64,000 nucleotides of DNA from Cupriavidus oxalaticus (GTDB lineage: Bacteria > Pseudomonadota > Gammaproteobacteria > Burkholderiales > Burkholderiaceae): positions 3,821,447 through 3,885,446 of the forward strand of contig NZ_CP069812.1 in assembly GCF_016894385.1 (NCBI RefSeq), in the 5' to 3' direction. Under the pieces are notes generated by a model that saw only the letters and a program-made list of their open reading frames with translations, was not told the origin of the DNA and did not search any database. Positions 1 to 64,000 of the stretch are shown one piece after another. Position 1 is the stretch's first letter, and each line of letters starts with the position of its first letter. A program made the position numbers and the translations under genes.

Positions 1-1731
1 CGTGACCCAGGCGTACTGGCCGCGCTTCATCTTGACCAGCACGCAGGTGCCCAGCACCAGCGCCACGGCGGCCAGCATCTGGTTGGAGATGCCGAACAGC
101 GGCCACAGCGTGTTGATGCCGCCCAGCGGATCGACCACGCCCTGGTACAGGAAGTAGCCCCAGGCCGCCACGGTCAGCGCGGTGGCGATGAGGTTGGCCG
201 GCAGCGAATCGGTGCGCTTCATCGATGGCACGAAGCTGCCCAGCAGGTCCTGCAGCATGAAGCGGCCGGCGCGGGTGCCCGCGTCGACGGCGGTCAGGAT
301 GAACAGTGCCTCGAACAGGATGGCGAAGTGGTACCAGAACGCCATCATGGCCTGGCCGCCCACCACCTGGTGCAGGATGTGCGCGATGCCCACGGCCAGC
401 GTCGGCGCGCCGCCGGCGCGCGAGATGATGGTGTTCTCGCCGACGTCCTTGGCGGTCTGCACCAGCACGTCGGGGGTGATCACGAAGCCCCAGGTCGAGA
501 CCGCCTGCGCCACCGCTTCCGGCGTGGTGCCGATCACGGCGGCCGGGCTGTTCATGGCGAAGTACACGCCCGGCTCGATCACCGCTGCGGCCACCAGCGC
601 CATGATGGCGACGAAGGACTCGGCCAGCATCGCGCCGTAGCCGATGAAGCGCGCGTGGGTCTCGTTCTCCAGCAGCTTGGGCGTGGTGCCCGACGAGATC
701 AGCGCATGGAAGCCCGACACCGCGCCGCAGGCGATGGTGATGAAGAGGAACGGGAACAGGTTGCCCGACCACACCGGGCCGCCGCCCTCGGCGAACTGCG
801 TGAAGGCCGGCATCTTCAGGTCCGGCGCGACGATCACGATGCCCACCGCCAGCGCGATGATGGTGCCGATCTTCAGGAAGGTCGACAGGTAGTCGCGCGG
901 GGCCAGCAGCAGCCACACCGGCAGCACGGCGGCGATGAAGCCGTAGATGATCAGCATCCAGGTCAGCGCCTTGCCGTCGTAGGTGAACAGCGGCGCCAGC
1001 GTCGCGCTTTCATGCACGTACTGGCCGCCGATGATCGCCAGCATCAGCAGCACGAAGCCGATCACCGACACTTCGCCGATGCGGCCCGGGCGGATGTAGC
1101 GGGTGTAGATGCCCATGAAGATGGCGATGGGAATGGTCACCGCCACGGTGAAGGTGCCCCACGGCGAGTCGGCCAGCGCCTTCACCACGATCAGCGCCAG
1201 CACCGCCAGGATGATGATCATGATCATGAAGCAGCCGAACAGCGCGATCATGCCCGGCACCGTGCCCATTTCGGACTTGACCAGGTCGCCCAGCGAGCGG
1301 CCGTCGCGGCGCGTGGAGATGAACAGCACCATGAAGTCCTGCACCGCGCCGGCGAACACCACGCCGGCCAGCAGCCACAGCATGCCCGGCATGTAGCCCA
1401 TCTGCGCGGCCAGCACCGGGCCGACCAGCGGGCCGGCGCCGGCGATCGCGGCGAAGTGGTGGCCGAACAGCACCGCCTTGTTGGTCGGCACGTAGTCCAG
1501 GCCGTCGTTATGGCGCCAGGCCGGCGTCATGCGTTTCGGGTCGAGCTGCATCACCTTGTCGGCGATAAAGCGGCTGTAGTAGCGGTAGGCGATCAGGTAG
1601 ATGCAGAGCGCGGCAACCACGATCCACAGCGCGCTGACGGCCTCGCCGCGCGCCAGCGCGACGGTGCCGAAGGCAAACGCGCCGAGCACGGCGACGGCCA
1701 GCCACACCAGGTGTTCTCCGATGCGATTCAT
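1..1731 (-). CDS. cstA: Carbon starvation protein A, pyruvate/peptide-type membrane transporter (3' end cut by window edge)
   Basis: The visible 577 residues begin MNRIGEHLVW and run off the left edge, so roughly the last 100 residues of a family of about 690 are missing. The protein is almost entirely hydrophobic, with many membrane segments. It carries the CstA signature GHHFAAIAGAGPLVGP at residues 90-105. CstA/BtsT proteins are inner-membrane transporters; E. coli members take up pyruvate and have been linked to peptide use on carbon starvation. The start is supported by AGGAGA a few bases upstream of the ATG. The gene is divergent from a Cache-domain sensor kinase and response regulator across 391 bp that hold a repeated CTACGCA operator, so this two-component pair probably controls it. 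Family is certain; the substrate is inferred. Confidence 0.95.
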   Translation of the reverse strand, partial: MNRIGEHLVWLAVAVLGAFAFGTVALARGEAVSALWIVVAALCIYLIAYRYYSRFIADKVMQLDPKRMTPAWRHNDGLDYVPTNKAVLFGHHFAAIAGAGPLVGPVLAAQMGYMPGMLWLLAGVVFAGAVQDFMVLFISTRRDGRSLGDLVKSEMGTVPGMIALFGCFMIMIIILAVLALIVVKALADSPWGTFTVAVTIPIAIFMGIYTRYIRPGRIGEVSVIGFVLLMLAIIGGQYVHESATLAPLFTYDGKALTWMLIIYGFIAAVLPVWLLLAPRDYLSTFLKIGTIIALAVGIVIVAPDLKMPAFTQFAEGGGPVWSGNLFPFLFITIACGAVSGFHALISSGTTPKLLENETHARFIGYGAMLAESFVAIMALVAAAVIEPGVYFAMNSPAAVIGTTPEAVAQAVSTWGFVITPDVLVQTAKDVGENTIISRAGGAPTLAVGIAHILHQVVGGQAMMAFWYHFAILFEALFILTAVDAGTRAGRFMLQDLLGSFVPSMKRTDSLPANLIATALTVAAWGYFLYQGVVDPLGGINTLWPLFGISNQMLAAVALVLGTCVLVKMKRGQYAWVT

Positions 1732-2122
1732 AGTGAAGGTCTCCTCAGACCGGGATTTGGAAAGCCTGCGGCGGCGAAGGACTGGCAACTGGCAACGGGC
1801 TGGGTCGGCGGCGGGCGCGCCGGGGCGGGCAGCTGGGGCAATCCGGCGGTGAGGGTGTCTCCTGGGATCTGCTGCTGCTCGCCCGGTTCGTGTCGTTTCC
1901 GGATCTCGTCTTGCAGGCAGGCGGTGCACCATCCGGGTAGGCCGGTGCACCAGCTGCGTGGACGCGCGCCGCATGTTGGGGCGGCTTGCGTGTCCGGCGT
2001 GTAGTATTGACACCCGCCAAACCCCGCACAAGCGCGTAACTACGCAGCACTTCTGCGTAGTACTACGCAAATCGACGGTGGCATGCCGCCTGCGCGGCAT
2101 CGGTGTTTACCCCCGGTCCTGT
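1732..2122. promoter_or_regulatory. Divergent cstA / sensor-kinase control region
   Basis: This 391-bp non-coding gap separates two divergent genes and must contain both promoters. The part next to cstA is a featureless GC-rich leader with the cstA ribosome site. The part next to the kinase gene holds the CTACGCA half-site array listed separately. No RNA gene or small reading frame is convincing. Confidence 0.6.
2040..2069. promoter_or_regulatory. CTACGCA/TGCGTAG operator array
   Basis: Three copies of one heptamer lie in 30 bp: CTACGCA at 2040-2046, its complement TGCGTAG at 2054-2060, and CTACGCA at 2063-2069. The last two form a perfect 16-bp palindrome (2054-2069). Inverted heptamers are a usual layout for NarL/FixJ-type regulators, and a regulator of that class is encoded just downstream. 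Assignment to that regulator is inference; the repeat is directly visible. Confidence 0.65.
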
Positions 2123-3541
2123 ATGAAACTCCGCCAGAAGATCCTGTTGCTCGCGGTGGCGCCCCTTGCGGTGGCCATGCTGGGCATCGCCTTTGCCGTG
2201 CGCTACCAGGCCACGCAGCTCGCGCAGCATGAGCGCGCGCTGGTCGAAGCCGCCTACCTGCAGAGCAAGGAAATGGAGCTGCGCCACTACGTAGAACTGG
2301 CGCAAAGCGCGATCGCGCCCATGGTGCGCTCCGGGCGCGCCGACCTGGCTACCCGGCAGGCGGCGATGGAAGCCCTGGCGCGGCTGGACTACGGTCCCGA
2401 TGGCTACTTCTTCCTGTACGACATGCAGGGCCGCAACCTGATGCACCCGCGCCAGCCCGAACTGGTCGGCAAGGACCTGTGGACCATGCGCGACGCCGAG
2501 GGCACGCTACCTATCCAGAAACTGATCTCCGCTGCCAAGGCGGGAGGCGGCGCGGTGCGCTACCAGTGGAAGAAACCCTCGTCGCAGCAACTCGCGCCCA
2601 AGCTTGGCTATGTCGTGGCGGTGCCGGAGTGGGGCTGGATGCTCGGTACCGGGATCTACCTGGATGACGTCGAGCGCACGCTGCGCCAGCTCGACGCGCG
2701 CGCCGAGACCGATATCCGCGAGACCATGGCCTGGATCGGCGTGATCGCCGCCATCAGCATCCTGCTGGTGGCCGCCAGCGGCCTGGCGCTGAACGTCAGC
2801 GAGCACCGCGAGGCCGACGCCAAGCTGCGCCAGCTGGCGCAGCGCGTGGTGCAGTCGCAGGAAGAGGAACGCGCGCGGCTGTCGCGCGAGCTGCACGACG
2901 GCATCAGCCAGCTGCTGGTGTCGGTCAAGCTGGTGCTGGAGACCGCCACCAACCGGCTGCGGCTGGCCCCGACCGAAGGCGCCGCGGTGGCGCCGGTGCT
3001 GGGCATGGCGCTGAACCGGCTCGACACCGTCTTCAATGAAGTGCGGCGCGTGGCGCGCAACCTGCGCCCGGCGCTGCTGGATGACCTGGGTCTTTTTGCC
3101 GCGCTCCAGCACCTGGCGCGCGAGATGCAAGGCGGCAGCCGGCTGGACATCGACGTGACCCAGCGCGGCACCCCGCGCGAGCTGCCCGACGAGCAGGCCA
3201 CCGCCCTGTTCCGCATCGCGCAGGAAGCGCTGACCAACGTGGAGCGCCACGCCGGGGCCCGGCACGTGCGCGTGTCGCTGGCGTTCGACGCCGACGCCAC
3301 GCGGCTCACGGTGCGCGACGACGGCGCCGGCTTCGACGTGCCGAGCATGCAGCGCGATCCCCGGCGCGGCATCGGCCTGCGCAACCTGGGCGAGCGCATC
3401 GCCGCGTTGTGCGGGCAGTTCGACATTGTTTCCGGCAGCGGCGGCACCGAGCTGGTGGCGTCGCTGCCCCTGGCCAAGCCTGCGCCAAAGCCCGCAGCCG
3501 TTTCGCATGATCCTGTTTCCGCCGGACCTTCGCAGTCATGA
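2123..3541 (+). CDS. Cache-domain sensor histidine kinase, NarL-type (HisKA_3)
   Basis: This 472-residue membrane sensor kinase has a first membrane segment at about 7-26. A periplasmic single Cache-2 type domain follows at about 30-200, with the typical GYFFLYDMQGRNLMHP stretch and a WGWMLGTGIYL end. A second membrane segment lies at about 204-224. The HisKA_3 dimerisation helix has the phospho-acceptor H258 in RELHDG, and an HATPase domain carries the N-box EALTNVERHA and DDGAGFD. Start MKLRQK is chosen because the upstream extension reads through the operator array. It overlaps the response regulator by ATGA, so the two are translationally coupled. Cache-2 domains often bind small carboxylates, which fits control of the neighbouring cstA; the actual ligand is not known. 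Confidence 0.9.
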   Translation: MKLRQKILLLAVAPLAVAMLGIAFAVRYQATQLAQHERALVEAAYLQSKEMELRHYVELAQSAIAPMVRSGRADLATRQAAMEALARLDYGPDGYFFLYDMQGRNLMHPRQPELVGKDLWTMRDAEGTLPIQKLISAAKAGGGAVRYQWKKPSSQQLAPKLGYVVAVPEWGWMLGTGIYLDDVERTLRQLDARAETDIRETMAWIGVIAAISILLVAASGLALNVSEHREADAKLRQLAQRVVQSQEEERARLSRELHDGISQLLVSVKLVLETATNRLRLAPTEGAAVAPVLGMALNRLDTVFNEVRRVARNLRPALLDDLGLFAALQHLAREMQGGSRLDIDVTQRGTPRELPDEQATALFRIAQEALTNVERHAGARHVRVSLAFDADATRLTVRDDGAGFDVPSMQRDPRRGIGLRNLGERIAALCGQFDIVSGSGGTELVASLPLAKPAPKPAAVSHDPVSAGPSQS

Positions 3542-4212
3542 CCCGTTCCCCTGAATCGACCCACGCCGGCGCACCGGCGCGCGTATTGCTGATCGACGAC
3601 CACGCGCTGGTGCGCGACGGCATGCGCATGCACCTGGCGCTGCAGCCGGGGCTGCGCGTGGTCGGCGAGGCCGATGGCGGCGAGGCGGCGCTCGCGTGGC
3701 TGGACCGTGCCGGCGAGGCCGACCTGCCGGACCTGGTGATCACCGATATCGGCATGCGCGGCATGGGCGGCATTGCGCTGGCGGCCGCGCTCCATGACCG
3801 GTATCCGGAGCTGGCGGTATTGATCGTGTCGATGCACGACAACCTGGAGTATGTGCGCCAGGCCGTGCGGGCGGGGGCGCGGGGCTATGTGCTGAAGGAT
3901 GCGCCGGCCGATGAGCTGATGGCGGCGATCCAGTCGGTGCTGGCGGGGCGGGTGTTCTACAGTGCCCGCATCGCACGCGGCATGGCCGAGCAGAGTCCGG
4001 GGCCGCTGGATGCGCTGACCCGGCGCGAGCGCGACATCCTGGGCTGCATCGGGCGCGGGATGGCCAACAAGGAGATTGCGGCGCAGCTGGGCGTATCGGT
4101 GCGCACGGTCGAGACGCACCGGCTCAACCTGAAACGCAAGCTGGGGATCGAGGGGCGCTCGGGGTTGGTGAAGTATGCGGTGGAGACGCTGGGGGATAGC
4201 GACGCCGGCTGA
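3538..4212 (+). CDS. NarL/FixJ-family response regulator
   Basis: A 224-residue DNA-binding partner of the upstream kinase. The receiver domain (about 15-130) shows the acidic pair in LLIDDH, the phospho-acceptor D70 in VITDIGMRG and the conserved lysine in YVLKDAPA. A LuxR-type helix-turn-helix (about 160-215) reads LTRRERDILG, then KEIAAQLGVSVRTVETHRLN. Its start codon overlaps the kinase stop by four bases. It most likely binds the CTACGCA array in the cstA promoter region. It converges on pckG with repeat elements between them. Confidence 0.92.
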   Translation: MTRSPESTHAGAPARVLLIDDHALVRDGMRMHLALQPGLRVVGEADGGEAALAWLDRAGEADLPDLVITDIGMRGMGGIALAAALHDRYPELAVLIVSMHDNLEYVRQAVRAGARGYVLKDAPADELMAAIQSVLAGRVFYSARIARGMAEQSPGPLDALTRRERDILGCIGRGMANKEIAAQLGVSVRTVETHRLNLKRKLGIEGRSGLVKYAVETLGDSDAG

Positions 4213-4290
4213 CAGGCCCCCAGGACACCGAAAAGGAGAGCGGTTCCGGGTGCTCCCAGGCCGCCCGACCTCGCCCAGGCAAGGTGTTCT

Positions 4291-4441
4291 TCCTCTCCCC
4301 TCACGGGGAGAGGGCCGGGGTGAGGGGCGGTGTAGCTAGGCACCACATCAAGCAAGGCCTTCGGTTTTAACCCACGGGCGCCAGCCTTTGACCCGCCCGC
4401 CCTCACCCCCGGCCCCTCTCCCACTGCGTGGGAGAGGCGAG
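4291..4441. repeat. Pair of inverted REP-like palindromes (family A)
   Basis: Two copies of a GAGAGGG-type palindrome face each other between the convergent response-regulator and pckG genes: 4291-4328 (core CTCTCCCCTCACGGGGAGAG) and 4399-4441 (core CCTCTCCCACTGCGTGGGAG). Related elements occur at about 23711, 23807, 31687, 31770 and 55379. They can form RNA stem-loops and sit mostly at gene ends, like REP/BIME elements. Confidence 0.75.
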
Positions 4442-4456
4442 CAAACCGGCAGCGGC

Positions 4457-6313
4457 TTAGCCTTCCAGCCGCTTGCCCAGCGCCGCGCGCGTTTCCGCCA
4501 GCGCCTGCGGCAGGCGATGATTCAGCTGCGTGAACAGCGCATCATGCAGCGCCAGTTCCTCCCGCCAGGCATCGCGGTCGATCGAGGTCACCTGTTCGAA
4601 CTGCGCCGGCGAGAATGCCACGCCGTCCCAGTTCAGGTCCTCATACCGCGGCGTGGTGCCGAACACGTGCTCGGCGCCCTGGCCCTTGCCTTCCACGCGG
4701 TCGATCATCCACGACAGCACGCGCATGTTGTCGCCGAAGCCCGGCCACACGAAGTTGCCGTCGGCGTCCTTGCGGAACCAGTTGACGCAGTAGATCTTCG
4801 GCAGCTTCGCGCCCGCGGCTTCGAGCTTCTGGCCCAGTGCCAGCCAGTGCCCGAAGTAGTCGCTCATGTTGTAGCCGCAGAACGGCAGCATGGCGAACGG
4901 GTCGCGGCGCACCACGCCTTGCTGGCCGGCGGCCGCGGCGGTGGTTTCCGAGCCCATGGTGGCGGCCATGTACACGCCTTCGGTCCAGTTGCGGGCCTCG
5001 GTCACCAGCGGCACGGTGGTCGAGCGGCGGCCGCCGAAGATGAACGCATCAATGGGTACGCCGGCCGGGTTGTCCCAGCTCTCGTCGATCGACGGGCACT
5101 GCGACGCCGGCGCGGTGAAGCGCGAGTTCGGGTGGGCGGCCTTGGCGCCGGTCTCCTTGGCGATTTCCGGGGTCCAGTCCTTGCCCTGCCAGTCGATCAG
5201 GTGCGCCGGCGCTTCTTTGGTCATGCCTTCCCACCACACGTCGCCGTCGTCGGTCAGCGCCACGTTGGTGAAGATGACGTTCTCCCTCAGCGTCGCCATC
5301 GCGTTGTAGTTGGTCTTCTCGCTGGTGCCCGGGGCCACGCCGAAGAAGCCGGCTTCCGGGTTGATCGCGTACAGGCGGCCATCCTGGCCCGGCTTGATCC
5401 AGGCGATGTCGTCGCCGATGGTGGTGACCTGCCAGCCCTCGAAGCCCTTGGGCGGGATCAGCATGGCGAAGTTGGTCTTGCCGCAGGCCGACGGGAACGC
5501 GGCGGCGACGTGGTACTTCTTGCCCTCGGGCGAGGTCACGCCCAGGATCAGCATGTGCTCGGCGAGCCAGCCTTCGTCGCGGCCCATGGTCGATGCAATG
5601 CGCAGTGCGAAGCACTTCTTGCCCAGCAGCGCGTTGCCGCCGTAGCCCGAGCCGAACGACCAGATCTCGCGCGTTTCCGGGAAATGGACGATGTACTTGG
5701 TCGGGTTGCACGGCCACGGCACGTCCTTCTCGCCGGCGGCCAGCGGCTTGCCCACGGTGTGCACGCACGGCACGAACTCGCCGTCGTGGCCCAGCACGTC
5801 GTACACGGCACGGCCCATGCGCGTCATGATGCGCATGTTGACCGCCACGTACGGCGAATCCGACAGTTCCACGCCGATATGGGCGATGGGCGAGCCCAGC
5901 GGGCCCATCGAGAACGGCACCACGTACAGCGTGCGGCCGCGCATGCAGCCGTCGAACAGGCCGTTCAGCGTCTGGCGCATCTCGGCCGGGGCGGTCCAGT
6001 TGTTGGTGGGGCCGGCGTCTTCCTGCCGTTCCGCGCAGATAAAGGTGCGGTCTTCAACGCGAGCCACGTCCGACGGGTCCGACAGGGCCAGGAAGGAGTT
6101 CTTGCGCCTGGCCGGGTTCAGCCGCTTCATCGTGCCGGCGGCGACCATCTGCTCGCACAGGCGGTCATATTCTTCCTGCGAACCGTCGCACCAGTAGATA
6201 TTGTCGGGCTTGGTCAGCGCGGCGATTTCGGCGACCCAGGCGACCAGCTTGGGGTGCTTGACCCAGGCCGGGGCATTCACTGGCGCCATGCCTTGCATCG
6301 TGGGGTGGTTCAT
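4457..6313 (-). CDS. pckG: Phosphoenolpyruvate carboxykinase (GTP)
   Basis: This 618-residue cytosolic enzyme converts oxaloacetate and GTP to phosphoenolpyruvate, CO2 and GDP, the first committed step of gluconeogenesis from organic acids. The length is normal for GTP-dependent enzymes. The nucleotide-binding loop [13 protein letters not shown], the [12 protein letters not shown] stretch and [14 protein letters not shown] are all present. Start [10 protein letters not shown] is preceded by TGGAG at good spacing; an upstream in-frame ATG at 6427 has no such site. It stands alone, with a 521-bp gap upstream. Having pckG near the CstA-type transporter suits an organism living on carboxylates, but no direct link is shown. 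Confidence 0.97.
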
Positions 6314-6669
6314 ATTGCAACTCCAGGTTTGTAAAGGGAAGGAAGGGAAGGAAACCTTGCAAAGCCTGGCCGGCGGGGCGGTGTTTCCGCTGCTCGCGCG
6401 GTGGACGGAAGGGCGGCATCGCGGCATGGGGTCGTCATGTCCCGATCGTCACATCCCGTTACAACTCCGCGGCGGCCCGTGTTGTGCAAAAGGTCGCGGC
6501 GGTCCCTGCGGCTGCGCTACAGTTGCGCTTCGCCCGCGCAGGGGTAGCTGCGCGCGCCGGGCGGGCTTTGTCCGGCGGCGACCGCGTGTCGGGAGCAAGG
6601 CTCGACCGACAATCCGCGGCGGCACCGGAGCGGGCAAGGATACCACTGGCGCACCCCCCTGTTTTTTGC

Positions 6670-6698
6670 TGCGCAACAATTGACGCCGTTGTTGCGCA
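6670..6698. promoter_or_regulatory. Perfect 10-bp inverted repeat upstream of hydroxyacid dehydrogenase
   Basis: TGCGCAACAA (6670-6679) and its exact complement TTGTTGCGCA (6689-6698) flank a 9-bp spacer. It lies about 137 bp before the dehydrogenase start, so it could be an operator for an unidentified dimeric regulator. No T-tract follows, so it does not look like a terminator. Confidence 0.5.
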
Positions 6699-6747
6699 AG
6701 AGATGTTTCACCTCGCGGCGCGCCGGCATGCTGGCGCCGACGCCGGG

Positions 6748-6756
6748 TTATCCACA
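6748..6756 (+). promoter_or_regulatory. Isolated consensus DnaA box
   Basis: TTATCCACA matches the strict DnaA-box consensus. It lies alone in the non-coding leader of the dehydrogenase gene. A single 9-mer can occur by chance, so a function is uncertain. Confidence 0.35.
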
Positions 6757-6834
6757 ATACTGTTGGGCGGCGCGCGGCTCGGTTGCCGCGCGCACCAACC
6801 GGCACAAGCGCCGGAAGACAAACCAGAGTTGCCG

Positions 6835-7860
6835 ATGAAGATTGCCGTACTCGACGATTACCAGGACGCCGTGCGCAAGCTGCCGTGCTTCAGCCTGCTG
6901 GAGGGACACGACGTCAAGGTGTTCAACAACACCGTCAAGGGCGTGGGCCAGCTGGCCGCGCGCCTGTCGGACGTGGAAGCCGTGGTGCTGATCCGCGAAC
7001 GCACCCGTATCACCCGGCAACTGCTGGAAAAACTGCCCAAACTGAAGCTGATCAGCCAGACCGGCAAGGTCGGCGCCGGTCCCGGCAGCCATATCGACCT
7101 GGATGCCGCCACCGACCGCGGTGTGGCCGTGCTGGAAGGCGTCGGCTCGCCGGTGGCCCCGGCCGAGCTGGCCTGGGCGCTGATCATGGCGGCGCAGCGG
7201 CGCATTCCGCAGTACGTGGCCAGCCTCAAGCACGGCGCGTGGCAGCAATCGGGTCTGAAATCGACCACGATGCCGCCCAATTTCGGGCTGGGCCAGGTGT
7301 TGCGCGGCCAGACGCTGGGAATCTGGGGCTATGGCAAGATTGGCCGTCTGCTGGCCGGCTATGGCAAGGCCTTCGGCATGCGGGTGATGGTGTGGGGCCG
7401 CGAGGCCTCGCTGGAGGCGGCGCGCGCCGACGGGCTCGACGTGGCCACCTCCAAGGAGCAGTTCTTTGCCGACAGCGACGTCTTGTCGCTGCACCTGCGG
7501 CTGAACGACGACACCCGCGGCATCGTCAAGCTGACCGACCTGACGCGGATGAAGCCCACCGCGCTGTTCGTCAATACCAGCCGTGCCGAACTGCTGGAAG
7601 AGAACGCGCTGGTCACTGCGCTCAACCGTGGCCGCCCGGGCATGGCGGCGGTCGACGTGTTCGAATCCGAGCCGATCCTGCAGGGGCACGCGCTGCTGCG
7701 CATGGAAAACTGCATCTGCACGCCGCACCTGGGCTATGTCGAGCGCGACAGCTATGAGCTGTACTTCCGCACGGCGTTCCAGAACATCCTGGATGTGCTG
7801 GGCGGCAATCACGACTGCATCGTCAATCCCAAGGCGTTGACGCCGGCGCTGTCGCGCTGA
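6835..7860 (+). CDS. D-2-hydroxyacid dehydrogenase family protein
   Basis: This 341-residue NAD(P)-dependent oxidoreductase belongs to the phosphoglycerate/D-lactate dehydrogenase superfamily. The N-terminal substrate domain begins MKIAVLDDYQDAV. The Rossmann nucleotide-binding loop is LGIWGYGKIGRLLAGYG (about 161-177), in the GxGxxG pattern. The catalytic arginine lies in NTSRAELL, the glutamate in FESEP and the histidine in TPHLGY. The start was placed at the family-typical N-terminus; the open frame extends far upstream through the leader and its inverted repeat, which is not expected in coding sequence. The exact substrate cannot be read from sequence and the gene is not in a biosynthetic operon. 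Confidence 0.88.
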   Translation: MKIAVLDDYQDAVRKLPCFSLLEGHDVKVFNNTVKGVGQLAARLSDVEAVVLIRERTRITRQLLEKLPKLKLISQTGKVGAGPGSHIDLDAATDRGVAVLEGVGSPVAPAELAWALIMAAQRRIPQYVASLKHGAWQQSGLKSTTMPPNFGLGQVLRGQTLGIWGYGKIGRLLAGYGKAFGMRVMVWGREASLEAARADGLDVATSKEQFFADSDVLSLHLRLNDDTRGIVKLTDLTRMKPTALFVNTSRAELLEENALVTALNRGRPGMAAVDVFESEPILQGHALLRMENCICTPHLGYVERDSYELYFRTAFQNILDVLGGNHDCIVNPKALTPALSR

Positions 7861-7901
7861 GCGTTTCTGTTCTGCCGGTTGGCTTGCCAGTAACCGGCGG
7901 T

Positions 7902-7992
7902 TGTCGTCCCCGCGTAGGCGGGGACCCAGTGGCTTTTTGTCCCCCTTCGGGGGACTTCAAGGACGCTGGATTCCCGCCTGCGCGGGAATGAC
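7902..7992. repeat. dRS3/NIME-like palindromic repeat (family B)
   Basis: About 90 bp composed of three palindromes: GTCCCCGCGTAGGCGGGGAC, a CCCCCTTCGGGGG stem and TTCCCGCCTGCGCGGGAA. The same composite recurs at about 27454, 60918 and, shortened, 62530. The outer arms resemble neisserial dRS3 elements. It lies in the gap between the dehydrogenase and the MFS gene. Confidence 0.8.
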
Positions 7993-8103
7993 TGGGTAAG
8001 CGTGCCAGCAGGAAAGGGTATTGGCTGCGGCTAGCGCGATTGCCTCGTCAACGCGAATCCCCCAATCCCGCTACACTCGGGACTTCCCTAACCGCCGGCC
8101 GCA

Positions 8104-9354
8104 ATGGTCCCTGGCGGCAGCCCCGACAACAACAAGCGCCCGCGCGCACCCCCTCTTCCCAAGGCCGGCATGGATCCCAGGCTCGTGACGCTCTGCGTCG
8201 GCAATTTCGTCATCGGCACCGGCGCGATGATCGTGACCGGCATGTTGAACGACATTGCCGGGGATTTCGGGCTGGGCGCGGCCAGTGCCGGGCAGCTGAT
8301 TTCGGTATTCGCACTGGCCACGTGCGTCGGCGCGCCGCTGTTCGCCACGCTGGGATCGCGCATCGACCGCCGGCTGCTGCTGGCGGGATCGCTGCTGGTC
8401 TATGCGGTGATGCACCTGGCGGCCGCCTTTGCGCCCAGCTTCGCGGCGCTGATGGCCATCCGCTTCCTGACCGCGATCGGCGCCGCCATCTACACACCGC
8501 AGACCGCGGCGACGCTGCCGCTGCTGGTCAATGCGCAGACGCGCGGCCGTGCCATCAGCTTTGTCTTCCTGGGCTGGAGCGTCGCCAGCGTGGTGGGCGT
8601 GCCGCTGGGCACCTGGATCTCGACCACGCTGGGCTGGCGCGTCAGCATGGGCTTGGTGGGCGCTCTGGCGCTGCTGGTGTCGGCCGCGGTCTGGCGGTCG
8701 CTGCCGCGCGGGCTGTACGTGGAGCCGGTGGGGCGCGAGGCCTGGGCCGCGGTGCTGCGTCACAAGCCGGTCATGCTGGTGGTGCTGACCACCATGGTGT
8801 CGTCGGCCGGCATGTTCACCATGTTTACCTATGTCGCGCCGCTGATGCGCGATGTCTACGGCATCAGCGGCGGCGCGCTCAGCCTGATGTTCCTCGCCTA
8901 TGGCGCCTGCGGCGTGTTCGGCAATGCGCTGGCCGCGTCGCGCATGGACCGCGTCACGCCCAGCCGGATCGTGCAGGTGGCCCTGCTGACCTCGGTCGCC
9001 GCCATGGTGCTGTGGCCGCTGGCTGGCCTGGGCGGCGTGGCGCTGGTGCTGCTGTTCATGCTGTGGGGGCTGGGCGGGTTTGCCACCAACAGCGCACAGC
9101 AGGCGCGGCTGGTGCTGCTGGCGCCGGAGCGGGCCTCGGCCTCGATCTCGCTGAACTCTTCGTCGATCTACCTCGGACAGGCGGCCGGCGCGATGGCCGG
9201 CGCCGCCATCTATACCCTGGCCGGGGTCGATTCGCTGCACTGGGGCGCCGCGGCGCTGATGCTGGCGGCGCTGGCGGTGTCGCAGCGCGCCCGCTCGCTG
9301 GGCTGCCAGTGGCAGCGCCCGCCGGCCCCGCAGCAGGCACCCAACGCCGGCTGA
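8104..9354 (+). CDS. Major facilitator superfamily transporter (DHA1-like efflux)
   Basis: This 416-residue inner-membrane protein has about 12 hydrophobic segments. The N-terminal half carries a motif-A-like loop around LGSRIDRRLLL and the first helix NFVIGTGAMIVTGML. The overall pattern resembles arabinose/drug efflux MFS proteins of the DHA1 class. The start is uncertain: the ATG used here gives a hydrophilic 22-residue leader, while a second ATG at 8170 (MDPRLVTLC), preceded by AAGG, begins right before the first helix and may be the true one. It is a single gene; the substrate cannot be deduced. Confidence 0.85.
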   Translation: MVPGGSPDNNKRPRAPPLPKAGMDPRLVTLCVGNFVIGTGAMIVTGMLNDIAGDFGLGAASAGQLISVFALATCVGAPLFATLGSRIDRRLLLAGSLLVYAVMHLAAAFAPSFAALMAIRFLTAIGAAIYTPQTAATLPLLVNAQTRGRAISFVFLGWSVASVVGVPLGTWISTTLGWRVSMGLVGALALLVSAAVWRSLPRGLYVEPVGREAWAAVLRHKPVMLVVLTTMVSSAGMFTMFTYVAPLMRDVYGISGGALSLMFLAYGACGVFGNALAASRMDRVTPSRIVQVALLTSVAAMVLWPLAGLGGVALVLLFMLWGLGGFATNSAQQARLVLLAPERASASISLNSSSIYLGQAAGAMAGAAIYTLAGVDSLHWGAAALMLAALAVSQRARSLGCQWQRPPAPQQAPNAG

Positions 9355-9438
9355 AGCCCCGCCCCGGGGCGCCATGTCCCCGGGCGCGCGCCTGCCGCGC
9401 GTCCCCCGCGGCGTCTTGTGAGGCACCGCACCAAGCAC

Positions 9439-9506
9439 TTGTCCACAGCGTTATCCGCCCCGTTATCCTCAGGGATATCCGCAGCTTATCCACATCCCTT
9501 TCCACA
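9439..9506 (+). promoter_or_regulatory. Tandem array of six DnaA-box-like 9-mers
   Basis: Six direct copies lie in the 172-bp gap before the MOSC gene: TTGTCCACA (9439), TTATCCGCC (9451), TTATCCTCA (9463), ATATCCGCA (9475), TTATCCACA (9486) and CTTTCCACA (9498). Start-to-start spacing is 12, 12, 12, 11 and 12 bp, about one helical turn. Only the fifth is full consensus, but all keep the TCC core and orientation. The first two boxes give TTGTCCACAGCGTTATCC, which matches TTGTCCACAGACTTATCC in oriC at 58764-58781 except for two bases. A binding site for a DnaA filament is the simplest reading; the role could be DnaA titration or control of the MOSC gene. Confidence 0.6.
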
Positions 9507-9526
9507 ACCATCGAGCGGGGGCGCAT

Positions 9527-10165
9527 GTGAGCGATTCCGGACGCTGGCAAGGCAATGCACGCGTGCTGGCCGTGAGCCTTGGCAAGGCGATCCCGCTGGT
9601 CGTGGCCGGCGCCGGCACCGAGGCGGTAGTGCTGTCCGGCATCCGCAAGCATCCGGTCAGCACCCTGCTGCACCCGCTTTCGGTGCAGGTGCGTCCGCTG
9701 GGCCTGGCCGGCGACGAGCAGGCCGACCTGACCGTCCACGGCGGCCGCGACAAGGCGGTCTACGCCTATCCGTCCGAGCATTACCCCTGGTGGAATGCGC
9801 GCCGGCGCGCCTGCGGGCAGCCCGAATCGGGCCAGCCGCTGCCGTTCGGCGCGCTGGGCGAGAACCTGAGCATGGAAGGCCTGCTGGAATCCGACCTGTG
9901 GATCGGCGACCTGGTGCGTGCCGGGACGGCACTGCTGCGGGTGGAGGCGCCGCGCCGGCCCTGCTACAAGTTCAATGCCGCGCTCGGCTACCGCCACGCG
10001 GTGCGCGACATGGTGCAGAGCGGGTATTCGGGCGTCTACCTGAGCGTGCTGGTGACCGGCCAGGTCCGCGCCGGCGACGCCATCATTGTGCAGCCGGGGC
10101 CACGCGAGCTGTCGGTCGACAGCGTCAACCAGTGGCGTCGTGACAGCCGGCGGCAGCTTTTCTGA
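9527..10165 (+). CDS. MOSC domain protein, YiiM-like
   Basis: This 212-residue soluble protein has a MOSC (molybdenum cofactor sulfurase C-terminal) fold. The family pattern is seen in DLTVHGGRDKAVYAYPSEHY (about 66-85), FGALGENLSMEGL and the conserved cysteine in APRRPCYKF. YiiM-type MOSC proteins take part in molybdenum-cofactor-dependent detoxification of N-hydroxylated base analogues. The start is a GTG. Its leader holds the six DnaA-box-like sites, which is unusual for a housekeeping detoxification gene and may mean DnaA regulates it. There is no operon partner. Confidence 0.85.
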   Translation: MSDSGRWQGNARVLAVSLGKAIPLVVAGAGTEAVVLSGIRKHPVSTLLHPLSVQVRPLGLAGDEQADLTVHGGRDKAVYAYPSEHYPWWNARRRACGQPESGQPLPFGALGENLSMEGLLESDLWIGDLVRAGTALLRVEAPRRPCYKFNAALGYRHAVRDMVQSGYSGVYLSVLVTGQVRAGDAIIVQPGPRELSVDSVNQWRRDSRRQLF

Positions 10166-10427
10166 TAATGTTTGTCTAACGATACAAGCGCCCCGCCAAA
10201 TTCACATCCGGCTTCTTCCGTGGCCCGGAGCGCGTGTGCCAGCGCCTGCCGTCACGAAACCCTTACACCCCTGTAATGGACTGTAATACGCGACGCTGGC
10301 TCCGGCGGGCGAAGCGCGGTACTAGTAGAGTCTTTGCGCAACACGCGCCGGCGACATTCGATCACAACAGGCCGGCGCGGATCACGGGGAGTGGCGCAAG
10401 ACGCGGTGCAGAGGGTCCACAGAGAAC
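10166..10427. promoter_or_regulatory. Leader of the first RND efflux operon
   Basis: A 262-bp gap with no gene. It is less GC-rich near 10250-10290 (ACCCCTGTAATGGACTGTAA) and should contain the promoter for the efflux adaptor. No repressor gene is adjacent and no clear operator is visible. Confidence 0.4.
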
Positions 10428-11666
10428 ATGAAAACTGACAGGATCGACCAGCCCAGGGGCTTCGTCGACAGTAACTGGAGTGCGGCCGCCGGGACCGGGC
10501 GCGGCCGGGTATCGCCGTGGGTACTGGTCACAACCGTGCTGGTGCTGGCCGGGTTCGGCTGGTTTGCCTGGCGCACGTGGCTCGCGCCCAAGCCGGCGCC
10601 CAAGCCGCCCGCCGCGGTAGTGGTGACCACCGCGCTGGTGCAGCAGGGCGACGTGCCGCTGCAGGTCACGGCCAACGGCAATGTCACGGCGCTATCCACG
10701 GTCGAGATGCGGCCGCAGGTGTCCAGCACGGTGCGCACGGTCCATATCAAGGAAGGCCAGACGGTCAAGCCGGGCGACCTGCTGTTCTCGCTCGACACGC
10801 GCATGGACGAGGCCAACCTGGCCAAGGCCCGGGCGCAGTTGCTGAAGGACCAGGCCGACCTGGCCGACGCCCGCCGCACGCTGGCGCGCAGCAAGGAACT
10901 GCTCGAGCGCAACTTCATTTCCAGGAGCGCGGTCGATACCGCGCAGGCCCGGGTCGATGGCTTCGAAGCCACGGTGCGCGCCGACCAGGCCGCCATCGAG
11001 GCCAGCCGCGTCGCGATCAGCTATGGCTCGATCCGCGCCACCATCAGCGGCCGCACCGGCGTGATCAATGCCTTCCCGGGCTCGCTGGTGCTGCCCAGCG
11101 GCGCCGTGCCGATGGTCACCATCGCGCAGGTGCAGCCGATCGCCGTGACCTTCAGCCTGCCCGAGCGCCAGCTGGCGGCGCTGCGCGAGGCGCTGCAGGC
11201 CGGCCCGGTGCAGGTCACCGCCCAGCCCAACGACGGCAGCAAGACCCCGGTGACCGGCAGGATCACCTTCGTGGATAACACGGTCGACCCGCAATACGGC
11301 ACCATCCGCGTCAAGGCCCAGTTCGACAACGACGAGCAGCGGCTGTGGCCGGGCACCTACGCCAACGTCAGCGCGGTGGTGCAGACGCTCAGGGGGGCGT
11401 TGTCGGTGCCGCCGCAGGCGGTGGTGACCGGCCCCGAAGGCCGTTTCGTCTATGTGGTGCAGCCCGACAGCAAGGTCGCGCGCATGCCGGTGCAGGTGGT
11501 CTCCACCACCGCCGCCGCGGCCGTGGTGGAAGGCGTGCAGCCGGGCGCCCGCGTGGTCGTGGAAGGCACGCAGAACCTGCGCCCGGGCGCGCTGGTGCGC
11601 GAGGCGCCGGCCGGCGCCGCCTCCGCTCGGCCAGCCAGTCCCGCCAACGCCGCCGCGGGACACTGA
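10428..11666 (+). CDS. RND efflux periplasmic adaptor subunit (MdtA-like)
   Basis: This 412-residue membrane-fusion protein is anchored by one N-terminal membrane segment (about 29-50, before TWLAPKPAPK) rather than by a lipid. The HlyD-type lipoyl half (GDVPLQVTANGNVTAL, then IKEGQTVKPGDLLFSLD), a coiled-coil hairpin (about 122-185) and the beta-barrel (VTGRITFVDNTVDPQYGTI) are in order. It bridges the inner-membrane pump encoded 3 bp downstream to an outer-membrane channel. No outer-membrane factor is encoded here, so it must borrow one, possibly the OprM-like protein at 41177-42664. The alanine-rich C-terminus is variable in the family. Confidence 0.93.
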   Translation: MKTDRIDQPRGFVDSNWSAAAGTGRGRVSPWVLVTTVLVLAGFGWFAWRTWLAPKPAPKPPAAVVVTTALVQQGDVPLQVTANGNVTALSTVEMRPQVSSTVRTVHIKEGQTVKPGDLLFSLDTRMDEANLAKARAQLLKDQADLADARRTLARSKELLERNFISRSAVDTAQARVDGFEATVRADQAAIEASRVAISYGSIRATISGRTGVINAFPGSLVLPSGAVPMVTIAQVQPIAVTFSLPERQLAALREALQAGPVQVTAQPNDGSKTPVTGRITFVDNTVDPQYGTIRVKAQFDNDEQRLWPGTYANVSAVVQTLRGALSVPPQAVVTGPEGRFVYVVQPDSKVARMPVQVVSTTAAAAVVEGVQPGARVVVEGTQNLRPGALVREAPAGAASARPASPANAAAGH

Positions 11667-11669
11667 GCC

Positions 11670-14600
11670 ATGACGCTGTCCGAACTCTGCATCCGCCGTC
11701 CGGTGATGACGGTGCTGCTGTGCCTGGCCGTGATCGTCACCGGCATCGTGCTGTACCCGACCATCCCGATCGCCGCGCTGCCCAGCTTCAACTCGCCGGT
11801 GATCCAGGTCACCGCGACGCTGCCGGGCGCGAGCCCGGAAACCATGGCGGCATCGGTGGCGACGCAGCTGGAAAAGCAGTTCGCGACCATCCCCGGCGTG
11901 TCGGTGATCAGTTCGTCGAACACGCTCGGCAACTCCAGCATCACCATCGAATTCAACAACGACCGCGACATCGACGACGCGGCCGTGGACGTGCAGGCGG
12001 CGCTGTTCCGCGCCCAGCGTTCGCTGCCGATCGAGATGACGACGCCGCCGTCGTACCGCAAGGTCAACCCGGCCGATGCGCCGGTGCTGCTGCTGGCGAT
12101 CAACTCGCCGGCGATGAGCCTGGCCGACCTGAACGCCTTCGGCGACAACCTGATCTCGCCCACGCTGGCCACGCTGCCGGGCGTGGCGCAGGTGCAGGTA
12201 TTCGGGCAGAAGCGCTTTGCCGTGCGTGTGCGCGCGCACCCCGACGCGCTGGCCGCGCGCGGCCTGACGCTGGACGAACTGGCCACGGCGCTGAACCGCG
12301 CCAACGCCAACACGCCGGTGGGCACGCTCGACAGCGCGCGCCAGACCCTGACCATCCAGGCCAACCGGCAGATGACCAATGCGGATGCCTTCCGCAACAT
12401 CATCGTCGCCAGCCAGCCCAACGGCGCGCTGGTGCGGCTGTCCGACGTGGCCGAGGTCGAGGACAGCGTCGAGACCATCAAGACCGGCAGCTGGCTCAAC
12501 AACGAGCGCTCGATCGTGCTGGCCGTGCTGCGCCAGCCCGATGCCAACACCGTGGCGGTGGTCGATGCGATCAAGAGCGCCCTGCCCCGCCTGGTCGAGC
12601 AGATGCCCGGCTCGGTCAACGTGGCGGTGGTCAACGACCGCTCGCGCTCGATCCGCGAATCGATCCACGACGTGCAGTTCACGCTGGCGCTGACGGTGGC
12701 GCTGGTGGTGATGGTGATCTTCCTGTTCCTGCGCCGCGCCGCCGCCACGCTGATCCCGACGGTGTCGCTGCCGATCTCGCTGATCGGCACGGTGGCGCTG
12801 ATGAAGGCGTTCGGCTACAGCCTGGACAACGTCTCGCTGCTGGCCATAACGCTGGCCGTGGGCCTGGTGGTCGACGATGCCATCGTGATGCTCGAGAACA
12901 TCGTGCGCCATATCGAGGAAGGCGTGCCGCCGCTGAAGGCCGCGCTGGTGGGCTCGCGCGAGATGGGCTTCACCATCATGTCGATCTCGATCTCGCTGGT
13001 GGCGGTGTTCATCCCGGTCTTCTTCATGCCGGGCGTGATCGGGCTGCTGTTCCACGAGTTCGCCGCGGTGGTGTCGCTGGCGATCCTGGTGTCGGCAGCG
13101 GTGTCGCTGACGCTGATCCCGATGCTGTGCGCGCGCTTCCTGTCGGCCGAGAACGTGCCGGTGGATGAATCGCACCACGCCTATGGCGACCACGCGGTGG
13201 CGCAGCCTGCCGTGCCGCAGAAGCAGACCCTGGGCATGCGCTCCACGCAGTGGTTCGAGAACCTGTTCGAGTTCACGCTGCACCGCTATGCGCGTGGGCT
13301 GGACTGGTGCCTGGCGCACCGGCGCACCGTGCTGGCGGCCGCGGGTCTGACCTTCGTGCTGACCGCGGTGCTGTTCGTCACGATCCCCAAGGGCTTCTTC
13401 CCCGAGGAAGACATCGGCCAGATCCGCGTCAACGCCGAAGGCCCGCAGGATATTTCCTTCGATGCCATGTCCGAGCGGCTACGCGATGCGGCCGAGCGCA
13501 TGCGCGCCAACCCCGCGGTCAAGAGCATCGTGGTGGCCATCGGCGGCGGGTCGTCGCCGGCCATCAACACCGGCCGCATGTTCGTCGAGCTCAAGCCGCG
13601 CGGCGAGCGCGACGCCATGCCCAGGGTGATCGAGTCCCTGCGCCGCGACGTGGCCGGCGTGCCAGGCCTGGCGGTGTATTTCGCGCCGGTGCAGAACCTG
13701 CAGCTCGGCGGGCGCCAGAGCAAGAGCCGCTACCAGTACACGCTGCAGAGCGCGAAGGCGGGCCAGCTGCAGGACCACTCCGACAAGCTGATGGCGAAGA
13801 TGCGCGCCGACAGCCTGTTCCGCGACGTCACCAGCGACTCGCAGCAGTCGGGCCTGGAAGCGCACCTGTCGATCGACCGCGACAAGGCCAACGCGCTTGG
13901 CGTGCAGATGCAGGACGTGCGCACCGCGCTGTATTCGGCGTTCGGCGAGCGGCAGGTGTCGACCATCTACACCCCGATCGACAACTACTACGTGATCCTG
14001 CAGGCGGCCGACATCGACCGCGTCGACGAGACCGCGTTCGCCAAGCTCTACGTGCGCAGCAAGACCGGCCAGATGGTGCCGATTTCCGCCTTCGCCACCA
14101 CCGAGCGCCGCGTCGGCCCGATCGCCGTCAATCACCAGGGGCAGCTGCCTTCGGTGACGGTGTCGTTCAACCTGGCGCCGGGCGCAGCGCTGGGCGACGC
14201 GTCGGCGCGCATCGACCGCTACAAGCAGGAGATCGCGATGCCGACCTCCATCTTCACCAGCTGGGGCGGCGACGCGGCGGTGTTCCAGTCATCGCAGGCC
14301 ACGCAGATCGTGCTGCTGGTGGCCGCCATCGCGGTGATCTACACGCTGCTGGGCGTGCTGTACGAAAGCTACATCCACCCGCTGACCATCCTGGCGGGCC
14401 TGCCCTCGGCGGCGGTCGGCGCGTTGCTGACGCTCTTTATCTTCAATGTCGAGCTGTCGCTGATCGCGGTCATCGGCGTGCTGATGCTGATCGGCATCGT
14501 CAAGAAGAACGCGATCATGATGATCGACTTCGCGCTGGCGGCGCAGCGCGAGCAGGGCATGAGGCCGGCAAAGGCAATCCGGCAGGCATGCCTGCTGCGC

Positions 14601-14867
14601 TTCCGTCCGATCATGATGACCACCTTCGCCGCGGTGATGGGCGCGCTGCCGCTGGCGCTGGGCCTCGGCGCCGGGGCCGAGCTGCGCCAGCCGCTGGGCC
14701 TGGCGGTGGTCGGCGGGCTGCTGTTCTCGCAGGTGATCACGCTGTTCATCACGCCGGTGATCTACCTGGCGCTGGACAGGTTCTCGGGCACGGGGCCGCT
14801 GCAGATCGACTCGCAAGGCAACAAGTTGCCGGAGAAGGTGCCTGGGGAGACGGTGTCGCAGCACTGA
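11670..14867 (+). CDS. RND multidrug efflux permease (MdtB/MdtC-like)
   Basis: This 1065-residue inner-membrane proton-driven pump of the HAE1 family begins MTLSELCIRRPVMTVLL, the usual first helix. It has two repeats of six membrane segments with large periplasmic loops. The TM4 proton-relay pair is seen in LAVGLVVDDAIVMLENIV (about 395-412). TM10-11 shows LIGIVKKNAIMMIDFALAA. Of AcrB-like pumps it is closest in character to the MdtBC/CusA-neighbour branch of drug pumps (IPIAALPSFNSPVIQV). It is co-transcribed with the adaptor. The drug range is unknown. Confidence 0.95.
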   Translation: MTLSELCIRRPVMTVLLCLAVIVTGIVLYPTIPIAALPSFNSPVIQVTATLPGASPETMAASVATQLEKQFATIPGVSVISSSNTLGNSSITIEFNNDRDIDDAAVDVQAALFRAQRSLPIEMTTPPSYRKVNPADAPVLLLAINSPAMSLADLNAFGDNLISPTLATLPGVAQVQVFGQKRFAVRVRAHPDALAARGLTLDELATALNRANANTPVGTLDSARQTLTIQANRQMTNADAFRNIIVASQPNGALVRLSDVAEVEDSVETIKTGSWLNNERSIVLAVLRQPDANTVAVVDAIKSALPRLVEQMPGSVNVAVVNDRSRSIRESIHDVQFTLALTVALVVMVIFLFLRRAAATLIPTVSLPISLIGTVALMKAFGYSLDNVSLLAITLAVGLVVDDAIVMLENIVRHIEEGVPPLKAALVGSREMGFTIMSISISLVAVFIPVFFMPGVIGLLFHEFAAVVSLAILVSAAVSLTLIPMLCARFLSAENVPVDESHHAYGDHAVAQPAVPQKQTLGMRSTQWFENLFEFTLHRYARGLDWCLAHRRTVLAAAGLTFVLTAVLFVTIPKGFFPEEDIGQIRVNAEGPQDISFDAMSERLRDAAERMRANPAVKSIVVAIGGGSSPAINTGRMFVELKPRGERDAMPRVIESLRRDVAGVPGLAVYFAPVQNLQLGGRQSKSRYQYTLQSAKAGQLQDHSDKLMAKMRADSLFRDVTSDSQQSGLEAHLSIDRDKANALGVQMQDVRTALYSAFGERQVSTIYTPIDNYYVILQAADIDRVDETAFAKLYVRSKTGQMVPISAFATTERRVGPIAVNHQGQLPSVTVSFNLAPGAALGDASARIDRYKQEIAMPTSIFTSWGGDAAVFQSSQATQIVLLVAAIAVIYTLLGVLYESYIHPLTILAGLPSAAVGALLTLFIFNVELSLIAVIGVLMLIGIVKKNAIMMIDFALAAQREQGMRPAKAIRQACLLRFRPIMMTTFAAVMGALPLALGLGAGAELRQPLGLAVVGGLLFSQVITLFITPVIYLALDRFSGTGPLQIDSQGNKLPEKVPGETVSQH

Positions 14868-14889
14868 GGGCGATGGCTGGATAGGCCAG

Positions 14890-15267
14890 CTATTCGTCCG
14901 ATTCCCCAAGGATGTCCCAAGGTACGTCCAGTGCTTGCGCCAGCCTGCGCAGCGCATCGGGGCTGCCGGCGCGCGAGCGGTTTTCGATCTGGCTGAGATA
15001 CGGCTTGCTCAGCCCCGCAGCCCGGGCAAGCGCGTCCTGCGTCAGCCGGCGATAGTTGCGCCACGCCTTGACCGGATGGTCACCGGCCAGTTCGGCATCG
15101 AGCACGGCGGCCGGCACGCGGAAGCCATCGTCCTTGGCCTTTGCGGCGTCAAACAGGGCGACGTCGCCGGCGTCTTCAATCAGGTGCTTGACGCGCTCCC
15201 ACACTTCGATGGGAAGCACCGCAAATTCACGGCGGCCGTCACGTTCAATGAACTGGATTTCGGTCAT
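14890..15267 (-). CDS. XRE-family repressor / orphan antitoxin-like protein
   Basis: This 125-residue protein has an N-terminal antitoxin-like part (MTEIQFIERDGRREFAVLP, about 1-60) and a C-terminal Cro/CI helix-turn-helix (TQDALARAAGLSKPYLSQIE, about 76-95). Start M at 15267 is preceded by GGAGG at good spacing; the frame extends to 15327 without that support. Similar proteins are usually the second gene of RelE/ParE-type toxin-antitoxin pairs, but I find no toxin frame on either side, so it appears solitary. A GTTAGC palindrome 104 bp upstream is a likely auto-operator. It might also influence the divergent TonB-receptor operon, which would be inference only. Confidence 0.8.
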   Translation of the reverse strand: MTEIQFIERDGRREFAVLPIEVWERVKHLIEDAGDVALFDAAKAKDDGFRVPAAVLDAELAGDHPVKAWRNYRRLTQDALARAAGLSKPYLSQIENRSRAGSPDALRRLAQALDVPWDILGESDE

Positions 15268-15370
15268 TTGTAAGCGCCTCCACGGGGGCTGACGGCCAGT
15301 ACGAGAATCGATTCGCGGCGGGGCCATTGACCTTGGCGATGATTGTTATGGCAAGGTTTCTGGGCATGGC

Positions 15371-15396
15371 GCTAACCGTTAGCAAACAAAGTTAGC
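15371..15396. promoter_or_regulatory. GTTAGC palindromic operator
   Basis: GCTAACCGTTAGC (15371-15383) is a palindrome with one central base. A third half-site GTTAGC follows at 15391-15396. It lies 104 bp upstream of the XRE gene, in the divergent promoter region, and has the form expected of a Cro/CI-type auto-operator. Confidence 0.6.
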
Positions 15397-15486
15397 ACGG
15401 CATGGCGGAGTTGTTCAAGCCGACGAACATTGCATACATGTGGCACACACGCCACGCCCTTGATTTAAGTCATTTACCTATCTGCC

Positions 15487-15505
15487 TTAAATGATAATAA
15501 TTCTC
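15487..15505. promoter_or_regulatory. Fur box upstream of TonB receptor operon
   Basis: TTAAATGATAATAATTCTC matches 14 of 19 positions of the classical Fur consensus GATAATGATAATCATTATC. It stands in an A/T-rich island about 120 bp before the receptor start. This implies iron-repressed expression of the whole downstream operon. Confidence 0.75.
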
Positions 15506-15624
15506 GTTAACTAAAACGGCGTCACCCGCGGCCATGCGCCGGCCGGGCAGCGCCTCTACGCGAGCCAGCCACCCTGTCACGGTTTTCCGCCAGCCAAGCG
15601 TCCGATTTCTTCTGGGGAGAATCC

Positions 15625-17904
15625 ATGAAACGTCGCTGCCTGGCGCACCTGCGCGCCGCCGTCCGGGTCACGCCGATTGCCGCCGTCTGCGCGGCGCTGG
15701 GGTCGCCGGCCTTCGCCGCCGAGGGCGATCGCCAGACCGCCACGCTTGCCTCGCTCAATGAAGTGGTGGTCACCGCCACCCGCACCGAGGAGCGGGCCGA
15801 TGCGGTGGCCTCTACCATCACCACGCGTGAAGCGCGCCAGATCGAGCGCGCGCAGCCGGTCGACGAGACCGGCCTGTTCGCCGACGAGCCCGATATCGAC
15901 GTGCCGCGCGACCGCCGCCGCTTTGGCGCGGGCAGCATCAATATCCGCGGCATCGAGGACAACCGCGTGCTGCAGATGGTCGACGGCGTGCGCCTGCCGG
16001 ACTTCTTCAATGGCGGCGGGCCGTCGAACATCTCCAGCTCGACGCGCGATGCGCCGGAGTTTTCGTTCCTGAAGCGCGTGGAAGTGCTGCGCGGGCCGGC
16101 GTCGAGCCTGTATGGCTCGGATGCGATCGGCGGCGTGGTGGCCTATGCGACCAAGGATCCGGCCGACCTGACGCAAGGCCGCAAGGCCGGCGGCGAGGCC
16201 GGGCTGAACTGGAACGGCATCGACAATGGCTTCGGCCAGACCGCAGGCGTGGCCGGCGGCGGCGACACCCTCCAGGGCCTCTTCATGTATGCGAACCGCA
16301 ACGCGCATGAAATGAAGAACATGGGCACCGATGACTCCAACTCGGTCAACCGCACCAGGCCCAATCCGCAGGACGTGCGCACGCAGGCATGGCTGGGCAA
16401 GCTCCTGCTCAACGCCACGCCCGGGCACAAGTTCAAGTTCACGTACGAGCACCGCGACGGCAATACCGACACCGACCTGCTGCGGTTATCCACAGCCCTG
16501 CCGCGCGTCACCGCCGCCAGCGGCAATGAAGACCTGAGCCGCGACCGCGTCAGCCTGGACTACGCGTGGCAGCCCGCCAGCCGCGTGCTGGATCGCCTGG
16601 CCGCGCAGGTTTACTACCAGGAGTCGGAGACCTCCACGCTGACCAACCAGGTGCGCAGCAACACCAGCACCGGCTGCTCGGCCACCACGCGCGGCACCAG
16701 CCTGTGCAATGTCGCGCTGGGCTTTGCCTTCAGGCAGGAGCAGACCGGCTTCAACTTGCAGGGCGACAAGTCCTTCGCCACCGGCAGCGTCGGGCACCGG
16801 CTGATCGGCGGCATGGATTTCATGCGTACGCGCACGTCCGAATCGCGCGACGCCACCGTGGTCAACCTGACCACCGGCACCACCACCAGGTCGCTCGCCG
16901 GCGAGAACTTCCCGGTGCATGACTTCCCCACCGGCGAGACGCGCCAGACCGGCGTGTTCGCGCAGGACGAGATGCGCTTCTTCGATGGCCGCTTCACGCT
17001 GACGCCGGGGCTGCGCTTCGACCACTACTCGCTGTCGCCGGATGGCGACGACCTGGTCTACACCAGTGCGGGCGGCCGCCCGGCGGTCAGCAAGAGCGAT
17101 TCGCATGTGTCGCCGAAGCTGTCGGCGCTGTGGCAGGCGACCGACCACGTCAACCTGTGGGCGCAATACGTGTTCGGCTACCGCGCGCCCAATTACCAGG
17201 AAGTCAATGGCAGCTTCCGCAACCCGGTGCAGGGCTATGGCGCCGCGCCCAATGCCGACCTGAACCCGGAGAAGAGCCGCTCGTTCGAGGTGGGCGCGCG
17301 TTATACCAGCGACAAGGTGCAGACCAGCGTGGCGCTGTTCGACAACCGCTACCGCGACTTCATCGAACAGGTGCAGCTGACCTGCCCGTCCGACCCCGCG
17401 TGCCTGCCCGGCCTGCGCGCGACCTACCAGTACCGCAACCAGACCAGCGTGCGCATCTACGGCGCCGAGTGGCGCGGCGTGTGGCGCTTCCTGCCGCAAT
17501 GGCGCATCGACGGCGCGGTCGCGTACGCGCACGGCACCAATGAGCAGACCGACCAGCCGCTCAACAGCGTATCGCCGCTGCGCGCGAGCGCGGGGCTGAC
17601 CTGGGAGCGCGTGCCGGGCCAGGGCGCCGCGATCCGCTGGCGCGGCGCGCGCCCGGTCACGCGTACCGACGACACGTCGTTCACCTACTTCAAGCCCGCC
17701 GGCTACGGCGTGGTCGACCTGCAGGCGTGGTGGCGCTTCAACCGCTATGTCAGCCTGGCGCTGTCGGTGAACAACCTGTTCGACAAGAAGTACTGGCTGT
17801 GGGGCGACGTGCGCCAGACCGGCGTCTCGGCCACCGAGCCCGGGGTGGACTTCTACACGCAGCCGGGCCGCACCTTCGCCGCCAGCCTGAAGCTGTCGTT
17901 CTGA
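15625..17904 (+). CDS. TonB-dependent receptor, heme/hemoglobin-receptor-like
   Basis: This 759-residue outer-membrane receptor has a signal peptide (1 to about 31, ending SPAFA), a TonB box and plug start at LNEVVVTATRTEER (about 44-57), the plug (NIRGIEDNRVLQMVDGVR, EVLRGPASSLYGSDAIGGVV), a 22-strand barrel and a C-terminal phenylalanine. The region YRAPNYQE ... PNADLNPEKS resembles the FRAP/NPNL signature of heme receptors. The histidine usually found between those motifs in ShuA/HemR-type receptors is missing, so ligand chemistry may differ. Two cysteine pairs lie in barrel loops. GGGGAGA precedes the ATG. It is first gene of the operon, 26 bp before the CobN-like gene, and sits behind a Fur box. 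Confidence 0.9.
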   Translation: MKRRCLAHLRAAVRVTPIAAVCAALGSPAFAAEGDRQTATLASLNEVVVTATRTEERADAVASTITTREARQIERAQPVDETGLFADEPDIDVPRDRRRFGAGSINIRGIEDNRVLQMVDGVRLPDFFNGGGPSNISSSTRDAPEFSFLKRVEVLRGPASSLYGSDAIGGVVAYATKDPADLTQGRKAGGEAGLNWNGIDNGFGQTAGVAGGGDTLQGLFMYANRNAHEMKNMGTDDSNSVNRTRPNPQDVRTQAWLGKLLLNATPGHKFKFTYEHRDGNTDTDLLRLSTALPRVTAASGNEDLSRDRVSLDYAWQPASRVLDRLAAQVYYQESETSTLTNQVRSNTSTGCSATTRGTSLCNVALGFAFRQEQTGFNLQGDKSFATGSVGHRLIGGMDFMRTRTSESRDATVVNLTTGTTTRSLAGENFPVHDFPTGETRQTGVFAQDEMRFFDGRFTLTPGLRFDHYSLSPDGDDLVYTSAGGRPAVSKSDSHVSPKLSALWQATDHVNLWAQYVFGYRAPNYQEVNGSFRNPVQGYGAAPNADLNPEKSRSFEVGARYTSDKVQTSVALFDNRYRDFIEQVQLTCPSDPACLPGLRATYQYRNQTSVRIYGAEWRGVWRFLPQWRIDGAVAYAHGTNEQTDQPLNSVSPLRASAGLTWERVPGQGAAIRWRGARPVTRTDDTSFTYFKPAGYGVVDLQAWWRFNRYVSLALSVNNLFDKKYWLWGDVRQTGVSATEPGVDFYTQPGRTFAASLKLSF

Positions 17905-17930
17905 GCCGCATGGGCTCAAGGAGGTATCGC

Positions 17931-20900
17931 ATGTCCCCACAAAACATAACCAGCCGCTGCCTCCGGGTGCTGCTGTGCCTGCTGATGTGGATGGGCGCGG
18001 CACACGCTGCAATGCCGCGCATCGCCATCCTGACCAGTTCGCCGGTGCCGGCCGGCAAGTTCGGGCCGCTGCGCGAGCTGGCGCAGGCGCAGGGCATGGC
18101 GCTCGATGCGCAGTACCTGGAGCGCATGCCGGCGCAGGACGTCGCGCCGTTCATCAACGGTGCCGACCTGCTGGTCGTCGATGCGCCGCGCGACCATATC
18201 GTCACCGCGATGCTGCAACGGCTGGGACCGTTGTGGAGCGAGGCGCGCGTACCGCGCGTGCTGATCGCCACCGACCGCTACGAAGCGCATGGCGTCGACG
18301 ACAGGCTCGCCGCGCAATTGCATGCGTACTACGTCAACGGCGGCCGCGGCAACTTCGGCGCGATGATGCGCACGCTCGCGGCACAACAGTTCCGCCTGCG
18401 CGGTGATGACGGCATTCCGGCACCCGTGGTGTTTCCCAAGGCCGCCTATTACCACCCGAAGCTGGCGGGCGTGATCACCACGTCTGCGCAGGAAGCGCTG
18501 GCCGCATCGGGCAACAGCGGCCCGGTGATCGGCATCGCCATCCACCAGGCCTATGTGTCGGGCCTCGACAGTGCCTTGATCGACGACCTGATTGGTCGCC
18601 TCGAAGCACGCCATGCGCGCGTGCTCACGTTCTACGGCCCGGTGATGGATGCCGACGGCATCACGCGCATGGCGATGCCCGATGGCAAGCGGCTGGTCGA
18701 TGTGCTGATCAATGGCCAGATCATGCTGAACCCGCAGGGGCGCAAGGCCGAGTTCGAAAAACTCGATGTACCGGTGACGCAGGTCATGCCCTACCGCAAG
18801 GGCGATGCGCAGGCGTGGCAGGATGACCCGCACGGCATCAGCCTGACCGATACGCCGTTCTACCTGGTGCAGCCCGAACTGGCCGGCGTGATCGATCCCA
18901 TCCTGGCCGCCGCCACGGACAAGGGCGACGGGGCCATCGTCGGCCTGCCGGCGCAGCTCGACGCGGTCGCGGACAAGGCGCTGGCATTGGCGCGGCTGCG
19001 TCACCTGCCCAACGCCGACAAGCGCGTGGCGATCCTGTACTACAACTACCCGGCCGGCGAGAAGAACCTGTCGGCGTCTTTCCTGAACCTGCCCAGGAGC
19101 CTGGCCAGCACGCTTGCCGCGCTGCGCGCCGCGGGCTACACCACCGAAGCCGCTGACGAAGCCCGCTTGCAACGCGACCTCGGTGCCTTGCTCGCGCCGT
19201 TCTATCGCAGCGGCAAGCTGGAGCCATTGCTCGATGCCGGCCTCGCGGTGTGGATGCCGATGTCGCAATACCGCCGCTGGCATGACGCGCAGCCGGCAGC
19301 GTTCCGCGCGGCAGTCGCGCAGCGCTGGGGCAAACCGGAGCAATCGGCGATGGCGACCACGCGCAACGGCGAGGCCGGTTTCGTGATCCCGCGCCTGCAG
19401 CTCGGCAACGTGGCGCTGATGCCGGTGCCGCCGCGCGGCGAGCGCAATGAATCGGACGAGAAGGCGCTGTACCACTCCACCACCACGCCGCTGAACCACT
19501 TCTACATGGCGGCCTACCTGTGGGCGCGCGAGAATCGCGAGGCGCTGGTGCACTACGGCACGCACGGCACGCAGGAATGGACGCCGGGCAAGGAGCGCGG
19601 CCTGTCTGTCACCGACCAGCCCTACCTGGTGCTGGGCAGCGTGCCGGTGATCTATCCGTACATCGTCGACGACGTCGGCGAAGCGATCCAGGCCAAGCGG
19701 CGCGGCCGCGCGGTGATCGTCAGCCACCAGACGCCGCCGTTCCGTCCAGCTGGCCTGCATACCGACCTGGTAGCGCTGCATGACCAGCTGCATGCGTACC
19801 TGCAGCAGGACGAAGGCGCGGTGAAGGACACCATCCGCCAGCAGATCCTGTCGCGCAGCGCGTCGATGCACGTGTTCGAAGACATGGGCTGGACCGCCGC
19901 GCGTGCGCGTGCGGACTTCACCGGCTACCTGGATGCGCTGCATATCCATCTGCATGAACTCGGCGGCGCGCTGCAGCCCTATGGCCTGCACACGTTCGGG
20001 CAGTCGCAGGACGATGGCTTGCGGCTTTACACAACCATGGCGATGCTGGGCAAGGACTGGCTCAAGCGCGTCTTTCCCGAGGAGCCGGAGGAACTGTTCG
20101 CGGTCGACTACGCGCAGCTCGCGCAGACGCAGCCCTATGCGATGGTGCGGCGCTACGTGGCCGAGGGCGCATCGCTGGATGCACTGGGCGATCCGCGCCA
20201 GCGCGAAGACATGCAGCGCGCGCGGCAGCTCTATGCCAGCCTCGATGCGTCGCCGGAGAACGCCGGCCTGCTGACCGCGCTGGCTGGCCGCCACCTGCAA
20301 TCGGGAACGGGCGGCGATCCGGTGCGCAATCCCGACACGCTGCCGACCGGCCGCAACCTGTACGGCTTCGATCCCTCCAAGGTGCCGAGCCGCGCAGCGT
20401 GGAAAGCAGGCCAGGCCGCCGCCGAGGCGATGATCGCCGACTGGCGCAAGCGCCACGGCCGCTACCCCGGCAAGCTGGCGTTCTCGCTGTGGAGCGTGGA
20501 AACCATGCGCCACCAGGGCATGCTCGAAGCGCAGGCGATGGCGGTGCTGGGCGTACGGCCGAAGTGGGACGACGGCGGGCGCGTGGTCGGGGTCGAGCCG
20601 ATTTCCGCGGCCGAACTGGGGCGTCCGCGCGTGGACGTGGTGCTGTCCGCCACCGGCCTTTATCGCGATCACTTCCCCAACCTGATGAAGTGGCTGGCCG
20701 AGGCCGTGAAGCTTGCCGCCGCGCAGCCGGAAGCGGACAACGTCGTTGCCGCCAACACGCGCGCGGTGCGCGAACGGCTGGCGCAGCTGAACGTCCCTGC
20801 CGAGCGGCTCGATGCGCTGGCGGTGACGCGCATCTTCGCCAGCGAATCGGGCAACTATGGCACCGGCCTGAACGATGCGGCCATGGCGACCGATACCTTC

Positions 20901-21926
20901 GGCAGCGGCCGCGAGGCCGACGCCAGGCTGGCCACGCTGTACCTCGCGCGCATGCAGTACGCCTACGGCCCCGATGAACGGCACTGGGGCGAGGCGCTGC
21001 CGCAGGGCAACCTGTATGCCGAGAACCTCAAGGGCGTCGACGGCGCGCTGCTGGCGCGCAGCTCCAACCTGTACGGCATGCTGACCACCGACGACCCGTT
21101 CCAGTACCTGGGCGGCATCGGCCTCGCGGTGCGGCACCTGACCGGCAAGGCGCCCGAGCTGCTGATCTCGAACCTGCGCGATGCCGGCAACGCGCGCACC
21201 GAGACGGCGGCGCGTTTCCTCGCCAGCGAACTGCGCACGCGCTACTTCCATCCCGGCTGGATCGAGGGCATGAAGGCGGAGGGCTACAGCGGCGCGCTGA
21301 ACGTGCTCGACACCGTCAACAACTTCTGGGGCTGGACCGCGGTCTCGCCCGAGATCGTGCGCGACGACCAGTGGACCGAGTTCGCCGAGGTCTATGTCAA
21401 CGACAAGCACAAGCTCGGCCTGAACGAGTGGTTCGAAAAGAACGCGCCGCAGGCCCAGGCACAGGTGATCGAGCGCATGCTCGAAGCCGCGCGCAAGGGC
21501 TACTGGAAGGCCGACGACAAGCTGCTGAAGACGCTGGCGCAGCGCTATGAAGACCTGGCGCGGCGGCACGACATCGTCAGCAGCAACCGCGCGTTCAACC
21601 AGTACCTGAAGCAGCAGGCGCAGGCCGCCGCGCCGGGCTACGGGTTGCAGCCGCCTGCCGCGGCACCCCGTCCGGCACCGGCGCCAACGCCGCCGAAGCC
21701 TGCCGCAGCGGCACCCACGCCCCCGCCCGCACCCGCGCCGAACCAGGCGCAGCCCGTGCAAGGCATGCAGCTGGTGGAACGCAAGCCACCTGCCGCGGAA
21801 ATCGTGCCGGTGCTGTCGTGGCTGGCCGGCGGCATCGCGCTGGCGGCCGCCATCGTGGGCGGCGCGCTCAGCGCGCGGCGGCGCCAGGTCGATGCCGGCG
21901 GCAGCTGGCTGCCCGGACGGCGCTGA
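17931..21926 (+). CDS. Secreted, membrane-anchored CobN-like chelatase (HmuS-like candidate)
   Basis: A 1331-residue CobN/BchH-superfamily protein. It differs from cytosolic CobN by an N-terminal signal peptide (1 to about 26, LLCLLMWMGAAHA) and a C-terminal proline/alanine linker (about 1235-1285) followed by one membrane helix (about 1290-1313) and a short basic tail. The chelatase body should therefore face the periplasm. Conserved CobN features are HYGTHGTQEWTPGKERG (residues 541-557, with H541, H545 and E549 as likely metal or tetrapyrrole ligands), YPYIVDDVGEAIQAKRR, IFASESGNYGTGL and NNFWGW. AAGGAGG precedes the ATG. No CobS, CobT or corrin genes are nearby. With a heme-type receptor upstream and a Fur box, metal removal from imported heme is more likely than cobalt insertion. 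The direction of reaction is inferred. Confidence 0.88.
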   Translation: MSPQNITSRCLRVLLCLLMWMGAAHAAMPRIAILTSSPVPAGKFGPLRELAQAQGMALDAQYLERMPAQDVAPFINGADLLVVDAPRDHIVTAMLQRLGPLWSEARVPRVLIATDRYEAHGVDDRLAAQLHAYYVNGGRGNFGAMMRTLAAQQFRLRGDDGIPAPVVFPKAAYYHPKLAGVITTSAQEALAASGNSGPVIGIAIHQAYVSGLDSALIDDLIGRLEARHARVLTFYGPVMDADGITRMAMPDGKRLVDVLINGQIMLNPQGRKAEFEKLDVPVTQVMPYRKGDAQAWQDDPHGISLTDTPFYLVQPELAGVIDPILAAATDKGDGAIVGLPAQLDAVADKALALARLRHLPNADKRVAILYYNYPAGEKNLSASFLNLPRSLASTLAALRAAGYTTEAADEARLQRDLGALLAPFYRSGKLEPLLDAGLAVWMPMSQYRRWHDAQPAAFRAAVAQRWGKPEQSAMATTRNGEAGFVIPRLQLGNVALMPVPPRGERNESDEKALYHSTTTPLNHFYMAAYLWARENREALVHYGTHGTQEWTPGKERGLSVTDQPYLVLGSVPVIYPYIVDDVGEAIQAKRRGRAVIVSHQTPPFRPAGLHTDLVALHDQLHAYLQQDEGAVKDTIRQQILSRSASMHVFEDMGWTAARARADFTGYLDALHIHLHELGGALQPYGLHTFGQSQDDGLRLYTTMAMLGKDWLKRVFPEEPEELFAVDYAQLAQTQPYAMVRRYVAEGASLDALGDPRQREDMQRARQLYASLDASPENAGLLTALAGRHLQSGTGGDPVRNPDTLPTGRNLYGFDPSKVPSRAAWKAGQAAAEAMIADWRKRHGRYPGKLAFSLWSVETMRHQGMLEAQAMAVLGVRPKWDDGGRVVGVEPISAAELGRPRVDVVLSATGLYRDHFPNLMKWLAEAVKLAAAQPEADNVVAANTRAVRERLAQLNVPAERLDALAVTRIFASESGNYGTGLNDAAMATDTFGSGREADARLATLYLARMQYAYGPDERHWGEALPQGNLYAENLKGVDGALLARSSNLYGMLTTDDPFQYLGGIGLAVRHLTGKAPELLISNLRDAGNARTETAARFLASELRTRYFHPGWIEGMKAEGYSGALNVLDTVNNFWGWTAVSPEIVRDDQWTEFAEVYVNDKHKLGLNEWFEKNAPQAQAQVIERMLEAARKGYWKADDKLLKTLAQRYEDLARRHDIVSSNRAFNQYLKQQAQAAAPGYGLQPPAAAPRPAPAPTPPKPAAAAPTPPPAPAPNQAQPVQGMQLVERKPPAAEIVPVLSWLAGGIALAAAIVGGALSARRRQVDAGGSWLPGRR

Positions 21927-21964
21927 AGCACGGAACATACCCATCGCATCCAACGAGACGAGAC

Positions 21965-22474
21965 ATGACACCCACCCTGCTTGAAACCCTGATGTACGAC
22001 GTCGGCCAGCTGTTCCTGATCCCGACACTCGCGCTGATCGCGCTGCTGTTCCTGTATGCCTTCTGGGCGCTGGGCGAATTCGCCATGCAAGCCTGGCTGC
22101 GCGCGCGCCATCCCATTGCCAGCGGCCGCGGCTACGTGCTGGTGGCGTGGGCGCGCAAACACAGGGTGGCCGATGCCGATGCCCTCGACGTCGCCGCGCA
22201 CCGCCTGCTGGAGCGTCCGCGCATCGCCACCCGCGTGGCGCCGATGCTGGGGCTGGTGGCCACCATGATCCCGATGGGTCCGGCGCTGAAGGGCCTGTCC
22301 GGTGGCAACCTGGCCAATGTGGGCGAGAATCTCACCATCGCGTTCTCCGCGGTGATCCTGGCGCTGATCGCAGCCAGCATTACCTTCTGGGTCGTCAATG
22401 TGCGCCGCCGCTGGCTGGCTGAAGAACTGGTGTGGCTGGGGCAGTCGAAGCCGCAATGGGAGCGCGACGAATGA
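21965..22474 (+). CDS. MotA/TolQ/ExbB-family proton channel protein
   Basis: A 169-residue inner-membrane protein with a membrane segment at about 18-38 and two more in the C-terminal half. The family core is APMLGLVATMIPMGPALKGL, then the NLANVGENLTIAFSAVILAL helix. ExbB-type proteins use the proton gradient to drive partner proteins. It lacks an adjacent ExbD; the next gene, a DUF2149 protein with one N-terminal helix, occupies the ExbD position and overlaps it by ATGA. The pair may energise the TonB receptor or act on the anchored chelatase. The start ATG at 21965 is chosen over an upstream frame that overlaps the CobN-like gene. Confidence 0.85.
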   Translation: MTPTLLETLMYDVGQLFLIPTLALIALLFLYAFWALGEFAMQAWLRARHPIASGRGYVLVAWARKHRVADADALDVAAHRLLERPRIATRVAPMLGLVATMIPMGPALKGLSGGNLANVGENLTIAFSAVILALIAASITFWVVNVRRRWLAEELVWLGQSKPQWERDE

Positions 22475-22818
22475 AATTCCTGGAAGAGAGCGAGGCCGAC
22501 GATCCGATCCTGTCGGTAGTGAACCTGATCGACGTGTTCCTGGTGGTGATCGCCGCGCTGCTGGTGGCGATTGCGCAGAATCCGGCGAATCCGTTCACGC
22601 ATGACGACGTGACGGTCATCACCAACCCGGGCAAGCCGAACATGGAAATCGTGTCGCGCCAGGGCGAGAAGGTGGTGCGCTACCAGGCCAGCGGCCAGGT
22701 CGGCAGCGGCGACGGCATCAAGGCCGGCGTGGCGTACCGGATGAAGGATGGGTCGATGGTATATGTGCCGGAGCAGCCTGCGCCGCAGGCAGCCGTCCCG
22801 ACGAACGAAACGAGATAA
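22471..22818 (+). CDS. DUF2149 family membrane protein (ExbD-like position)
   Basis: A 115-residue protein with a short cytoplasmic start (MKFLEESEADDPILSVVN), one membrane helix (about 19-36, LIDVFLVVIAALLVAIAQ) and a periplasmic tail. The layout, D in the LIDVFLVV helix and periplasmic C-terminus, resembles ExbD/TolR, although the family (DUF2149) has no proven function. Its start overlaps the ExbB-like stop (ATGA), so the two products are probably made in fixed ratio. DUF2149 proteins commonly accompany ExbB-like and CobN-like genes in metal/heme loci. Confidence 0.82.
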   Translation: MKFLEESEADDPILSVVNLIDVFLVVIAALLVAIAQNPANPFTHDDVTVITNPGKPNMEIVSRQGEKVVRYQASGQVGSGDGIKAGVAYRMKDGSMVYVPEQPAPQAAVPTNETR

Positions 22819-22831
22819 AGGAAACCGCGTG

Positions 22832-23668
22832 ATGTCATTCCGCTTGCGCGCAGCCACCATGCTGGCCGCAGCCGTTGCCTTGCTGGCCGCCGGCTGCGCT
22901 GCCCCGGGCCCCTCGCCGGCTACGGTCAGCGCCGGCTTTGCCGGCAAGCCCTACGTGCTGCTGGGCGAGGTCCATGACAATGCCGCCGGACAGCAGCAGC
23001 GGCTGGCCGCGCTGACGCGCGCGGTCGAGCAGGGCTGGCGTCCGGCCATCGCGATGGAGCAGTTCGACCGCGAACGGCAGGGCGATATCGACCGCGCCCG
23101 CCGCGAGCGGCCGAACGATGCCGATTACCTGATCGCGCAGGCCGGCGGCGGCGCCTGGCAGTGGCCGCTGTACCGGCCGGTGGTGGCGCTGGCGCTGCAG
23201 TATGACCTGCCGCTGGTCGCGGCCAACCTGTCGCGCGCGGATGCGGGCAAGATCGTTCGCGGCGGCCTGGACGGGCTGTTCCCCGCGGACGAGCGGCAGA
23301 AGCTTGGCCTGACCGGTGCGTTGCCGCCTGACCTGGTGGCGGCGCAGACCGCGGTGCTTGACCGCGGGCATTGCGGCAATTTCCCGAAGGCGATGCTGCC
23401 CGGCATGCTGGCGGCACAGGCGGCGCGCGACGCGGTGATGGCACAGGCGCTGCGGCCTCACGCGCAGCGCGGCGCGGTGCTGATTGCAGGCAACGGGCAT
23501 GTGCGGCGCGATGTGGGGGTGCCGCGCTGGCTGCCGGGCGAGGCCGGCAAGGTCGTCAGCGTGGGCTATGTGGAGAGCGCCGCGGCGCACGGCGAGTTCG
23601 ACATGGCGGTGGTGGTGCCGGCGGTGGCGCGCAAGGATCCTTGCTTGCAGGCGAAGCCGGCGGGGTGA
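22832..23668 (+). CDS. ChaN-like (DUF399) heme-binding-type lipoprotein
   Basis: A 278-residue lipoprotein precursor. The signal peptide ends in a lipobox LLAAGC, so the mature protein starts at that cysteine and is membrane-tethered. ChaN-family marks are YVLLGEVHDN (start of the domain), IAMEQFDRERQ, and GNGHVRRDVGVP near the C-terminus. Campylobacter ChaN is an iron-regulated lipoprotein that binds heme as a dimer, so this gene fits a heme-handling operon. AAGGA precedes the chosen ATG; a GTG three bases upstream is an alternative. It ends the operon and is followed by family A repeats. Confidence 0.88.
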   Translation: MSFRLRAATMLAAAVALLAAGCAAPGPSPATVSAGFAGKPYVLLGEVHDNAAGQQQRLAALTRAVEQGWRPAIAMEQFDRERQGDIDRARRERPNDADYLIAQAGGGAWQWPLYRPVVALALQYDLPLVAANLSRADAGKIVRGGLDGLFPADERQKLGLTGALPPDLVAAQTAVLDRGHCGNFPKAMLPGMLAAQAARDAVMAQALRPHAQRGAVLIAGNGHVRRDVGVPRWLPGEAGKVVSVGYVESAAAHGEFDMAVVVPAVARKDPCLQAKPAG

Positions 23669-23710
23669 GCGGTATCTGACTATTGCAGGGCTGCAGTTCC
23701 TGGATGCGCC

Positions 23711-23844
23711 GGCCCTCTCCCCCAGCCCCTCTCCCGCAGGCGGGAGAGGGGAGCAAGGTATCGATATGCGAAGGCTGGAGAGCTTGCCGACACCGCTGGC
23801 AATCGCACCCTCTCCCGCGCGCGGGAGCGGGCTGGGGGAGAGGA
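23711..23844. repeat. Two inverted REP-like palindromes (family A)
   Basis: Copies at 23711-23757 (core CCTCTCCCGCAGGCGGGAGA) and 23807-23844 (CTCTCCCGCGCGCGGGAG) face opposite ways after the ChaN-like gene. They match the elements after the response regulator (4291), between gor and tctE (31687) and near yidC (55379). Confidence 0.75.
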
Positions 23845-23921
23845 CCGGAGCCACCACGAAGTCCTGCCCGTCCGCACGCCAATCCCCCCACCATCCACGT
23901 AAACCCCAACCCCTTCCCTCC

Positions 23922-23943
23922 CCTTTTGACAGCCTTTTGACAG
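23922..23943 (+). promoter_or_regulatory. Tandem 11-bp direct repeat, likely TctD site of tctCBA
   Basis: CCTTTTGACAG occurs twice head to tail (23922-23932 and 23933-23943). The second copy contains TTGACA, 12 bp before TAGAAT (23955-23960). That spacing is too short for an unaided sigma-70 promoter and suggests an activator. OmpR/PhoB-type regulators typically bind direct repeats about 11 bp apart, and TctD, encoded at 33328-34002, is such a regulator. Confidence 0.6.
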
Positions 23944-24186
23944 TTTCCCCCGCCTAGAATCCGCTCCATGACCGCTAACCCGGTCTGATGTTCACCAATA
24001 AACCAAGAACAGTCCCGGCCACGCCCGCCGCGCCGGACAGGAGACAGCCTCGGCAGCGCCCCGCGCGCCGCCGCCAGGCCGTGTCCCCGTCCCCGGCAAC
24101 GCACAGGCTGCCGCCGGAACCCCCGGATCGGATCGCGGCCGCCAGTGACTGGCAAGCGATTCCCCGGTACAACCAAGGAGACCGCC

Positions 24187-25155
24187 ATGCGCCGTTCGAT
24201 TTCCCGTTTCGCCCATGCCGCACTGGCATCGGCCGCCGTTGCCGCCACCGTCGTCGCCGCGCCCGCCTATGCGCTGGACAGCGTCAAGGTCATGATCGGC
24301 GCCAACCCCGGCGGCGGCTATGACCAGACCGGCCGCGGGCTGGGTGCCGCCATGGTGGCCGCAGGCGCGGCCAAGACCGTTTCATACGACAACAAGGGCG
24401 GCGCCGGCGGCACCATTGCGCTGACGCAGTTCGTCAACACCGACAAGGGCAACCCCAACGCGCTGATGGTGGTGGGTGCCGTGATGGTCGGCGCGATCGA
24501 GACCAACAAGCCGCCGGTCACGCTGAAGAACGCCACGCCGATCGCGCGCCTGTTCGCCGACACCATGGTCATCACCGTGCCGGCCAGCTCGCCGATCAAG
24601 TCGATCAAGGACCTGACCACGCAGCTCAAGGCCAACCCGGGCAGCGTCAGCTGGGGCGGCGGCTCCAAGGGTTCGATCGACCATATCCTGGCGGGCCTGG
24701 TCGCCAAGGAAAGCGGCGTCGATCCGAAGAAGATCAACTACGTGCCGTTCCAGGGCGGCGGCGAAGCCTCGGCCTCGATCATGGGCGGCCACGTGACCGT
24801 GGGCATCGCCGGCGTGTCGGAATTCCTGCCCTTCATCAAGAGCGGCAAGATGCGCGCGCTGGCGGTGACCTCCAAGGACCGCACCGCCGATATCCCGACG
24901 CTGAAGGAGCAAGGCGTCAACGTCGAGATCTACAACTGGCGCGGCGTGTACGGCGCGCCCGGCACCACGCCCGAGCAGCGCAAGGCCATGATCGACGCGG
25001 TGGTCAAGGCCACCGAGGGCAAGGCCTGGAAGGACACGCTGCAGAAGAACGACTGGACCCCGTTCCTGCTGACCGGCGACGAGTTCGGCAAGTTCGTCGA
25101 CAGCGAATCGGCCCGCCTGGGCGGCACGCTGCGCGAGCTGGGCGTCGCCAAGTAA
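24187..25155 (+). CDS. tctC: Tripartite tricarboxylate transporter substrate-binding protein
   Basis: A 322-residue periplasmic protein of the Bug/TctC family with a cleavable signal peptide (1 to about 31, ending APAYA). The family pattern is seen in VKVMIGANPGGGYDQTGRGL near the N-terminus, a VGAVMVGAIETN stretch and GVYGAPGTTPEQR. It captures a carboxylate, classically citrate, and delivers it to TctAB. AAGGAGA precedes the ATG. It heads the tctC-tctB-tctA cluster; the 268-bp gap to tctB is longer than usual for an operon. Confidence 0.93.
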   Translation: MRRSISRFAHAALASAAVAATVVAAPAYALDSVKVMIGANPGGGYDQTGRGLGAAMVAAGAAKTVSYDNKGGAGGTIALTQFVNTDKGNPNALMVVGAVMVGAIETNKPPVTLKNATPIARLFADTMVITVPASSPIKSIKDLTTQLKANPGSVSWGGGSKGSIDHILAGLVAKESGVDPKKINYVPFQGGGEASASIMGGHVTVGIAGVSEFLPFIKSGKMRALAVTSKDRTADIPTLKEQGVNVEIYNWRGVYGAPGTTPEQRKAMIDAVVKATEGKAWKDTLQKNDWTPFLLTGDEFGKFVDSESARLGGTLRELGVAK

Positions 25156-25423
25156 GGCCCGCTGCCGCGCCAACCCGGCGCGGCCTGTGAAACCTCCGCA
25201 TTACCGCATCAAACCGCTTTATCTGTCGTGCCTGCCAACACCGCCGGTCGATCCCGGCGGCAGGAAAACGGCATGGGGCCCGGTGTCCACCTGCGATACC
25301 GAAGACAACAACCATATGTCGCCGGGCCTCATTGCCGCGCGGGCCGCAAGGTCAGCCAAGTCAGCCAAGCCAGCGTCGCGGACGCCAGCTTCCCTTGCTG
25401 GCGACAAAGGCCAAGGAGTCTCC

Positions 25424-25897
25424 ATGAAACCCTCGCATGTTGCCATCGGCGTTGCCGTCCTGGCGCTTTCGCTGTTCTTCTTTCTCGGCCTGTCGGGCAT
25501 CTCCGGCGAAGAAGGCTATGCCGGCCTGTCGCCGCGCTTCGTGCCCACGCTGGTGGCCGTCGGGCTGGCCGTGTGCGGCGCGCTGCTGACGTGGCAGGGC
25601 GTGCGCGGCGGTTTGCGCAACATGCCGGATGAAGATGCCGAGCTGCCCAATGCGCCGCACAACTTCAAAGGCTTCCTGTGGGTGGCGGGCGGGCTGGTGC
25701 TGAACATGGCGCTGATCGGCACGCTCGGCTTTGTGTTTTCGTCCACGCTGCTGATGGTGTGCGTGGCGCGCGGCTACGGCAGCCGCCGCATCGTGCGCGA
25801 CGTGATCGTGGGCCTGTGCCTCACGTTGCCGATGTGGGCGCTGTTTGAATTCCTGCTCGGCATCAACCTGCCGCTGCTCCCCATCGCTGGCTTCTGA
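25424..25897 (+). CDS. tctB: Tripartite tricarboxylate transporter small membrane subunit
   Basis: A 157-residue inner-membrane protein with about four hydrophobic helices, beginning [20 protein letters not shown], the usual size for TctB. It partners with TctA in proton- or sodium-driven uptake. CAAGGAGTCT precedes the ATG, and the same ribosome site occurs before tctA 28 bp downstream. A longer upstream frame exists but contains no membrane features and lacks a ribosome site. Confidence 0.9.
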
Positions 25898-25925
25898 GCC
25901 CGCCCGTCCAGCAAGGAGTCATCGA

Positions 25926-27440
<1,515 letters not shown>

Positions 27441-27453
27441 TGCATCCCATTGC

Positions 27454-27542
27454 CCGTCGTTCCCGCGCAGGCGGGAACCCAGCGACTTTATCGCCGATGG
27501 GGACGTGAAAGACGCTGGATCCCCGCCTGCGCGGGGATGACG
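27454..27542. repeat. dRS3/NIME-like palindromic repeat (family B)
   Basis: About 89 bp directly after tctA, bounded by CGTTCCCGCGCAGGCGGGAA and CCCCGCCTGCGCGGGGATGA with a less conserved middle. It is collinear with the copies at 7902 and 60918. Confidence 0.8.
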
Positions 27543-27560
27543 AAAAAAACCGTAGAATGC

Positions 27561-27597
27561 AAACGCCCGGAGCAACCTTGCCGGGCGTTTGCGTTTT
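27561..27597 (+). terminator. Rho-independent terminator after tctCBA
   Basis: A perfect 10-bp stem AAACGCCCGG (27561-27570) / CCGGGCGTTT (27581-27590) with a 10-base loop is followed by a T-rich GCGTTTTC. It lies between tctA and the next gene, so it should end the tct transcript. Confidence 0.75.
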
Positions 27598-27646
27598 CAC
27601 CGAACAACAACAAGCGCCGGCGCGCCCTGCGCCAGGCCGCTGACCG

Positions 27647-28705
27647 ATGAGTCCTGCCGCCAACCGCTGGCTGTCCGCGGTGCCCACGCTGGCACTCGGG
27701 CTGGCCGCCGCCCTGCTCTGCACCGTCCTGCATACCCCGCTGCCGTGGATGATCGGCCCGCTGCTGGCCGTTGCCTCGGCACGCATGTGGGGCGCCGACC
27801 TGCGCGCGCCGGCGCAGGCCCGCAATGCCGGGCAGTGGGTGATCGGCGCATCGCTCGGGCTGTATTTCACGCCGGACGTGGTGGCGCGGCTGGTGGAGTT
27901 CCTGCCGTACATCGTCGCCGGCTCGCTGTTCGCGCTGGCGATGGGCGCGGGCGGTGCGCTGATGCTGCGCCGGACCACGGGCGTCGCGTTCAAGACCGCG
28001 TACTTTTCCACAGCCATCGGCGGCGCTTCGGAGATGGCCAACCTGGCCGAGCGCAACGGCGCGCGCATCGACCAGGTCGCGGCGGCGCATTCGCTGCGGG
28101 TGCTGATGGTGGTGGTGACGGTGCCGGCGGTCTTCCAGTACGGCGGCATCCATGGGCTCGACACGTATATCCCCGGGCCGCGCGTGGTCAGCGCGCCGGG
28201 CCTGCTGGCGCTGGTGGCGATCACGCTGGGCGTGGCGCTGCTGGTCAGGCGCCTGAACATGCCCAACCCGTTCGTGATCGGCACCCTGCTGGCGGCGGCG
28301 GTGCTGACGGCGTCGGGCATCGAGCTGTCGGCGATCCCGACCTGGATGAGCCGCGCCGGCCAGTTGCTGATCGGGGTGTCGCTGGGCGTGCGCTTCTCGC
28401 GCGAGTTCCTGCACACCGCACCGCGCTTCCTGTCGGGCGTGGCGCTGTACACGGCGCTGGCGCTGGCGGTGTCGGCGCTGTTCGGCTGGGCGCTGGCGGC
28501 GTTGTCGGGCGCGCATCCGGCCACCATGATCCTGGCCACCACGCCCGGCGGCATTGCCGAGATGTGCATCACCGCCAAGGTGCTGGAACTGGGCGTGCCG
28601 CTGGTGACGGCCTTCCATGTGATCCGGATGGCCTTCGTGGTGCTTGCCACCGGCCCCCTGTATCATTGCCTGAAGCATCGCGTCGCGCCGGGGGAGACAG
28701 CTTAA
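27647..28705 (+). CDS. AbrB-type membrane protein (AbrB duplication family)
   Basis: A 352-residue inner-membrane protein with about ten hydrophobic segments in two similar halves, opening ALGLAAALLCTVLHTPLPWM. Motifs include GQWVIGASLGLYFTP and, later, ATTPGGIAEMCITAKVL, typical of the AbrB/putative ammonia monooxygenase family (PF05145). Such proteins are often labelled AbrB regulators by name only; this one is clearly a membrane protein and not DNA-binding. They often lie near tripartite transporter genes, as here. Function is unproven. No strong ribosome site is visible before the ATG. Confidence 0.8.
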   Translation: MSPAANRWLSAVPTLALGLAAALLCTVLHTPLPWMIGPLLAVASARMWGADLRAPAQARNAGQWVIGASLGLYFTPDVVARLVEFLPYIVAGSLFALAMGAGGALMLRRTTGVAFKTAYFSTAIGGASEMANLAERNGARIDQVAAAHSLRVLMVVVTVPAVFQYGGIHGLDTYIPGPRVVSAPGLLALVAITLGVALLVRRLNMPNPFVIGTLLAAAVLTASGIELSAIPTWMSRAGQLLIGVSLGVRFSREFLHTAPRFLSGVALYTALALAVSALFGWALAALSGAHPATMILATTPGGIAEMCITAKVLELGVPLVTAFHVIRMAFVVLATGPLYHCLKHRVAPGETA

Positions 28706-28778
28706 GGCCGGCCACGGGTCCGCCGCGGACCGGCCACGGGCGCGGCCATGGAACATGGATACAAGAACGAGGACCGCC

Positions 28779-29201
28779 ATGTCTGAAGCTTCACCGCAAC
28801 TTGCCCTTGCCGACATCGACGCCACGCTGGAGCGCGTGCTGGCACCCTGGGTGCGCCAGCTCGGCCTGCGCGCCGAAGCCGTCGATGCAAAAGGCGTAAC
28901 GCTGCGCCTGCCTTTCAACGAATCATTTCGCCACGCGGGTGGCGTGGTCTGCGGGCAAGTGCTGATGTCGGCGGCCGACACCGCCATGATCGTCGCCGTC
29001 GCGAGTGCGCTCGGCGGCTTCCGTCCGATGACCACGGTTTCGCTCACCACCAACTTCATGCGTCCCGTGATCGACGGCGACGTGGTGGTGCGCGCCAACG
29101 TGCTGCGCCTGGGCAAGACCGTGGTGTTCGGCGAGATCGAGCTGACCGGCACCGACGGCAAGCTGGCAGTGCAGGCCACCACCACCTACGCGCTGCTCTG
29201 A
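28779..29201 (+). CDS. PaaI-family hotdog thioesterase
   Basis: A 140-residue hotdog-fold protein. The long helix with the catalytic-acid region reads HAGGVVCGQVLMSAADTAM, and the second half has TTVSLTTNFMRPVIDGDVVV. These enzymes hydrolyse acyl- or aryl-CoA thioesters. ATG 28779 is preferred because ACGAGGA lies 5 bp before it; an ATG at 28755 is in frame. Its stop overlaps the start of the patatin-like gene by one base, which suggests coupled expression and a joint role in lipid or acyl turnover. Confidence 0.85.
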   Translation: MSEASPQLALADIDATLERVLAPWVRQLGLRAEAVDAKGVTLRLPFNESFRHAGGVVCGQVLMSAADTAMIVAVASALGGFRPMTTVSLTTNFMRPVIDGDVVVRANVLRLGKTVVFGEIELTGTDGKLAVQATTTYALL

Positions 29202-30121
29202 TGTTGGCCAGCGCCGGCGCTCATCCCGCCAGTCCCTTCGACCAGGTCGTCTTTGCCGGCGGCGGCAACCGCTGCTGGTGGCAGGCGGGCTGGTGGGACA
29301 CGGTCGCGCCCGAACTGCAGCTGCGCCCGCGCGTGATCGCGGCCATCTCGGCCGGCGCGGCCACCGCGTGCATGGTGTATGCGCATGACTCGCACCAGAC
29401 CATGGACTACTACCGCGAGGTGCTGTCCAATAACCGCCGCAATGCCTACTGGGGCAACCTGCTGCGCAGCGAGCGCGTGTTCCCCCACTACGGCATCTAC
29501 CGCACCGCGTTGCTGACGATCTTTGGCGACGGCCGCCTTTCATACCTGCAGCAGGCGCCCGAGATCCGCATCGGCGTGGCGCATATCCCGCGCTGGAGCG
29601 GCCCGCGGCTGGCGGTGGCGGCGGGGCTGCTGGCGTACAACATCGACAAGCATGTGCTCAAGACGCTGCACCCGCGGCTGGGGCGCAAGCTTGGCTTCCG
29701 GCCCGAGTTCGTGCGCGCGCAGGACTGCGCCTCGCCCGAGCAGCTGGCCGACCTGCTGCTGCAGTCGGCGTCGACGCCGCCGTTCACGCCGGTGCTGCGC
29801 CGCGCCGGCCGGCCGGTGCTCGACGGCGGCCTGGTGGATAACGTCCCGGTCGATGCGCTCGACACCGCGCCGGGCAATGTGCTGGTGCTGGTCACGCGGC
29901 TCTATCCGCGCCCGCGCCGCTTTGTGCAGGAACACGTGTTCGAGCAAGGCGGCCAGCGCCGCCTGTACTTGCAGCCATCGGAGCGCGTGCCGATCTCGAG
30001 CTGGGACTACACCCGGCCCGATGCCATGACGCACGCCTACGAACTCGGCCGCCGCGACGGGGAAACTTTCCTGCGCGAGTGGCCGTCGATCCTGAATACC
30101 GAACTGCGGCCGGCCGCCTAG
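29201..30121 (+). CDS. Patatin-like phospholipase
   Basis: A 306-residue patatin-fold hydrolase. The oxyanion glycines are in FAGGGNRCWW, the nucleophile serine is in AISAGAATA (an A replaces the first G of GxSxG), and the catalytic aspartate is in DGGLVDNVPV. It would release fatty acids from lipids with a Ser-Asp dyad. No signal peptide is evident, so it is probably cytosolic or peripheral. It is coupled to the upstream thioesterase by a TGATG junction and followed closely by a glutathione-reductase-like gene. Confidence 0.87.
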   Translation: MLASAGAHPASPFDQVVFAGGGNRCWWQAGWWDTVAPELQLRPRVIAAISAGAATACMVYAHDSHQTMDYYREVLSNNRRNAYWGNLLRSERVFPHYGIYRTALLTIFGDGRLSYLQQAPEIRIGVAHIPRWSGPRLAVAAGLLAYNIDKHVLKTLHPRLGRKLGFRPEFVRAQDCASPEQLADLLLQSASTPPFTPVLRRAGRPVLDGGLVDNVPVDALDTAPGNVLVLVTRLYPRPRRFVQEHVFEQGGQRRLYLQPSERVPISSWDYTRPDAMTHAYELGRRDGETFLREWPSILNTELRPAA

Positions 30122-30187
30122 CTTCGTGTTGTGGCACCGGCCCGATCGATTGTCGATGCGGCCCGCGGGCCGCGACAGGAGGCATGG

Positions 30188-31672
30188 ATGACCGAGCGCA
30201 AGACAACCCCCACCGCAACGCAGGGGACCAACGAACCGCGGCGTGCCCGCCAGGTCAGCGCGGCGCCGCCCGTCGAACGGGTGCCGCGCGCCCGCGCCAC
30301 GGGGGCCGGCAAGCGCCGCAACGGCAAGGCGCGCGACGCCGACCTGGTGGTGATCGGCGGCGGCTCCGGCGGCGTGGCCTGCGCGCGGCGCGCGGCGGCG
30401 CACGGTGCCCGCGTGATCCTGGTCGAGCGCGATGCCATCGGCGGCACCTGCGTCAACCGCGGCTGCGTACCCAAGAAGATGCTGTCCTACGGCGCCTCGT
30501 GGGCGGCGATCCTGTCGGGCTGCCTGTCGCACACCGGCGGCCACGAGGACTGGCGCGACGCGATCGTGCGCGTCAATGCCGAGGTGGCGCGGCTGAACGC
30601 CGGCTACACCCAGCGCCTGCATGAATCCGGCGTGGAAATCCTGCGTGGCGACGCGCGTGTCACCGCGCCCGATGAAGTCCGCGTCGGCGACGAGACCATC
30701 CATGCGCGCCGCATCCTGATCGCCACCGGTGCGCGCCCGCGCCCGCTGGACGTGCCCGGCGGCGAACTGGCGGCCAGCTCCGACGACGTCTTCACCTGGC
30801 AGACCGTGCCCGCCTCGGTCGCGGTGATCGGCGGCGGCTATATCGGCGTGGAGCAGGCATCGATCCTGTCGCGCTATGGCGTCAAGGTCGACCTGATCGT
30901 CGCCGGCGACCGGCTGCTGCGGCATTTCGACCATGAGATCGGCGCGGCGCTGGCCGAGGCGCTGACGGCACGCGGCGTACGCCTGCATCTGAACGCCGAA
31001 GTCCACCTGCTCAGCCAGGCCAATGGCGCCGTGGAGGTCTGCTACCGCCCCACCGACCGCCCCGGCCAGACCGAGGCCGTGCGCGCGCAGGCCGCGCTGG
31101 CGGCGATCGGGCGCATCTCCAACGTGCAGGGGCTGGGGCTGGAAGAACTCGGCGTGGCGTTTGGCGACAAGGGCGGCATCCATGTCGACAAGCAGTACCG
31201 CAGCAGCGTGCGCAAGATCTACGCGGTCGGCGATGCCACCGACGGCCTGCAGCTGACGCCGGTGGCGACCGCTCAGGGCCGCTGGCTGGCCGACCGGCTG
31301 TATGGCCGGCGCGGCGAGCGTGCCGATTTCGATTTCGTGCCCACCGCGGTGTTCAGCGAACCGGCCATCGGCGCGGTCGGCATGACCGAGGCGCAGGCGA
31401 TCGCCGATGCCGGCAAGCCCGAGCGCATCCGCACGGTGGTCAAGCGTTTCGTCTCGCTGGAAAACCGCTTCGGCGGCACGCCGTACCAGAGCGTGTTCAA
31501 GCTGGTGCTGAACGCGCGCAGCGGCCGCGTGCTGGGGGTGCACCTGATGGACAACGCCGCGCCGGAGATCGTGCAGGCGCTGGCGGTGGCGTTGCGCCTG
31601 GGCGTGCGTGAATCGCACCTGCAGACCACGGTGCAGCTGCATCCGACGGTGGCGGAGGAGCTGTTCGGCTAA
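30188..31672 (+). CDS. gor: Glutathione-disulfide reductase-like flavoprotein
   Basis: A 494-residue FAD/NADPH disulfide reductase. The FAD loop is VVIGGGSGGVACARRAA, the redox-active disulfide is in GGTCVNRGCVPKK, the NADPH loop is VAVIGGGYIGVEQA, and the C-terminus ends HPTVAEELFG with the partner histidine. These features fit glutathione reductase better than lipoamide or mercuric reductase. The first 55 or so residues are an unusual basic, low-complexity extension before [16 protein letters not shown] sits just before the ATG. It converges on tctE with family A repeats between. Confidence 0.88.
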   Translation: MTERKTTPTATQGTNEPRRARQVSAAPPVERVPRARATGAGKRRNGKARDADLVVIGGGSGGVACARRAAAHGARVILVERDAIGGTCVNRGCVPKKMLSYGASWAAILSGCLSHTGGHEDWRDAIVRVNAEVARLNAGYTQRLHESGVEILRGDARVTAPDEVRVGDETIHARRILIATGARPRPLDVPGGELAASSDDVFTWQTVPASVAVIGGGYIGVEQASILSRYGVKVDLIVAGDRLLRHFDHEIGAALAEALTARGVRLHLNAEVHLLSQANGAVEVCYRPTDRPGQTEAVRAQAALAAIGRISNVQGLGLEELGVAFGDKGGIHVDKQYRSSVRKIYAVGDATDGLQLTPVATAQGRWLADRLYGRRGERADFDFVPTAVFSEPAIGAVGMTEAQAIADAGKPERIRTVVKRFVSLENRFGGTPYQSVFKLVLNARSGRVLGVHLMDNAAPEIVQALAVALRLGVRESHLQTTVQLHPTVAEELFG

Positions 31673-31686
31673 CTGATTGCCGCCGG

Positions 31687-31812
31687 TTTGCTCCCCTTCC
31701 GCTTGCGGGAGAGGGGCCGGGGGAGAGGGCAGGCACTGGCATACCGACGCGCCTCACTTCGTCGACATTCCGGCCCTCTCCCCAACCCTCTCCCGCAAGC
31801 GGGAGAGGGAGA
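31687..31812. repeat. Two inverted REP-like palindromes (family A)
   Basis: Copies at 31687-31730 (core CTTCCGCTTGCGGGAGAGG) and 31770-31812 (core CCTCTCCCGCAAGCGGGAGA) face each other between the convergent gor and tctE genes, the same placement as between the response regulator and pckG. Confidence 0.75.
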
Positions 31813-31844
31813 CCACAGCCGGTTGCAATGTGTTCCTGGCCGAG

Positions 31845-33326
31845 TTAATCGCCGACCGGCAGCTTCAGCACCGCGCGCACGCCAACGCCCTGCGCGCCGT
31901 CGCCAAGCTCCACGGTCCCGCCGAAGCGCGACGCCATCTCGCGCGAGATCGCCAGCCCGAGCCCGGAGCCGGGCTCGGCATTGCCCACGCGGCGGTAGAA
32001 GCGCGCAAAGACCTTCTCGCGCTCCCCGGCCGGGATGCCCGGCCCGTCGTCTTCCACGATCAGGCAAGCCGTTTCGTCGTCGCGCGTTGCCGACAAGGTG
32101 ATCCGGCTGCCGCGCGGCGAGTACTGGATCGCGTTGTGCACCAGGTTGGCCAGCGCCTCGCGCAGCAGCGCCGGATCGGCGCGCACCGGCAGCTTCAGCC
32201 CCGGCACCGGCTCCCAGCCGAAGTCCTGCTGCTTGCCGCGCGCCAGCGGCAGGTAGTCGAGCGCCACCTGCTCGGCCACGGCGACGGCGTCGATGATGTC
32301 GATGGCGTCCGCTTCCTGCGCGTTCTCGCCATGGTGCTGGCGTACCCGCGCCAGCGCCAGCAACTGGTTGGTCAGGCGCGCGGCCTGCTCCAGCTGCGTG
32401 ACGATGCCGCCCACCGCCTCGCCCGCGGCGCGGCGCGCGGCTTCCGGATCGGGATCGCGCAGCTGGCGCTGGGCGTATTCGGCCTGCGTCTTCAGGATCG
32501 CCAGCGGCGTGCGCAGCTGGTGCGCGGCATCGGCGATGAACTGCGCCTGCGACTGCGCCATCGCCGCAGAGCGCGATACGTGCAGGTTGACCGCGTCGAC
32601 CAGCGGCCGCACCTCGGACGGCACGCGCTCGAAGGCCAGCGGCGCGAGGTCGTCGGGCGAGCGCGCCTCGACGTCGTCGCGCACGCGCCTGAGCGGGCGC
32701 AGCACGTAAGTGACGCCGCCCACCAGGATCGCCGCGCTCAGCAGGATCAGCAGCAGGTCGCGCGCCAGCGCGCTGCGCCATACCGTGGCGATCAGCGCGC
32801 TGCGCGGCTCGGCAGTCTCGGCGACCTGGATGATCACGCGCATGCGCGCATCGGGCCGGTACACGGGGCGCGCCATCACGCCGATGCGCACCGCCTCGCC
32901 CAGGTACTGGGTATCGTAGAAACGCGGCGTGTTGTTGACGAGGTCGCCGGCGGGCAGCGGCAGGTCGTCATAGCCGGTAATGGTTTCCACCTTGCCGGCC
33001 CGCTCCAGCGACACGCGGTAGTACACATGGGTCTGCGCCGCGCTCTCGAACATTTCCATGGCGGCGTCGGGCAGCGTGAGCTGGATGCTCTCGCCGGCCA
33101 TGCCGATGGCGTTGTCGATGGTGCGGATCGAGCCGTACAGCGAGCGGTCGTAGGCCCGGTTGGCGGCGTCGCGCAGCGTGCCGTAGCTGAGCCAGGTGTC
33201 GATCGCCATCATCGCCGCCAGCGCCGGCACCAGCAGCAACAGCAGCTGGCGGCGCAGGCTGCCGCGCCGCCACAGCAGCACCGGATGGCGCGGCCCCAGG
33301 CGCATGGTCGCTGCCTTCCAGCGCAT
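31845..33326 (-). CDS. tctE: TctE-type sensor histidine kinase
   Basis: A 493-residue membrane kinase. It has an N-terminal helix (about 30-45), a periplasmic 2CSK_N-type domain, a second helix (about 195-215, LLLILLSAAILVGGVTYVL), a HAMP-like linker, the HisKA box FIADAAHQLRTPLAILK and HATPase motifs (NAIQYSPRGS, EDDGPGIP, GSGLGLAI). TctE with TctD controls tricarboxylate uptake in enterics and relatives. The start lies one base after the tctD stop (TGA, then C, then ATG). It likely governs tctCBA 4.4 kb away and perhaps the divergent binding protein. Confidence 0.9.
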   Translation of the reverse strand: MRWKAATMRLGPRHPVLLWRRGSLRRQLLLLLVPALAAMMAIDTWLSYGTLRDAANRAYDRSLYGSIRTIDNAIGMAGESIQLTLPDAAMEMFESAAQTHVYYRVSLERAGKVETITGYDDLPLPAGDLVNNTPRFYDTQYLGEAVRIGVMARPVYRPDARMRVIIQVAETAEPRSALIATVWRSALARDLLLILLSAAILVGGVTYVLRPLRRVRDDVEARSPDDLAPLAFERVPSEVRPLVDAVNLHVSRSAAMAQSQAQFIADAAHQLRTPLAILKTQAEYAQRQLRDPDPEAARRAAGEAVGGIVTQLEQAARLTNQLLALARVRQHHGENAQEADAIDIIDAVAVAEQVALDYLPLARGKQQDFGWEPVPGLKLPVRADPALLREALANLVHNAIQYSPRGSRITLSATRDDETACLIVEDDGPGIPAGEREKVFARFYRRVGNAEPGSGLGLAISREMASRFGGTVELGDGAQGVGVRAVLKLPVGD

Positions 33327-33327
33327 G

Positions 33328-34002
33328 TCAGCGCCCGGCCTCGGGCTCGAGCAGGTAGCCGAAGCCGCGCAGCGTGACGATGGTGACCCCATGCCCGGCC
33401 AGCTTCTTGCGCAGCCGGTAGACCAGCACTTCGATCGCGTCGGGCGAGACGTCGGCGTCGAGCGAGAACACCTTGTCGAGCAGCTGCGCCTTGGTCAGCG
33501 GCTGGCCGCTGCGTGCCAGCAGCGCGCCCAGCAGCGTCGATTCGCGCGGCGTCAGCGCCAGCGGCTGGCCATCGAGCGTAAAGCTGCGGGTCTCGCCGTC
33601 GAACACCAGCGTGCCGCACTGCAGGCGCGGGTGCGCGCGGCCGCGGCTGCGCCGGATCAGCGCCAGCAGGCGCGCCTCCAGCTCGGCGATGGCGAAGGGC
33701 TTGGGCAGGTAGTCGTCGGCGCCGAGGTTCAGGCCGCGCACGCGTTCGTCGAGCGTGTCCTGCGCGGTCAGGATCAGCACCGGGGTGCGGTCGTCGCGCC
33801 CGCGCATCGACTTGAGCACGGCCAGCCCGTCCTTGCCGGGCAGGCGCAGGTCGAGCACGACCGCGTCGTATTCTTCCGCCTGCAGCCGTGCCTCGGCCTG
33901 CAGGCCGTCGGCGACATGCTCGATCACGAAGCCGCCCTGCTCGAGTGCGCGGGCGACCCAGCGTGCCAGTTCTACCTCATCCTCCACCAGCAGGATGCGC
34001 AT
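33328..34002 (-). CDS. tctD: TctD-type OmpR-family response regulator
   Basis: A 224-residue regulator with a receiver domain (MRILLVEDEVELARWV, phospho-acceptor D51 in VVLDLRLPGKDG) and a C-terminal winged helix (about 125-220, LTPRESTLLGALL, VEVLVYRLRKKL-like). It is first gene of the tctDE pair. The 11-bp tandem repeat before tctC is the obvious candidate target. It is divergent from a solute-binding protein gene. Confidence 0.92.
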   Translation of the reverse strand: MRILLVEDEVELARWVARALEQGGFVIEHVADGLQAEARLQAEEYDAVVLDLRLPGKDGLAVLKSMRGRDDRTPVLILTAQDTLDERVRGLNLGADDYLPKPFAIAELEARLLALIRRSRGRAHPRLQCGTLVFDGETRSFTLDGQPLALTPRESTLLGALLARSGQPLTKAQLLDKVFSLDADVSPDAIEVLVYRLRKKLAGHGVTIVTLRGFGYLLEPEAGR

Positions 34003-34071
34003 GCCGGTTCTCCTTCTCTGCCGGTTTATTGTGGCGCGGCCGGGGCGTCATCGCCACGGTCCGTGGGCGCC

Positions 34072-34077
34072 TATAAT
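34072..34077 (+). promoter_or_regulatory. Candidate -10 element of the solute-binding protein gene
   Basis: TATAAT is a perfect -10 hexamer, 44 bp before the ATG used for the solute-binding protein. No good -35 is seen at 17 bp, so an activator such as TctD may be needed. A degenerate fragment of the family B repeat follows at about 34100-34124. Confidence 0.4.
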
Positions 34078-34120
34078 AACCCCGCTATTCCGACATGCCG
34101 TCGTTCCTGCCTGCACGGGA

Positions 34121-35377
34121 ATGACAGCACGGTATCCCCGTCGTCCGACCTGCCTTTCACACCTCCCTGTGCTGCCCTTGCCGCCCCCCGCCGCCGAGTC
34201 GTCCCGTGCCGACGTTGCGCCCGCATCGCCGCAGCGCCGCCGGCTGGTCGGCGCCTCGCTGCTGGCCGGGACTTCGCTGTCGTTGCCGTTGTCGCCGCCG
34301 CTGCACGCCCAGTCCATGCTGCCGGCGCCGCCGCCTGGCTACCCCTCCGGATATGACGCCACCATCGCCCGCGCGCTGCGCGAAGGTGAGGTGGTGATCT
34401 ACGCCTCGACCGACCTGGAAGTGGCGCAGCCGCTGATCACGGCGTTCGAGACGCGCTATCCCGGCATCCGGGTGCGATACGAGGACCTGAACACCGTCGA
34501 CCTGAACCAGCGCTTCCTGGCGGAAACCGCCGCGCTCGGCAGCGGCCGCCCGGCGCCGGGCGCGCGCTATGCCGACGTGCTGTGGAGCACCGCCATGGAC
34601 CTGCAGATCAAGCTGGTCAACGACGGCAACGCCCAGCGCTACGCCTCGCCCGAGCGCGCCGGCCTGCCCGGGTGGGCGGTGTGGCGCGACGAGGCCTGGG
34701 GCACCACCTTCGAGCCCGCGGTGATCGTCTACAACCGCCACCACTTCGCCGGCATGCGCGCGCCGCGCAGCCGCACCGGGCTGGCGCGGCTGCTGCAGGA
34801 GAACGCGCCGCGCTGGCGCGGCAAGGTGGTGACGTATGACGTGGAGCGCTCCGGCGTGGGCTACCTGCTGGCGCAGCAGGACGCGCGCATGGGCGGCGAA
34901 TTCTGGTACCTGGCGCAGGCGCTGGGGCGCGCCGGGGTGCAGTTGTCGTCGTCCACCGCCGAGATGGTCGGGCGCATCGCCAGCGGCGAGCTGGTGATGG
35001 GGTACAACCTGCTGGGTTCCTATGCGCTGTCGCTGATGGAGCGCGGCGCCGCGATCGACGTGATCGCGCCGCGCGACTACACGCTGGTGATGTCGCGGGT
35101 GGCCTTTATCGCGCGGCGCGCGCCGCGGCCCAATGCGGCGCGGTTGTGGCTGGATTTCCTGCTGTCGCGCGAGGGGCAGGCGCTGCTGGCCAGGTCGACC
35201 ACGCAGCTCTACACCGTTCGCACCGATACCGACAGCGTGCATACCGCCGCGGCGCTGTCGGAGCGCCTGGGCTACGCGCTCAAGCCGATCAGCGTGGGGC
35301 CGGGCCTGCTGGCCGCGCAGGACACGCTGCGCAAGCGCGCCTTCCTGGCGCGCTGGCACGAAGCGGTACGCGGTTAG
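34121..35377 (+). CDS. Extracellular solute-binding protein (iron/phosphoglycerate type), possible sensory partner of TctE
   Basis: A periplasmic binding protein of the ABC type-2 fold (418 residues from this ATG). The export signal is RRRLVGASLLAG, Tat-like with a hydrophobic run ending PPLHAQS. The mature part starts around GYDATIARALREGEVVIYAS, and motifs such as ADVLWSTAMD and a LLSREGQALLA end match the AfuA/PgtC-like group. No permease or ATPase is adjacent. It is divergent from tctDE, and lone binding proteins beside two-component genes often act as ligand sensors. The start is uncertain: this ATG overlaps a repeat fragment, and an in-frame GTG at 34169 is an alternative. Confidence 0.8.
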   Translation: MTARYPRRPTCLSHLPVLPLPPPAAESSRADVAPASPQRRRLVGASLLAGTSLSLPLSPPLHAQSMLPAPPPGYPSGYDATIARALREGEVVIYASTDLEVAQPLITAFETRYPGIRVRYEDLNTVDLNQRFLAETAALGSGRPAPGARYADVLWSTAMDLQIKLVNDGNAQRYASPERAGLPGWAVWRDEAWGTTFEPAVIVYNRHHFAGMRAPRSRTGLARLLQENAPRWRGKVVTYDVERSGVGYLLAQQDARMGGEFWYLAQALGRAGVQLSSSTAEMVGRIASGELVMGYNLLGSYALSLMERGAAIDVIAPRDYTLVMSRVAFIARRAPRPNAARLWLDFLLSREGQALLARSTTQLYTVRTDTDSVHTAAALSERLGYALKPISVGPGLLAAQDTLRKRAFLARWHEAVRG

Positions 35378-35395
35378 CCGCGCATCGGGGGTAAA

Positions 35396-36136
35396 TCAGG
35401 GCACCAGGTCGCTGGTGTCCAGGCCCGCGACCTCCTTCTGGCAGGCCTGCTCGCACAGCGTCGACAGTTCGTCGTCGAGCTGCGCCATCGGGCGCGGCAC
35501 GTAGCCGAGCCGCAGCGCGGGAGACAGTTTCAGGGTGTCGATGAAGGCGTCCGCCATGCGCTCGGCATTGGCGTCGAGGTCGAAGTCCTCGGGCGAGAAC
35601 AGCCAGTGCGCCAGCACGCCGCCGATGCAGGCGTGGAAGGCGTTGACGGCCAGGTCCAGGTCCAGGTCGTCAGGCAGCTGGCCGCGCTCGCGCGCCAGGC
35701 GCAGGTGCTCGCGGATCTTGACCAGGCCTTCCTTGTGCGACTGGCGCTGGCGTTCGAAGATGGCGCCGTTGTCCTGCACCATCTCGCACTTGTGGAAGAT
35801 GATCTCGAAGACGCGGCGCAGGCGCGGGTTCACCACGGTCTGGCGCATGACGTAGGCGCAGATGTCGCGCACGCCGCCAAGCGGGTCTTCCTGGCGCGCG
35901 ATCCGCTCCGGATCGCACAGCGCTTCCACCGGCAGGTGCACGCGGTCGCACATGGCGGCGAACACGTCGCTCTTGTTCTTGAAGTGCCAGTAGATCGCGC
36001 CGCGGGTGACCCCTGCCGCCTGGGCGATGTCGGCCAGCGACGGCCGCGCCACGCCGCGGGCGTGGAACACGGTTTCCGCCGCGTCGAGAATCCGGTGGCG
36101 CGTTTCGAGCGCCTCTTCCTTGGTGCGTCTGACCAT
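35396..36136 (-). CDS. TetR-family repressor, AcrR/TtgR-like
   Basis: A 246-residue repressor. The N-terminal helix-turn-helix reads SLADIAQAAGVTRGAIYWHFKNKSD in two overlapping family motifs (about 32-56). The C-terminal ligand domain has the AcrR/TtgR pattern KCEMVQDNGAIFERQ. It is about 30 residues longer at the C-terminus than typical TtgR. Start MVRRTKEEALETR is the family start. It is divergent from an AcrAB-OprM-type operon with an AcrR-like operator between, so it should repress that operon until drug binds. Confidence 0.92.
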   Translation of the reverse strand: MVRRTKEEALETRHRILDAAETVFHARGVARPSLADIAQAAGVTRGAIYWHFKNKSDVFAAMCDRVHLPVEALCDPERIARQEDPLGGVRDICAYVMRQTVVNPRLRRVFEIIFHKCEMVQDNGAIFERQRQSHKEGLVKIREHLRLARERGQLPDDLDLDLAVNAFHACIGGVLAHWLFSPEDFDLDANAERMADAFIDTLKLSPALRLGYVPRPMAQLDDELSTLCEQACQKEVAGLDTSDLVP

Positions 36137-36700
36137 TTCTGTCTCATATGCCGGTGGCCGTGGATCACGGTCCGGCTTGTTGAATCTCCCCGGTGCCGCG
36201 CAAGACGCGCGGCGGGTCGTTGTCGTCACATGGCGATGTTGTCGCAAGCCCTGGGTCCGACAGGACGGCGCGCATCCTAACCCGAGCCGGCGGTTTGCGT
36301 CCTATATCCGGATCAGGTTTGCCGGCCTTTCGACGGGATCCGATGGTTCTCACCAAATCCGCCCGACGCGATGTGCGTTCGAAAGCCCCTGCTGATGAAT
36401 CGACTTAACATACATGCTTGAATGTATATATAATACGCGCTCGCCCGGCTTTCGGCCAGCCGCCCCCTGTGACATAGCCAGCACCTTGGGCGACTCCTTG
36501 CGCAGGCCAGCCGGACAACAATCCAGTCGTCATATAAATGCCACCGTTCGTCGCATTGGTCACCGCGTCGACGCGATTTGTGGCTAGCATCACGCTTTTA
36601 TCCGCCGCAGATATTGCGGCGGGCCGCATCGTTTCCGCTTTCCTGAGTTGGCAGGCCGGGGCGACGCGGCAGATCTCAAATTGCCATCATGGGGTTATCG
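36137..36700. promoter_or_regulatory. Divergent acrR-acrA control region
   Basis: 564 bp with no convincing gene. It holds the AcrR-like palindrome and an A/T-rich stretch (36405-36435, ending TATATATAATACG) suited to promoters. A frame at 36538-36867 overlaps acrA in another phase and looks non-coding. Confidence 0.6.
36408..36429. promoter_or_regulatory. AcrR-like operator
   Basis: ACATACAT (36408-36415), six bases, then ATGTATAT (36422-36429) form an imperfect palindrome closely like the E. coli AcrR site (ACATACATT ... AATGTATGT). It overlaps TATATAAT, a -10-like sequence. Binding by the adjacent TetR-family repressor is the natural reading. Confidence 0.75.
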
Positions 36701-37951
36701 ATGAGGAAGTCCCAACGTATCCGTTGCGTTGCCACCTTTGCAGCCGCTGCGCTGTCGGCGCTGGCGCTCACTGCCTGCGGCGACAAGAAGGCCGAGGGCG
36801 GTGCCCCGCCGCCGCCGGAAGTCGGCGTGGTCACCGTGACGCCGTCGCCGGTCACCGTCGTCAATGAACTGCCGGGCCGCCTGGAAGGCGTGCGCACGGC
36901 CGAAGTGCGCGCTCGCGTCGAAGGCATCGTGCTGTCGCGCAACTACACCGAGGGCGGGGAAGTGAAGGCCGGCCAGGTGATGTTCCGCATCGACCCGGCG
37001 CCCTACCAGGCCGAGCTGGCCTCGGCCCAGGCCGCGCTGCAGCGCGCCGAGGCTAACGCCGTCACCGCGCGCCTGAAGGCGGAACGCTACAAGCCGCTGG
37101 TGGCCGTCAATGCGGTCAGCAAGCAGGAATACGACGACGCCGTGGCCGCTGCCGGCCAGGCCAATGCCGACGTGGCATCGGCCAGGGCCGCCGTGCGCAC
37201 CGCGCAGATCAACCTGGGCTACACCACCGTGACCGCGCCGATCAGTGGCCGCGCCGGCCGCGCGCTGGTGACCGAGGGCGCGCTGGTGGGCAAGGGCGAG
37301 GCGACCAAGCTGGCGCTGGTGGAGCAGGTCGACCCGATGTGGGTCACCTTTACCCAGCCGGCCTCGGAAGTCACGCGCCTGCGCCGCGCCATCGAGTCGG
37401 GCGTGGTCAAGGGCGTCAATGGCGGCGCCAACGTGCACCTGTACGTGGAAGACGGCCGCGAGTACGAGCACACCGGCAAGCTGCTGTTCTCGGACATGAC
37501 GGTCGACCCGACCACCGGCGCGATCACGCTGCGCGCGCAGTTCCCCAACCCGAAGCGCGAGCTGCTGTCGGGCACTTTCGTGCGCGTGAAGATCGAGCAG
37601 GGCGTGGATGAGAACGCGCTGACCGTGCCGCAGCGGGCGCTGATCCGCGGCGCGCAGGGCGCCACCGTGCTGGTGGTCGGCAACGACGGCAATGTCGCCT
37701 CCGTGCCGGTCAAGGCGCCGCAGGCCATCGGCGACCGCTGGGTCGTGACCGAGGGCCTGAAGGGCGGCGAGAAGGTGATCGTCGAGGGCCTGCAGAAGGT
37801 CAAGGTCGGCGCGCCGGCCAGGGCGGTGCCGTTCGTGCAGGCCGATGCCTCGGCACCGGCCGCCACGCCGGCTTCGGCTTCCGCTGCCCCGGCCTCGGCC
37901 CCCAAGGCCGAAGCGAAGCAGGAAGCGAAGGCCGAGGGCAAGCAGGGCTGA
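36701..37951 (+). CDS. acrA: AcrA/MexA-type RND efflux adaptor lipoprotein
   Basis: A 416-residue periplasmic adaptor with a lipoprotein signal (lipobox LTAC, then GDKK). Typical order: beta-barrel start EVGVVTVTPSPVTVVNELPG, lipoyl half EVRARVEGIVLSRNYTEGG, coiled coil (about 95-160), and ITLRAQFPNPKRELLSGTFV. The C-terminal 50 residues are A/P/E/K-rich. The start at 36701 is preferred for the position of the signal peptide; an ATG at 36689 is also in frame. It works with the downstream pump and channel. Confidence 0.94.
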   Translation: MRKSQRIRCVATFAAAALSALALTACGDKKAEGGAPPPPEVGVVTVTPSPVTVVNELPGRLEGVRTAEVRARVEGIVLSRNYTEGGEVKAGQVMFRIDPAPYQAELASAQAALQRAEANAVTARLKAERYKPLVAVNAVSKQEYDDAVAAAGQANADVASARAAVRTAQINLGYTTVTAPISGRAGRALVTEGALVGKGEATKLALVEQVDPMWVTFTQPASEVTRLRRAIESGVVKGVNGGANVHLYVEDGREYEHTGKLLFSDMTVDPTTGAITLRAQFPNPKRELLSGTFVRVKIEQGVDENALTVPQRALIRGAQGATVLVVGNDGNVASVPVKAPQAIGDRWVVTEGLKGGEKVIVEGLQKVKVGAPARAVPFVQADASAPAATPASASAAPASAPKAEAKQEAKAEGKQG

Positions 37952-38022
37952 AACCGCCGCGCCGCGGCAGCTGAAGCCAGCCGCCGCGGCACACAGGGCT
38001 AGACAAAGAGGGAGCCAGTCTT

Positions 38023-41000
38023 ATGGCCAAGTTTTTTATCGACCGGCCGGTGTTCGCGTGGGTGCTCGCGCTGATCATCGTGCTGGGCGGGATATTGTCG
38101 ATCATGCAGTTGCCGATCGCGCAATACCCGAACATCGCCCCGCCTACGATCTCGGTCACCGCCACCTATCCGGGTGCGTCGGCCAAGACGCTGGAGGATT
38201 CCGTCACTTCGGTGATCGAGCAGGAGCTTAACGGCGCCCCCAACCTGCTCTACTACAACTCGACCAGCGAATCGACCGGCCTGGCGACGATCACCATCGC
38301 GTTTGCGCCGGGTTCCAACGTCGACCTGAACTCGGTCGAGGTGCAGAACCGCCTCAAGCGCGTGGAAGCGCGCCTGCCGGCGGAAGTGCGCCAGCAGGGC
38401 GTGCGCGTGGACAAGGCCGGGAACAACTACATGATGTTCCTGACCGTGTCGTCCAGGTCCGGCACGGCCAGCGCGATCCAGCTCGGCAACTATGTCTCGG
38501 CGCAGGTGATCGACTCGATCCGGCGCGTGCCGGGCGTGGGCCAGGCCGACCTGTTCGGCACCGAGTACGCCATGCGCATCTGGCTGGACCCGGCCAAGCT
38601 GACCGGCTACAACCTGACGCCGCTGGACGTGACCGCCGCGGTGAGCGAGCAGAACGTGCAGGTTGCCGTGGGCGAACTGGGCGGCACGCCCTCGCCCAAG
38701 GGCACCGAGCTGAACGCCACCGTCACCACCGAAAGCCGGCTGTCCACGCCCGAGCAGTTCGGCAACATCCTGCTGCGCACCAACCCCGACGGTTCGTCGG
38801 TGCGCATCAAGGACGTGGGCCGCGTGGAGCTGGGCGGCGCCGACTACTCGACGCTGGCCCGCACCAACGGCAAGCCGTCGGCGGCCATCGCCATCAAGCT
38901 GGCCCCGACCGGCAACGCGCTGGCCACGGCCACCGCGGTGCGCGCCAAGATGGAAGAGCTGTCGCAGACCTTCCCGGCGGACTACCAGTACACGGTGCCG
39001 TACGACACCTCGGCCTTCGTCAAGATCTCGATCGAGGAGGTGATCAAGACGCTGCTGGAAGCCGTGGTGCTGGTGTTCCTGGTGATGTACCTGTTCCTGC
39101 AGAACTTCCGCGCCACCATCATCCCCACGCTGGTGGTGCCGATCGCGCTGCTGGGCACGTTCGGCGCGCTGCTGGCGTTCGGCTTCTCCATCAACGTGCT
39201 GACCATGTTCGGCATGGTGCTGGCGATCGGTATCCTGGTGGACGATGCCATCGTGGTGGTCGAGAACGTCGAGCGGATCATGAGCGAGGAAGGCCTCTCG
39301 CCACGTGAAGCGACGCGCAAGGCCATGGGCCAGATCACCGGCGCCATCGTCGGCATCACGCTGGTGCTGACGGCGGTGTTCATCCCGATGGCGTTCTTCT
39401 CGGGCTCGGTCGGCAACATCTACCGCCAGTTCTCGCTGTCGCTGATCGCTTCGATGGCGTTCTCGGCGCTGCTGGCGCTGACGCTGACGCCGGCGCTGTG
39501 CGCGACGCTGCTCAAGCCGGTGCAGGCCGGCCACCACCATGAGAAAAAGGGTTTCTTCGGCTGGTTCAACCGCACCTTCGCCACGGCGTCGACCGGCTAC
39601 CAGGGCGTGGTCGCGCGCATCCTCAAGCGCACCGGCCGCTACCTGATCATCTACGCGCTGATCATCGCGGGCGTGGTGGTGCTGTTCAAGCGCCTGCCGT
39701 CGTCGTTCCTGCCCGATGAGGACCAGGGCTACATGATCACGGTGGTGCAGCTGCCCAACGGCGCCACGCAGGACCGTACCATCGGCGTGCTCAAGCAGAT
39801 CGAGGACTACTACCTGCAGAAGGAAAGCAAGGTGGTGGACCAGATGATCACGGTGGCGGGCTTCTCCTTCTTCGGCCGCGGCCAGAACGGCGGTATCGCG
39901 TTCGTGCGCCTGAAGGACTGGAAGGAGCGCACCGGCGCGGACGAGAACGCGCAGGCGCTGGTGGGCCGTGCCTTCGGCGCGCTGTCGTTCATCAAGGACG
40001 CGATCATCTTCCCGCTCAATCCGCCGGCGATCGCCGAGCTGGGCAACTCCTCGGGCTTCGACTTCCGCCTGCAGGACCGCACCGGCCAGGGCCACGCCAA
40101 GCTGATGGAGGCGCGCAACATGATGCTCGGCATGGCCGCGCAGAACCCGGTGCTGTTGGGCGTGCGCCCCGAAGGCCAGGAAGACGCGCCGCAGCTGCAG
40201 ATCGACATCGACCGCGAGAAGGCGCGTGCGCTGGGCGTGTCGGTGGCCGAGATCAACTCGACGCTGTCGATCGCGTTCGGCTCCAGCTACGTCAACGACT
40301 TCATCCATGAAGGCCGGGTGCGCAAGGTGATCGTGCAGGCCGACGGCGCCGACCGCCGCCTGCCGGACGACCTGACCAAGCTGCGCGTGAAGAACAGCAA
40401 CGGCGACATGGTGGCGTTCGCGGCCTTCGCGACTTCCAGGTGGATCATGGGTTCGCCGCGCCTGGAGCGCTACAACGGCATGCCGGCGGTGAAGATCGCG
40501 GGCCAGGCCGCACCGGGACGCAGTACCGGCGAAGCCATGCGCGCGATGGAAGACGCGTTTGCCAAGCTGCCGCCCGGCTTCGGCTTCGAGTGGTCGGGCC
40601 AGTCGTATGAAGAGCGCCTGGCCGGCGCGCAGGAACCGATCCTGTACACGCTGTCGCTGATCATCGTGTTCCTGTGCCTGGCCGCGCTGTACGAGAGTTG
40701 GTCGATCCCGTTCTCGGTGCTGCTGGTGGTGCCGCTGGGCGTGCTCGGCGCGCTGCTGGGCGTGACGCTGCGCGGCATGCCCAACGATGTGTACTTCAAG
40801 GTGGGCCTGATCGCCACGATCGGCCTGTCGGCGAAGAACGCCATCCTGATCGTGGAATTCGCCAAGGACCTGCAGGCGCAAGGCAAGGGCCTGGTCGAAG
40901 CCACGCTCGAGGCCGTGCATCTGCGTTTCCGCCCGATCCTGATGACGTCGATGGCGTTCATCCTGGGCGTGCTGCCGCTGGCCATCGCCACCGGCGCGGG

Positions 41001-41175
41001 CTCGGGCAGCCAGCGCGCGATCGGTACCGGCGTGATGGGCGGGATGATCACGGCCACGGTGCTGGCGATCTTCCTGGTGCCGGTCTTCTTCGTCGTGGTG
41101 CGCAAGCGCTTCAAGGGCAGCGAGCGCCAGCGCATGCTGGACAAGAAGTGGCATGACCCGCAAGAGGAAATCTGA
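38023..41175 (+). CDS. acrB: AcrB/MexB-type RND multidrug efflux pump
   Basis: A 1050-residue HAE1 pump beginning [20 protein letters not shown], the standard AcrB opening. It has twelve membrane helices and two periplasmic loops. The TM4 aspartate pair is in [19 protein letters not shown] and the second half has [26 protein letters not shown] precedes the ATG. Substrates are probably lipophilic drugs and solvents, as for AcrB/TtgB, but are not shown by sequence. Confidence 0.97.
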
Positions 41176-41176
41176 C

Positions 41177-42664
41177 ATGACCAAGACCCTGACCACGCTG
41201 CTGCTGGTGGCCGGCGTGCTGAGCGGCTGCACGCTGGCGCCCAAGTATGAGCGCCCCGCCCCGCCGGTGGCCGGCAGCTTCCCGGTGGCACCGGAGGGCT
41301 ACGCCACCGCCGAGGTGACGAGCGGCGAGACCCGCCGCGCCACCGACATCGGCTGGCGCGAGTTCTTCCGCGACCCGCGCCTGCAGGCGCTGATCGCCAC
41401 CTCGCTGGACAACAACCGCGACCTGCGCCAGGCCGCGCTGCGCATCGAGGAGGCGCGCGCCACGTACCAGGTGCAGCGCGCCGACCTGCTGCCCACGGTG
41501 AACGTGGAAGGCGGCTACACCCGGGCCCGCACCACCCCGGCCGAGGCGGCCACCGTGCTGGGCCAGCCGGGGGTGACCGAGGTCTACCGCGTCGGCCTGG
41601 GCATCTCGTCGTACGAGCTCGATTTCTTCGGGCGCGTGCGCAGCCTGTCCAATGCCGCGCTGGCGCAGTACTTCGCCACCGAGGAAGCGCACCGCTCGGC
41701 GTATATCTCGCTGGTGTCGGAAGTCGCCAAGGCCTACCTGGCCGAGCGCTCCTTTGCCGAGCAGTACGAGCTGGCGCGCAACACGCTGCAGGCGCGCGAA
41801 AGCACCTACGGGCTGGCCAAGCGGCGCTTCGAAGCCGGCGCTACCTCGGCGCTGGACCTGCGCGACAACGAATCGCTGGTGGCGCAGGCACGCGTCGCCG
41901 CGGCGCAGCTGGCACGCCAGCGCGCGCAGGCGCAGAACGCGCTCGAAGTGCTGGTGGGCAAGCCCGTCGGCACCATCGAGAACCTGCCCGAGCCGATGCG
42001 GCTGTCGGACGAGCGCATCATCAGCGATATCCCGGCGGGCCTGCCTTCGGAGCTGCTGGAGCAGCGTCCCGATATCCGCCAGGCCGAGCAGCAGCTGCTG
42101 TCGGCCAACGCCAATATCGGCGCGGCGCGCGCGGCGTTCTTCCCGCGCATCTCGCTGACCACCAGCGTGGGCACCATCAGCCCGACGTTCTCGGGGCTGT
42201 TCGATGCCGGCACGCGCGCCTGGTCGTTCGCGCCGCAGCTGACGCTGCCGATCTTCGACTATGGCCGCAACCTGTCGAACCTGGACCTGGCCAACGTGCG
42301 CAAGAACATCCAGGTCGCCAACTACGAGAAGACCATCCAGACGGCCTTCGCGGAAGTGGCGGATGCGCTGGTGGCACGCGGCACGCTGGAAGACCAGGTT
42401 ACCGGCCAGGAACAGGTGCGCGATGCCGAAGCCGCGCGCTACGAGCTGTCGCGCCTGCGCTTCCGCAGCGGCGTGGCCAGCTACCTGGACGAGCTCGATG
42501 CGCAGCGCCAGCTGTTCACCGCGGAGCAGGCGCTGATCCAGGCGCGGCAGCTGCGGCTGAACAACGCGATCGATCTGTATCGCGCGCTGGGCGGCGGGTT
42601 GAGGGCGGACAGCGCGGTGGCGCAGCAGGCGGCGCCTGGCGCGCAGCAACCGGTGGCGCAGTAA
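41177..42664 (+). CDS. oprM: OprM/TolC-type outer-membrane efflux channel lipoprotein
   Basis: A 495-residue outer-membrane factor with lipobox LSGC (about residues 15-18), then TLAPKYERPAPPV, the NodT-family opening. The two similar halves contain LDNNRDLRQAALRIEEARA and ANANIGAARAAFFPRISLT. It starts one base after the acrB stop, so it is coupled. It completes the tripartite pump and may also serve the channel-less RND pair at 10428-14867. It converges on the GMC gene with only 35 bp between. Confidence 0.95.
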   Translation: MTKTLTTLLLVAGVLSGCTLAPKYERPAPPVAGSFPVAPEGYATAEVTSGETRRATDIGWREFFRDPRLQALIATSLDNNRDLRQAALRIEEARATYQVQRADLLPTVNVEGGYTRARTTPAEAATVLGQPGVTEVYRVGLGISSYELDFFGRVRSLSNAALAQYFATEEAHRSAYISLVSEVAKAYLAERSFAEQYELARNTLQARESTYGLAKRRFEAGATSALDLRDNESLVAQARVAAAQLARQRAQAQNALEVLVGKPVGTIENLPEPMRLSDERIISDIPAGLPSELLEQRPDIRQAEQQLLSANANIGAARAAFFPRISLTTSVGTISPTFSGLFDAGTRAWSFAPQLTLPIFDYGRNLSNLDLANVRKNIQVANYEKTIQTAFAEVADALVARGTLEDQVTGQEQVRDAEAARYELSRLRFRSGVASYLDELDAQRQLFTAEQALIQARQLRLNNAIDLYRALGGGLRADSAVAQQAAPGAQQPVAQ

Positions 42665-42699
42665 CGCAGTATCGCCTGCATCACAGCGGCGCGGATCCA

Positions 42700-44295
42700 T
42701 CATGCCGCGATACTCCGGGCCAGCGCATCCGCATTCTGTGCCGCCAGCGCAAACACCGACAACTGCGGATTAGCCCCCACGCTGGTCGGAAAGACCGAAC
42801 CATCGAACACCGACAGGTTCTCCAGCTGGTGATGGCGCCCGTGGCTGTCCACAACACCGCGGCGCGGGTCGTCGCTCATGCCGCAGCCGCCCATCAGGTG
42901 CGCGGTGAACAGCGCCGTGCGGAACGGCTTGAGCGGCAGCTGCGCGATCGCGTCGCGCGCTTCGGGCCAGCTGCGGTAGTCGGGGGCGTCCAGGTGGGCC
43001 GGCCGCACCTGGATCGCACCCGCGGCGAACTGCGCCTGCGCCATGCTCAGCCAGGCGCGGCGCACGCCGTCCCAGGCGTAGTCGCTCATCTCGTAGTCGA
43101 GCAGCGGGCTGCCGTCGGCGGCCAGCCGCACGCGTCCGCCCTCGCTCTGCGGCACGAAGCCGTCGCGCAGCAGCGCCAGCATGGCGTTGGTGTTGGGCAG
43201 CTGCGCGATATCGCGCCGCAGCGCGTCGCCCATGCCGTTGAGCACGCCGGCGCCGATGCCGGGGAACAGCGGCGGCACCTCCAGCTTGTAGCCCATCGGG
43301 CCGGTCGCGCCGTTGGCCCACTGGAAGTGGTCGGAGGCGACCGACTGTGGCGCGCCATAATAAGGATCAATGCGCTCAGGCATCACAGCGACGCTGATAT
43401 TCGCTGGATGGATAAATGTACGCACGCCGAGCCGCCCGTGCGGGTCCGGCACACGCGAGCGCAGCAGCAGCCCCGGCGAGTTGATGGCCCCGCCGGCGAT
43501 CACCACGTGCCGTGCACGCACGGCCACGCCCACGCCGGTGCGCGTATGGCCGTCGGCACCGAGCGCTTCGCCGATGACCGACTGCACGCGCTGCCCGTCA
43601 TGTTCGAGCGTGCGTACCCGCACCCGGTGCACCAGCGTCGCGCCGGCGGCCAGCGCCGCCGGGATGGTCGATACCAGCATCGACTGCTTGGCATTGACTG
43701 GGCAGCCGAAGCCGCAATAGCCGGCGTTCCAGCAGCCCTTCACGTTGCGCGGGATGACGTGCCACTCCCAGCCCAGCTTTTCGCAGCCGCGGCGCAGCAC
43801 GTCGTTGTTGGGATTGGGGGCCATGGCCCAGGGCGCGATGCCAAGGCGCGCTTCCACCTGCGCGAACCACGGCGCCATGTCGGCCTCGCCATGGCCGCTG
43901 ACGGCGTGGTGCGCGGCCCAGTGCGCCAGCGTCTGCGGCGGCGTGCGGAAGCTGGACGACCAGTTCACCGTGGTGCTGCCGCCGACGGTGCGGCCCTGCA
44001 GGATGGCGATGGCGCCGTCCGCGGTGGTGCGCGCCGCGGCCTCCTGGTACAGCTCGCGGTAGGCACGGTTCTCGTCCATGTCGCGGAAGCTGTCGGAGGT
44101 GCGCAGTGCGCCCTCTTCCAGCAGCACCACGCGCAGCCCGGCGCGGCTCAGCGTTTCGGCGCTGATGCCGCCGCCCGCGCCGCTGCCGACGATGGCAACG
44201 TCCGCATCGAGCGTGCGGGAGGCGGTGAAAGTGGCGGCATCCAGCACCTTCCAGCCGGCGGCGATGCCGGCGTCGTAGAGATTGTCGATGGCCAT
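42700..44295 (-). CDS. GMC-family oxidoreductase (FAD)
   Basis: A 531-residue flavoprotein. The FAD loop is ADVAIVGSGAGGGISAETLS (about 29-48), followed by VVLLEEG. The GMC signature is near GRTVGGSTTVNWSS and the C-terminus is SVFDGSVFPTSVGANPQLSV with the catalytic histidine region HLMGGCGM upstream. Start MAIDNLYDAG lies 8 bp after the stop of a small Tat-exported protein, as in gluconate/sorbitol dehydrogenase operons. Such enzymes oxidise alcohols or sugar acids; the substrate is not known. The expected cytochrome subunit is absent. Confidence 0.88.
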   Translation of the reverse strand: MAIDNLYDAGIAAGWKVLDAATFTASRTLDADVAIVGSGAGGGISAETLSRAGLRVVLLEEGALRTSDSFRDMDENRAYRELYQEAAARTTADGAIAILQGRTVGGSTTVNWSSSFRTPPQTLAHWAAHHAVSGHGEADMAPWFAQVEARLGIAPWAMAPNPNNDVLRRGCEKLGWEWHVIPRNVKGCWNAGYCGFGCPVNAKQSMLVSTIPAALAAGATLVHRVRVRTLEHDGQRVQSVIGEALGADGHTRTGVGVAVRARHVVIAGGAINSPGLLLRSRVPDPHGRLGVRTFIHPANISVAVMPERIDPYYGAPQSVASDHFQWANGATGPMGYKLEVPPLFPGIGAGVLNGMGDALRRDIAQLPNTNAMLALLRDGFVPQSEGGRVRLAADGSPLLDYEMSDYAWDGVRRAWLSMAQAQFAAGAIQVRPAHLDAPDYRSWPEARDAIAQLPLKPFRTALFTAHLMGGCGMSDDPRRGVVDSHGRHHQLENLSVFDGSVFPTSVGANPQLSVFALAAQNADALARSIAA

Positions 44296-44303
44296 GTCGG
44301 GTT

Positions 44304-44918
44304 TCAGGCGTGCAGCGCCTTGTAGACGGGCGCATTGGGGCCGGGATAGCCGCTGCCCGCCCAGGCGGCAGGCAGCACGTAGTAGCTCACGCTGGCGAGC
44401 TTGACCAGCACCACCGCACCGGCATTGAGCGTGGCCAGCCGGCTGGCGCGCCAGCGCTCCAGAAAGGCCTGGACCTGTGCCGGTTCGGTGGCGTCCCAGG
44501 GCTGGCGGATGCCGGCCAGCGCCCAGCGCAGCGGCGTGCTGGCGAGCAGGCCGAACAGCTTGCGCAGCTCGGCCCGCGCGCCTGCGTTCATCGCTGCGCA
44601 GGTGGTGTCGATATTGCGCAGTGTCTCCTGCACCAGGGCCTCGCGCCGCGGCGGCGGCGCCTCGGCGAGTTCGGTGACGACGGCCGGCAGCAGCGCGCGG
44701 AACATGGCCACGTCGTCGGGCCGCAGCCAGGCCATGCCGGCCTGCGGCGCGGCATCGGCCGTGCTGCAGCCAGCCAGCGACGGCACCAGCGCGGTACATG
44801 CCAGTACCGCCGAGAAGCCGAGTCCGACCTTGAGGAAGCCGCGGCGCGACAGCGCATGCAGCGCCTCGGCGTCGGCATCCGCGCGCCGCTGCGGCGCACC
44901 TTGGGAATGCGGGGCCAT
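44304..44918 (-). CDS. Tat-signal small subunit of GMC dehydrogenase (gluconate dehydrogenase subunit 3-like)
   Basis: A 204-residue protein with a twin-arginine signal SRRGFLKVGLGFSAVLA (about 24-40) and a lipobox-like SLAGC. The mature part (FRALLPAVVTELAEAPPP and following) resembles gamma subunits of gluconate 2-dehydrogenase, which carry the partner flavoprotein across the membrane folded. It is first gene of the two-gene operon and divergent from the LysR gene. Confidence 0.8.
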   Translation of the reverse strand: MAPHSQGAPQRRADADAEALHALSRRGFLKVGLGFSAVLACTALVPSLAGCSTADAAPQAGMAWLRPDDVAMFRALLPAVVTELAEAPPPRREALVQETLRNIDTTCAAMNAGARAELRKLFGLLASTPLRWALAGIRQPWDATEPAQVQAFLERWRASRLATLNAGAVVLVKLASVSYYVLPAAWAGSGYPGPNAPVYKALHA

Positions 44919-45067
44919 GTGGTCTCCTGCGCGTCGGTGTTCTGGTCCGGGCTGACGCTACCTTTAGTATGGTCGGCAAACATTCCAACCGACGCGGGCG
45001 GGCCTGCAGGATGGCGGCCGGTTTTGCCGATAATGTGGGCAGACCAACGCTACCCGCTCCGCCTTCC

Positions 45068-46021
45068 ATGCATATCCGCTGGCTTGAAGACTTCGTCTGC
45101 CTGGCACAGGCCGGCAGCCTGGCGCGCGCCGCCGAGCTGCGCAACGTGACCCCGCCCGCGTTCGGCCGGCGCATGCAGGCTGTGGAAGTGTGGGCCGGCG
45201 CTCCGCTGATCGACCGCAGCGTGTTCCCGGTGCGCCTCACCGCCGAGGGCCGCCAGTTCCTGGAAGCCGCGCAGGGCGCACTGCGCACGCTGGATGAAAC
45301 GCGGCTGGCACTGCGCGCCGCGCATCGGGCCGACGCCAGCACCGTGACCATCGCCACCGGCAAGACGCTGGCGCGCTCGATGGTGCCGGCGTGGCTGTCC
45401 GCCCTGCGCGAAGCGCTGCGCGGCGACCCCGCCGCGGCAGGCTTCCGCACGCGGCTGTCGACCTTCCCCATGCACGACGCGCTGGCGATGTTCGCCGAGG
45501 GCGACGCCGACTTCCTGCTGTGCTACAGCCCGCCCGACCTGCCGGTGATGCTGGACGACGCGCGCTACCAGTTCCACCTGGCCGGCGTGGAGCGGCTGGT
45601 CTGCGTCAGCGCCGCCGACGCGCACGGCGCGCCGCTGCACCGGCTGCGCACCGGCAAGGCGGCGGGCCAGAAGCCGGTGCCGATGATTGCCTATGCCGAG
45701 ACTTTGACGCTGGGGCGCATGGTCAACCAGGAGATCGCGCGCCGCAAGCTGGCGCCGCGGCTGGACGTGATCGCGGTCAGCGACTTTGCCGAGTCGGTGC
45801 ACGAGATGGTGCGCCAGCGCATGGGCCTGGCGTGGCTGCCCGCGCGGCTCATTGCCGACGACCTGCATGCGGGCCGGCTGGTGCGCGCGATCGGCGCGAC
45901 CGCCGCGGGGGCCGACGCTGGCGGCGACCTCGCCCTCGATATCCGCCTGTACCGTCCGCGCGCGCCGATGCGGCCGCTGGCCGAGGCGTTCTGGCGCGCG
46001 GCGGTGGCGGCGCCGCGCTAG
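45068..46021 (+). CDS. LysR-family transcriptional regulator
   Basis: A 317-residue regulator. Its N-terminal helix-turn-helix reads MHIRWLEDFVCLAQAGSLARAAELRNVTPPAFGRRMQAVE in two parts (about 1-65). The C-terminal co-inducer domain has NQEIARRKLAPRLD and ends with a typical MVRQRMGLAWLP stretch. It is divergent from the GMC pair and 125 bp upstream of the Bug protein gene, whose leader has a T-N11-A palindrome, so either unit could be its target. Confidence 0.9.
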   Translation: MHIRWLEDFVCLAQAGSLARAAELRNVTPPAFGRRMQAVEVWAGAPLIDRSVFPVRLTAEGRQFLEAAQGALRTLDETRLALRAAHRADASTVTIATGKTLARSMVPAWLSALREALRGDPAAAGFRTRLSTFPMHDALAMFAEGDADFLLCYSPPDLPVMLDDARYQFHLAGVERLVCVSAADAHGAPLHRLRTGKAAGQKPVPMIAYAETLTLGRMVNQEIARRKLAPRLDVIAVSDFAESVHEMVRQRMGLAWLPARLIADDLHAGRLVRAIGATAAGADAGGDLALDIRLYRPRAPMRPLAEAFWRAAVAAPR

Positions 46022-46041
46022 TTGCGGCCCTTGCGTCACCA

Positions 46042-46056
46042 TTGCCAAATCGGCAA
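46042..46056. promoter_or_regulatory. LysR-type palindrome before Bug protein gene
   Basis: TTGCCAAATCGGCAA is a 15-bp palindrome containing the T-N11-A pattern of LysR sites. A half-like CTTGCCAAAGCC follows at about 46062. It lies in the 125-bp gap between the LysR gene and the Bug protein gene. Confidence 0.5.
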
Positions 46057-46146
46057 CCCCCCTTGCCAAAGCCGCACGCCGGCCGGGCCGCGCGCTCTCT
46101 AACATCCGGTCACAACATAAATTCCGGAACCCCCAGAGACAAGACC

Positions 46147-47118
46147 ATGAAGACCATCCTGCGCGCGGCCGCTGCCGCACTCTGCCTTGCCACCGTCACC
46201 GGCGGCGCCTTTGCCGGCACCTGGCCCGCCAAGCCGATCACGCTGGTGGTGGGCTACACCGCCGGCGGCAGCGTCGACCTCGTCGCCCGCACCATCGCGC
46301 CGGAGCTGGGCAAGCGCCTCGGCCAGAGCGTGGTCATCGAGAACCTGGGCGGCGCCGGCGGCACCATCGGCGCGTCCAAGGTGGTCAAGGCCGAGGCCGA
46401 CGGCTACACGCTGCTGATGGGCTCGGGCAGCGAGGTCTCGATCGCGCGCCTGACCAACCCCGCGGTGCGCTACGACGGCGAGAAGGACCTGGCGCCGGTG
46501 ACCTTCGTCGGCACCCAGCCGATGGTGCTGGTCGGCAAGCCGGGCCTGCCGGCCAAGAACGCCGCCGAGCTGATCGCGCTGGCCAAGGCGCAGCCGGGCA
46601 AGCTGGCGTATGCGTCGTCGGGCGTGGGCACGCCGCTGAACCTGGCCGGCGAGCTGATCAAGCAGCAGGGCAACGTCAATATCACGCACGTGCCGTACAA
46701 GGGCGCATCGGCCATGGCCACCGACCTGCTCGGCGGCCAGATCGACCTGGCGGTGATGGTGCTGTCGTCGGCACTGCCGCATATCCAGGCGGGCCGCGTG
46801 CAGGCCTATGGCGTGACCGGCGCCAAGCGCGCCGCGGTGGCGCCGAACGTGCCGGCACTGGCCGAGACGCCGGCGCTCAAGGGCGTTGATATGGGCGTGT
46901 GGTTCGGCCTGATGGGGCCGGCCAACCTGCCCAGGCCGGTGGTGGAGCGGCTCAACACCGAGATGCAGGCCGTGCTGGCGCTGCCGGACGTGAAGAAGAA
47001 GCTGGCCGAGGCAGGTGTGGAAGTGACGCCGGGCAATCCTGCGCAGTTCGGCGGCTTTATCAAGCGCGAGACGGGGCGGTATCGGACGATCGTGCAGACG
47101 GCTGGGATTCGTGAGTGA
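46147..47118 (+). CDS. Bug/TctC-family periplasmic solute-binding protein
   Basis: A 323-residue periplasmic protein with a signal peptide (1 to about 23, ending GGAFA) and the Bug pattern WPAKPITLVVGYTAGGSVD. Further marks are NITHVPYKGASAMATDLLGGQ and GVWFGLMGPANLPRPVVE. There are no TctA or TctB genes beside it, so it is one of the many solitary Bug proteins of Burkholderiales. With the LysR gene before it and an aspartoacylase-like hydrolase after it, the bound compound may be an N-acyl amino acid or related carboxylate; this is inference. Confidence 0.9.
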   Translation: MKTILRAAAAALCLATVTGGAFAGTWPAKPITLVVGYTAGGSVDLVARTIAPELGKRLGQSVVIENLGGAGGTIGASKVVKAEADGYTLLMGSGSEVSIARLTNPAVRYDGEKDLAPVTFVGTQPMVLVGKPGLPAKNAAELIALAKAQPGKLAYASSGVGTPLNLAGELIKQQGNVNITHVPYKGASAMATDLLGGQIDLAVMVLSSALPHIQAGRVQAYGVTGAKRAAVAPNVPALAETPALKGVDMGVWFGLMGPANLPRPVVERLNTEMQAVLALPDVKKKLAEAGVEVTPGNPAQFGGFIKRETGRYRTIVQTAGIRE

Positions 47119-47227
47119 GGGATGGGGTGTCGGTGCTGCCAGCGCCCGCCAGTACCAACGACGTACCAACACCAAACGACCCGCCAGCCACCGACCCACC
47201 GGGCACCCCTGAGAGCACCCGATTCCC

Positions 47228-48202
47228 ATGACTCACCCCACCACCCCCCTCGACGCCTACCCCGTCGACGTCGCCTTCCCCGACATCCGCCCCTACGCCC
47301 CCGGCAACACCGGCATCCCCTACCTCTACACCTTCGACAGCGGCCAGCCCGGCCCGCATGTGATGGTCAACGCGCTGACCCACGGCAACGAGGTCTGCGG
47401 CGCCATCGCCGTCAAGGCGCTGCTCGACCACAACCTGCGCCCGCGCCGCGGCCGCCTGACGCTGGCCTTTGCCAACGTCGACGCCTACCACCGCTTCGAC
47501 CCGGCCAGCCCCGACGCCTCGCGCTTCGTCGACCAGGATTTCAACCGCGTGTGGACCGCCGCCACGCTGGACGACTCCAGCCGCGATTCCTCCGAGCTGC
47601 GCCGCGCGCGCGCCATGCGCCCGGTGATCGACACCGTCGACCTGCTGCTCGACCTGCACTCGATGCATGAGAAAAGCCGTCCGCTGATCGTCTCCGGCCC
47701 GCTCGACAAGGGCATCGCCCTGTCGCGCGCGCTGGGCGCGCCGGCCGACGTGATCGTCGACGAAGGCCACCCCGAAGGCCGCCGCATGCGCGACTACGAC
47801 GGCTTCGGCGATCCCGCCAGCCCGCGCAATGCGCTGCTGGTCGAATGCGGCCAGCACTGGGAGCCGGCTGCCGTGACGGTGGCGCAGGACAGCACCGCGC
47901 GCTTCCTGCTGCACGCCGGCGTGGTCGATGCGGCCGACCTGCCCGCCGGCTGGCTCCAGCCGCTGCCCGCCACGCAGCGGGTGGTACGCGTGACCGAGCC
48001 GGTGGTCGCCGCCAGCATGGATTTCCGCTTTGCCGGCCCCTATACGGGCCTGGAGACCTTTGCGGATGCCGGCACGGTCATCGGCTGGCGTGACGGCGAG
48101 CCGGTGGTGACGCCCTACCCCGACTGCGTGCTGGTGATGCCTTCGCTGCGCCAGCTTCGTCCCGGCGTGACCGTGGTGCGGCTGGGCAGGCTGGAGCGCT
48201 GA
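47228..48202 (+). CDS. Succinylglutamate desuccinylase/aspartoacylase-family zinc hydrolase
   Basis: A 324-residue M14-like metallohydrolase. Zinc ligands are predicted in ALTHGNEVCGA (H and E) and LLDLHSMH (H). Other conserved parts are VDQDFNRVW and ALLVECGQHWE, the latter with the probable catalytic glutamate. Family members cleave N-acyl groups from amino acids. It follows the Bug gene by 109 bp in the same direction. AstE itself would lie in an ast operon, which is absent, so the substrate is left open. Confidence 0.85.
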   Translation: MTHPTTPLDAYPVDVAFPDIRPYAPGNTGIPYLYTFDSGQPGPHVMVNALTHGNEVCGAIAVKALLDHNLRPRRGRLTLAFANVDAYHRFDPASPDASRFVDQDFNRVWTAATLDDSSRDSSELRRARAMRPVIDTVDLLLDLHSMHEKSRPLIVSGPLDKGIALSRALGAPADVIVDEGHPEGRRMRDYDGFGDPASPRNALLVECGQHWEPAAVTVAQDSTARFLLHAGVVDAADLPAGWLQPLPATQRVVRVTEPVVAASMDFRFAGPYTGLETFADAGTVIGWRDGEPVVTPYPDCVLVMPSLRQLRPGVTVVRLGRLER

Positions 48203-48240
48203 GCCGGGTTTGCCGAGGGGCCGTGGAAAGGCCAGCCCGA

Positions 48241-48795
48241 TCAGGCCCCCGCCGTCGATGCCTGCGGCGTGCCGGCCGACGGCGCCGGCGGCGGCAGCAT
48301 GCCCGGGAACAGCCGCTCGACCATCTCGTCCAGCTTGGATGCCGGATCCACCAGGTTGCTCAGGTTGAGCCCGCCGGCGCTGCGGTTGGCGCTGTAGATC
48401 GCCTTGCCGACGCGGTCGCCCTGGTGGAAGACGGTGATGTCCACGCTGTCCAGGTACGACGTCCAGAACCACGCGCTGCGTGCCGTGTAATACGCCACCA
48501 TCGGGCACGCCAGCGCCGACGCCGCCTCGGCCTGCAGCATCTTCACCTCGAAATTGCGTTGCTCCAGCGAGGCGCGGAAGGCCTCGACATAGTTATTGCC
48601 GCTCACCGGGCTCACCACGACGCACAGCAGCATGCCGTTGGCGCCGTAGTCGCCGCGCGGGCCGCCGCCGGCCGGCAGCTGGAACGCGGTATTGGGATCG
48701 GAGTGGTCGAGACGGTCGACCGGAGTCACGGCCTGGTAGGTCGAGCAGCCGCACAGCAGCAGGCCGACGCTGGCGGCCAGCAGGGCTTTGTTCAT
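48241..48795 (-). CDS. Sbal_3080-like lipoprotein
   Basis: A 184-residue lipoprotein precursor with lipobox LLLCGC (cysteine near residue 17), then STYQAVTPVDRL. The mature part has AFRASLEQRNFEVKML and SAWFWTSYLDSVDITVF, resembling the Sbal_3080 lipoprotein family, and a P/A-rich end. Function is unknown. It is followed upstream on the same strand by two other small envelope proteins. Confidence 0.7.
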   Translation of the reverse strand: MNKALLAASVGLLLCGCSTYQAVTPVDRLDHSDPNTAFQLPAGGGPRGDYGANGMLLCVVVSPVSGNNYVEAFRASLEQRNFEVKMLQAEAASALACPMVAYYTARSAWFWTSYLDSVDITVFHQGDRVGKAIYSANRSAGGLNLSNLVDPASKLDEMVERLFPGMLPPPAPSAGTPQASTAGA

Positions 48796-48932
48796 GGGAA
48801 TCCTGGATGGCTTGGAGCACCGCCGCCGGCGCGCAATGCGGGCAGCGTGCCTTCACACTGTAGGCGCTGCCGGCGCCAGCCAATTCCCGGAACAGACACG
48901 CAAAATGCGCGCTGCTGCGCTGGCGTGGCGCG

Positions 48933-49133
48933 TCAGCCGCCCGCCCCGCCTTGCGCCAGCCGGCCCACCAGGATCAGGCAGAACGCAGCCAGGCACAGTC
49001 CTACCACCGCGACCTGCAGCCGCGTCACGGGCCTGCCGCCCAGCAGGGTCTCGCTGAGCCAGCGCGGCGAAGCCAGGCCGGCGGCGGTTGCCGCCAGGAT
49101 GATGAGCGCAAGCACGGACAGCACGGATTGCAT
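48933..49133 (-). CDS. Small two-helix membrane protein
   Basis: A 66-residue protein with two hydrophobic helices (about 4-22 and 41-60) and a short GGAGG tail. I recognise no family. It lies 27 bp after the OB-fold protein gene on the same strand and is probably co-transcribed. Its small size leaves some doubt that it is expressed. Confidence 0.55.
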   Translation of the reverse strand: MQSVLSVLALIILAATAAGLASPRWLSETLLGGRPVTRLQVAVVGLCLAAFCLILVGRLAQGGAGG

Positions 49134-49160
49134 CGCAGGTTCTCCCGATCAGGTTCGCGC

Positions 49161-49733
49161 TCAGTTGGCGCCGCCGCGCAGCAGGCAGTCGCGCAGCAGT
49201 GGCACGCCATCGGCCAGGCCCGCGCCGTTGCACTCCACCGCCACCTTCTGGCCGCGCCGCACCATGGTCGCACGGGCCTCCACTTCGCAGACCCGTCCCG
49301 CCGGGCCGCAGATCTGCCGCTGCAGCAGCAAGGCGCGCACGTTGGCGGCGGGATCGCTGGTGCGGATGTCGACAAAGACCTGCTCGCCCTCGCGGCGCAC
49401 GCCGCTGGCGACGCCTTCGACGATCACGTAGCGGTCGAGGTAGCGCGCATCCGCGGCCCTGGGGTCGTTGCGATAGTCGTCCAGGATGGCGTTGGCCTGG
49501 TATTGCGGCAGGCGGTCGGCGGGCCGCTGCGGGTCGATGCTGACCGGGTCCAGCGTGCCGTTGCGCGGCACGCCGCGCACCTCGCTGGCCGGCACCGCGC
49601 CGGCGGCCTGCTCGCCCGCACCGGCGGGCGACATGGCGGCATCGTCATGCCGGTCATTGCCGGCAAACCACAACATGCCAAGGACAGCCACGGCGACGAT
49701 GGCAATGAGGATCTGCTGGGTACGGTTCAACAT
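49161..49733 (-). CDS. Membrane-anchored OB-fold (tRNA_anti-like) protein
   Basis: A 190-residue protein with an N-terminal membrane anchor (about 8-24, ILIAIVAVAVLGMLWFAG). A Pro/Ala linker follows, then a domain from about 85 with ANAILDDYRNDPRAADARYL and VIVEGVASGVRREG, matching the tRNA_anti-like OB fold family. It has two cysteine-containing stretches near the C-terminus. Start M at 49733 is preceded by AGGA. Its role is unknown; such domains are usually extracytoplasmic in this family. Confidence 0.7.
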   Translation of the reverse strand: MLNRTQQILIAIVAVAVLGMLWFAGNDRHDDAAMSPAGAGEQAAGAVPASEVRGVPRNGTLDPVSIDPQRPADRLPQYQANAILDDYRNDPRAADARYLDRYVIVEGVASGVRREGEQVFVDIRTSDPAANVRALLLQRQICGPAGRVCEVEARATMVRRGQKVAVECNGAGLADGVPLLRDCLLRGGAN

Positions 49734-49775
49734 CTGAGGGTCCTGCCTGGGGGCATGCAAAAGGCGAAAGCGCGA

Positions 49776-51020
49776 TTATGCGCTACCCGGGGCGCAGTAG
49801 CGCCCGATCGCCGCCACCGCGTGTTCCACCCCGCGCTCCGCCGCAACCGCCCGACCCAGCGCGGCGGCCTTGCCGCGCGTCTCCGAGCGCTCGGCAAACG
49901 CGATCATCGACGCCAGCCGCGCCGGATCGATCCTGTGCCCCGGCACGTACGCCGGTGCCACGCCCAGCGCCGCCAGCCGTCCGGCCCAGAAGAACTGGTC
50001 GCCCGCGAACGGCAGCACGATCGACGGCACGCCCGCCGCCGCCACCGCATGCGTGGTGCCGGCCCCGCCATGGTGGATCGCCGCCGCCACGCGCGGCAGC
50101 AGCCAGTCATGCGGCGTGGCCCCGATCACATGGAAACTGGCCGGCAGCGCCGACACATCGATGCCCGACCAGCCCGGATAGAACAGCGCGCGCCGGCCAT
50201 CGACGGCCCGCACCATGGCGTTGACCACCTTCTGCCGGTCAAAGCCCGCCATACTGCCGAAGCCGATATACAGCGGCGGCGCGCCGGCCGCCAGGAAGTC
50301 GCGCAACGCAGCGCCCGGCTGCCAGTCCGGCTGGGGCGGCATGTTCCACGCGCCGGTCACCAGCCAGTCCGCATGCCAGTCGCGCGGGCGCGGCACCAGG
50401 TGCGGCGAGACCGCGTACAGCGACGGGAAATCGCGCCACATCGCCCGGCGCGGCGCTACGCCAAACAGCTTCGCGCGCGCTGCGTTGGTGGCATTGCGGA
50501 ACATGCGCCACAGCACGAAGTTGATCACCGCATGGCTGGCCCGGTTGGCCCAGCCGGGCATGCGCATCGGCGGCAGCAAGGCCGAAGGAAAATCCCGCGT
50601 CGGCGAGATCGGGAACATCCCCGCGCCGATCACCGGCTTGCCCAGCTGCTCGCCGACGGACAGCGCCACATAAGCCGTCAGCCCCGAAAACACAATGCCA
50701 TCCGCATCGCGCGCCGCTTCCGCCAGCTGCGCCATCCACGCCTCGGTGTTCTCCTCCGCAATGCGCCCGAACGCACGCGTAGCCTCGGCCACGTTGCCAC
50801 CCTCCGTCATCAGCTTGTGCAAGGCACCGCCGGGCTCCAGGGTTTGCTGGATATCGCCGGCCATCGGCGCGAACGGGAGGCCATGCTCGGCGGCAAGTGG
50901 TGCCGCTGAGCGTTCGCCGAGCATCAGCACGTCATGCCCGGCGTCGCGCAGGCCTAGCCCGAGGGCTACGATGGGGCGGCAGTCGCCCTGGGTGCCGAAG
51001 GTGATGAGGGTGAGGCGCAT
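49776..51020 (-). CDS. Glycosyltransferase family 1 / UGT-like
   Basis: A 414-residue GT-B glycosyltransferase. The N-terminal half opens MRLTLITFGTQGDCRPIVAL. The sugar-nucleotide signature near the C-terminus is HHGGAGTTHAVAAAGVP, then IVLPFAGDQFFWA, typical of MGT/UGT and sterol or rhamnolipid glucosyltransferases. It would attach a sugar to a lipid or small molecule. There are no adjacent pathway genes to define the acceptor. The frame extends upstream to 51347, but the conserved start is at 51020. Confidence 0.87.
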   Translation of the reverse strand: MRLTLITFGTQGDCRPIVALGLGLRDAGHDVLMLGERSAAPLAAEHGLPFAPMAGDIQQTLEPGGALHKLMTEGGNVAEATRAFGRIAEENTEAWMAQLAEAARDADGIVFSGLTAYVALSVGEQLGKPVIGAGMFPISPTRDFPSALLPPMRMPGWANRASHAVINFVLWRMFRNATNAARAKLFGVAPRRAMWRDFPSLYAVSPHLVPRPRDWHADWLVTGAWNMPPQPDWQPGAALRDFLAAGAPPLYIGFGSMAGFDRQKVVNAMVRAVDGRRALFYPGWSGIDVSALPASFHVIGATPHDWLLPRVAAAIHHGGAGTTHAVAAAGVPSIVLPFAGDQFFWAGRLAALGVAPAYVPGHRIDPARLASMIAFAERSETRGKAAALGRAVAAERGVEHAVAAIGRYCAPGSA

Positions 51021-51115
51021 GGGAAGGGGCGAGGCGCGGTGCGCACGCCCGGCAGCTGTGCAAGTGAGGTGCAGTTTACCCGCGCTCGTACTTGCCTGGT
51101 CCGAACGCCTTGTTG

Positions 51116-51451
51116 CTACGGCCCGACCAAGGCGTAGTGGAGCAGGTAAAAGAGCACAGTCGCGGCGACCATTGCCATAAGCGTCACGATACGGCGTCTG
51201 ATCGGTACCGAAACCTGCCGGAGCCCAATTGCTGCCCAGGCAATCGAAGGACCGATGGCGAACATGAGCATCGCGAGATAGATCCACCCTGGCGTGGCAC
51301 AGTGCTCGATATCCCAGCAGCCATGCCAGCGGGGCACGAGTGGCCAAGACAAGCGCTCGGCCAACCAGTAGGAGAGCAGGACGGCTTGCCAGGAAACGAG
51401 CAGGCCGGCAATGAGATAAGCCACAAACCAGCTAGCACGTCCGCTGAGCAC
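51116..51451 (-). CDS. Hypothetical small membrane protein in a lower-GC patch
   Basis: A 111-residue protein with about three hydrophobic helices (10-27, 56-74, 86-106). Two cysteines lie in the loop HGCWDIEHCATP. I know no family. Base composition of the surrounding 51060-51540 is visibly lower in GC than the neighbours, and the gene sits alone between a glycosyltransferase and mnmE, so it may have been acquired. Coding status is plausible from its membrane pattern but unproven. Confidence 0.5.
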   Translation of the reverse strand: MLSGRASWFVAYLIAGLLVSWQAVLLSYWLAERLSWPLVPRWHGCWDIEHCATPGWIYLAMLMFAIGPSIAWAAIGLRQVSVPIRRRIVTLMAMVAATVLFYLLHYALVGP

Positions 51452-51514
51452 CTATCACGCCCCTTCCGAACTGCCCACTTCGTTGAGGTGTGTCGCGGGA
51501 TGTTCGGCAACTCG

Positions 51515-52942
<1,428 letters not shown>

Positions 52943-53042
52943 GGCGGTATTGTCGCAGATCGATTGCGGTTGGCGTGGCGTGGGTTGCACTTGCAAAAGC
53001 GCCGCGCGGCGCGGTGGGTCAGCCGCCATGTCAGGCGGGGCG

Positions 53043-53885
53043 TCAGCTCGTGCCGGGCGGTGGCGGCGGCACGTCGTCGGGCAGCTCCGGCACGTCCAGG
53101 CACTCGCGCATCAGCCGGCGCGCGACCATGGCATCGACAAAGTCCCCCAGCCGCGTCTGCTGCCTGACCAGCTTGCGGTGCAGCCGCCTGGCATAGCGCG
53201 GCGGCAACACCGGTGCCAGCGCCTCGATCGTGTAGCGCAGCCGCTTGCCCGCGATGCGCTGCTCATGCACCGCGCCCGGGTCGCCGCCCCGGGCGGCCCG
53301 CTTCAGCGCGCGCAGCCGCTTGCGGCCGCGGCGCACGCGCCGGCGTGCGAACGGGCCGAGGCGGTCGCGCCGTCCCGCCTTGCTTCTGGCGGCAACCTTT
53401 TCCGCAAGATGGGCCAGGTGGGCGAGATCGCGTTGGGCAACGGGCAACTGGCCGTCGCGATAGCTGACCAGTGTCGCCAGCATGGCCGCGCGAGCCGTGT
53501 TGCGCCGTGTGGCGGCAGTGTCGGCCATGGCGGCCAGCACCGGATCGTCGGGGGCTTTCTTGCGCGCGGGGGCAACCGTCTCGGCCAGGAAGACGTCCCA
53601 GTCGCGCACCTCGCTGGTCGCGCGCGCCAGCGTGCGCAGGTCGCGCTTCCAGCGCTCGCGTTCCAGCCGCGGTAGCGCCGGCCCGAGCGCCCACAGCACC
53701 GCGCGCGCATGGCGCACCGCCACGCGCAACTGGTGCAGGTCTTCCGCTTCGTCGCGGTGCAGCAAATCCTGCAGGGACGTGTCGATCCGCGCCAGGCTGG
53801 CCTGCGTCAGCGCGGCAAAAGCAACGACCGGCTGCGTCTTGCGGCGCAGCGTGGGCGGCTGGGCGTCGGTCATGGCGGTCTTCAT
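53043..53885 (-). CDS. CHAD-domain protein (polyphosphate-binding type)
   Basis: A 280-residue alpha-helical CHAD protein. Conserved histidines and basic residues appear in [19 protein letters not shown] (about 50-68) and [21 protein letters not shown] stretch ([18 protein letters not shown]). CHAD domains bind inorganic polyphosphate, and in Cupriavidus they are found on polyphosphate granules. It has no CYTH domain fused, unlike many relatives. Start codons at 53885 and 53873 are both possible. It is divergent from the next thioesterase gene. Confidence 0.87.
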
Positions 53886-54048
53886 GCGGTCAGGCGCGCC
53901 GGCGGGACGCAGATGCGAACAGTGTAGGCGACGACACGCGAGAATGTGCCCGGGCGGCGTATCAGGCGCTGCACAGTTGACAGCCCCGCGCCGTCGCGCT
54001 GGAATGCGCACATCGCCCGGTGCTGCAGTGACCGTACAAGGACCCGCC

Positions 54049-54486
54049 ATGACCACCGAACAGGAGCGCCTGCTGCTGCGCGACACCATCGAGGCCGGCT
54101 TCCGCCAGGCCGCGTTCGTCAATGACGTCGGCATCGCGCTGGCGGATTGCGGGCCGGGCTGGTGCGAATCGACGCTGGCTGTCACGCCGCGTCACCTGCA
54201 GCACGGCGGCATCGTCCATGCGGGCGTGCAGGCCACCATGGCCGACCATACTGCAGGCGCCGCGGCCACCACCATCCTCGAAGCGGGCCAGCACGTGGTC
54301 ACCGCGGAATTCAAGATCAACCTGCTCAGGGCCGTGCGCAGCGAACGGCTGCGCTGCCGTGCCGATGTGCTCAAGTCCGGCCGCTCGATCATCGTGGTCG
54401 AGGCGGATGTGTTTGCGGACGTGCACGGCGAATCGGTGCTGGTGAGCCGCTTCAACGCAACGATGAGCGTGCTCGATCTGGCCTGA
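54049..54486 (+). CDS. PaaI-family hotdog thioesterase
   Basis: A 145-residue hotdog protein. Its core helix is LQHGGIVHAGVQATMADHTA, with the aspartate expected for the PaaI/HGG subgroup, followed by VVTAEFKINLLRAVRSERL. ACAAGGA precedes the ATG. It would hydrolyse acyl-CoA thioesters. It is distinct from the thioesterase at 28779; the two share only family features. Confidence 0.87.
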   Translation: MTTEQERLLLRDTIEAGFRQAAFVNDVGIALADCGPGWCESTLAVTPRHLQHGGIVHAGVQATMADHTAGAAATTILEAGQHVVTAEFKINLLRAVRSERLRCRADVLKSGRSIIVVEADVFADVHGESVLVSRFNATMSVLDLA

Positions 54487-54537
54487 ATCCAACCCGGCCT
54501 GAGCCGGCCCGAGCCCGCTTGTGCCGCGTGAGGGCGC

Positions 54538-55308
54538 TCAGCGCGTCGCCACGATAAACAGCCGCGGGAACGGCAGCAGCACCGACTTGTCGGGCAACGC
54601 GGGATACGCCTTCGCGATCTCGCTTTCATAGCGCGCCAGGTACGCCACGCGCCCGGCCTCGTCCAGCGGCTGCAGGAACGGCCGCAGCCCGCTGCCCTTG
54701 AACCATTCCACCACCGCCGCCGCGCCGCCGGCCAGCGGATGGTGGTAGGTGGTCACCCACACGTCCACGCGCCGGCACAGCGGGCGCAGCAGTTCGTAGT
54801 ACCACTGCGCCGGTGCGCGCTCGGCGCGCGCCTTGCTGGCGCTGGCCAGCTGCTGCGCCCACGGGCTTTCTGCAGCCACCTGGCGCATCAGCCGGTGCGC
54901 GGGCTCTTCCAGGTTGTCGGGCATCTGCACGGCGAGCGTGCCGCCTTCCGAGAGTCTGGAAACGAGCCTGGGAAACAGATTGGCGTGGTCCGGCAGCCAT
55001 TGCAGCACGGCGTTGGCCAGGATCACGTCGTACGGGCCGGCATCGTCCCAGGCGCCGATATCGGCCACGCGGAACTGCACGTCAGGCAGGCGCTTGCGCG
55101 CGGCGTCGACCATGTCGTCGGAGCTGTCCAGGCCGGTGACCAATGCGCCCGCGTACCGCGCCAGCAATACCTCCGTGGAATTGCCGGGGCCGCAGCCGAT
55201 ATCCACCGCGTTGCGCACGATCTCGTTGGGAATGGCGGCAACGAGGTCGCGCACGGGACGGGTACGTTCGTCTTCGAAGGCGACGTATTGGCGGGCGGAC
55301 CAGCTCAT
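54538..55308 (-). CDS. tam: Trans-aconitate 2-methyltransferase
   Basis: A 256-residue class I SAM methyltransferase. The SAM loop is VDIGCGPGNSTEVL (about 34-47), followed by VTGLDSSDDMVDAAR and ILANAVLQWLPDH. The start MSWSARQYVAFEDERTRPV is the Tam family opening. The enzyme methylates trans-aconitate, removing an inhibitor of aconitase. GGAG sits 6 bp before the ATG. It lies just after the yidC terminator region. Confidence 0.88.
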   Translation of the reverse strand: MSWSARQYVAFEDERTRPVRDLVAAIPNEIVRNAVDIGCGPGNSTEVLLARYAGALVTGLDSSDDMVDAARKRLPDVQFRVADIGAWDDAGPYDVILANAVLQWLPDHANLFPRLVSRLSEGGTLAVQMPDNLEEPAHRLMRQVAAESPWAQQLASASKARAERAPAQWYYELLRPLCRRVDVWVTTYHHPLAGGAAAVVEWFKGSGLRPFLQPLDEAGRVAYLARYESEIAKAYPALPDKSVLLPFPRLFIVATR

Positions 55309-55378
55309 GGTGGATCTCCGGACGTTGAGGCGCAGGCCGATAGGATACGCCCGCCGCAGCCGACACCGCACGAACAAG

Positions 55379-55418
55379 GCTCCCCTCGCCCGCTTGCGGG
55401 AGAGGGGAGCAAACCGCC
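55379..55418. repeat. REP-like palindrome (family A, single copy)
   Basis: A copy of the GAGAGGG palindrome with core CGCCCGCTTGCGGGAGAGG, followed by GGGAGCAAACCGCC, as at 4433-4450. It lies between the convergent transcript end of yidC and the methyltransferase promoter. Confidence 0.7.
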
Positions 55419-55456
55419 AGCGAGCGAAAGGCCGTCAGTCATCCATCCAAAAACAA

Positions 55457-55482
55457 AAAGCCCGGCGACACCGCCGGGCTTT
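55457..55482 (-). terminator. Terminator of the rpmH-rnpA-yidD-yidC transcript
   Basis: A perfect 11-bp stem AAAGCCCGGCG / CGCCGGGCTTT with a four-base loop. Read on the minus strand it is followed by a T-rich run (complement of CAAAAACAAAAAG), as expected for an intrinsic terminator 28 bp after the yidC stop. Confidence 0.85.
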
Positions 55483-55510
55483 CCGCTTACTACATCAACG
55501 CAACAGGCAA

Positions 55511-57178
55511 TCAGCTCTTGGCCACCACAGCTGCCTTGCCCTTGCCAAGCATCCGGTTGATCTGCCACTGCTGCGCAATCGACAGGATGTTGTTCACCAC
55601 CCAGTACAGCACCAGGCCGGCCGGGAAGAAGAAGAACATCACCGAGAACACCAGCGGCATGATCGTCATGACCTTGGCCTGCACCGGATCCGGCGGCGTC
55701 GGGTTCAGCTTGGTCTGCACGAACATCGACACGGCCATCACGATCGGCAGGATGTAGAACGGATCCGGCACCGACAGGTCCTTGATCCAGCCCAGCCACG
55801 GCGCGCCGCGCATTTCCACCGACGACAGCAGCACCCAGTACAGCGCGATGAACACCGGGATCTGGATCAGGATCGGCAGGCAGCCGCCGAGCGGGTTGAC
55901 CTTCTCGGTGCGGTACAGGCCCATCATCTCCTGGTTCATCTTCTGCGGGTCGTTCTTGTAACGCTCGCGGATCGCGGTCATGCGCGGCTGCAGGTCCTTC
56001 ATCTTGCCCATGGACTTGTAGCTCGCCGCCGACAGCGGGAAGAACACCAGCTTGATCAGCACCGTCAGCGCGATGATCGACCAGCCCCAGTTGCCCAGGA
56101 AGCCGTGCAGCTTCTCCAGCAGCCAGAACAGCGGCTTGGCCAGGATGGTCAGCCAGCCGTAGTCCTTCACCAGCTCCAGGCCCGGGGCGATCTTCTCGAG
56201 CATGTGCTCTTCCTGCGGACCGGCGAACAGGCGTGCGTCGGCGCTCACCGTAGCGCCCGGGGCCACTTCGCCCAGCGGCTGCTGGATGCCCACGCGGTAC
56301 AGGTTCGGGTCAATCTGCTGGACGTAGAAGCTGTGCTCCTTGCCGGCCTGCGGAATCCAGGCCGAGGCAAAGTAATGCTGCACCATCGCCACCCAGCCGT
56401 TGTTGGCGGTGGCCGGCACGGTGGCCTTGCCCTTGGCGATGTCTTCAAAGCTGATCTTCTGGTACTTGTCCGCGTCGGTGTAGACCGCCGGACCCGTGAA
56501 GGTGCTGTAGAACTGCGACTGCTCGATCTTGCTGCCATCGCGCGCCAGTTCCAGGTACAGCGTCGGCGACACCGGCGCGGGGCCCGCGTTGGTCACCGCG
56601 AACTTGGTGTCCACCACATAGCTGCCCTTGCGGAACACATAGGTCTTGGTGAACGTGACGCCGTTCTTCTCGGCGGTCAGCACCACTTCCAGCTGCTCGG
56701 CGCCATCCAGGCTGCGCGGGCCCGGCGCGGCGGTGAACACCGTGGTGTGGTTGGGCAGGTCGCCACCGATCAGGCCCGAGCGCGCCAGGTAGGTGTGCAC
56801 GTTGTCACGCTCGAACAGTACCACCGGCTTGGCGTCCTTCTCGAGCTCCTTGAGCAGCTCCAGGCGCGACACGATGCCGCCGGCGGTGTCGATCTCGGCG
56901 CGCACCCGGTCGGTGGTCACCACGATCTTCTCGCCGGCGGGCTGGGCGGCTGCCTGGGGCGCGGCGCCGGCAGTCGGGGCGGCTGCGCCCGGCTGCACGT
57001 TGGCCTTGGGCACGTCGCCCTGCGCGGCAACGCCGCTGGCGGCCGGCGCCGAGGCGCCCTGCTGCGTGGCGCTCGGGAAGAACATCGACGCATGGCCTTG
57101 GGAGCGTTGCCAGTTGTCGTAGAGCAGCACGAGGGACATCGAGAAGATGACCCAGAGGATGGTGCGTTTGATATCCAT
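55511..57178 (-). CDS. yidC: Membrane protein insertase YidC
   Basis: A 555-residue inner-membrane insertase. It has an N-terminal signal anchor ([20 protein letters not shown]), a large periplasmic P1 domain (about 60-340) after a low-complexity A/Q/P linker, and five membrane helices ([20 protein letters not shown] onward). The cytosolic hairpin has [20 protein letters not shown] and the end is basic. It inserts membrane proteins alone or with SecYEG. It ends the rpmH operon and is followed by a strong terminator. Confidence 0.97.
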
Positions 57179-57199
57179 GTCTGGCTGTGGTCGGAGAAA

Positions 57200-57517
57200 T
57201 CAGGGTCTGGGCAGACGGATCGCGGCAGGCACATGGGGCGCATGGCCTGCCGCGGCATGGACGGAACGGCCCGATGCGGAGTCCGCCCTGGCTGTGTCGG
57301 TTTCCGTGCCCGGCACGGGATCATACCCGCCTTGGGCGAAGGGATGGCAACGGCACAGCCGGCAGGCGGCCATCCAGCTGCCGCGCGCGGCGCCGTGATG
57401 GACGATCGCGTCGCGGGCGTAGTCGGAACAGGTCGGCAGGAAGCGGCACTGCGAGCCCAGGTAAGGACTCAGGGCGATCTTGTAGATACGCAGCAGGGCT
57501 AGCAGGATTCGCTTCAT
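57200..57517 (-). CDS. yidD: Membrane protein insertion efficiency factor YidD
   Basis: A 105-residue protein. The family core is [20 protein letters not shown], then [17 protein letters not shown] and [20 protein letters not shown], with the conserved cysteines. It attaches to the inner face of the membrane and helps YidC. The C-terminal 30 or so residues (after VPGTETD) are an uncommon hydrophilic extension. It starts 16 bp after the rnpA stop and ends 21 bp before yidC. Confidence 0.92.
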
Positions 57518-57533
57518 GATGAGACCGTCAGGC

Positions 57534-57983
57534 CTAAAGGCCCGGTGGCTGGCTCTGCGGGGCAGAAGCCGGCGGCGGGGCGGGTGGTGCAGGGTTGGGC
57601 GCGGGCGGCGGCGGCAGCGGTTTGGCCGCCACCTCCAGCAAGCTGGCGATTTCCGCCGCGCACGCCTGTCGGACCGCCGTGCGCGTGGCAAATTCCGCCC
57701 GCGGGAATTTTGCTTGCAGGCGCAACAGCACGTCACGCCCCGACAACTGCTCGCGGCGCTGGCGGAACAGCTCGCGCGCCATGCGCTTCACCAGGTTGCG
57801 CTCGGCGGCGCGCGGCGCGAACTTCTTGCCCACGACCACGCCCAGCCGGGCTTCGGCCAGGCCGTTGGCGCGCACGTACAGCACGAAATGCGTGCTGCGC
57901 CGGCGGGGCCGCAAAGCAAAAACGGATGAAAACTCATCCGTCTTTGTGAGCCTCGCGGCTTTGGGGAAGGCATGGGCTGACAC
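57534..57983 (-). CDS. rnpA: Ribonuclease P protein component
   Basis: A 149-residue basic protein that helps RNase P RNA cleave tRNA leaders. The family core is [18 protein letters not shown] at the start and the RNR motif appears as [20 protein letters not shown] at 57983 gives the start expected from Burkholderia homologues; an ATG at 58085 would add 34 residues of unlikely sequence. The C-terminal 28 residues ([20 protein letters not shown] and on) form a proline-rich tail not seen in typical RnpA. The stop is 16 bp before yidD. Confidence 0.88.
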
Positions 57984-58039
57984 GCTGGGCAAGGCTGGCG
58001 AGAGATACTGCTGACTGACTAGCTGGACCCGGCGGCAAC

Positions 58040-58058
58040 CCGGCGCAAACTGCGCCGG
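58040..58058 (-). other. RNA hairpin between rpmH and rnpA
   Basis: CCGGCGCA / TGCGCCGG form a perfect 8-bp stem with a three-base loop in the 142-bp gap between rpmH and rnpA. There is no T-tract, so it is unlikely to terminate; it may be a processing or stability signal that separates the highly expressed rpmH from rnpA. Confidence 0.4.
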
Positions 58059-58125
58059 CCGTCCTGGACCCGAGGCAAGAGGCATCGACGGCGCTGGTGG
58101 CGCCGTCAGGCCGGTTGCCCGGGCC

Positions 58126-58260
58126 TCAGATGGCCAGGCGCTTGCGGCCCTTGGCGCGGCGAGCGTTGATGACGGCACGGCCGCCACGGGTCTTCATGCG
58201 CACACGGAAACCATGGGTACGCTTGCGGCGGGTAACGGAAGGTTGGTAGGTACGTTTCAT
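58126..58260 (-). CDS. rpmH: 50S ribosomal protein L34
   Basis: The 44-residue protein [20 protein letters not shown] and on is a textbook L34, very basic. It is first gene of the minus-strand operon rpmH-rnpA-yidD-yidC and the standard marker of the origin region. AGAGTG precedes the ATG. Confidence 0.98.
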
Positions 58261-58507
58261 GTTGCACTCTCTGGTTGATCTGGGCGTGCCCGGCTTCGGC
58301 CGGTGCCGGGGTGCCGTGGCCGCCGCGTATGGTTCGCATGGGGCTGCCGCTGGCAAGGAACTGCCGCGGTAATGCCGACGATTCTGGTTCTGTCTTGCTG
58401 CCGGCCGGCGGCGCGGTGCAGGCGTGGGCCTGTGGGCGCGGACGGCACGAACAGGCCAGACCCGGCGATGCGCATACGTGATCCCCTGCCGCATCGCAGA
58501 ACCCGGC

Positions 58508-58536
58508 ATTTAACCCAGTTTTAAAGAAGGTGTCAA
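58508..58536 (-). promoter_or_regulatory. rpmH operon promoter
   Basis: Read on the minus strand, a perfect -35 TTGACA (58536-58531) is followed after 17 bp by TTAAAT (58513-58508), a 4-of-6 match to TATAAT. It lies about 250 bp before the rpmH start. Confidence 0.65.
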
Positions 58537-58596
58537 GGTAAACGGCATGGTGCGCCGGCACATATGCCACAAACCGAAGAACTCGTCAGTGCGCCA

Positions 58597-58792
58597 TTGT
58601 CCACAGTGGCCAGTGCACGAATCCATGTACATGGTGCGCCGCCAACATTAAGGACAACTCAGGCCGAAGTCCCTGTTTTGCCTGGATTTTCGCGGTTTCC
58701 CACGACCCGCCACCCCGCACTGCAGCACGGGTTGTGCACAACAATTCACTGCATTTGCACAAGTTGTCCACAGACTTATCCTTTGTGGATAA
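58597..58792. other. Chromosomal replication origin oriC (DnaA boxes)
   Basis: DnaA-box-like sites: TTGTCCACA at 58597-58605 and 58764-58772, palindromic TTGTGCACAA at 58732-58741, TTATCCTTT at 58776-58784, and the exact consensus TTATCCACA on the minus strand at 58784-58792. They lie between rpmH and dnaA, the usual origin site in betaproteobacteria. Exact limits and the unwinding element are not determined; the A/T-richer stretches before 58700 are candidates. Confidence 0.85.
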
Positions 58793-59064
58793 CTCCGGGG
58801 CGGGGGTACAATCCCGGTCCAAACACATCACGGGCTGCGTGGCGCAGGCGCAACCCGGGCCTCCCCCACCGCGACAACGCATGAGTCAACGCACGCTCAG
58901 TGCGGCGAGCCGGTCGCTCGCTGGCTGTCGCATGTCATGCCGCGGGGGTACGCCAACTGGTAGTGATTACCAGTTCGGCAAGCAGGCCCGGCCGACGCAA
59001 CGTATACGCCGCTTGTGATGTGCCCGGGCCGCGATCCCCGGGTGCCACTACTAAACAACAAACA

Positions 59065-60864
59065 ATGCAAGATTTCTGGCAGGCGGCAGCAGCGCAACTC
59101 GAGCGCGAGCTGACGCCGCAACAGTTCAAAACGTGGATCAAGCCGCTGGCGCCCGTTGCGTTCGATGAAGAAACGCATGCGCTGCGGATTGCTGCGCCCA
59201 ACCGTTTCAAGCTGGACTGGGTCAAGAGCCAGTTCTCCGGGCGCATCACCGCACTGGCCTGCGAATACTGGGAAGCGCAGGTCACCGTCCAGTTCGTGCT
59301 CGATCCCGCGGCCTCCGGCCGTGCCGCCGCCTATATGCAGGCGCCGCAACCGGCCATCGGGCCGGGCGCGCACCCGCAGCAGGGCGGCGCCATGGGCATG
59401 CCGGGCATGGACGGCCACGCAGCCCCGGGTACGGGGATGGGCGGCTACCCGAGCGGCCAGCAGATGGGCGGGCAAGCGCCCTACCCCATGGCCGGCCAGC
59501 CCGGCCAGCAGGGCTATGGCGAGTATCCGGCCGCGACCGCCTACGGCATGGGCCAGCCGCCGTACGGCAACCCGTCCGCCGCGCCGGTCCCGGCCGGCGC
59601 GCGTGCGCCGATGCCCGGCATGGGCCAGGGCGGCCAGCACCCCGGGCAGAACAATAGCCATCTGGGCCAGATGGGTGGCCATGGCAGCCAGCACGCCAAC
59701 GACATGGGCGATATCGACGTGGTCCACATGGACCCCGCCGAAGTCAGCGCCCGCTCCTACCGCGCGCCGCAGCCGCAGTCGCAGCCGCCGATGGGCGGCC
59801 CCAACGGCATGCCCGGCCACCAGCCCAGCGACACGGTCCACGAGCGCTCGCGCCTGAACCCGATCCTGACCTTCGACAACTTCGTCACGGGTAAAGCCAA
59901 CCAGCTGGCGCGCGCCGCCGCCATCCAGGTCGCCAACAACCCCGGCAAGTCTTACAACCCGTTGTACCTGTACGGCGGCGTGGGCCTGGGCAAGACCCAC
60001 CTGATCCACGCCATCGGCAACTACATGCTGCTGGAGAACCCGCGCGCGCGCATCCGCTACATCCACGCCGAGCAGTACGTGTCCGACGTGGTGAAGGCGT
60101 ACCAGCGCAAGGCGTTCGACGAATTCAAGCGCTACTACCACTCGCTCGACCTGCTGCTGATCGACGATATCCAGTTCTTCTCCGGCAAGAACCGCACGCA
60201 GGAAGAGTTCTTCTACGCCTTCGAGGCCCTGATCGCCAACCGGGCGCAGGTGATCATCACCAGCGATACCTACCCCAAGGAAATCACCGGCATCGACGAT
60301 CGCCTGATCTCGCGCTTCGACTCCGGCCTGACCGTGGCGATCGAGCCGCCCGAGCTGGAAATGCGCGTGGCGATCCTGATGAAGAAGGCCGCCGCCGAGA
60401 ACGTGAACGTTCCGGAAGAGGTCGCCTTCTTTGTCGCAAAGCACCTGCGCTCCAACGTGCGCGAGCTGGAAGGCGCGCTGCGCAAGATCCTGGCGTTCAG
60501 CAACTTCCACGGCAAGGACATCACCATCGAGGTGACGCGCGAAGCGCTGAAGGATTTGCTGACGGTGCAGAACCGCCAGATCTCGGTGGAGAACATCCAG
60601 AAAACGTGCGCGGACTTCTACAACATCAAGGTCGCTGACATGTATTCGAAAAAGCGGCCTGCCAATATTGCCCGTCCGCGCCAGATCGCGATGTACCTGG
60701 CCAAGGAGCTGACGCAGAAGAGCCTGCCGGAGATCGGCGAGCTGTTCGGCGGCCGCGACCACACCACCGTGCTGCACGCCGTGCGCAAGATTGCCGACGA
60801 ACGCAGCAAGGATGCGCAGCTCAACCACGAGCTGCACGTGCTGGAGCAGACGCTCAAGGGTTGA
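59065..60864 (+). CDS. dnaA: Chromosomal replication initiator DnaA
   Basis: A 599-residue initiator ATPase. Domain I is [20 protein letters not shown] and on (about 1-85). Domain II (about 86-265) is an extra-long linker rich in G, M, Q and P. Domain III has Walker [11 protein letters not shown], Walker [11 protein letters not shown] and sensor regions. Domain IV has the DNA-binding [18 protein letters not shown] and [11 protein letters not shown]. The long linker makes the protein about 130 residues longer than E. coli DnaA. The start ATG follows an A-rich leader without a strong ribosome site. Confidence 0.98.
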
Positions 60865-61356
60865 TGGCCCGCCTGCGCACCGAGACGGCAACGCAAAGGG
60901 CGCAAGCGCAACAACCACCATCATCCCCGCGAAGGCGGGGATCCAGCGGCTTGGTTGTCCCCCATCGGGGGACTTTTAAAGACACTGGATTCCCGCCTCC
61001 GCGGGAACGACGAGCAAGAGGCATTTTTGAAGGGTCGGCCCTCCGAGGCTGGCATACTGTAGGGTGCGCGCCACGGACACCCCGTGGCGCCTGGGGAATT
61101 AACGTCAGCATCGCCGGAGCAAAAGTCCGGAAAGTGGCCACCGATAAGGCTTTGCGGTGAGTCGGGCCGGGATGGCAGGCGCGTTCAGTGCCAGCGTGGC
61201 TTTTTGTGCACAGCTGGCCCGCCGGCCGGTCCCGCCCCGCTTCACCGCAGCGGCTTATCCTTGGTACAATGGCACATTAACTCCTTGATTCCTAAGTGAA
61301 TTTGGAGTTGTTTGCGTTCTGCGGTCGCCGACTACAAACGACGAAGGATAAATTCA
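60865..61356. promoter_or_regulatory. dnaA-dnaN intergenic region
   Basis: 492 bp with no gene. It carries a family B repeat, a probable dnaN promoter with TACAAT at about 61265-61270, and an inverted pair AACTCC (61279-61284) / GGAGTT (61304-61309) in the leader. A TTATCCTTG sequence at about 61256 resembles a weak DnaA box. Confidence 0.6.
60918..61012. repeat. dRS3/NIME-like palindromic repeat (family B)
   Basis: About 95 bp: CATCCCCGCGAAGGCGGGGA, an inner CCCCCATCGGGGG stem and TTCCCGCCTCCGCGGGAA. It sits between dnaA and dnaN and is collinear with copies at 7902 and 27454. Confidence 0.8.
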
Positions 61357-62472
61357 ATGCAATTGGTCAAAACCTCGCGAGACAACCTGCTGCGTCCGCT
61401 GCAAATCGTGAGCGGCATCGTGGAGCGCCGCCACACCCTCCCGATCCTGGCCAACCTGCTGATTCGCAAGTCCGGGTCGAACGTGTCCTTCCTGTCGACC
61501 GACATCGAAATCCAGATCACCACGCATGCGGAATGCGGCGTCGGCAACGACAGCGTCGCCACCACCGTGGCCGCGCGCAAGCTGCTGGACATCCTGCGTG
61601 CCATGCCTGACGGCGACGTGGCCCTGTCGCTCAACGACAAGCGCATGACCGTGCAATCCGGCAAGAGCCGCTTTGCCCTGCAGACGCTGGCCGCCGAAGA
61701 ATTCCCGACCGTGGCCGAAGCCAGCGAATTCAACGCCAGCGTCAGCCTGCCGCAGAAGACCTTCAAGCACCTGCTGGCGATGGTCCACTTCGCCATGGCG
61801 CAGCAGGACATCCGCTACTACCTGAACGGCATGCTGCTGGTGGTGGAAGGCAAGAAGGTCATGGCAGTCGCCACCGACGGCCACCGCCTGGCCTACTGCG
61901 GCGTGGAACTGGAGCAGGAAGCCGCCGGTGTCGGCGCGCGCCAGGAAGTCATCATCCCGCGCAAGACCATCCTGGAACTGCAACGCCTGCTGGAAGACAA
62001 CGACGACCCGGTGACGGTGCAGCTGGCCGCCAACCAGGTCAAGTTCACGTTCGCCAATATCGAGCTGATCTCCAAGCTGGTCGAAGGCAAGTTCCCCGAC
62101 TTCCAGCGCGTGATCCCGAAGGGCTACAAGAACGCCTTCGCGATCGACCGCGTGCGGCTGCAGCAGGCGCTGCAACGCACCGCGATCCTGACGACGGACA
62201 AATTCAAGGGTGTGCGCTGCATCCTCGACACGCACATGCTCAAGATCAGCTCCACCAACGCCGACCAGGAAGAGGCGCAGGAAGAGCTGGAACTCGATTA
62301 CTCGGGCGACGCGCTCGATATCGGCTTCAACGTGACCTACCTGCTCGACGTACTTGCCAACCTCAAGACCGAGCAGGTGCAGGTCAGCCTCGGCGACTCG
62401 AATTCGAGTGCGCTGATCACCGTGCCGGAAGACGACAACTTCAAGTACGTCGTCATGCCGATGCGCATCTGA
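61357..62472 (+). CDS. dnaN: DNA polymerase III beta sliding clamp
   Basis: A 371-residue clamp subunit in three similar domains, starting MQLVKTSRDNLLRPLQIVSG. Typical stretches are LPILANLLI, VMAVATDGHRLAY and the C-terminal YVVMPMRI, which belongs to the partner-binding pocket. It forms the ring that tethers DNA polymerase III to DNA. It lies in the standard order after dnaA, with its own leader. Confidence 0.98.
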   Translation: MQLVKTSRDNLLRPLQIVSGIVERRHTLPILANLLIRKSGSNVSFLSTDIEIQITTHAECGVGNDSVATTVAARKLLDILRAMPDGDVALSLNDKRMTVQSGKSRFALQTLAAEEFPTVAEASEFNASVSLPQKTFKHLLAMVHFAMAQQDIRYYLNGMLLVVEGKKVMAVATDGHRLAYCGVELEQEAAGVGARQEVIIPRKTILELQRLLEDNDDPVTVQLAANQVKFTFANIELISKLVEGKFPDFQRVIPKGYKNAFAIDRVRLQQALQRTAILTTDKFKGVRCILDTHMLKISSTNADQEEAQEELELDYSGDALDIGFNVTYLLDVLANLKTEQVQVSLGDSNSSALITVPEDDNFKYVVMPMRI

Positions 62473-62847
62473 TGATCTGGTGACAGGACGATCTGCAATC
62501 TGGCCAACACCATGGCAACGCTCCAACGGTTGTCGTTCCCGCGCAGGCGGGAACCCAGCGTCTTTGAAGTCGCTGGGTTCCCGCCTGCGCGGGAATGACA
62601 TCGGTGGTTCAGGTGTTGTCGCCGGGCAGGAAAGCCGCACCAGAAATCAAACCGGAGCAGCAAACGGCACGCATTGACACCCGGCCCGGCCGGGACGTCC
62701 TGGGGATGACCATCCCGCAGCGGGGGCAGGATCGCAATGACGATCCGCCCCTTTTGCCGTTTTTAGTAACCCGCCATGCGGACCTTGCGCGCCCCGCCGT
62801 TGTGACGGCCCGGCCCCGATTCCGCATTCGCCGCAAGTAGGAAAGAC
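62473..62847. promoter_or_regulatory. dnaN-gyrB intergenic region
   Basis: 375 bp with no gene: a family B repeat (62530-62600), then a GC-rich stretch that should contain the gyrB promoter. No clear sigma-70 hexamers or operator are visible to me. Confidence 0.5.
62530..62600. repeat. dRS3/NIME-like palindromic repeat (family B, short form)
   Basis: A 71-bp copy bounded by CGTTCCCGCGCAGGCGGGAA and TTCCCGCCTGCGCGGGAATG, without the inner CCCCC-GGGGG stem of the long form. The two ends are inverted copies of each other. Confidence 0.8.
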
Positions 62848-64000
62848 ATGACCGACCAGCAGAAACCGCAACAGGAAAACACCTACGGAGCCTCCTCGAT
62901 CCAGATCCTGGAAGGCCTGGAGGCGGTACGCAAGCGCCCGGGCATGTATATCGGCGACACGTCGGACGGCACCGGCCTGCACCACCTCGTCTTCGAGGTG
63001 CTGGACAACTCCATCGACGAAGCGCTGGCCGGCTACTGCACCGAGATCCAGGTCACCATCCACAGCGACAACTCGATCTCCATCGTCGACAATGGCCGCG
63101 GCATCCCGCCCCTGGTCAAGTTCGACGACAAGCACGAACCCAAGCGCAGCGCGGCGGAAATCGCCATGACCGAGCTGCACGCCGGCGGCAAGTTCAACCA
63201 GAACAGCTACAAGGTGTCGGGCGGCCTGCACGGCGTGGGCGTGTCCTGCGTGAACGCGCTCTCCAAGTGGCTGCGCCTGACCGTGCGCCGCGACGGCCAG
63301 GTCCACCTGATCGAATTCGCCAAGGGCGACGTACAGAACCGCATCATCGAGACCGTGCCCGGCCCCGACGGCCAGCCCGTTGAAGTCTCCCCGATGAAGG
63401 TCATCGGCGCCACCGACAAGCGCGGCACCGAAGTCCACTTCCTGGCCGACGAAGAAATCTTCACCAACGTCGAGTTCCACTACGAGATTCTCTCCAAGCG
63501 CATCCGCGAGCTCTCGTTCCTGAACAACGGCGTCCATATCAAGCTGGTCGACCAGCGCACCGGCAAGGAAGAAGACTTTGCCTTCTCCGGTGGCGTGAAG
63601 GGTTTTGTCGAGTACATCAACCGCGCCAAGACCGTCCTGCACCCCAACATCTTCTACGCCAACACCGAAAAAGACGGCATCGGCGTGGAAGTGGCCATGC
63701 AGTGGAACGACGGCTACAACGAGCAGGTGCTCTGCTTCACCAACAACATCCCGCAGCGGGATGGCGGCACCCACCTGACCGGCCTGCGCGCCGCGATGAC
63801 GCGCGTCATCAACAAGTACATCGAAGAAAACGAAGTCGCCAAGAAAGCCAAGGTGGAAACCACCGGCGACGACATGCGCGAAGGCCTGGCCTGCGTGCTG
63901 TCCGTGAAGGTGCCCGAGCCCAAGTTCAGCTCGCAGACCAAGGACAAGCTGGTCTCGTCAGAAGTGCGCCTGCCCGTGGAAGAACTCGTCAGCAAGGCCC
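62848..64000 (+). CDS. gyrB: DNA gyrase subunit B (3' end cut by window edge)
   Basis: The first 384 residues of a protein of about 840. The GHKL ATPase domain shows [20 protein letters not shown], the Mg-binding VLDNSIDEA and the ATP-lid [15 protein letters not shown]. The transducer domain begins near [12 protein letters not shown]. Gyrase B drives ATP-dependent negative supercoiling with GyrA. TAGGAAAGAC precedes the ATG. Confidence 0.97.

Follow-up and report, generated by a model that had tools for sequence, protein, structure and literature searches.

We propose that five genes of the soil bacterium Cupriavidus oxalaticus, lying in one direction behind a Fur-like site, form a Fur-controlled operon for scavenging a metallo-tetrapyrrole, most likely heme, in which a proton motor would serve an exported chelatase; we lean slightly towards this reading, which is drawn from sequence comparisons. 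In particular, the distribution of the genes among related loci suggests that the motor pair, an ExbB-like protein and a DUF2149 protein, tracks the membrane-anchored chelatase rather than the TonB-dependent receptor.

All the operon parts named in the initial annotation were found on the plus strand of the window (the whole 64,000-nucleotide stretch that we analyzed). The operon comprises a TonB-dependent receptor (15625..17904; 759 aa; TIGR01786/TIGR01785, PF07715, and PF00593), a CobN-like class I chelatase (17931..21926; 1331 aa), an ExbB/TolQ-like proton-channel protein (21965..22474; 169 aa; PF01618 and alignment), a DUF2149 protein with an ExbD-like layout (22471..22818; 115 aa), and a ChaN-family lipoprotein (22832..23668; 278 aa), with overlaps or short gaps of 26, 38, −4, and 13 bases, in order. 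The same five-gene order was found again in Cupriavidus relatives, and thus the arrangement is not due to chance. The three small genes encode the proteins originally described: the ExbB-like protein, for which 21965 is the better start, matched PF01618 with 24.9 bits, barely above the cut-off of 22.9; the DUF2149 protein, whose best start at 22471 overlaps the ExbB stop, matched PF09919 with 95 bits; and the ChaN-like protein, starting at 22832, matched PF04187 with 148.3 bits against a cut-off of 27.7 and carries the lipobox LAAGC, identified by eye. The initial annotation had named heme binding by Campylobacter ChaN, for which a literature search gave a single, unrelated listing. DUF2149 is present as one copy in the genome, and Asp21, in its membrane helix, was invariant in 43/43 aligned sequences. 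Its model, a helix followed by strands, was poor (pLDDT 62.6) and gave no Foldseek match at E 0.001, and a profile comparison of DUF2149 with ExbD was not significant (probability 1.2%).

The chelatase matched PF02514 with 980 bits and, by a hydropathy script and not a dedicated predictor, has an N-terminal hydrophobic stretch and a C-terminal membrane segment (21801..21857; residues 1291–1309; hydropathy 2.23), in agreement with the signal peptide and C-terminal anchor first ascribed to it; on its sequence, then, the protein is exported and anchored. By hydropathy, a C-terminal helix was present in 17/17 chelatases from DUF2149 loci as well as in the window protein and in 0/20 cytosolic CobN/BchH proteins, at a threshold of 1.3 that was chosen after the values were known (lowest anchored value, 1.32; highest other value, 1.16); three listed homologues (P0053, P0071, and P0120) fell below this threshold. 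The placement of the protein in the tree, named beforehand as one point that could overturn the initial annotation, was outside true CobN: in both trees, cytosolic CobN and BchH lay on one side of a branch with the window chelatase outside (SH-aLRT 98), on its own branch of the anchored side. The protein L132, from another genome of the genus, grouped with HmuS (SH-aLRT 100).

The suggested likeness to HmuS, taken as orthology, had to be corrected, and the HmuS orthologue was rejected as a candidate, since HmuS-specific residues are absent and the tree branch is separate. The HmuS loop HFG(T/A)HG with His538 is matched by HYGTHG in the window chelatase; the HmuS motif LSLDHxxEFMGG, with His1209 and Glu1212, is not conserved there (LTTDDPFQYLGG), and the active-site motif DDPFQYLGG is closer to cytosolic CobN than to HmuS. 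The HmuS heme ligands Met79 and His254 (HGR) were opposite other residues in two multiple alignments, and Met79 also in the pairwise one; these alignments differ in register, and in none was Met or HGR found. The methionine-rich domain IV insertion of HmuS is likewise absent, window residues 657–772 (4 Met) lying opposite HmuS 649–928. In structure comparison, the predicted fold resembles CobN more closely than HmuS, but this comparison does not separate heme from cobalt. On these alignments and trees, the window chelatase is a member of a separate anchored subfamily, neither B12 CobN nor HmuS; removal of metal is its probable reaction, by analogy with HmuS and from the shared active-site His.

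Chelatase and receptor were both offered in the initial annotation as possible clients of ExbB/DUF2149, and the gene distribution favored the chelatase. Among 33 loci chosen by DUF2149, a CobN-like gene was present in 33/33 (32 within 3 kb of DUF2149) and a receptor in 26/33 (15 within 3 kb, a figure biased against operons with the chelatase gene in between, and 20 within 5 kb); receptors were counted within the fetched stretches. Thus, receptor and motor are also associated, as they are within the operon itself, and Bacteroides hmu models assign HmuU/HmuV to the receptor HmuR in the passages concerned (PMC12583661, PMC10100974). That ExbB and DUF2149 form an ExbB/ExbD pair energising the heme receptor via TonB, with the chelatase unpowered, nevertheless seems unlikely to us: two archaeal loci (L109 and L111) combine a chelatase gene with the pair but show no receptor within ∼20 kb, and eight Cupriavidus loci have the pair with neither receptor nor chelatase. 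Among 60 Cupriavidus genomes, DUF2149 occurred with PF02514 in 35, alone in 1 (a fragment), and neither occurred in 24. In nine of the genomes, ExbB-DUF2149-ChaN lacked a chelatase at the locus (the eight loci without receptor are among these); each of these genomes encodes a second CobN-like protein at another locus, anchored in eight and ending at a contig edge in the ninth, with no ExbB/DUF2149 in the 10–19.5 kb around it (ninth: a truncated 14 kb). The nine genomes come from one genus and may reflect few events, and operon inertia is possible, since ChaN is also kept beside the motor. Broken genes were seen on either side: the motor is intact in G785, where the chelatase is present in broken pieces only; the chelatase is whole in G748, where ExbB is split in two pieces; and G797, which belongs to the nine, has ExbB and ChaN each divided over different frames. 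No AAA/VWA gene was found in the 33 loci; such a gene lies near cytosolic CobN at L041, L042, L044, and L045, and the stretch of L067, a desulfobacterial-type anchored locus, contains ChlI/VWA-like genes.

Two further readings concern what the chelatase acts upon. Database names and NF004644 (1380.6 bits against a cut-off of 1248) would make it a cytosolic-type cobaltochelatase CobN of B12 synthesis: the named homologues, among the matches listed, are mostly called CobN, and a CobS-like gene lies on contig 1, another contig than the operon, with 527.6 bits, under the cut-off of 558.55. We rejected this identification, which we regard as very improbable, on the signal peptide and anchor, the position outside the cytosolic clade, and a search of the genome that found no CbiC; moreover, no AAA/VWA partner adjoins the gene, and those Cupriavidus genomes that encode a cytosolic CobN have an anchored protein too. 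The window chelatase is the sole PF02514 protein of its genome. In a separate count of PF02514 matches, some candidates went unscored, and those numbers are lower bounds. It is also conceivable, although we judge it rather improbable, that the substrate is another metallo-tetrapyrrole (corrinoid, siroheme-like, or zinc/nickel porphyrin) or that metal is inserted. B12 riboswitches were found in stretches of relatives with the same motor (L024, L035, L036, L037, L039, L040, L123, and L125–L129), some of which also carry CbiZ, CbiK, or BtuR; thus, the motor set is not heme-specific. The CobN-like DDPFQYLGG also speaks for another substrate or reaction. Against this, the operon has a heme-class receptor and a Fur-like site, no riboswitch reached the cut-off in the window, and in the trees the window subfamily and the main riboswitch clade are separate, although L035 is placed close to that subfamily. 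The B12 riboswitch was below cut-off in more distant members of the subfamily (L025–L031, L033, and L034; L032, a near copy of L033, was left out), and none was found at the second Cupriavidus chelatase in L160–L163, L041, L144, L145, and L147 (L181–L186 were left out). Such riboswitches had been expected at the distant members.

Heme is the substrate that we infer from receptor class, Fur-like site, and lack of a riboswitch. By its profile scores, the receptor belongs to the heme/hemoglobin class (425.5 bits against the curated cut-off of 323.75 for TIGR01786, and 416.2 against 316.85 for TIGR01785), and heme is its probable ligand; receptors from three loci that share its branch (L026, L027, and L028) also exceeded the heme-receptor cut-offs. 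Heme receptors have a conserved His between the FRAP and NPNL boxes. Read by eye, the translation has YRAP and DLNP with no His between them, and thus the FRAP/NPNL-like motifs initially reported are looser than stated, the receptor itself being confirmed. The Fur-like operator (15487..15511, plus strand) consists of two overlapping 19-base registers, scored against the Fur consensus: the originally claimed 14/19 at 15487–15505 and 15/19 in a second register shifted by 6 bases (15493–15511). A score of at least 14/19 occurred in 1.3% of 3000 random 480-base draws from the window, some of which contain the 15487 site itself. Such a site, scoring 13–15/19, lies upstream of the receptor in 22/23 receptor-bearing Cupriavidus loci fetched, the lone exception being L132 (10/19); the scores at L026, L027, L028, and L120 were 13, 14, 14, and 18 of 19. 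The eight motor-only Cupriavidus loci lack the Fur core common to the 22 receptor loci.

A candidate point of contact between chelatase and motor was found before the C-terminal helix, where a Pro/Ala-rich linker contains VQGMQL (21756..21773; residues 1276–1281). The motif class [VI]xGxx[ML] was present in 182/191 anchored relatives (a further group of 13 lacks it and is not counted here), in 1.6% of shuffled segments, and, by chance or truncation, in 4/30 non-anchored chelatases; the HmuS alignment stops at 1414/1463, so that the HmuS C-terminal tail falls outside this count. The motif recalls the TonB D-box and may be a contact strand. As described in passages of PMC10907165, TonB likewise has a short motif just outside its membrane helix, where a Pro-rich linker begins, and its partner ExbD is small, with a single helix that carries an Asp, a layout also predicted for DUF2149; unlike in TonB, the chelatase anchor is C-terminal and the motif precedes the helix.

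Taken together, we propose that the TonB receptor would bring heme across the outer membrane, that the ChaN lipoprotein, judging from its family, may hold or pass the tetrapyrrole, and that the exported, C-terminally anchored chelatase would remove the metal in the periplasm. ExbB and DUF2149 would form a stator-like motor that is driven by protons and acts on the chelatase, engaging its C-terminal helix and [VI]xGxx[ML] strand as the TonB D-box engages ExbD, and the freed Fe2+ would presumably enter through a separate transporter. Cytosolic chelatases use an AAA+ motor (ChlI/ChlD or CobS/CobT), which the proton motor would replace. More broadly, there may be a cross-domain family of proton-driven chelatases, made up of exported CobN-like enzymes of bacteria and archaea whose C-terminal helix and D-box-like strand link them to an ExbB-DUF2149 channel in place of the AAA+ motor, and which pull metal from, or push it into, tetrapyrroles where ATP is lacking, a generalization that we hold to be evenly poised between right and wrong. 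Should the chelatase be the client of the motor, the accepted picture of the hmu system would have to be redrawn, with the proton gradient driving an enzyme and not only outer-membrane transport; it would be clear why archaea without an outer membrane have ExbB-like and DUF2149 genes next to CobN-like ones, and DUF2149 would have a function. Many entries of this clade named cobaltochelatase CobN would then be misnamed, which would distort predictions of B12 producers. Cupriavidus genomes with the motor and no local chelatase offer material for a natural genetic test.

Compared with cytosolic CobN/ChlH (served by CobST and ChlID), the window chelatase is predicted to be exported and membrane-anchored and has no adjoining AAA/VWA gene. 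The BtuS proteins of Bacteroides fragilis (PMC6460266) and Methanosarcina barkeri (PMC10846266) are also CobN-like, with a presumed action on metalloporphyrins that lies apart from B12 synthesis, and that of B. fragilis is also predicted to be anchored (PMC6460266); unlike the operon described here, the passages on BtuS name no motor partner (PMC6460266, PMC10846266). Loss of btuS1 and btuS2 in B. fragilis is described there as raising, not abolishing, porphyrin release (PMC6460266). The closest counterpart is the hmuYRSTUV operon of Bacteroidota, in which, according to the portions concerned, a receptor, an anchored periplasmic CobN-like chelatase, an ExbB-like protein, and DUF2149 likewise occur together (PMC12583661, PMC13227078, PMC10100974) and which is described as iron-responsive (PMC10434189). 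The Cupriavidus operon differs in the added ChaN, in the separate tree branch of its chelatase, and in having counterparts of R, S-like, U, and V only, with no HmuY or HmuT gene. Purified HmuS, given NADH, is described as converting heme to protoporphyrin in the absence of a motor (PMC12583661), and thus the motor is not strictly required for the demetallation chemistry. Published models pair ExbB/DUF2149 with the receptor; our comparison suggests the chelatase as the partner of the motor, which is new here.

The operon on the forward strand comprises genes for a TonB receptor (15625-17904), a CobN-like chelatase (17931-21926), an ExbB-like protein (21965-22474), a DUF2149 protein (22471-22818) and ChaN (22832-23668). 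It lies in a two-contig, Cupriavidus-type genome whose closest named matches are Cupriavidus proteins, between an upstream RND pump gene and a downstream tricarboxylate-type transporter set, both judged by eye from translations. We propose that ExbB and DUF2149 would form a proton-driven motor whose client is the anchored chelatase rather than the receptor. DUF2149 was detected in 17 of 398 Pseudomonadota genomes, all 17 of which also encoded PF02514, a family found in 134 of the 398. We then analyzed 33 DUF2149-selected loci besides the window, namely all 17 further places of this phylum search and 16 genomes of a class search (DUF2149 in 21/369; 16 of 18 new genomes taken, the two weakest, G670 and G676, left out). 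A CobN-like gene was present in all 33 loci and lay within 3 kb in 32, and ExbB was located within 300 bases in 32. A TonB receptor was observed within 3 kb in 15 loci, a count that is too low because the chelatase gene separates receptor from motor in window-like operons, within 5 kb in 20, and anywhere in the stretch in 26; two of the seven stretches in which none was seen are short contigs. An AAA/VWA chelatase-motor gene was found in none of the 33 loci, compared with 5 of 20 comparison loci. These five include four of the five cytosolic CobN loci of the window's class (L041, checked by Pfam, L042, L044 and L045; not L043), and L067, an anchored-chelatase locus outside both sets, has ChlI/VWA-like genes in its stretch.

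A scan of named genomes with the anchored chelatase of locus L024 returned 53 loci, including three Methanothrix contigs, two of which, both of one species name, were long enough for analysis. In both, chelatase, ExbB and DUF2149 occurred together, and no receptor was found in the approximately 20 kb of either. Because such archaea lack an outer membrane, a TonB receptor is unlikely to be the client of the motor there. Among 14 control genomes, DUF2149 was found in Methanosarcina acetivorans alone, together with PF02514, and the DUF2149 of methanogens is listed as TolQ-linked in PMC9425974.

The window chelatase scored above the cut-off of the NCBIfam "CobN" model NF004644, and CobN is the usual name of the named homologues among the 120 of 382 matches listed. 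It is the sole PF02514 protein of its genome, in which no CbiC homologue was found by a search that was positive in 7 of 14 control genomes. As the initial annotation claimed, its sequence predicts an exported and anchored protein. In a tree of 58 proteins, a branch (SH-aLRT 98) separated the 20 cytosolic CobN/BchH proteins from HmuS and the 37 other rows. A 31-protein tree with archaeal and desulfobacterial members again set the cytosolic proteins apart (98), although four riboswitch-group proteins fell next to them at a weak support of 86. The deep branching order is unsure, because both trees were quick and of uneven composition, with long branches in the first. A CobS-like AAA gene (L005) is present on contig 1 of this genome, whose only CobN is the exported one; no CobN was recognised by eye within the 16 kb fetched around it, and its neighbours, by eye, resemble a sulfoacetaldehyde acetyltransferase.

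A hydrophobic C-terminal segment was present in all 17 DUF2149-locus chelatases and in the window chelatase, and in none of the 20 cytosolic proteins; 204 of 234 CobN-like proteins examined passed the anchor threshold, and no local motor accompanies the anchored L041b. The motif [VI]xGxx[ML], likened to the TonB D-box described in PMC10907165, occurred 10-26 residues before this segment in 182 of 191 anchored proteins, many proteins in the count being close relatives, and in 4 of 30 non-anchored proteins and 154 of 9550 shuffled segments. Both Methanothrix chelatases carry it (VTGMVM, VSGFVM). It was absent from all 13 members of a further anchored group, delimited by the analyst and with 7 of 13 placed in trees (L036-L040, L121-L123, L125-L129); in these loci DUF2149 is diverged and mostly shortened, and most stretches hold a B12 riboswitch. 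Among 74 loci with both proteins, the distance from the DUF2149 membrane Asp to its GxxY motif was 65-73 residues where the chelatase has the motif (59 loci) and 45-70 where it lacks it (15 loci); because 12 of these 15 belong to this one group, the difference amounts to one or few events.

Among 60 genomes placed in Cupriavidus, DUF2149 was found in 36 and PF02514 in 35, both in 35, neither in 24, and DUF2149 alone in G772, a fragment. Nine genomes, which are not independent samples, held ExbB-DUF2149-ChaN without a chelatase at the heme locus (G797, G754, G771, G770, G765, G794, G779, G780 and G750); the receptor was also absent there in eight, and in G797 it was kept, with ExbB and ChaN split between frames. 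Each has a single DUF2149 and, elsewhere, a second CobN-like protein and a cytosolic CobN; these two share a contig in eight genomes and are on separate contigs in G780. The second protein is anchored in eight, the G780 copy leaving its contig before its end, and neither ExbB nor DUF2149 was found near it in the 14-19.5 kb fetched in any of the nine. A second chelatase with its own motor also occurs (L144-L147). Exceptions are G785, with motor and ChaN intact and a broken chelatase; G748, in which the chelatase is whole and both ExbB and the receptor are fragmented; and G778, with fragments of chelatase and DUF2149.

Several further Cupriavidus loci were observed. In the clusters L041 (6444-16211) and L144-L147, a cytosolic CobN, accompanied in L041 by ChlI-like and VWA genes, adjoins a second, anchored CobN-like protein, which has or lacks an ExbB-DUF2149 pair of its own. 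The operon appears to be decaying in three genomes (L171, L164, L149), where the chelatase is in pieces or not found, DUF2149 is whole or broken, and ChaN is still found. The CobN-like protein of L132 (5575-9771, G759), which carries HGR and LDHVYEFMGG, groups with PDB HmuS (SH-aLRT 100); its gene adjoins ExbB, DUF2149 and a divergent TonB receptor, and the protein appears to be a genuine betaproteobacterial HmuS.

The receptor class, the Fur-like site and the ChaN family name favour heme as the probable substrate of the window operon. Against the 19-base Fur consensus, the site (15487-15511, forward strand) matches at 14 of 19 positions in the register initially annotated and at 15 in a register 6 bases on; 14 or more matches were reached by 1.3% of random 480-base window stretches. 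Counting the window, 23 receptor-bearing Cupriavidus loci were fetched; 22 have a match of 13-15 approximately 100-185 bases upstream of the receptor (several gene starts being estimates), and all 22 share the core AATAATTC; the sole exception, L132 (best 10/19), has the HmuS-like chelatase. The eight loci with only ExbB-DUF2149-ChaN gave best matches of 10-14, and the core was absent from all eight. Outside the genus, L026 (13/19), L027 and L028 (14/19 each) and L120 (18/19) had Fur-like matches, and L114, L115, L025, L033 and L119 reached only 11-13.

Riboswitch-linked relatives count against heme specificity of the module. RF00174 reached its cut-off in stretches L024, L035-L037, L039, L040, L123 and L125-L129, and was below it or absent in L025-L031, L033, L034, L038, L114, L115, L118-L122 and the window (L032, L116, L117 and L124 omitted from the scan). 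In L035 it precedes a receptor gene that is separated from the chelatase by approximately 7 kb; CbiZ, CbiK, BtuF-like domains and DUF2162 occur in L024 as well. Thus, a single motor-chelatase unit seems to operate alongside different receptors and on different substrates. The B12-riboswitch cluster of L024 (2331-13734) combines a receptor, DUF2162, ExbB, DUF2149, a BtuF-CbiZ fusion, an anchored CobN-like protein, CbiK and another BtuF-like protein.

A proposal that ExbB/DUF2149 drives the chelatase was not found in the accessible portions of the open-licence literature searched. HmuS of Bacteroidota is a demonstrated heme de-chelatase (PMC12583661), HmuU/HmuV are coupled to the receptor in a figure legend of that paper and in PMC10100974, and PMC13227078 leaves open the effect of HmuT, HmuU and HmuV on HmuS activity. 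The wide spread itself is already known, because PMC10100974 gives counts of HmuV relatives for Proteobacteria and Methanomicrobia and points out a B12-riboswitch operon in B. fragilis.
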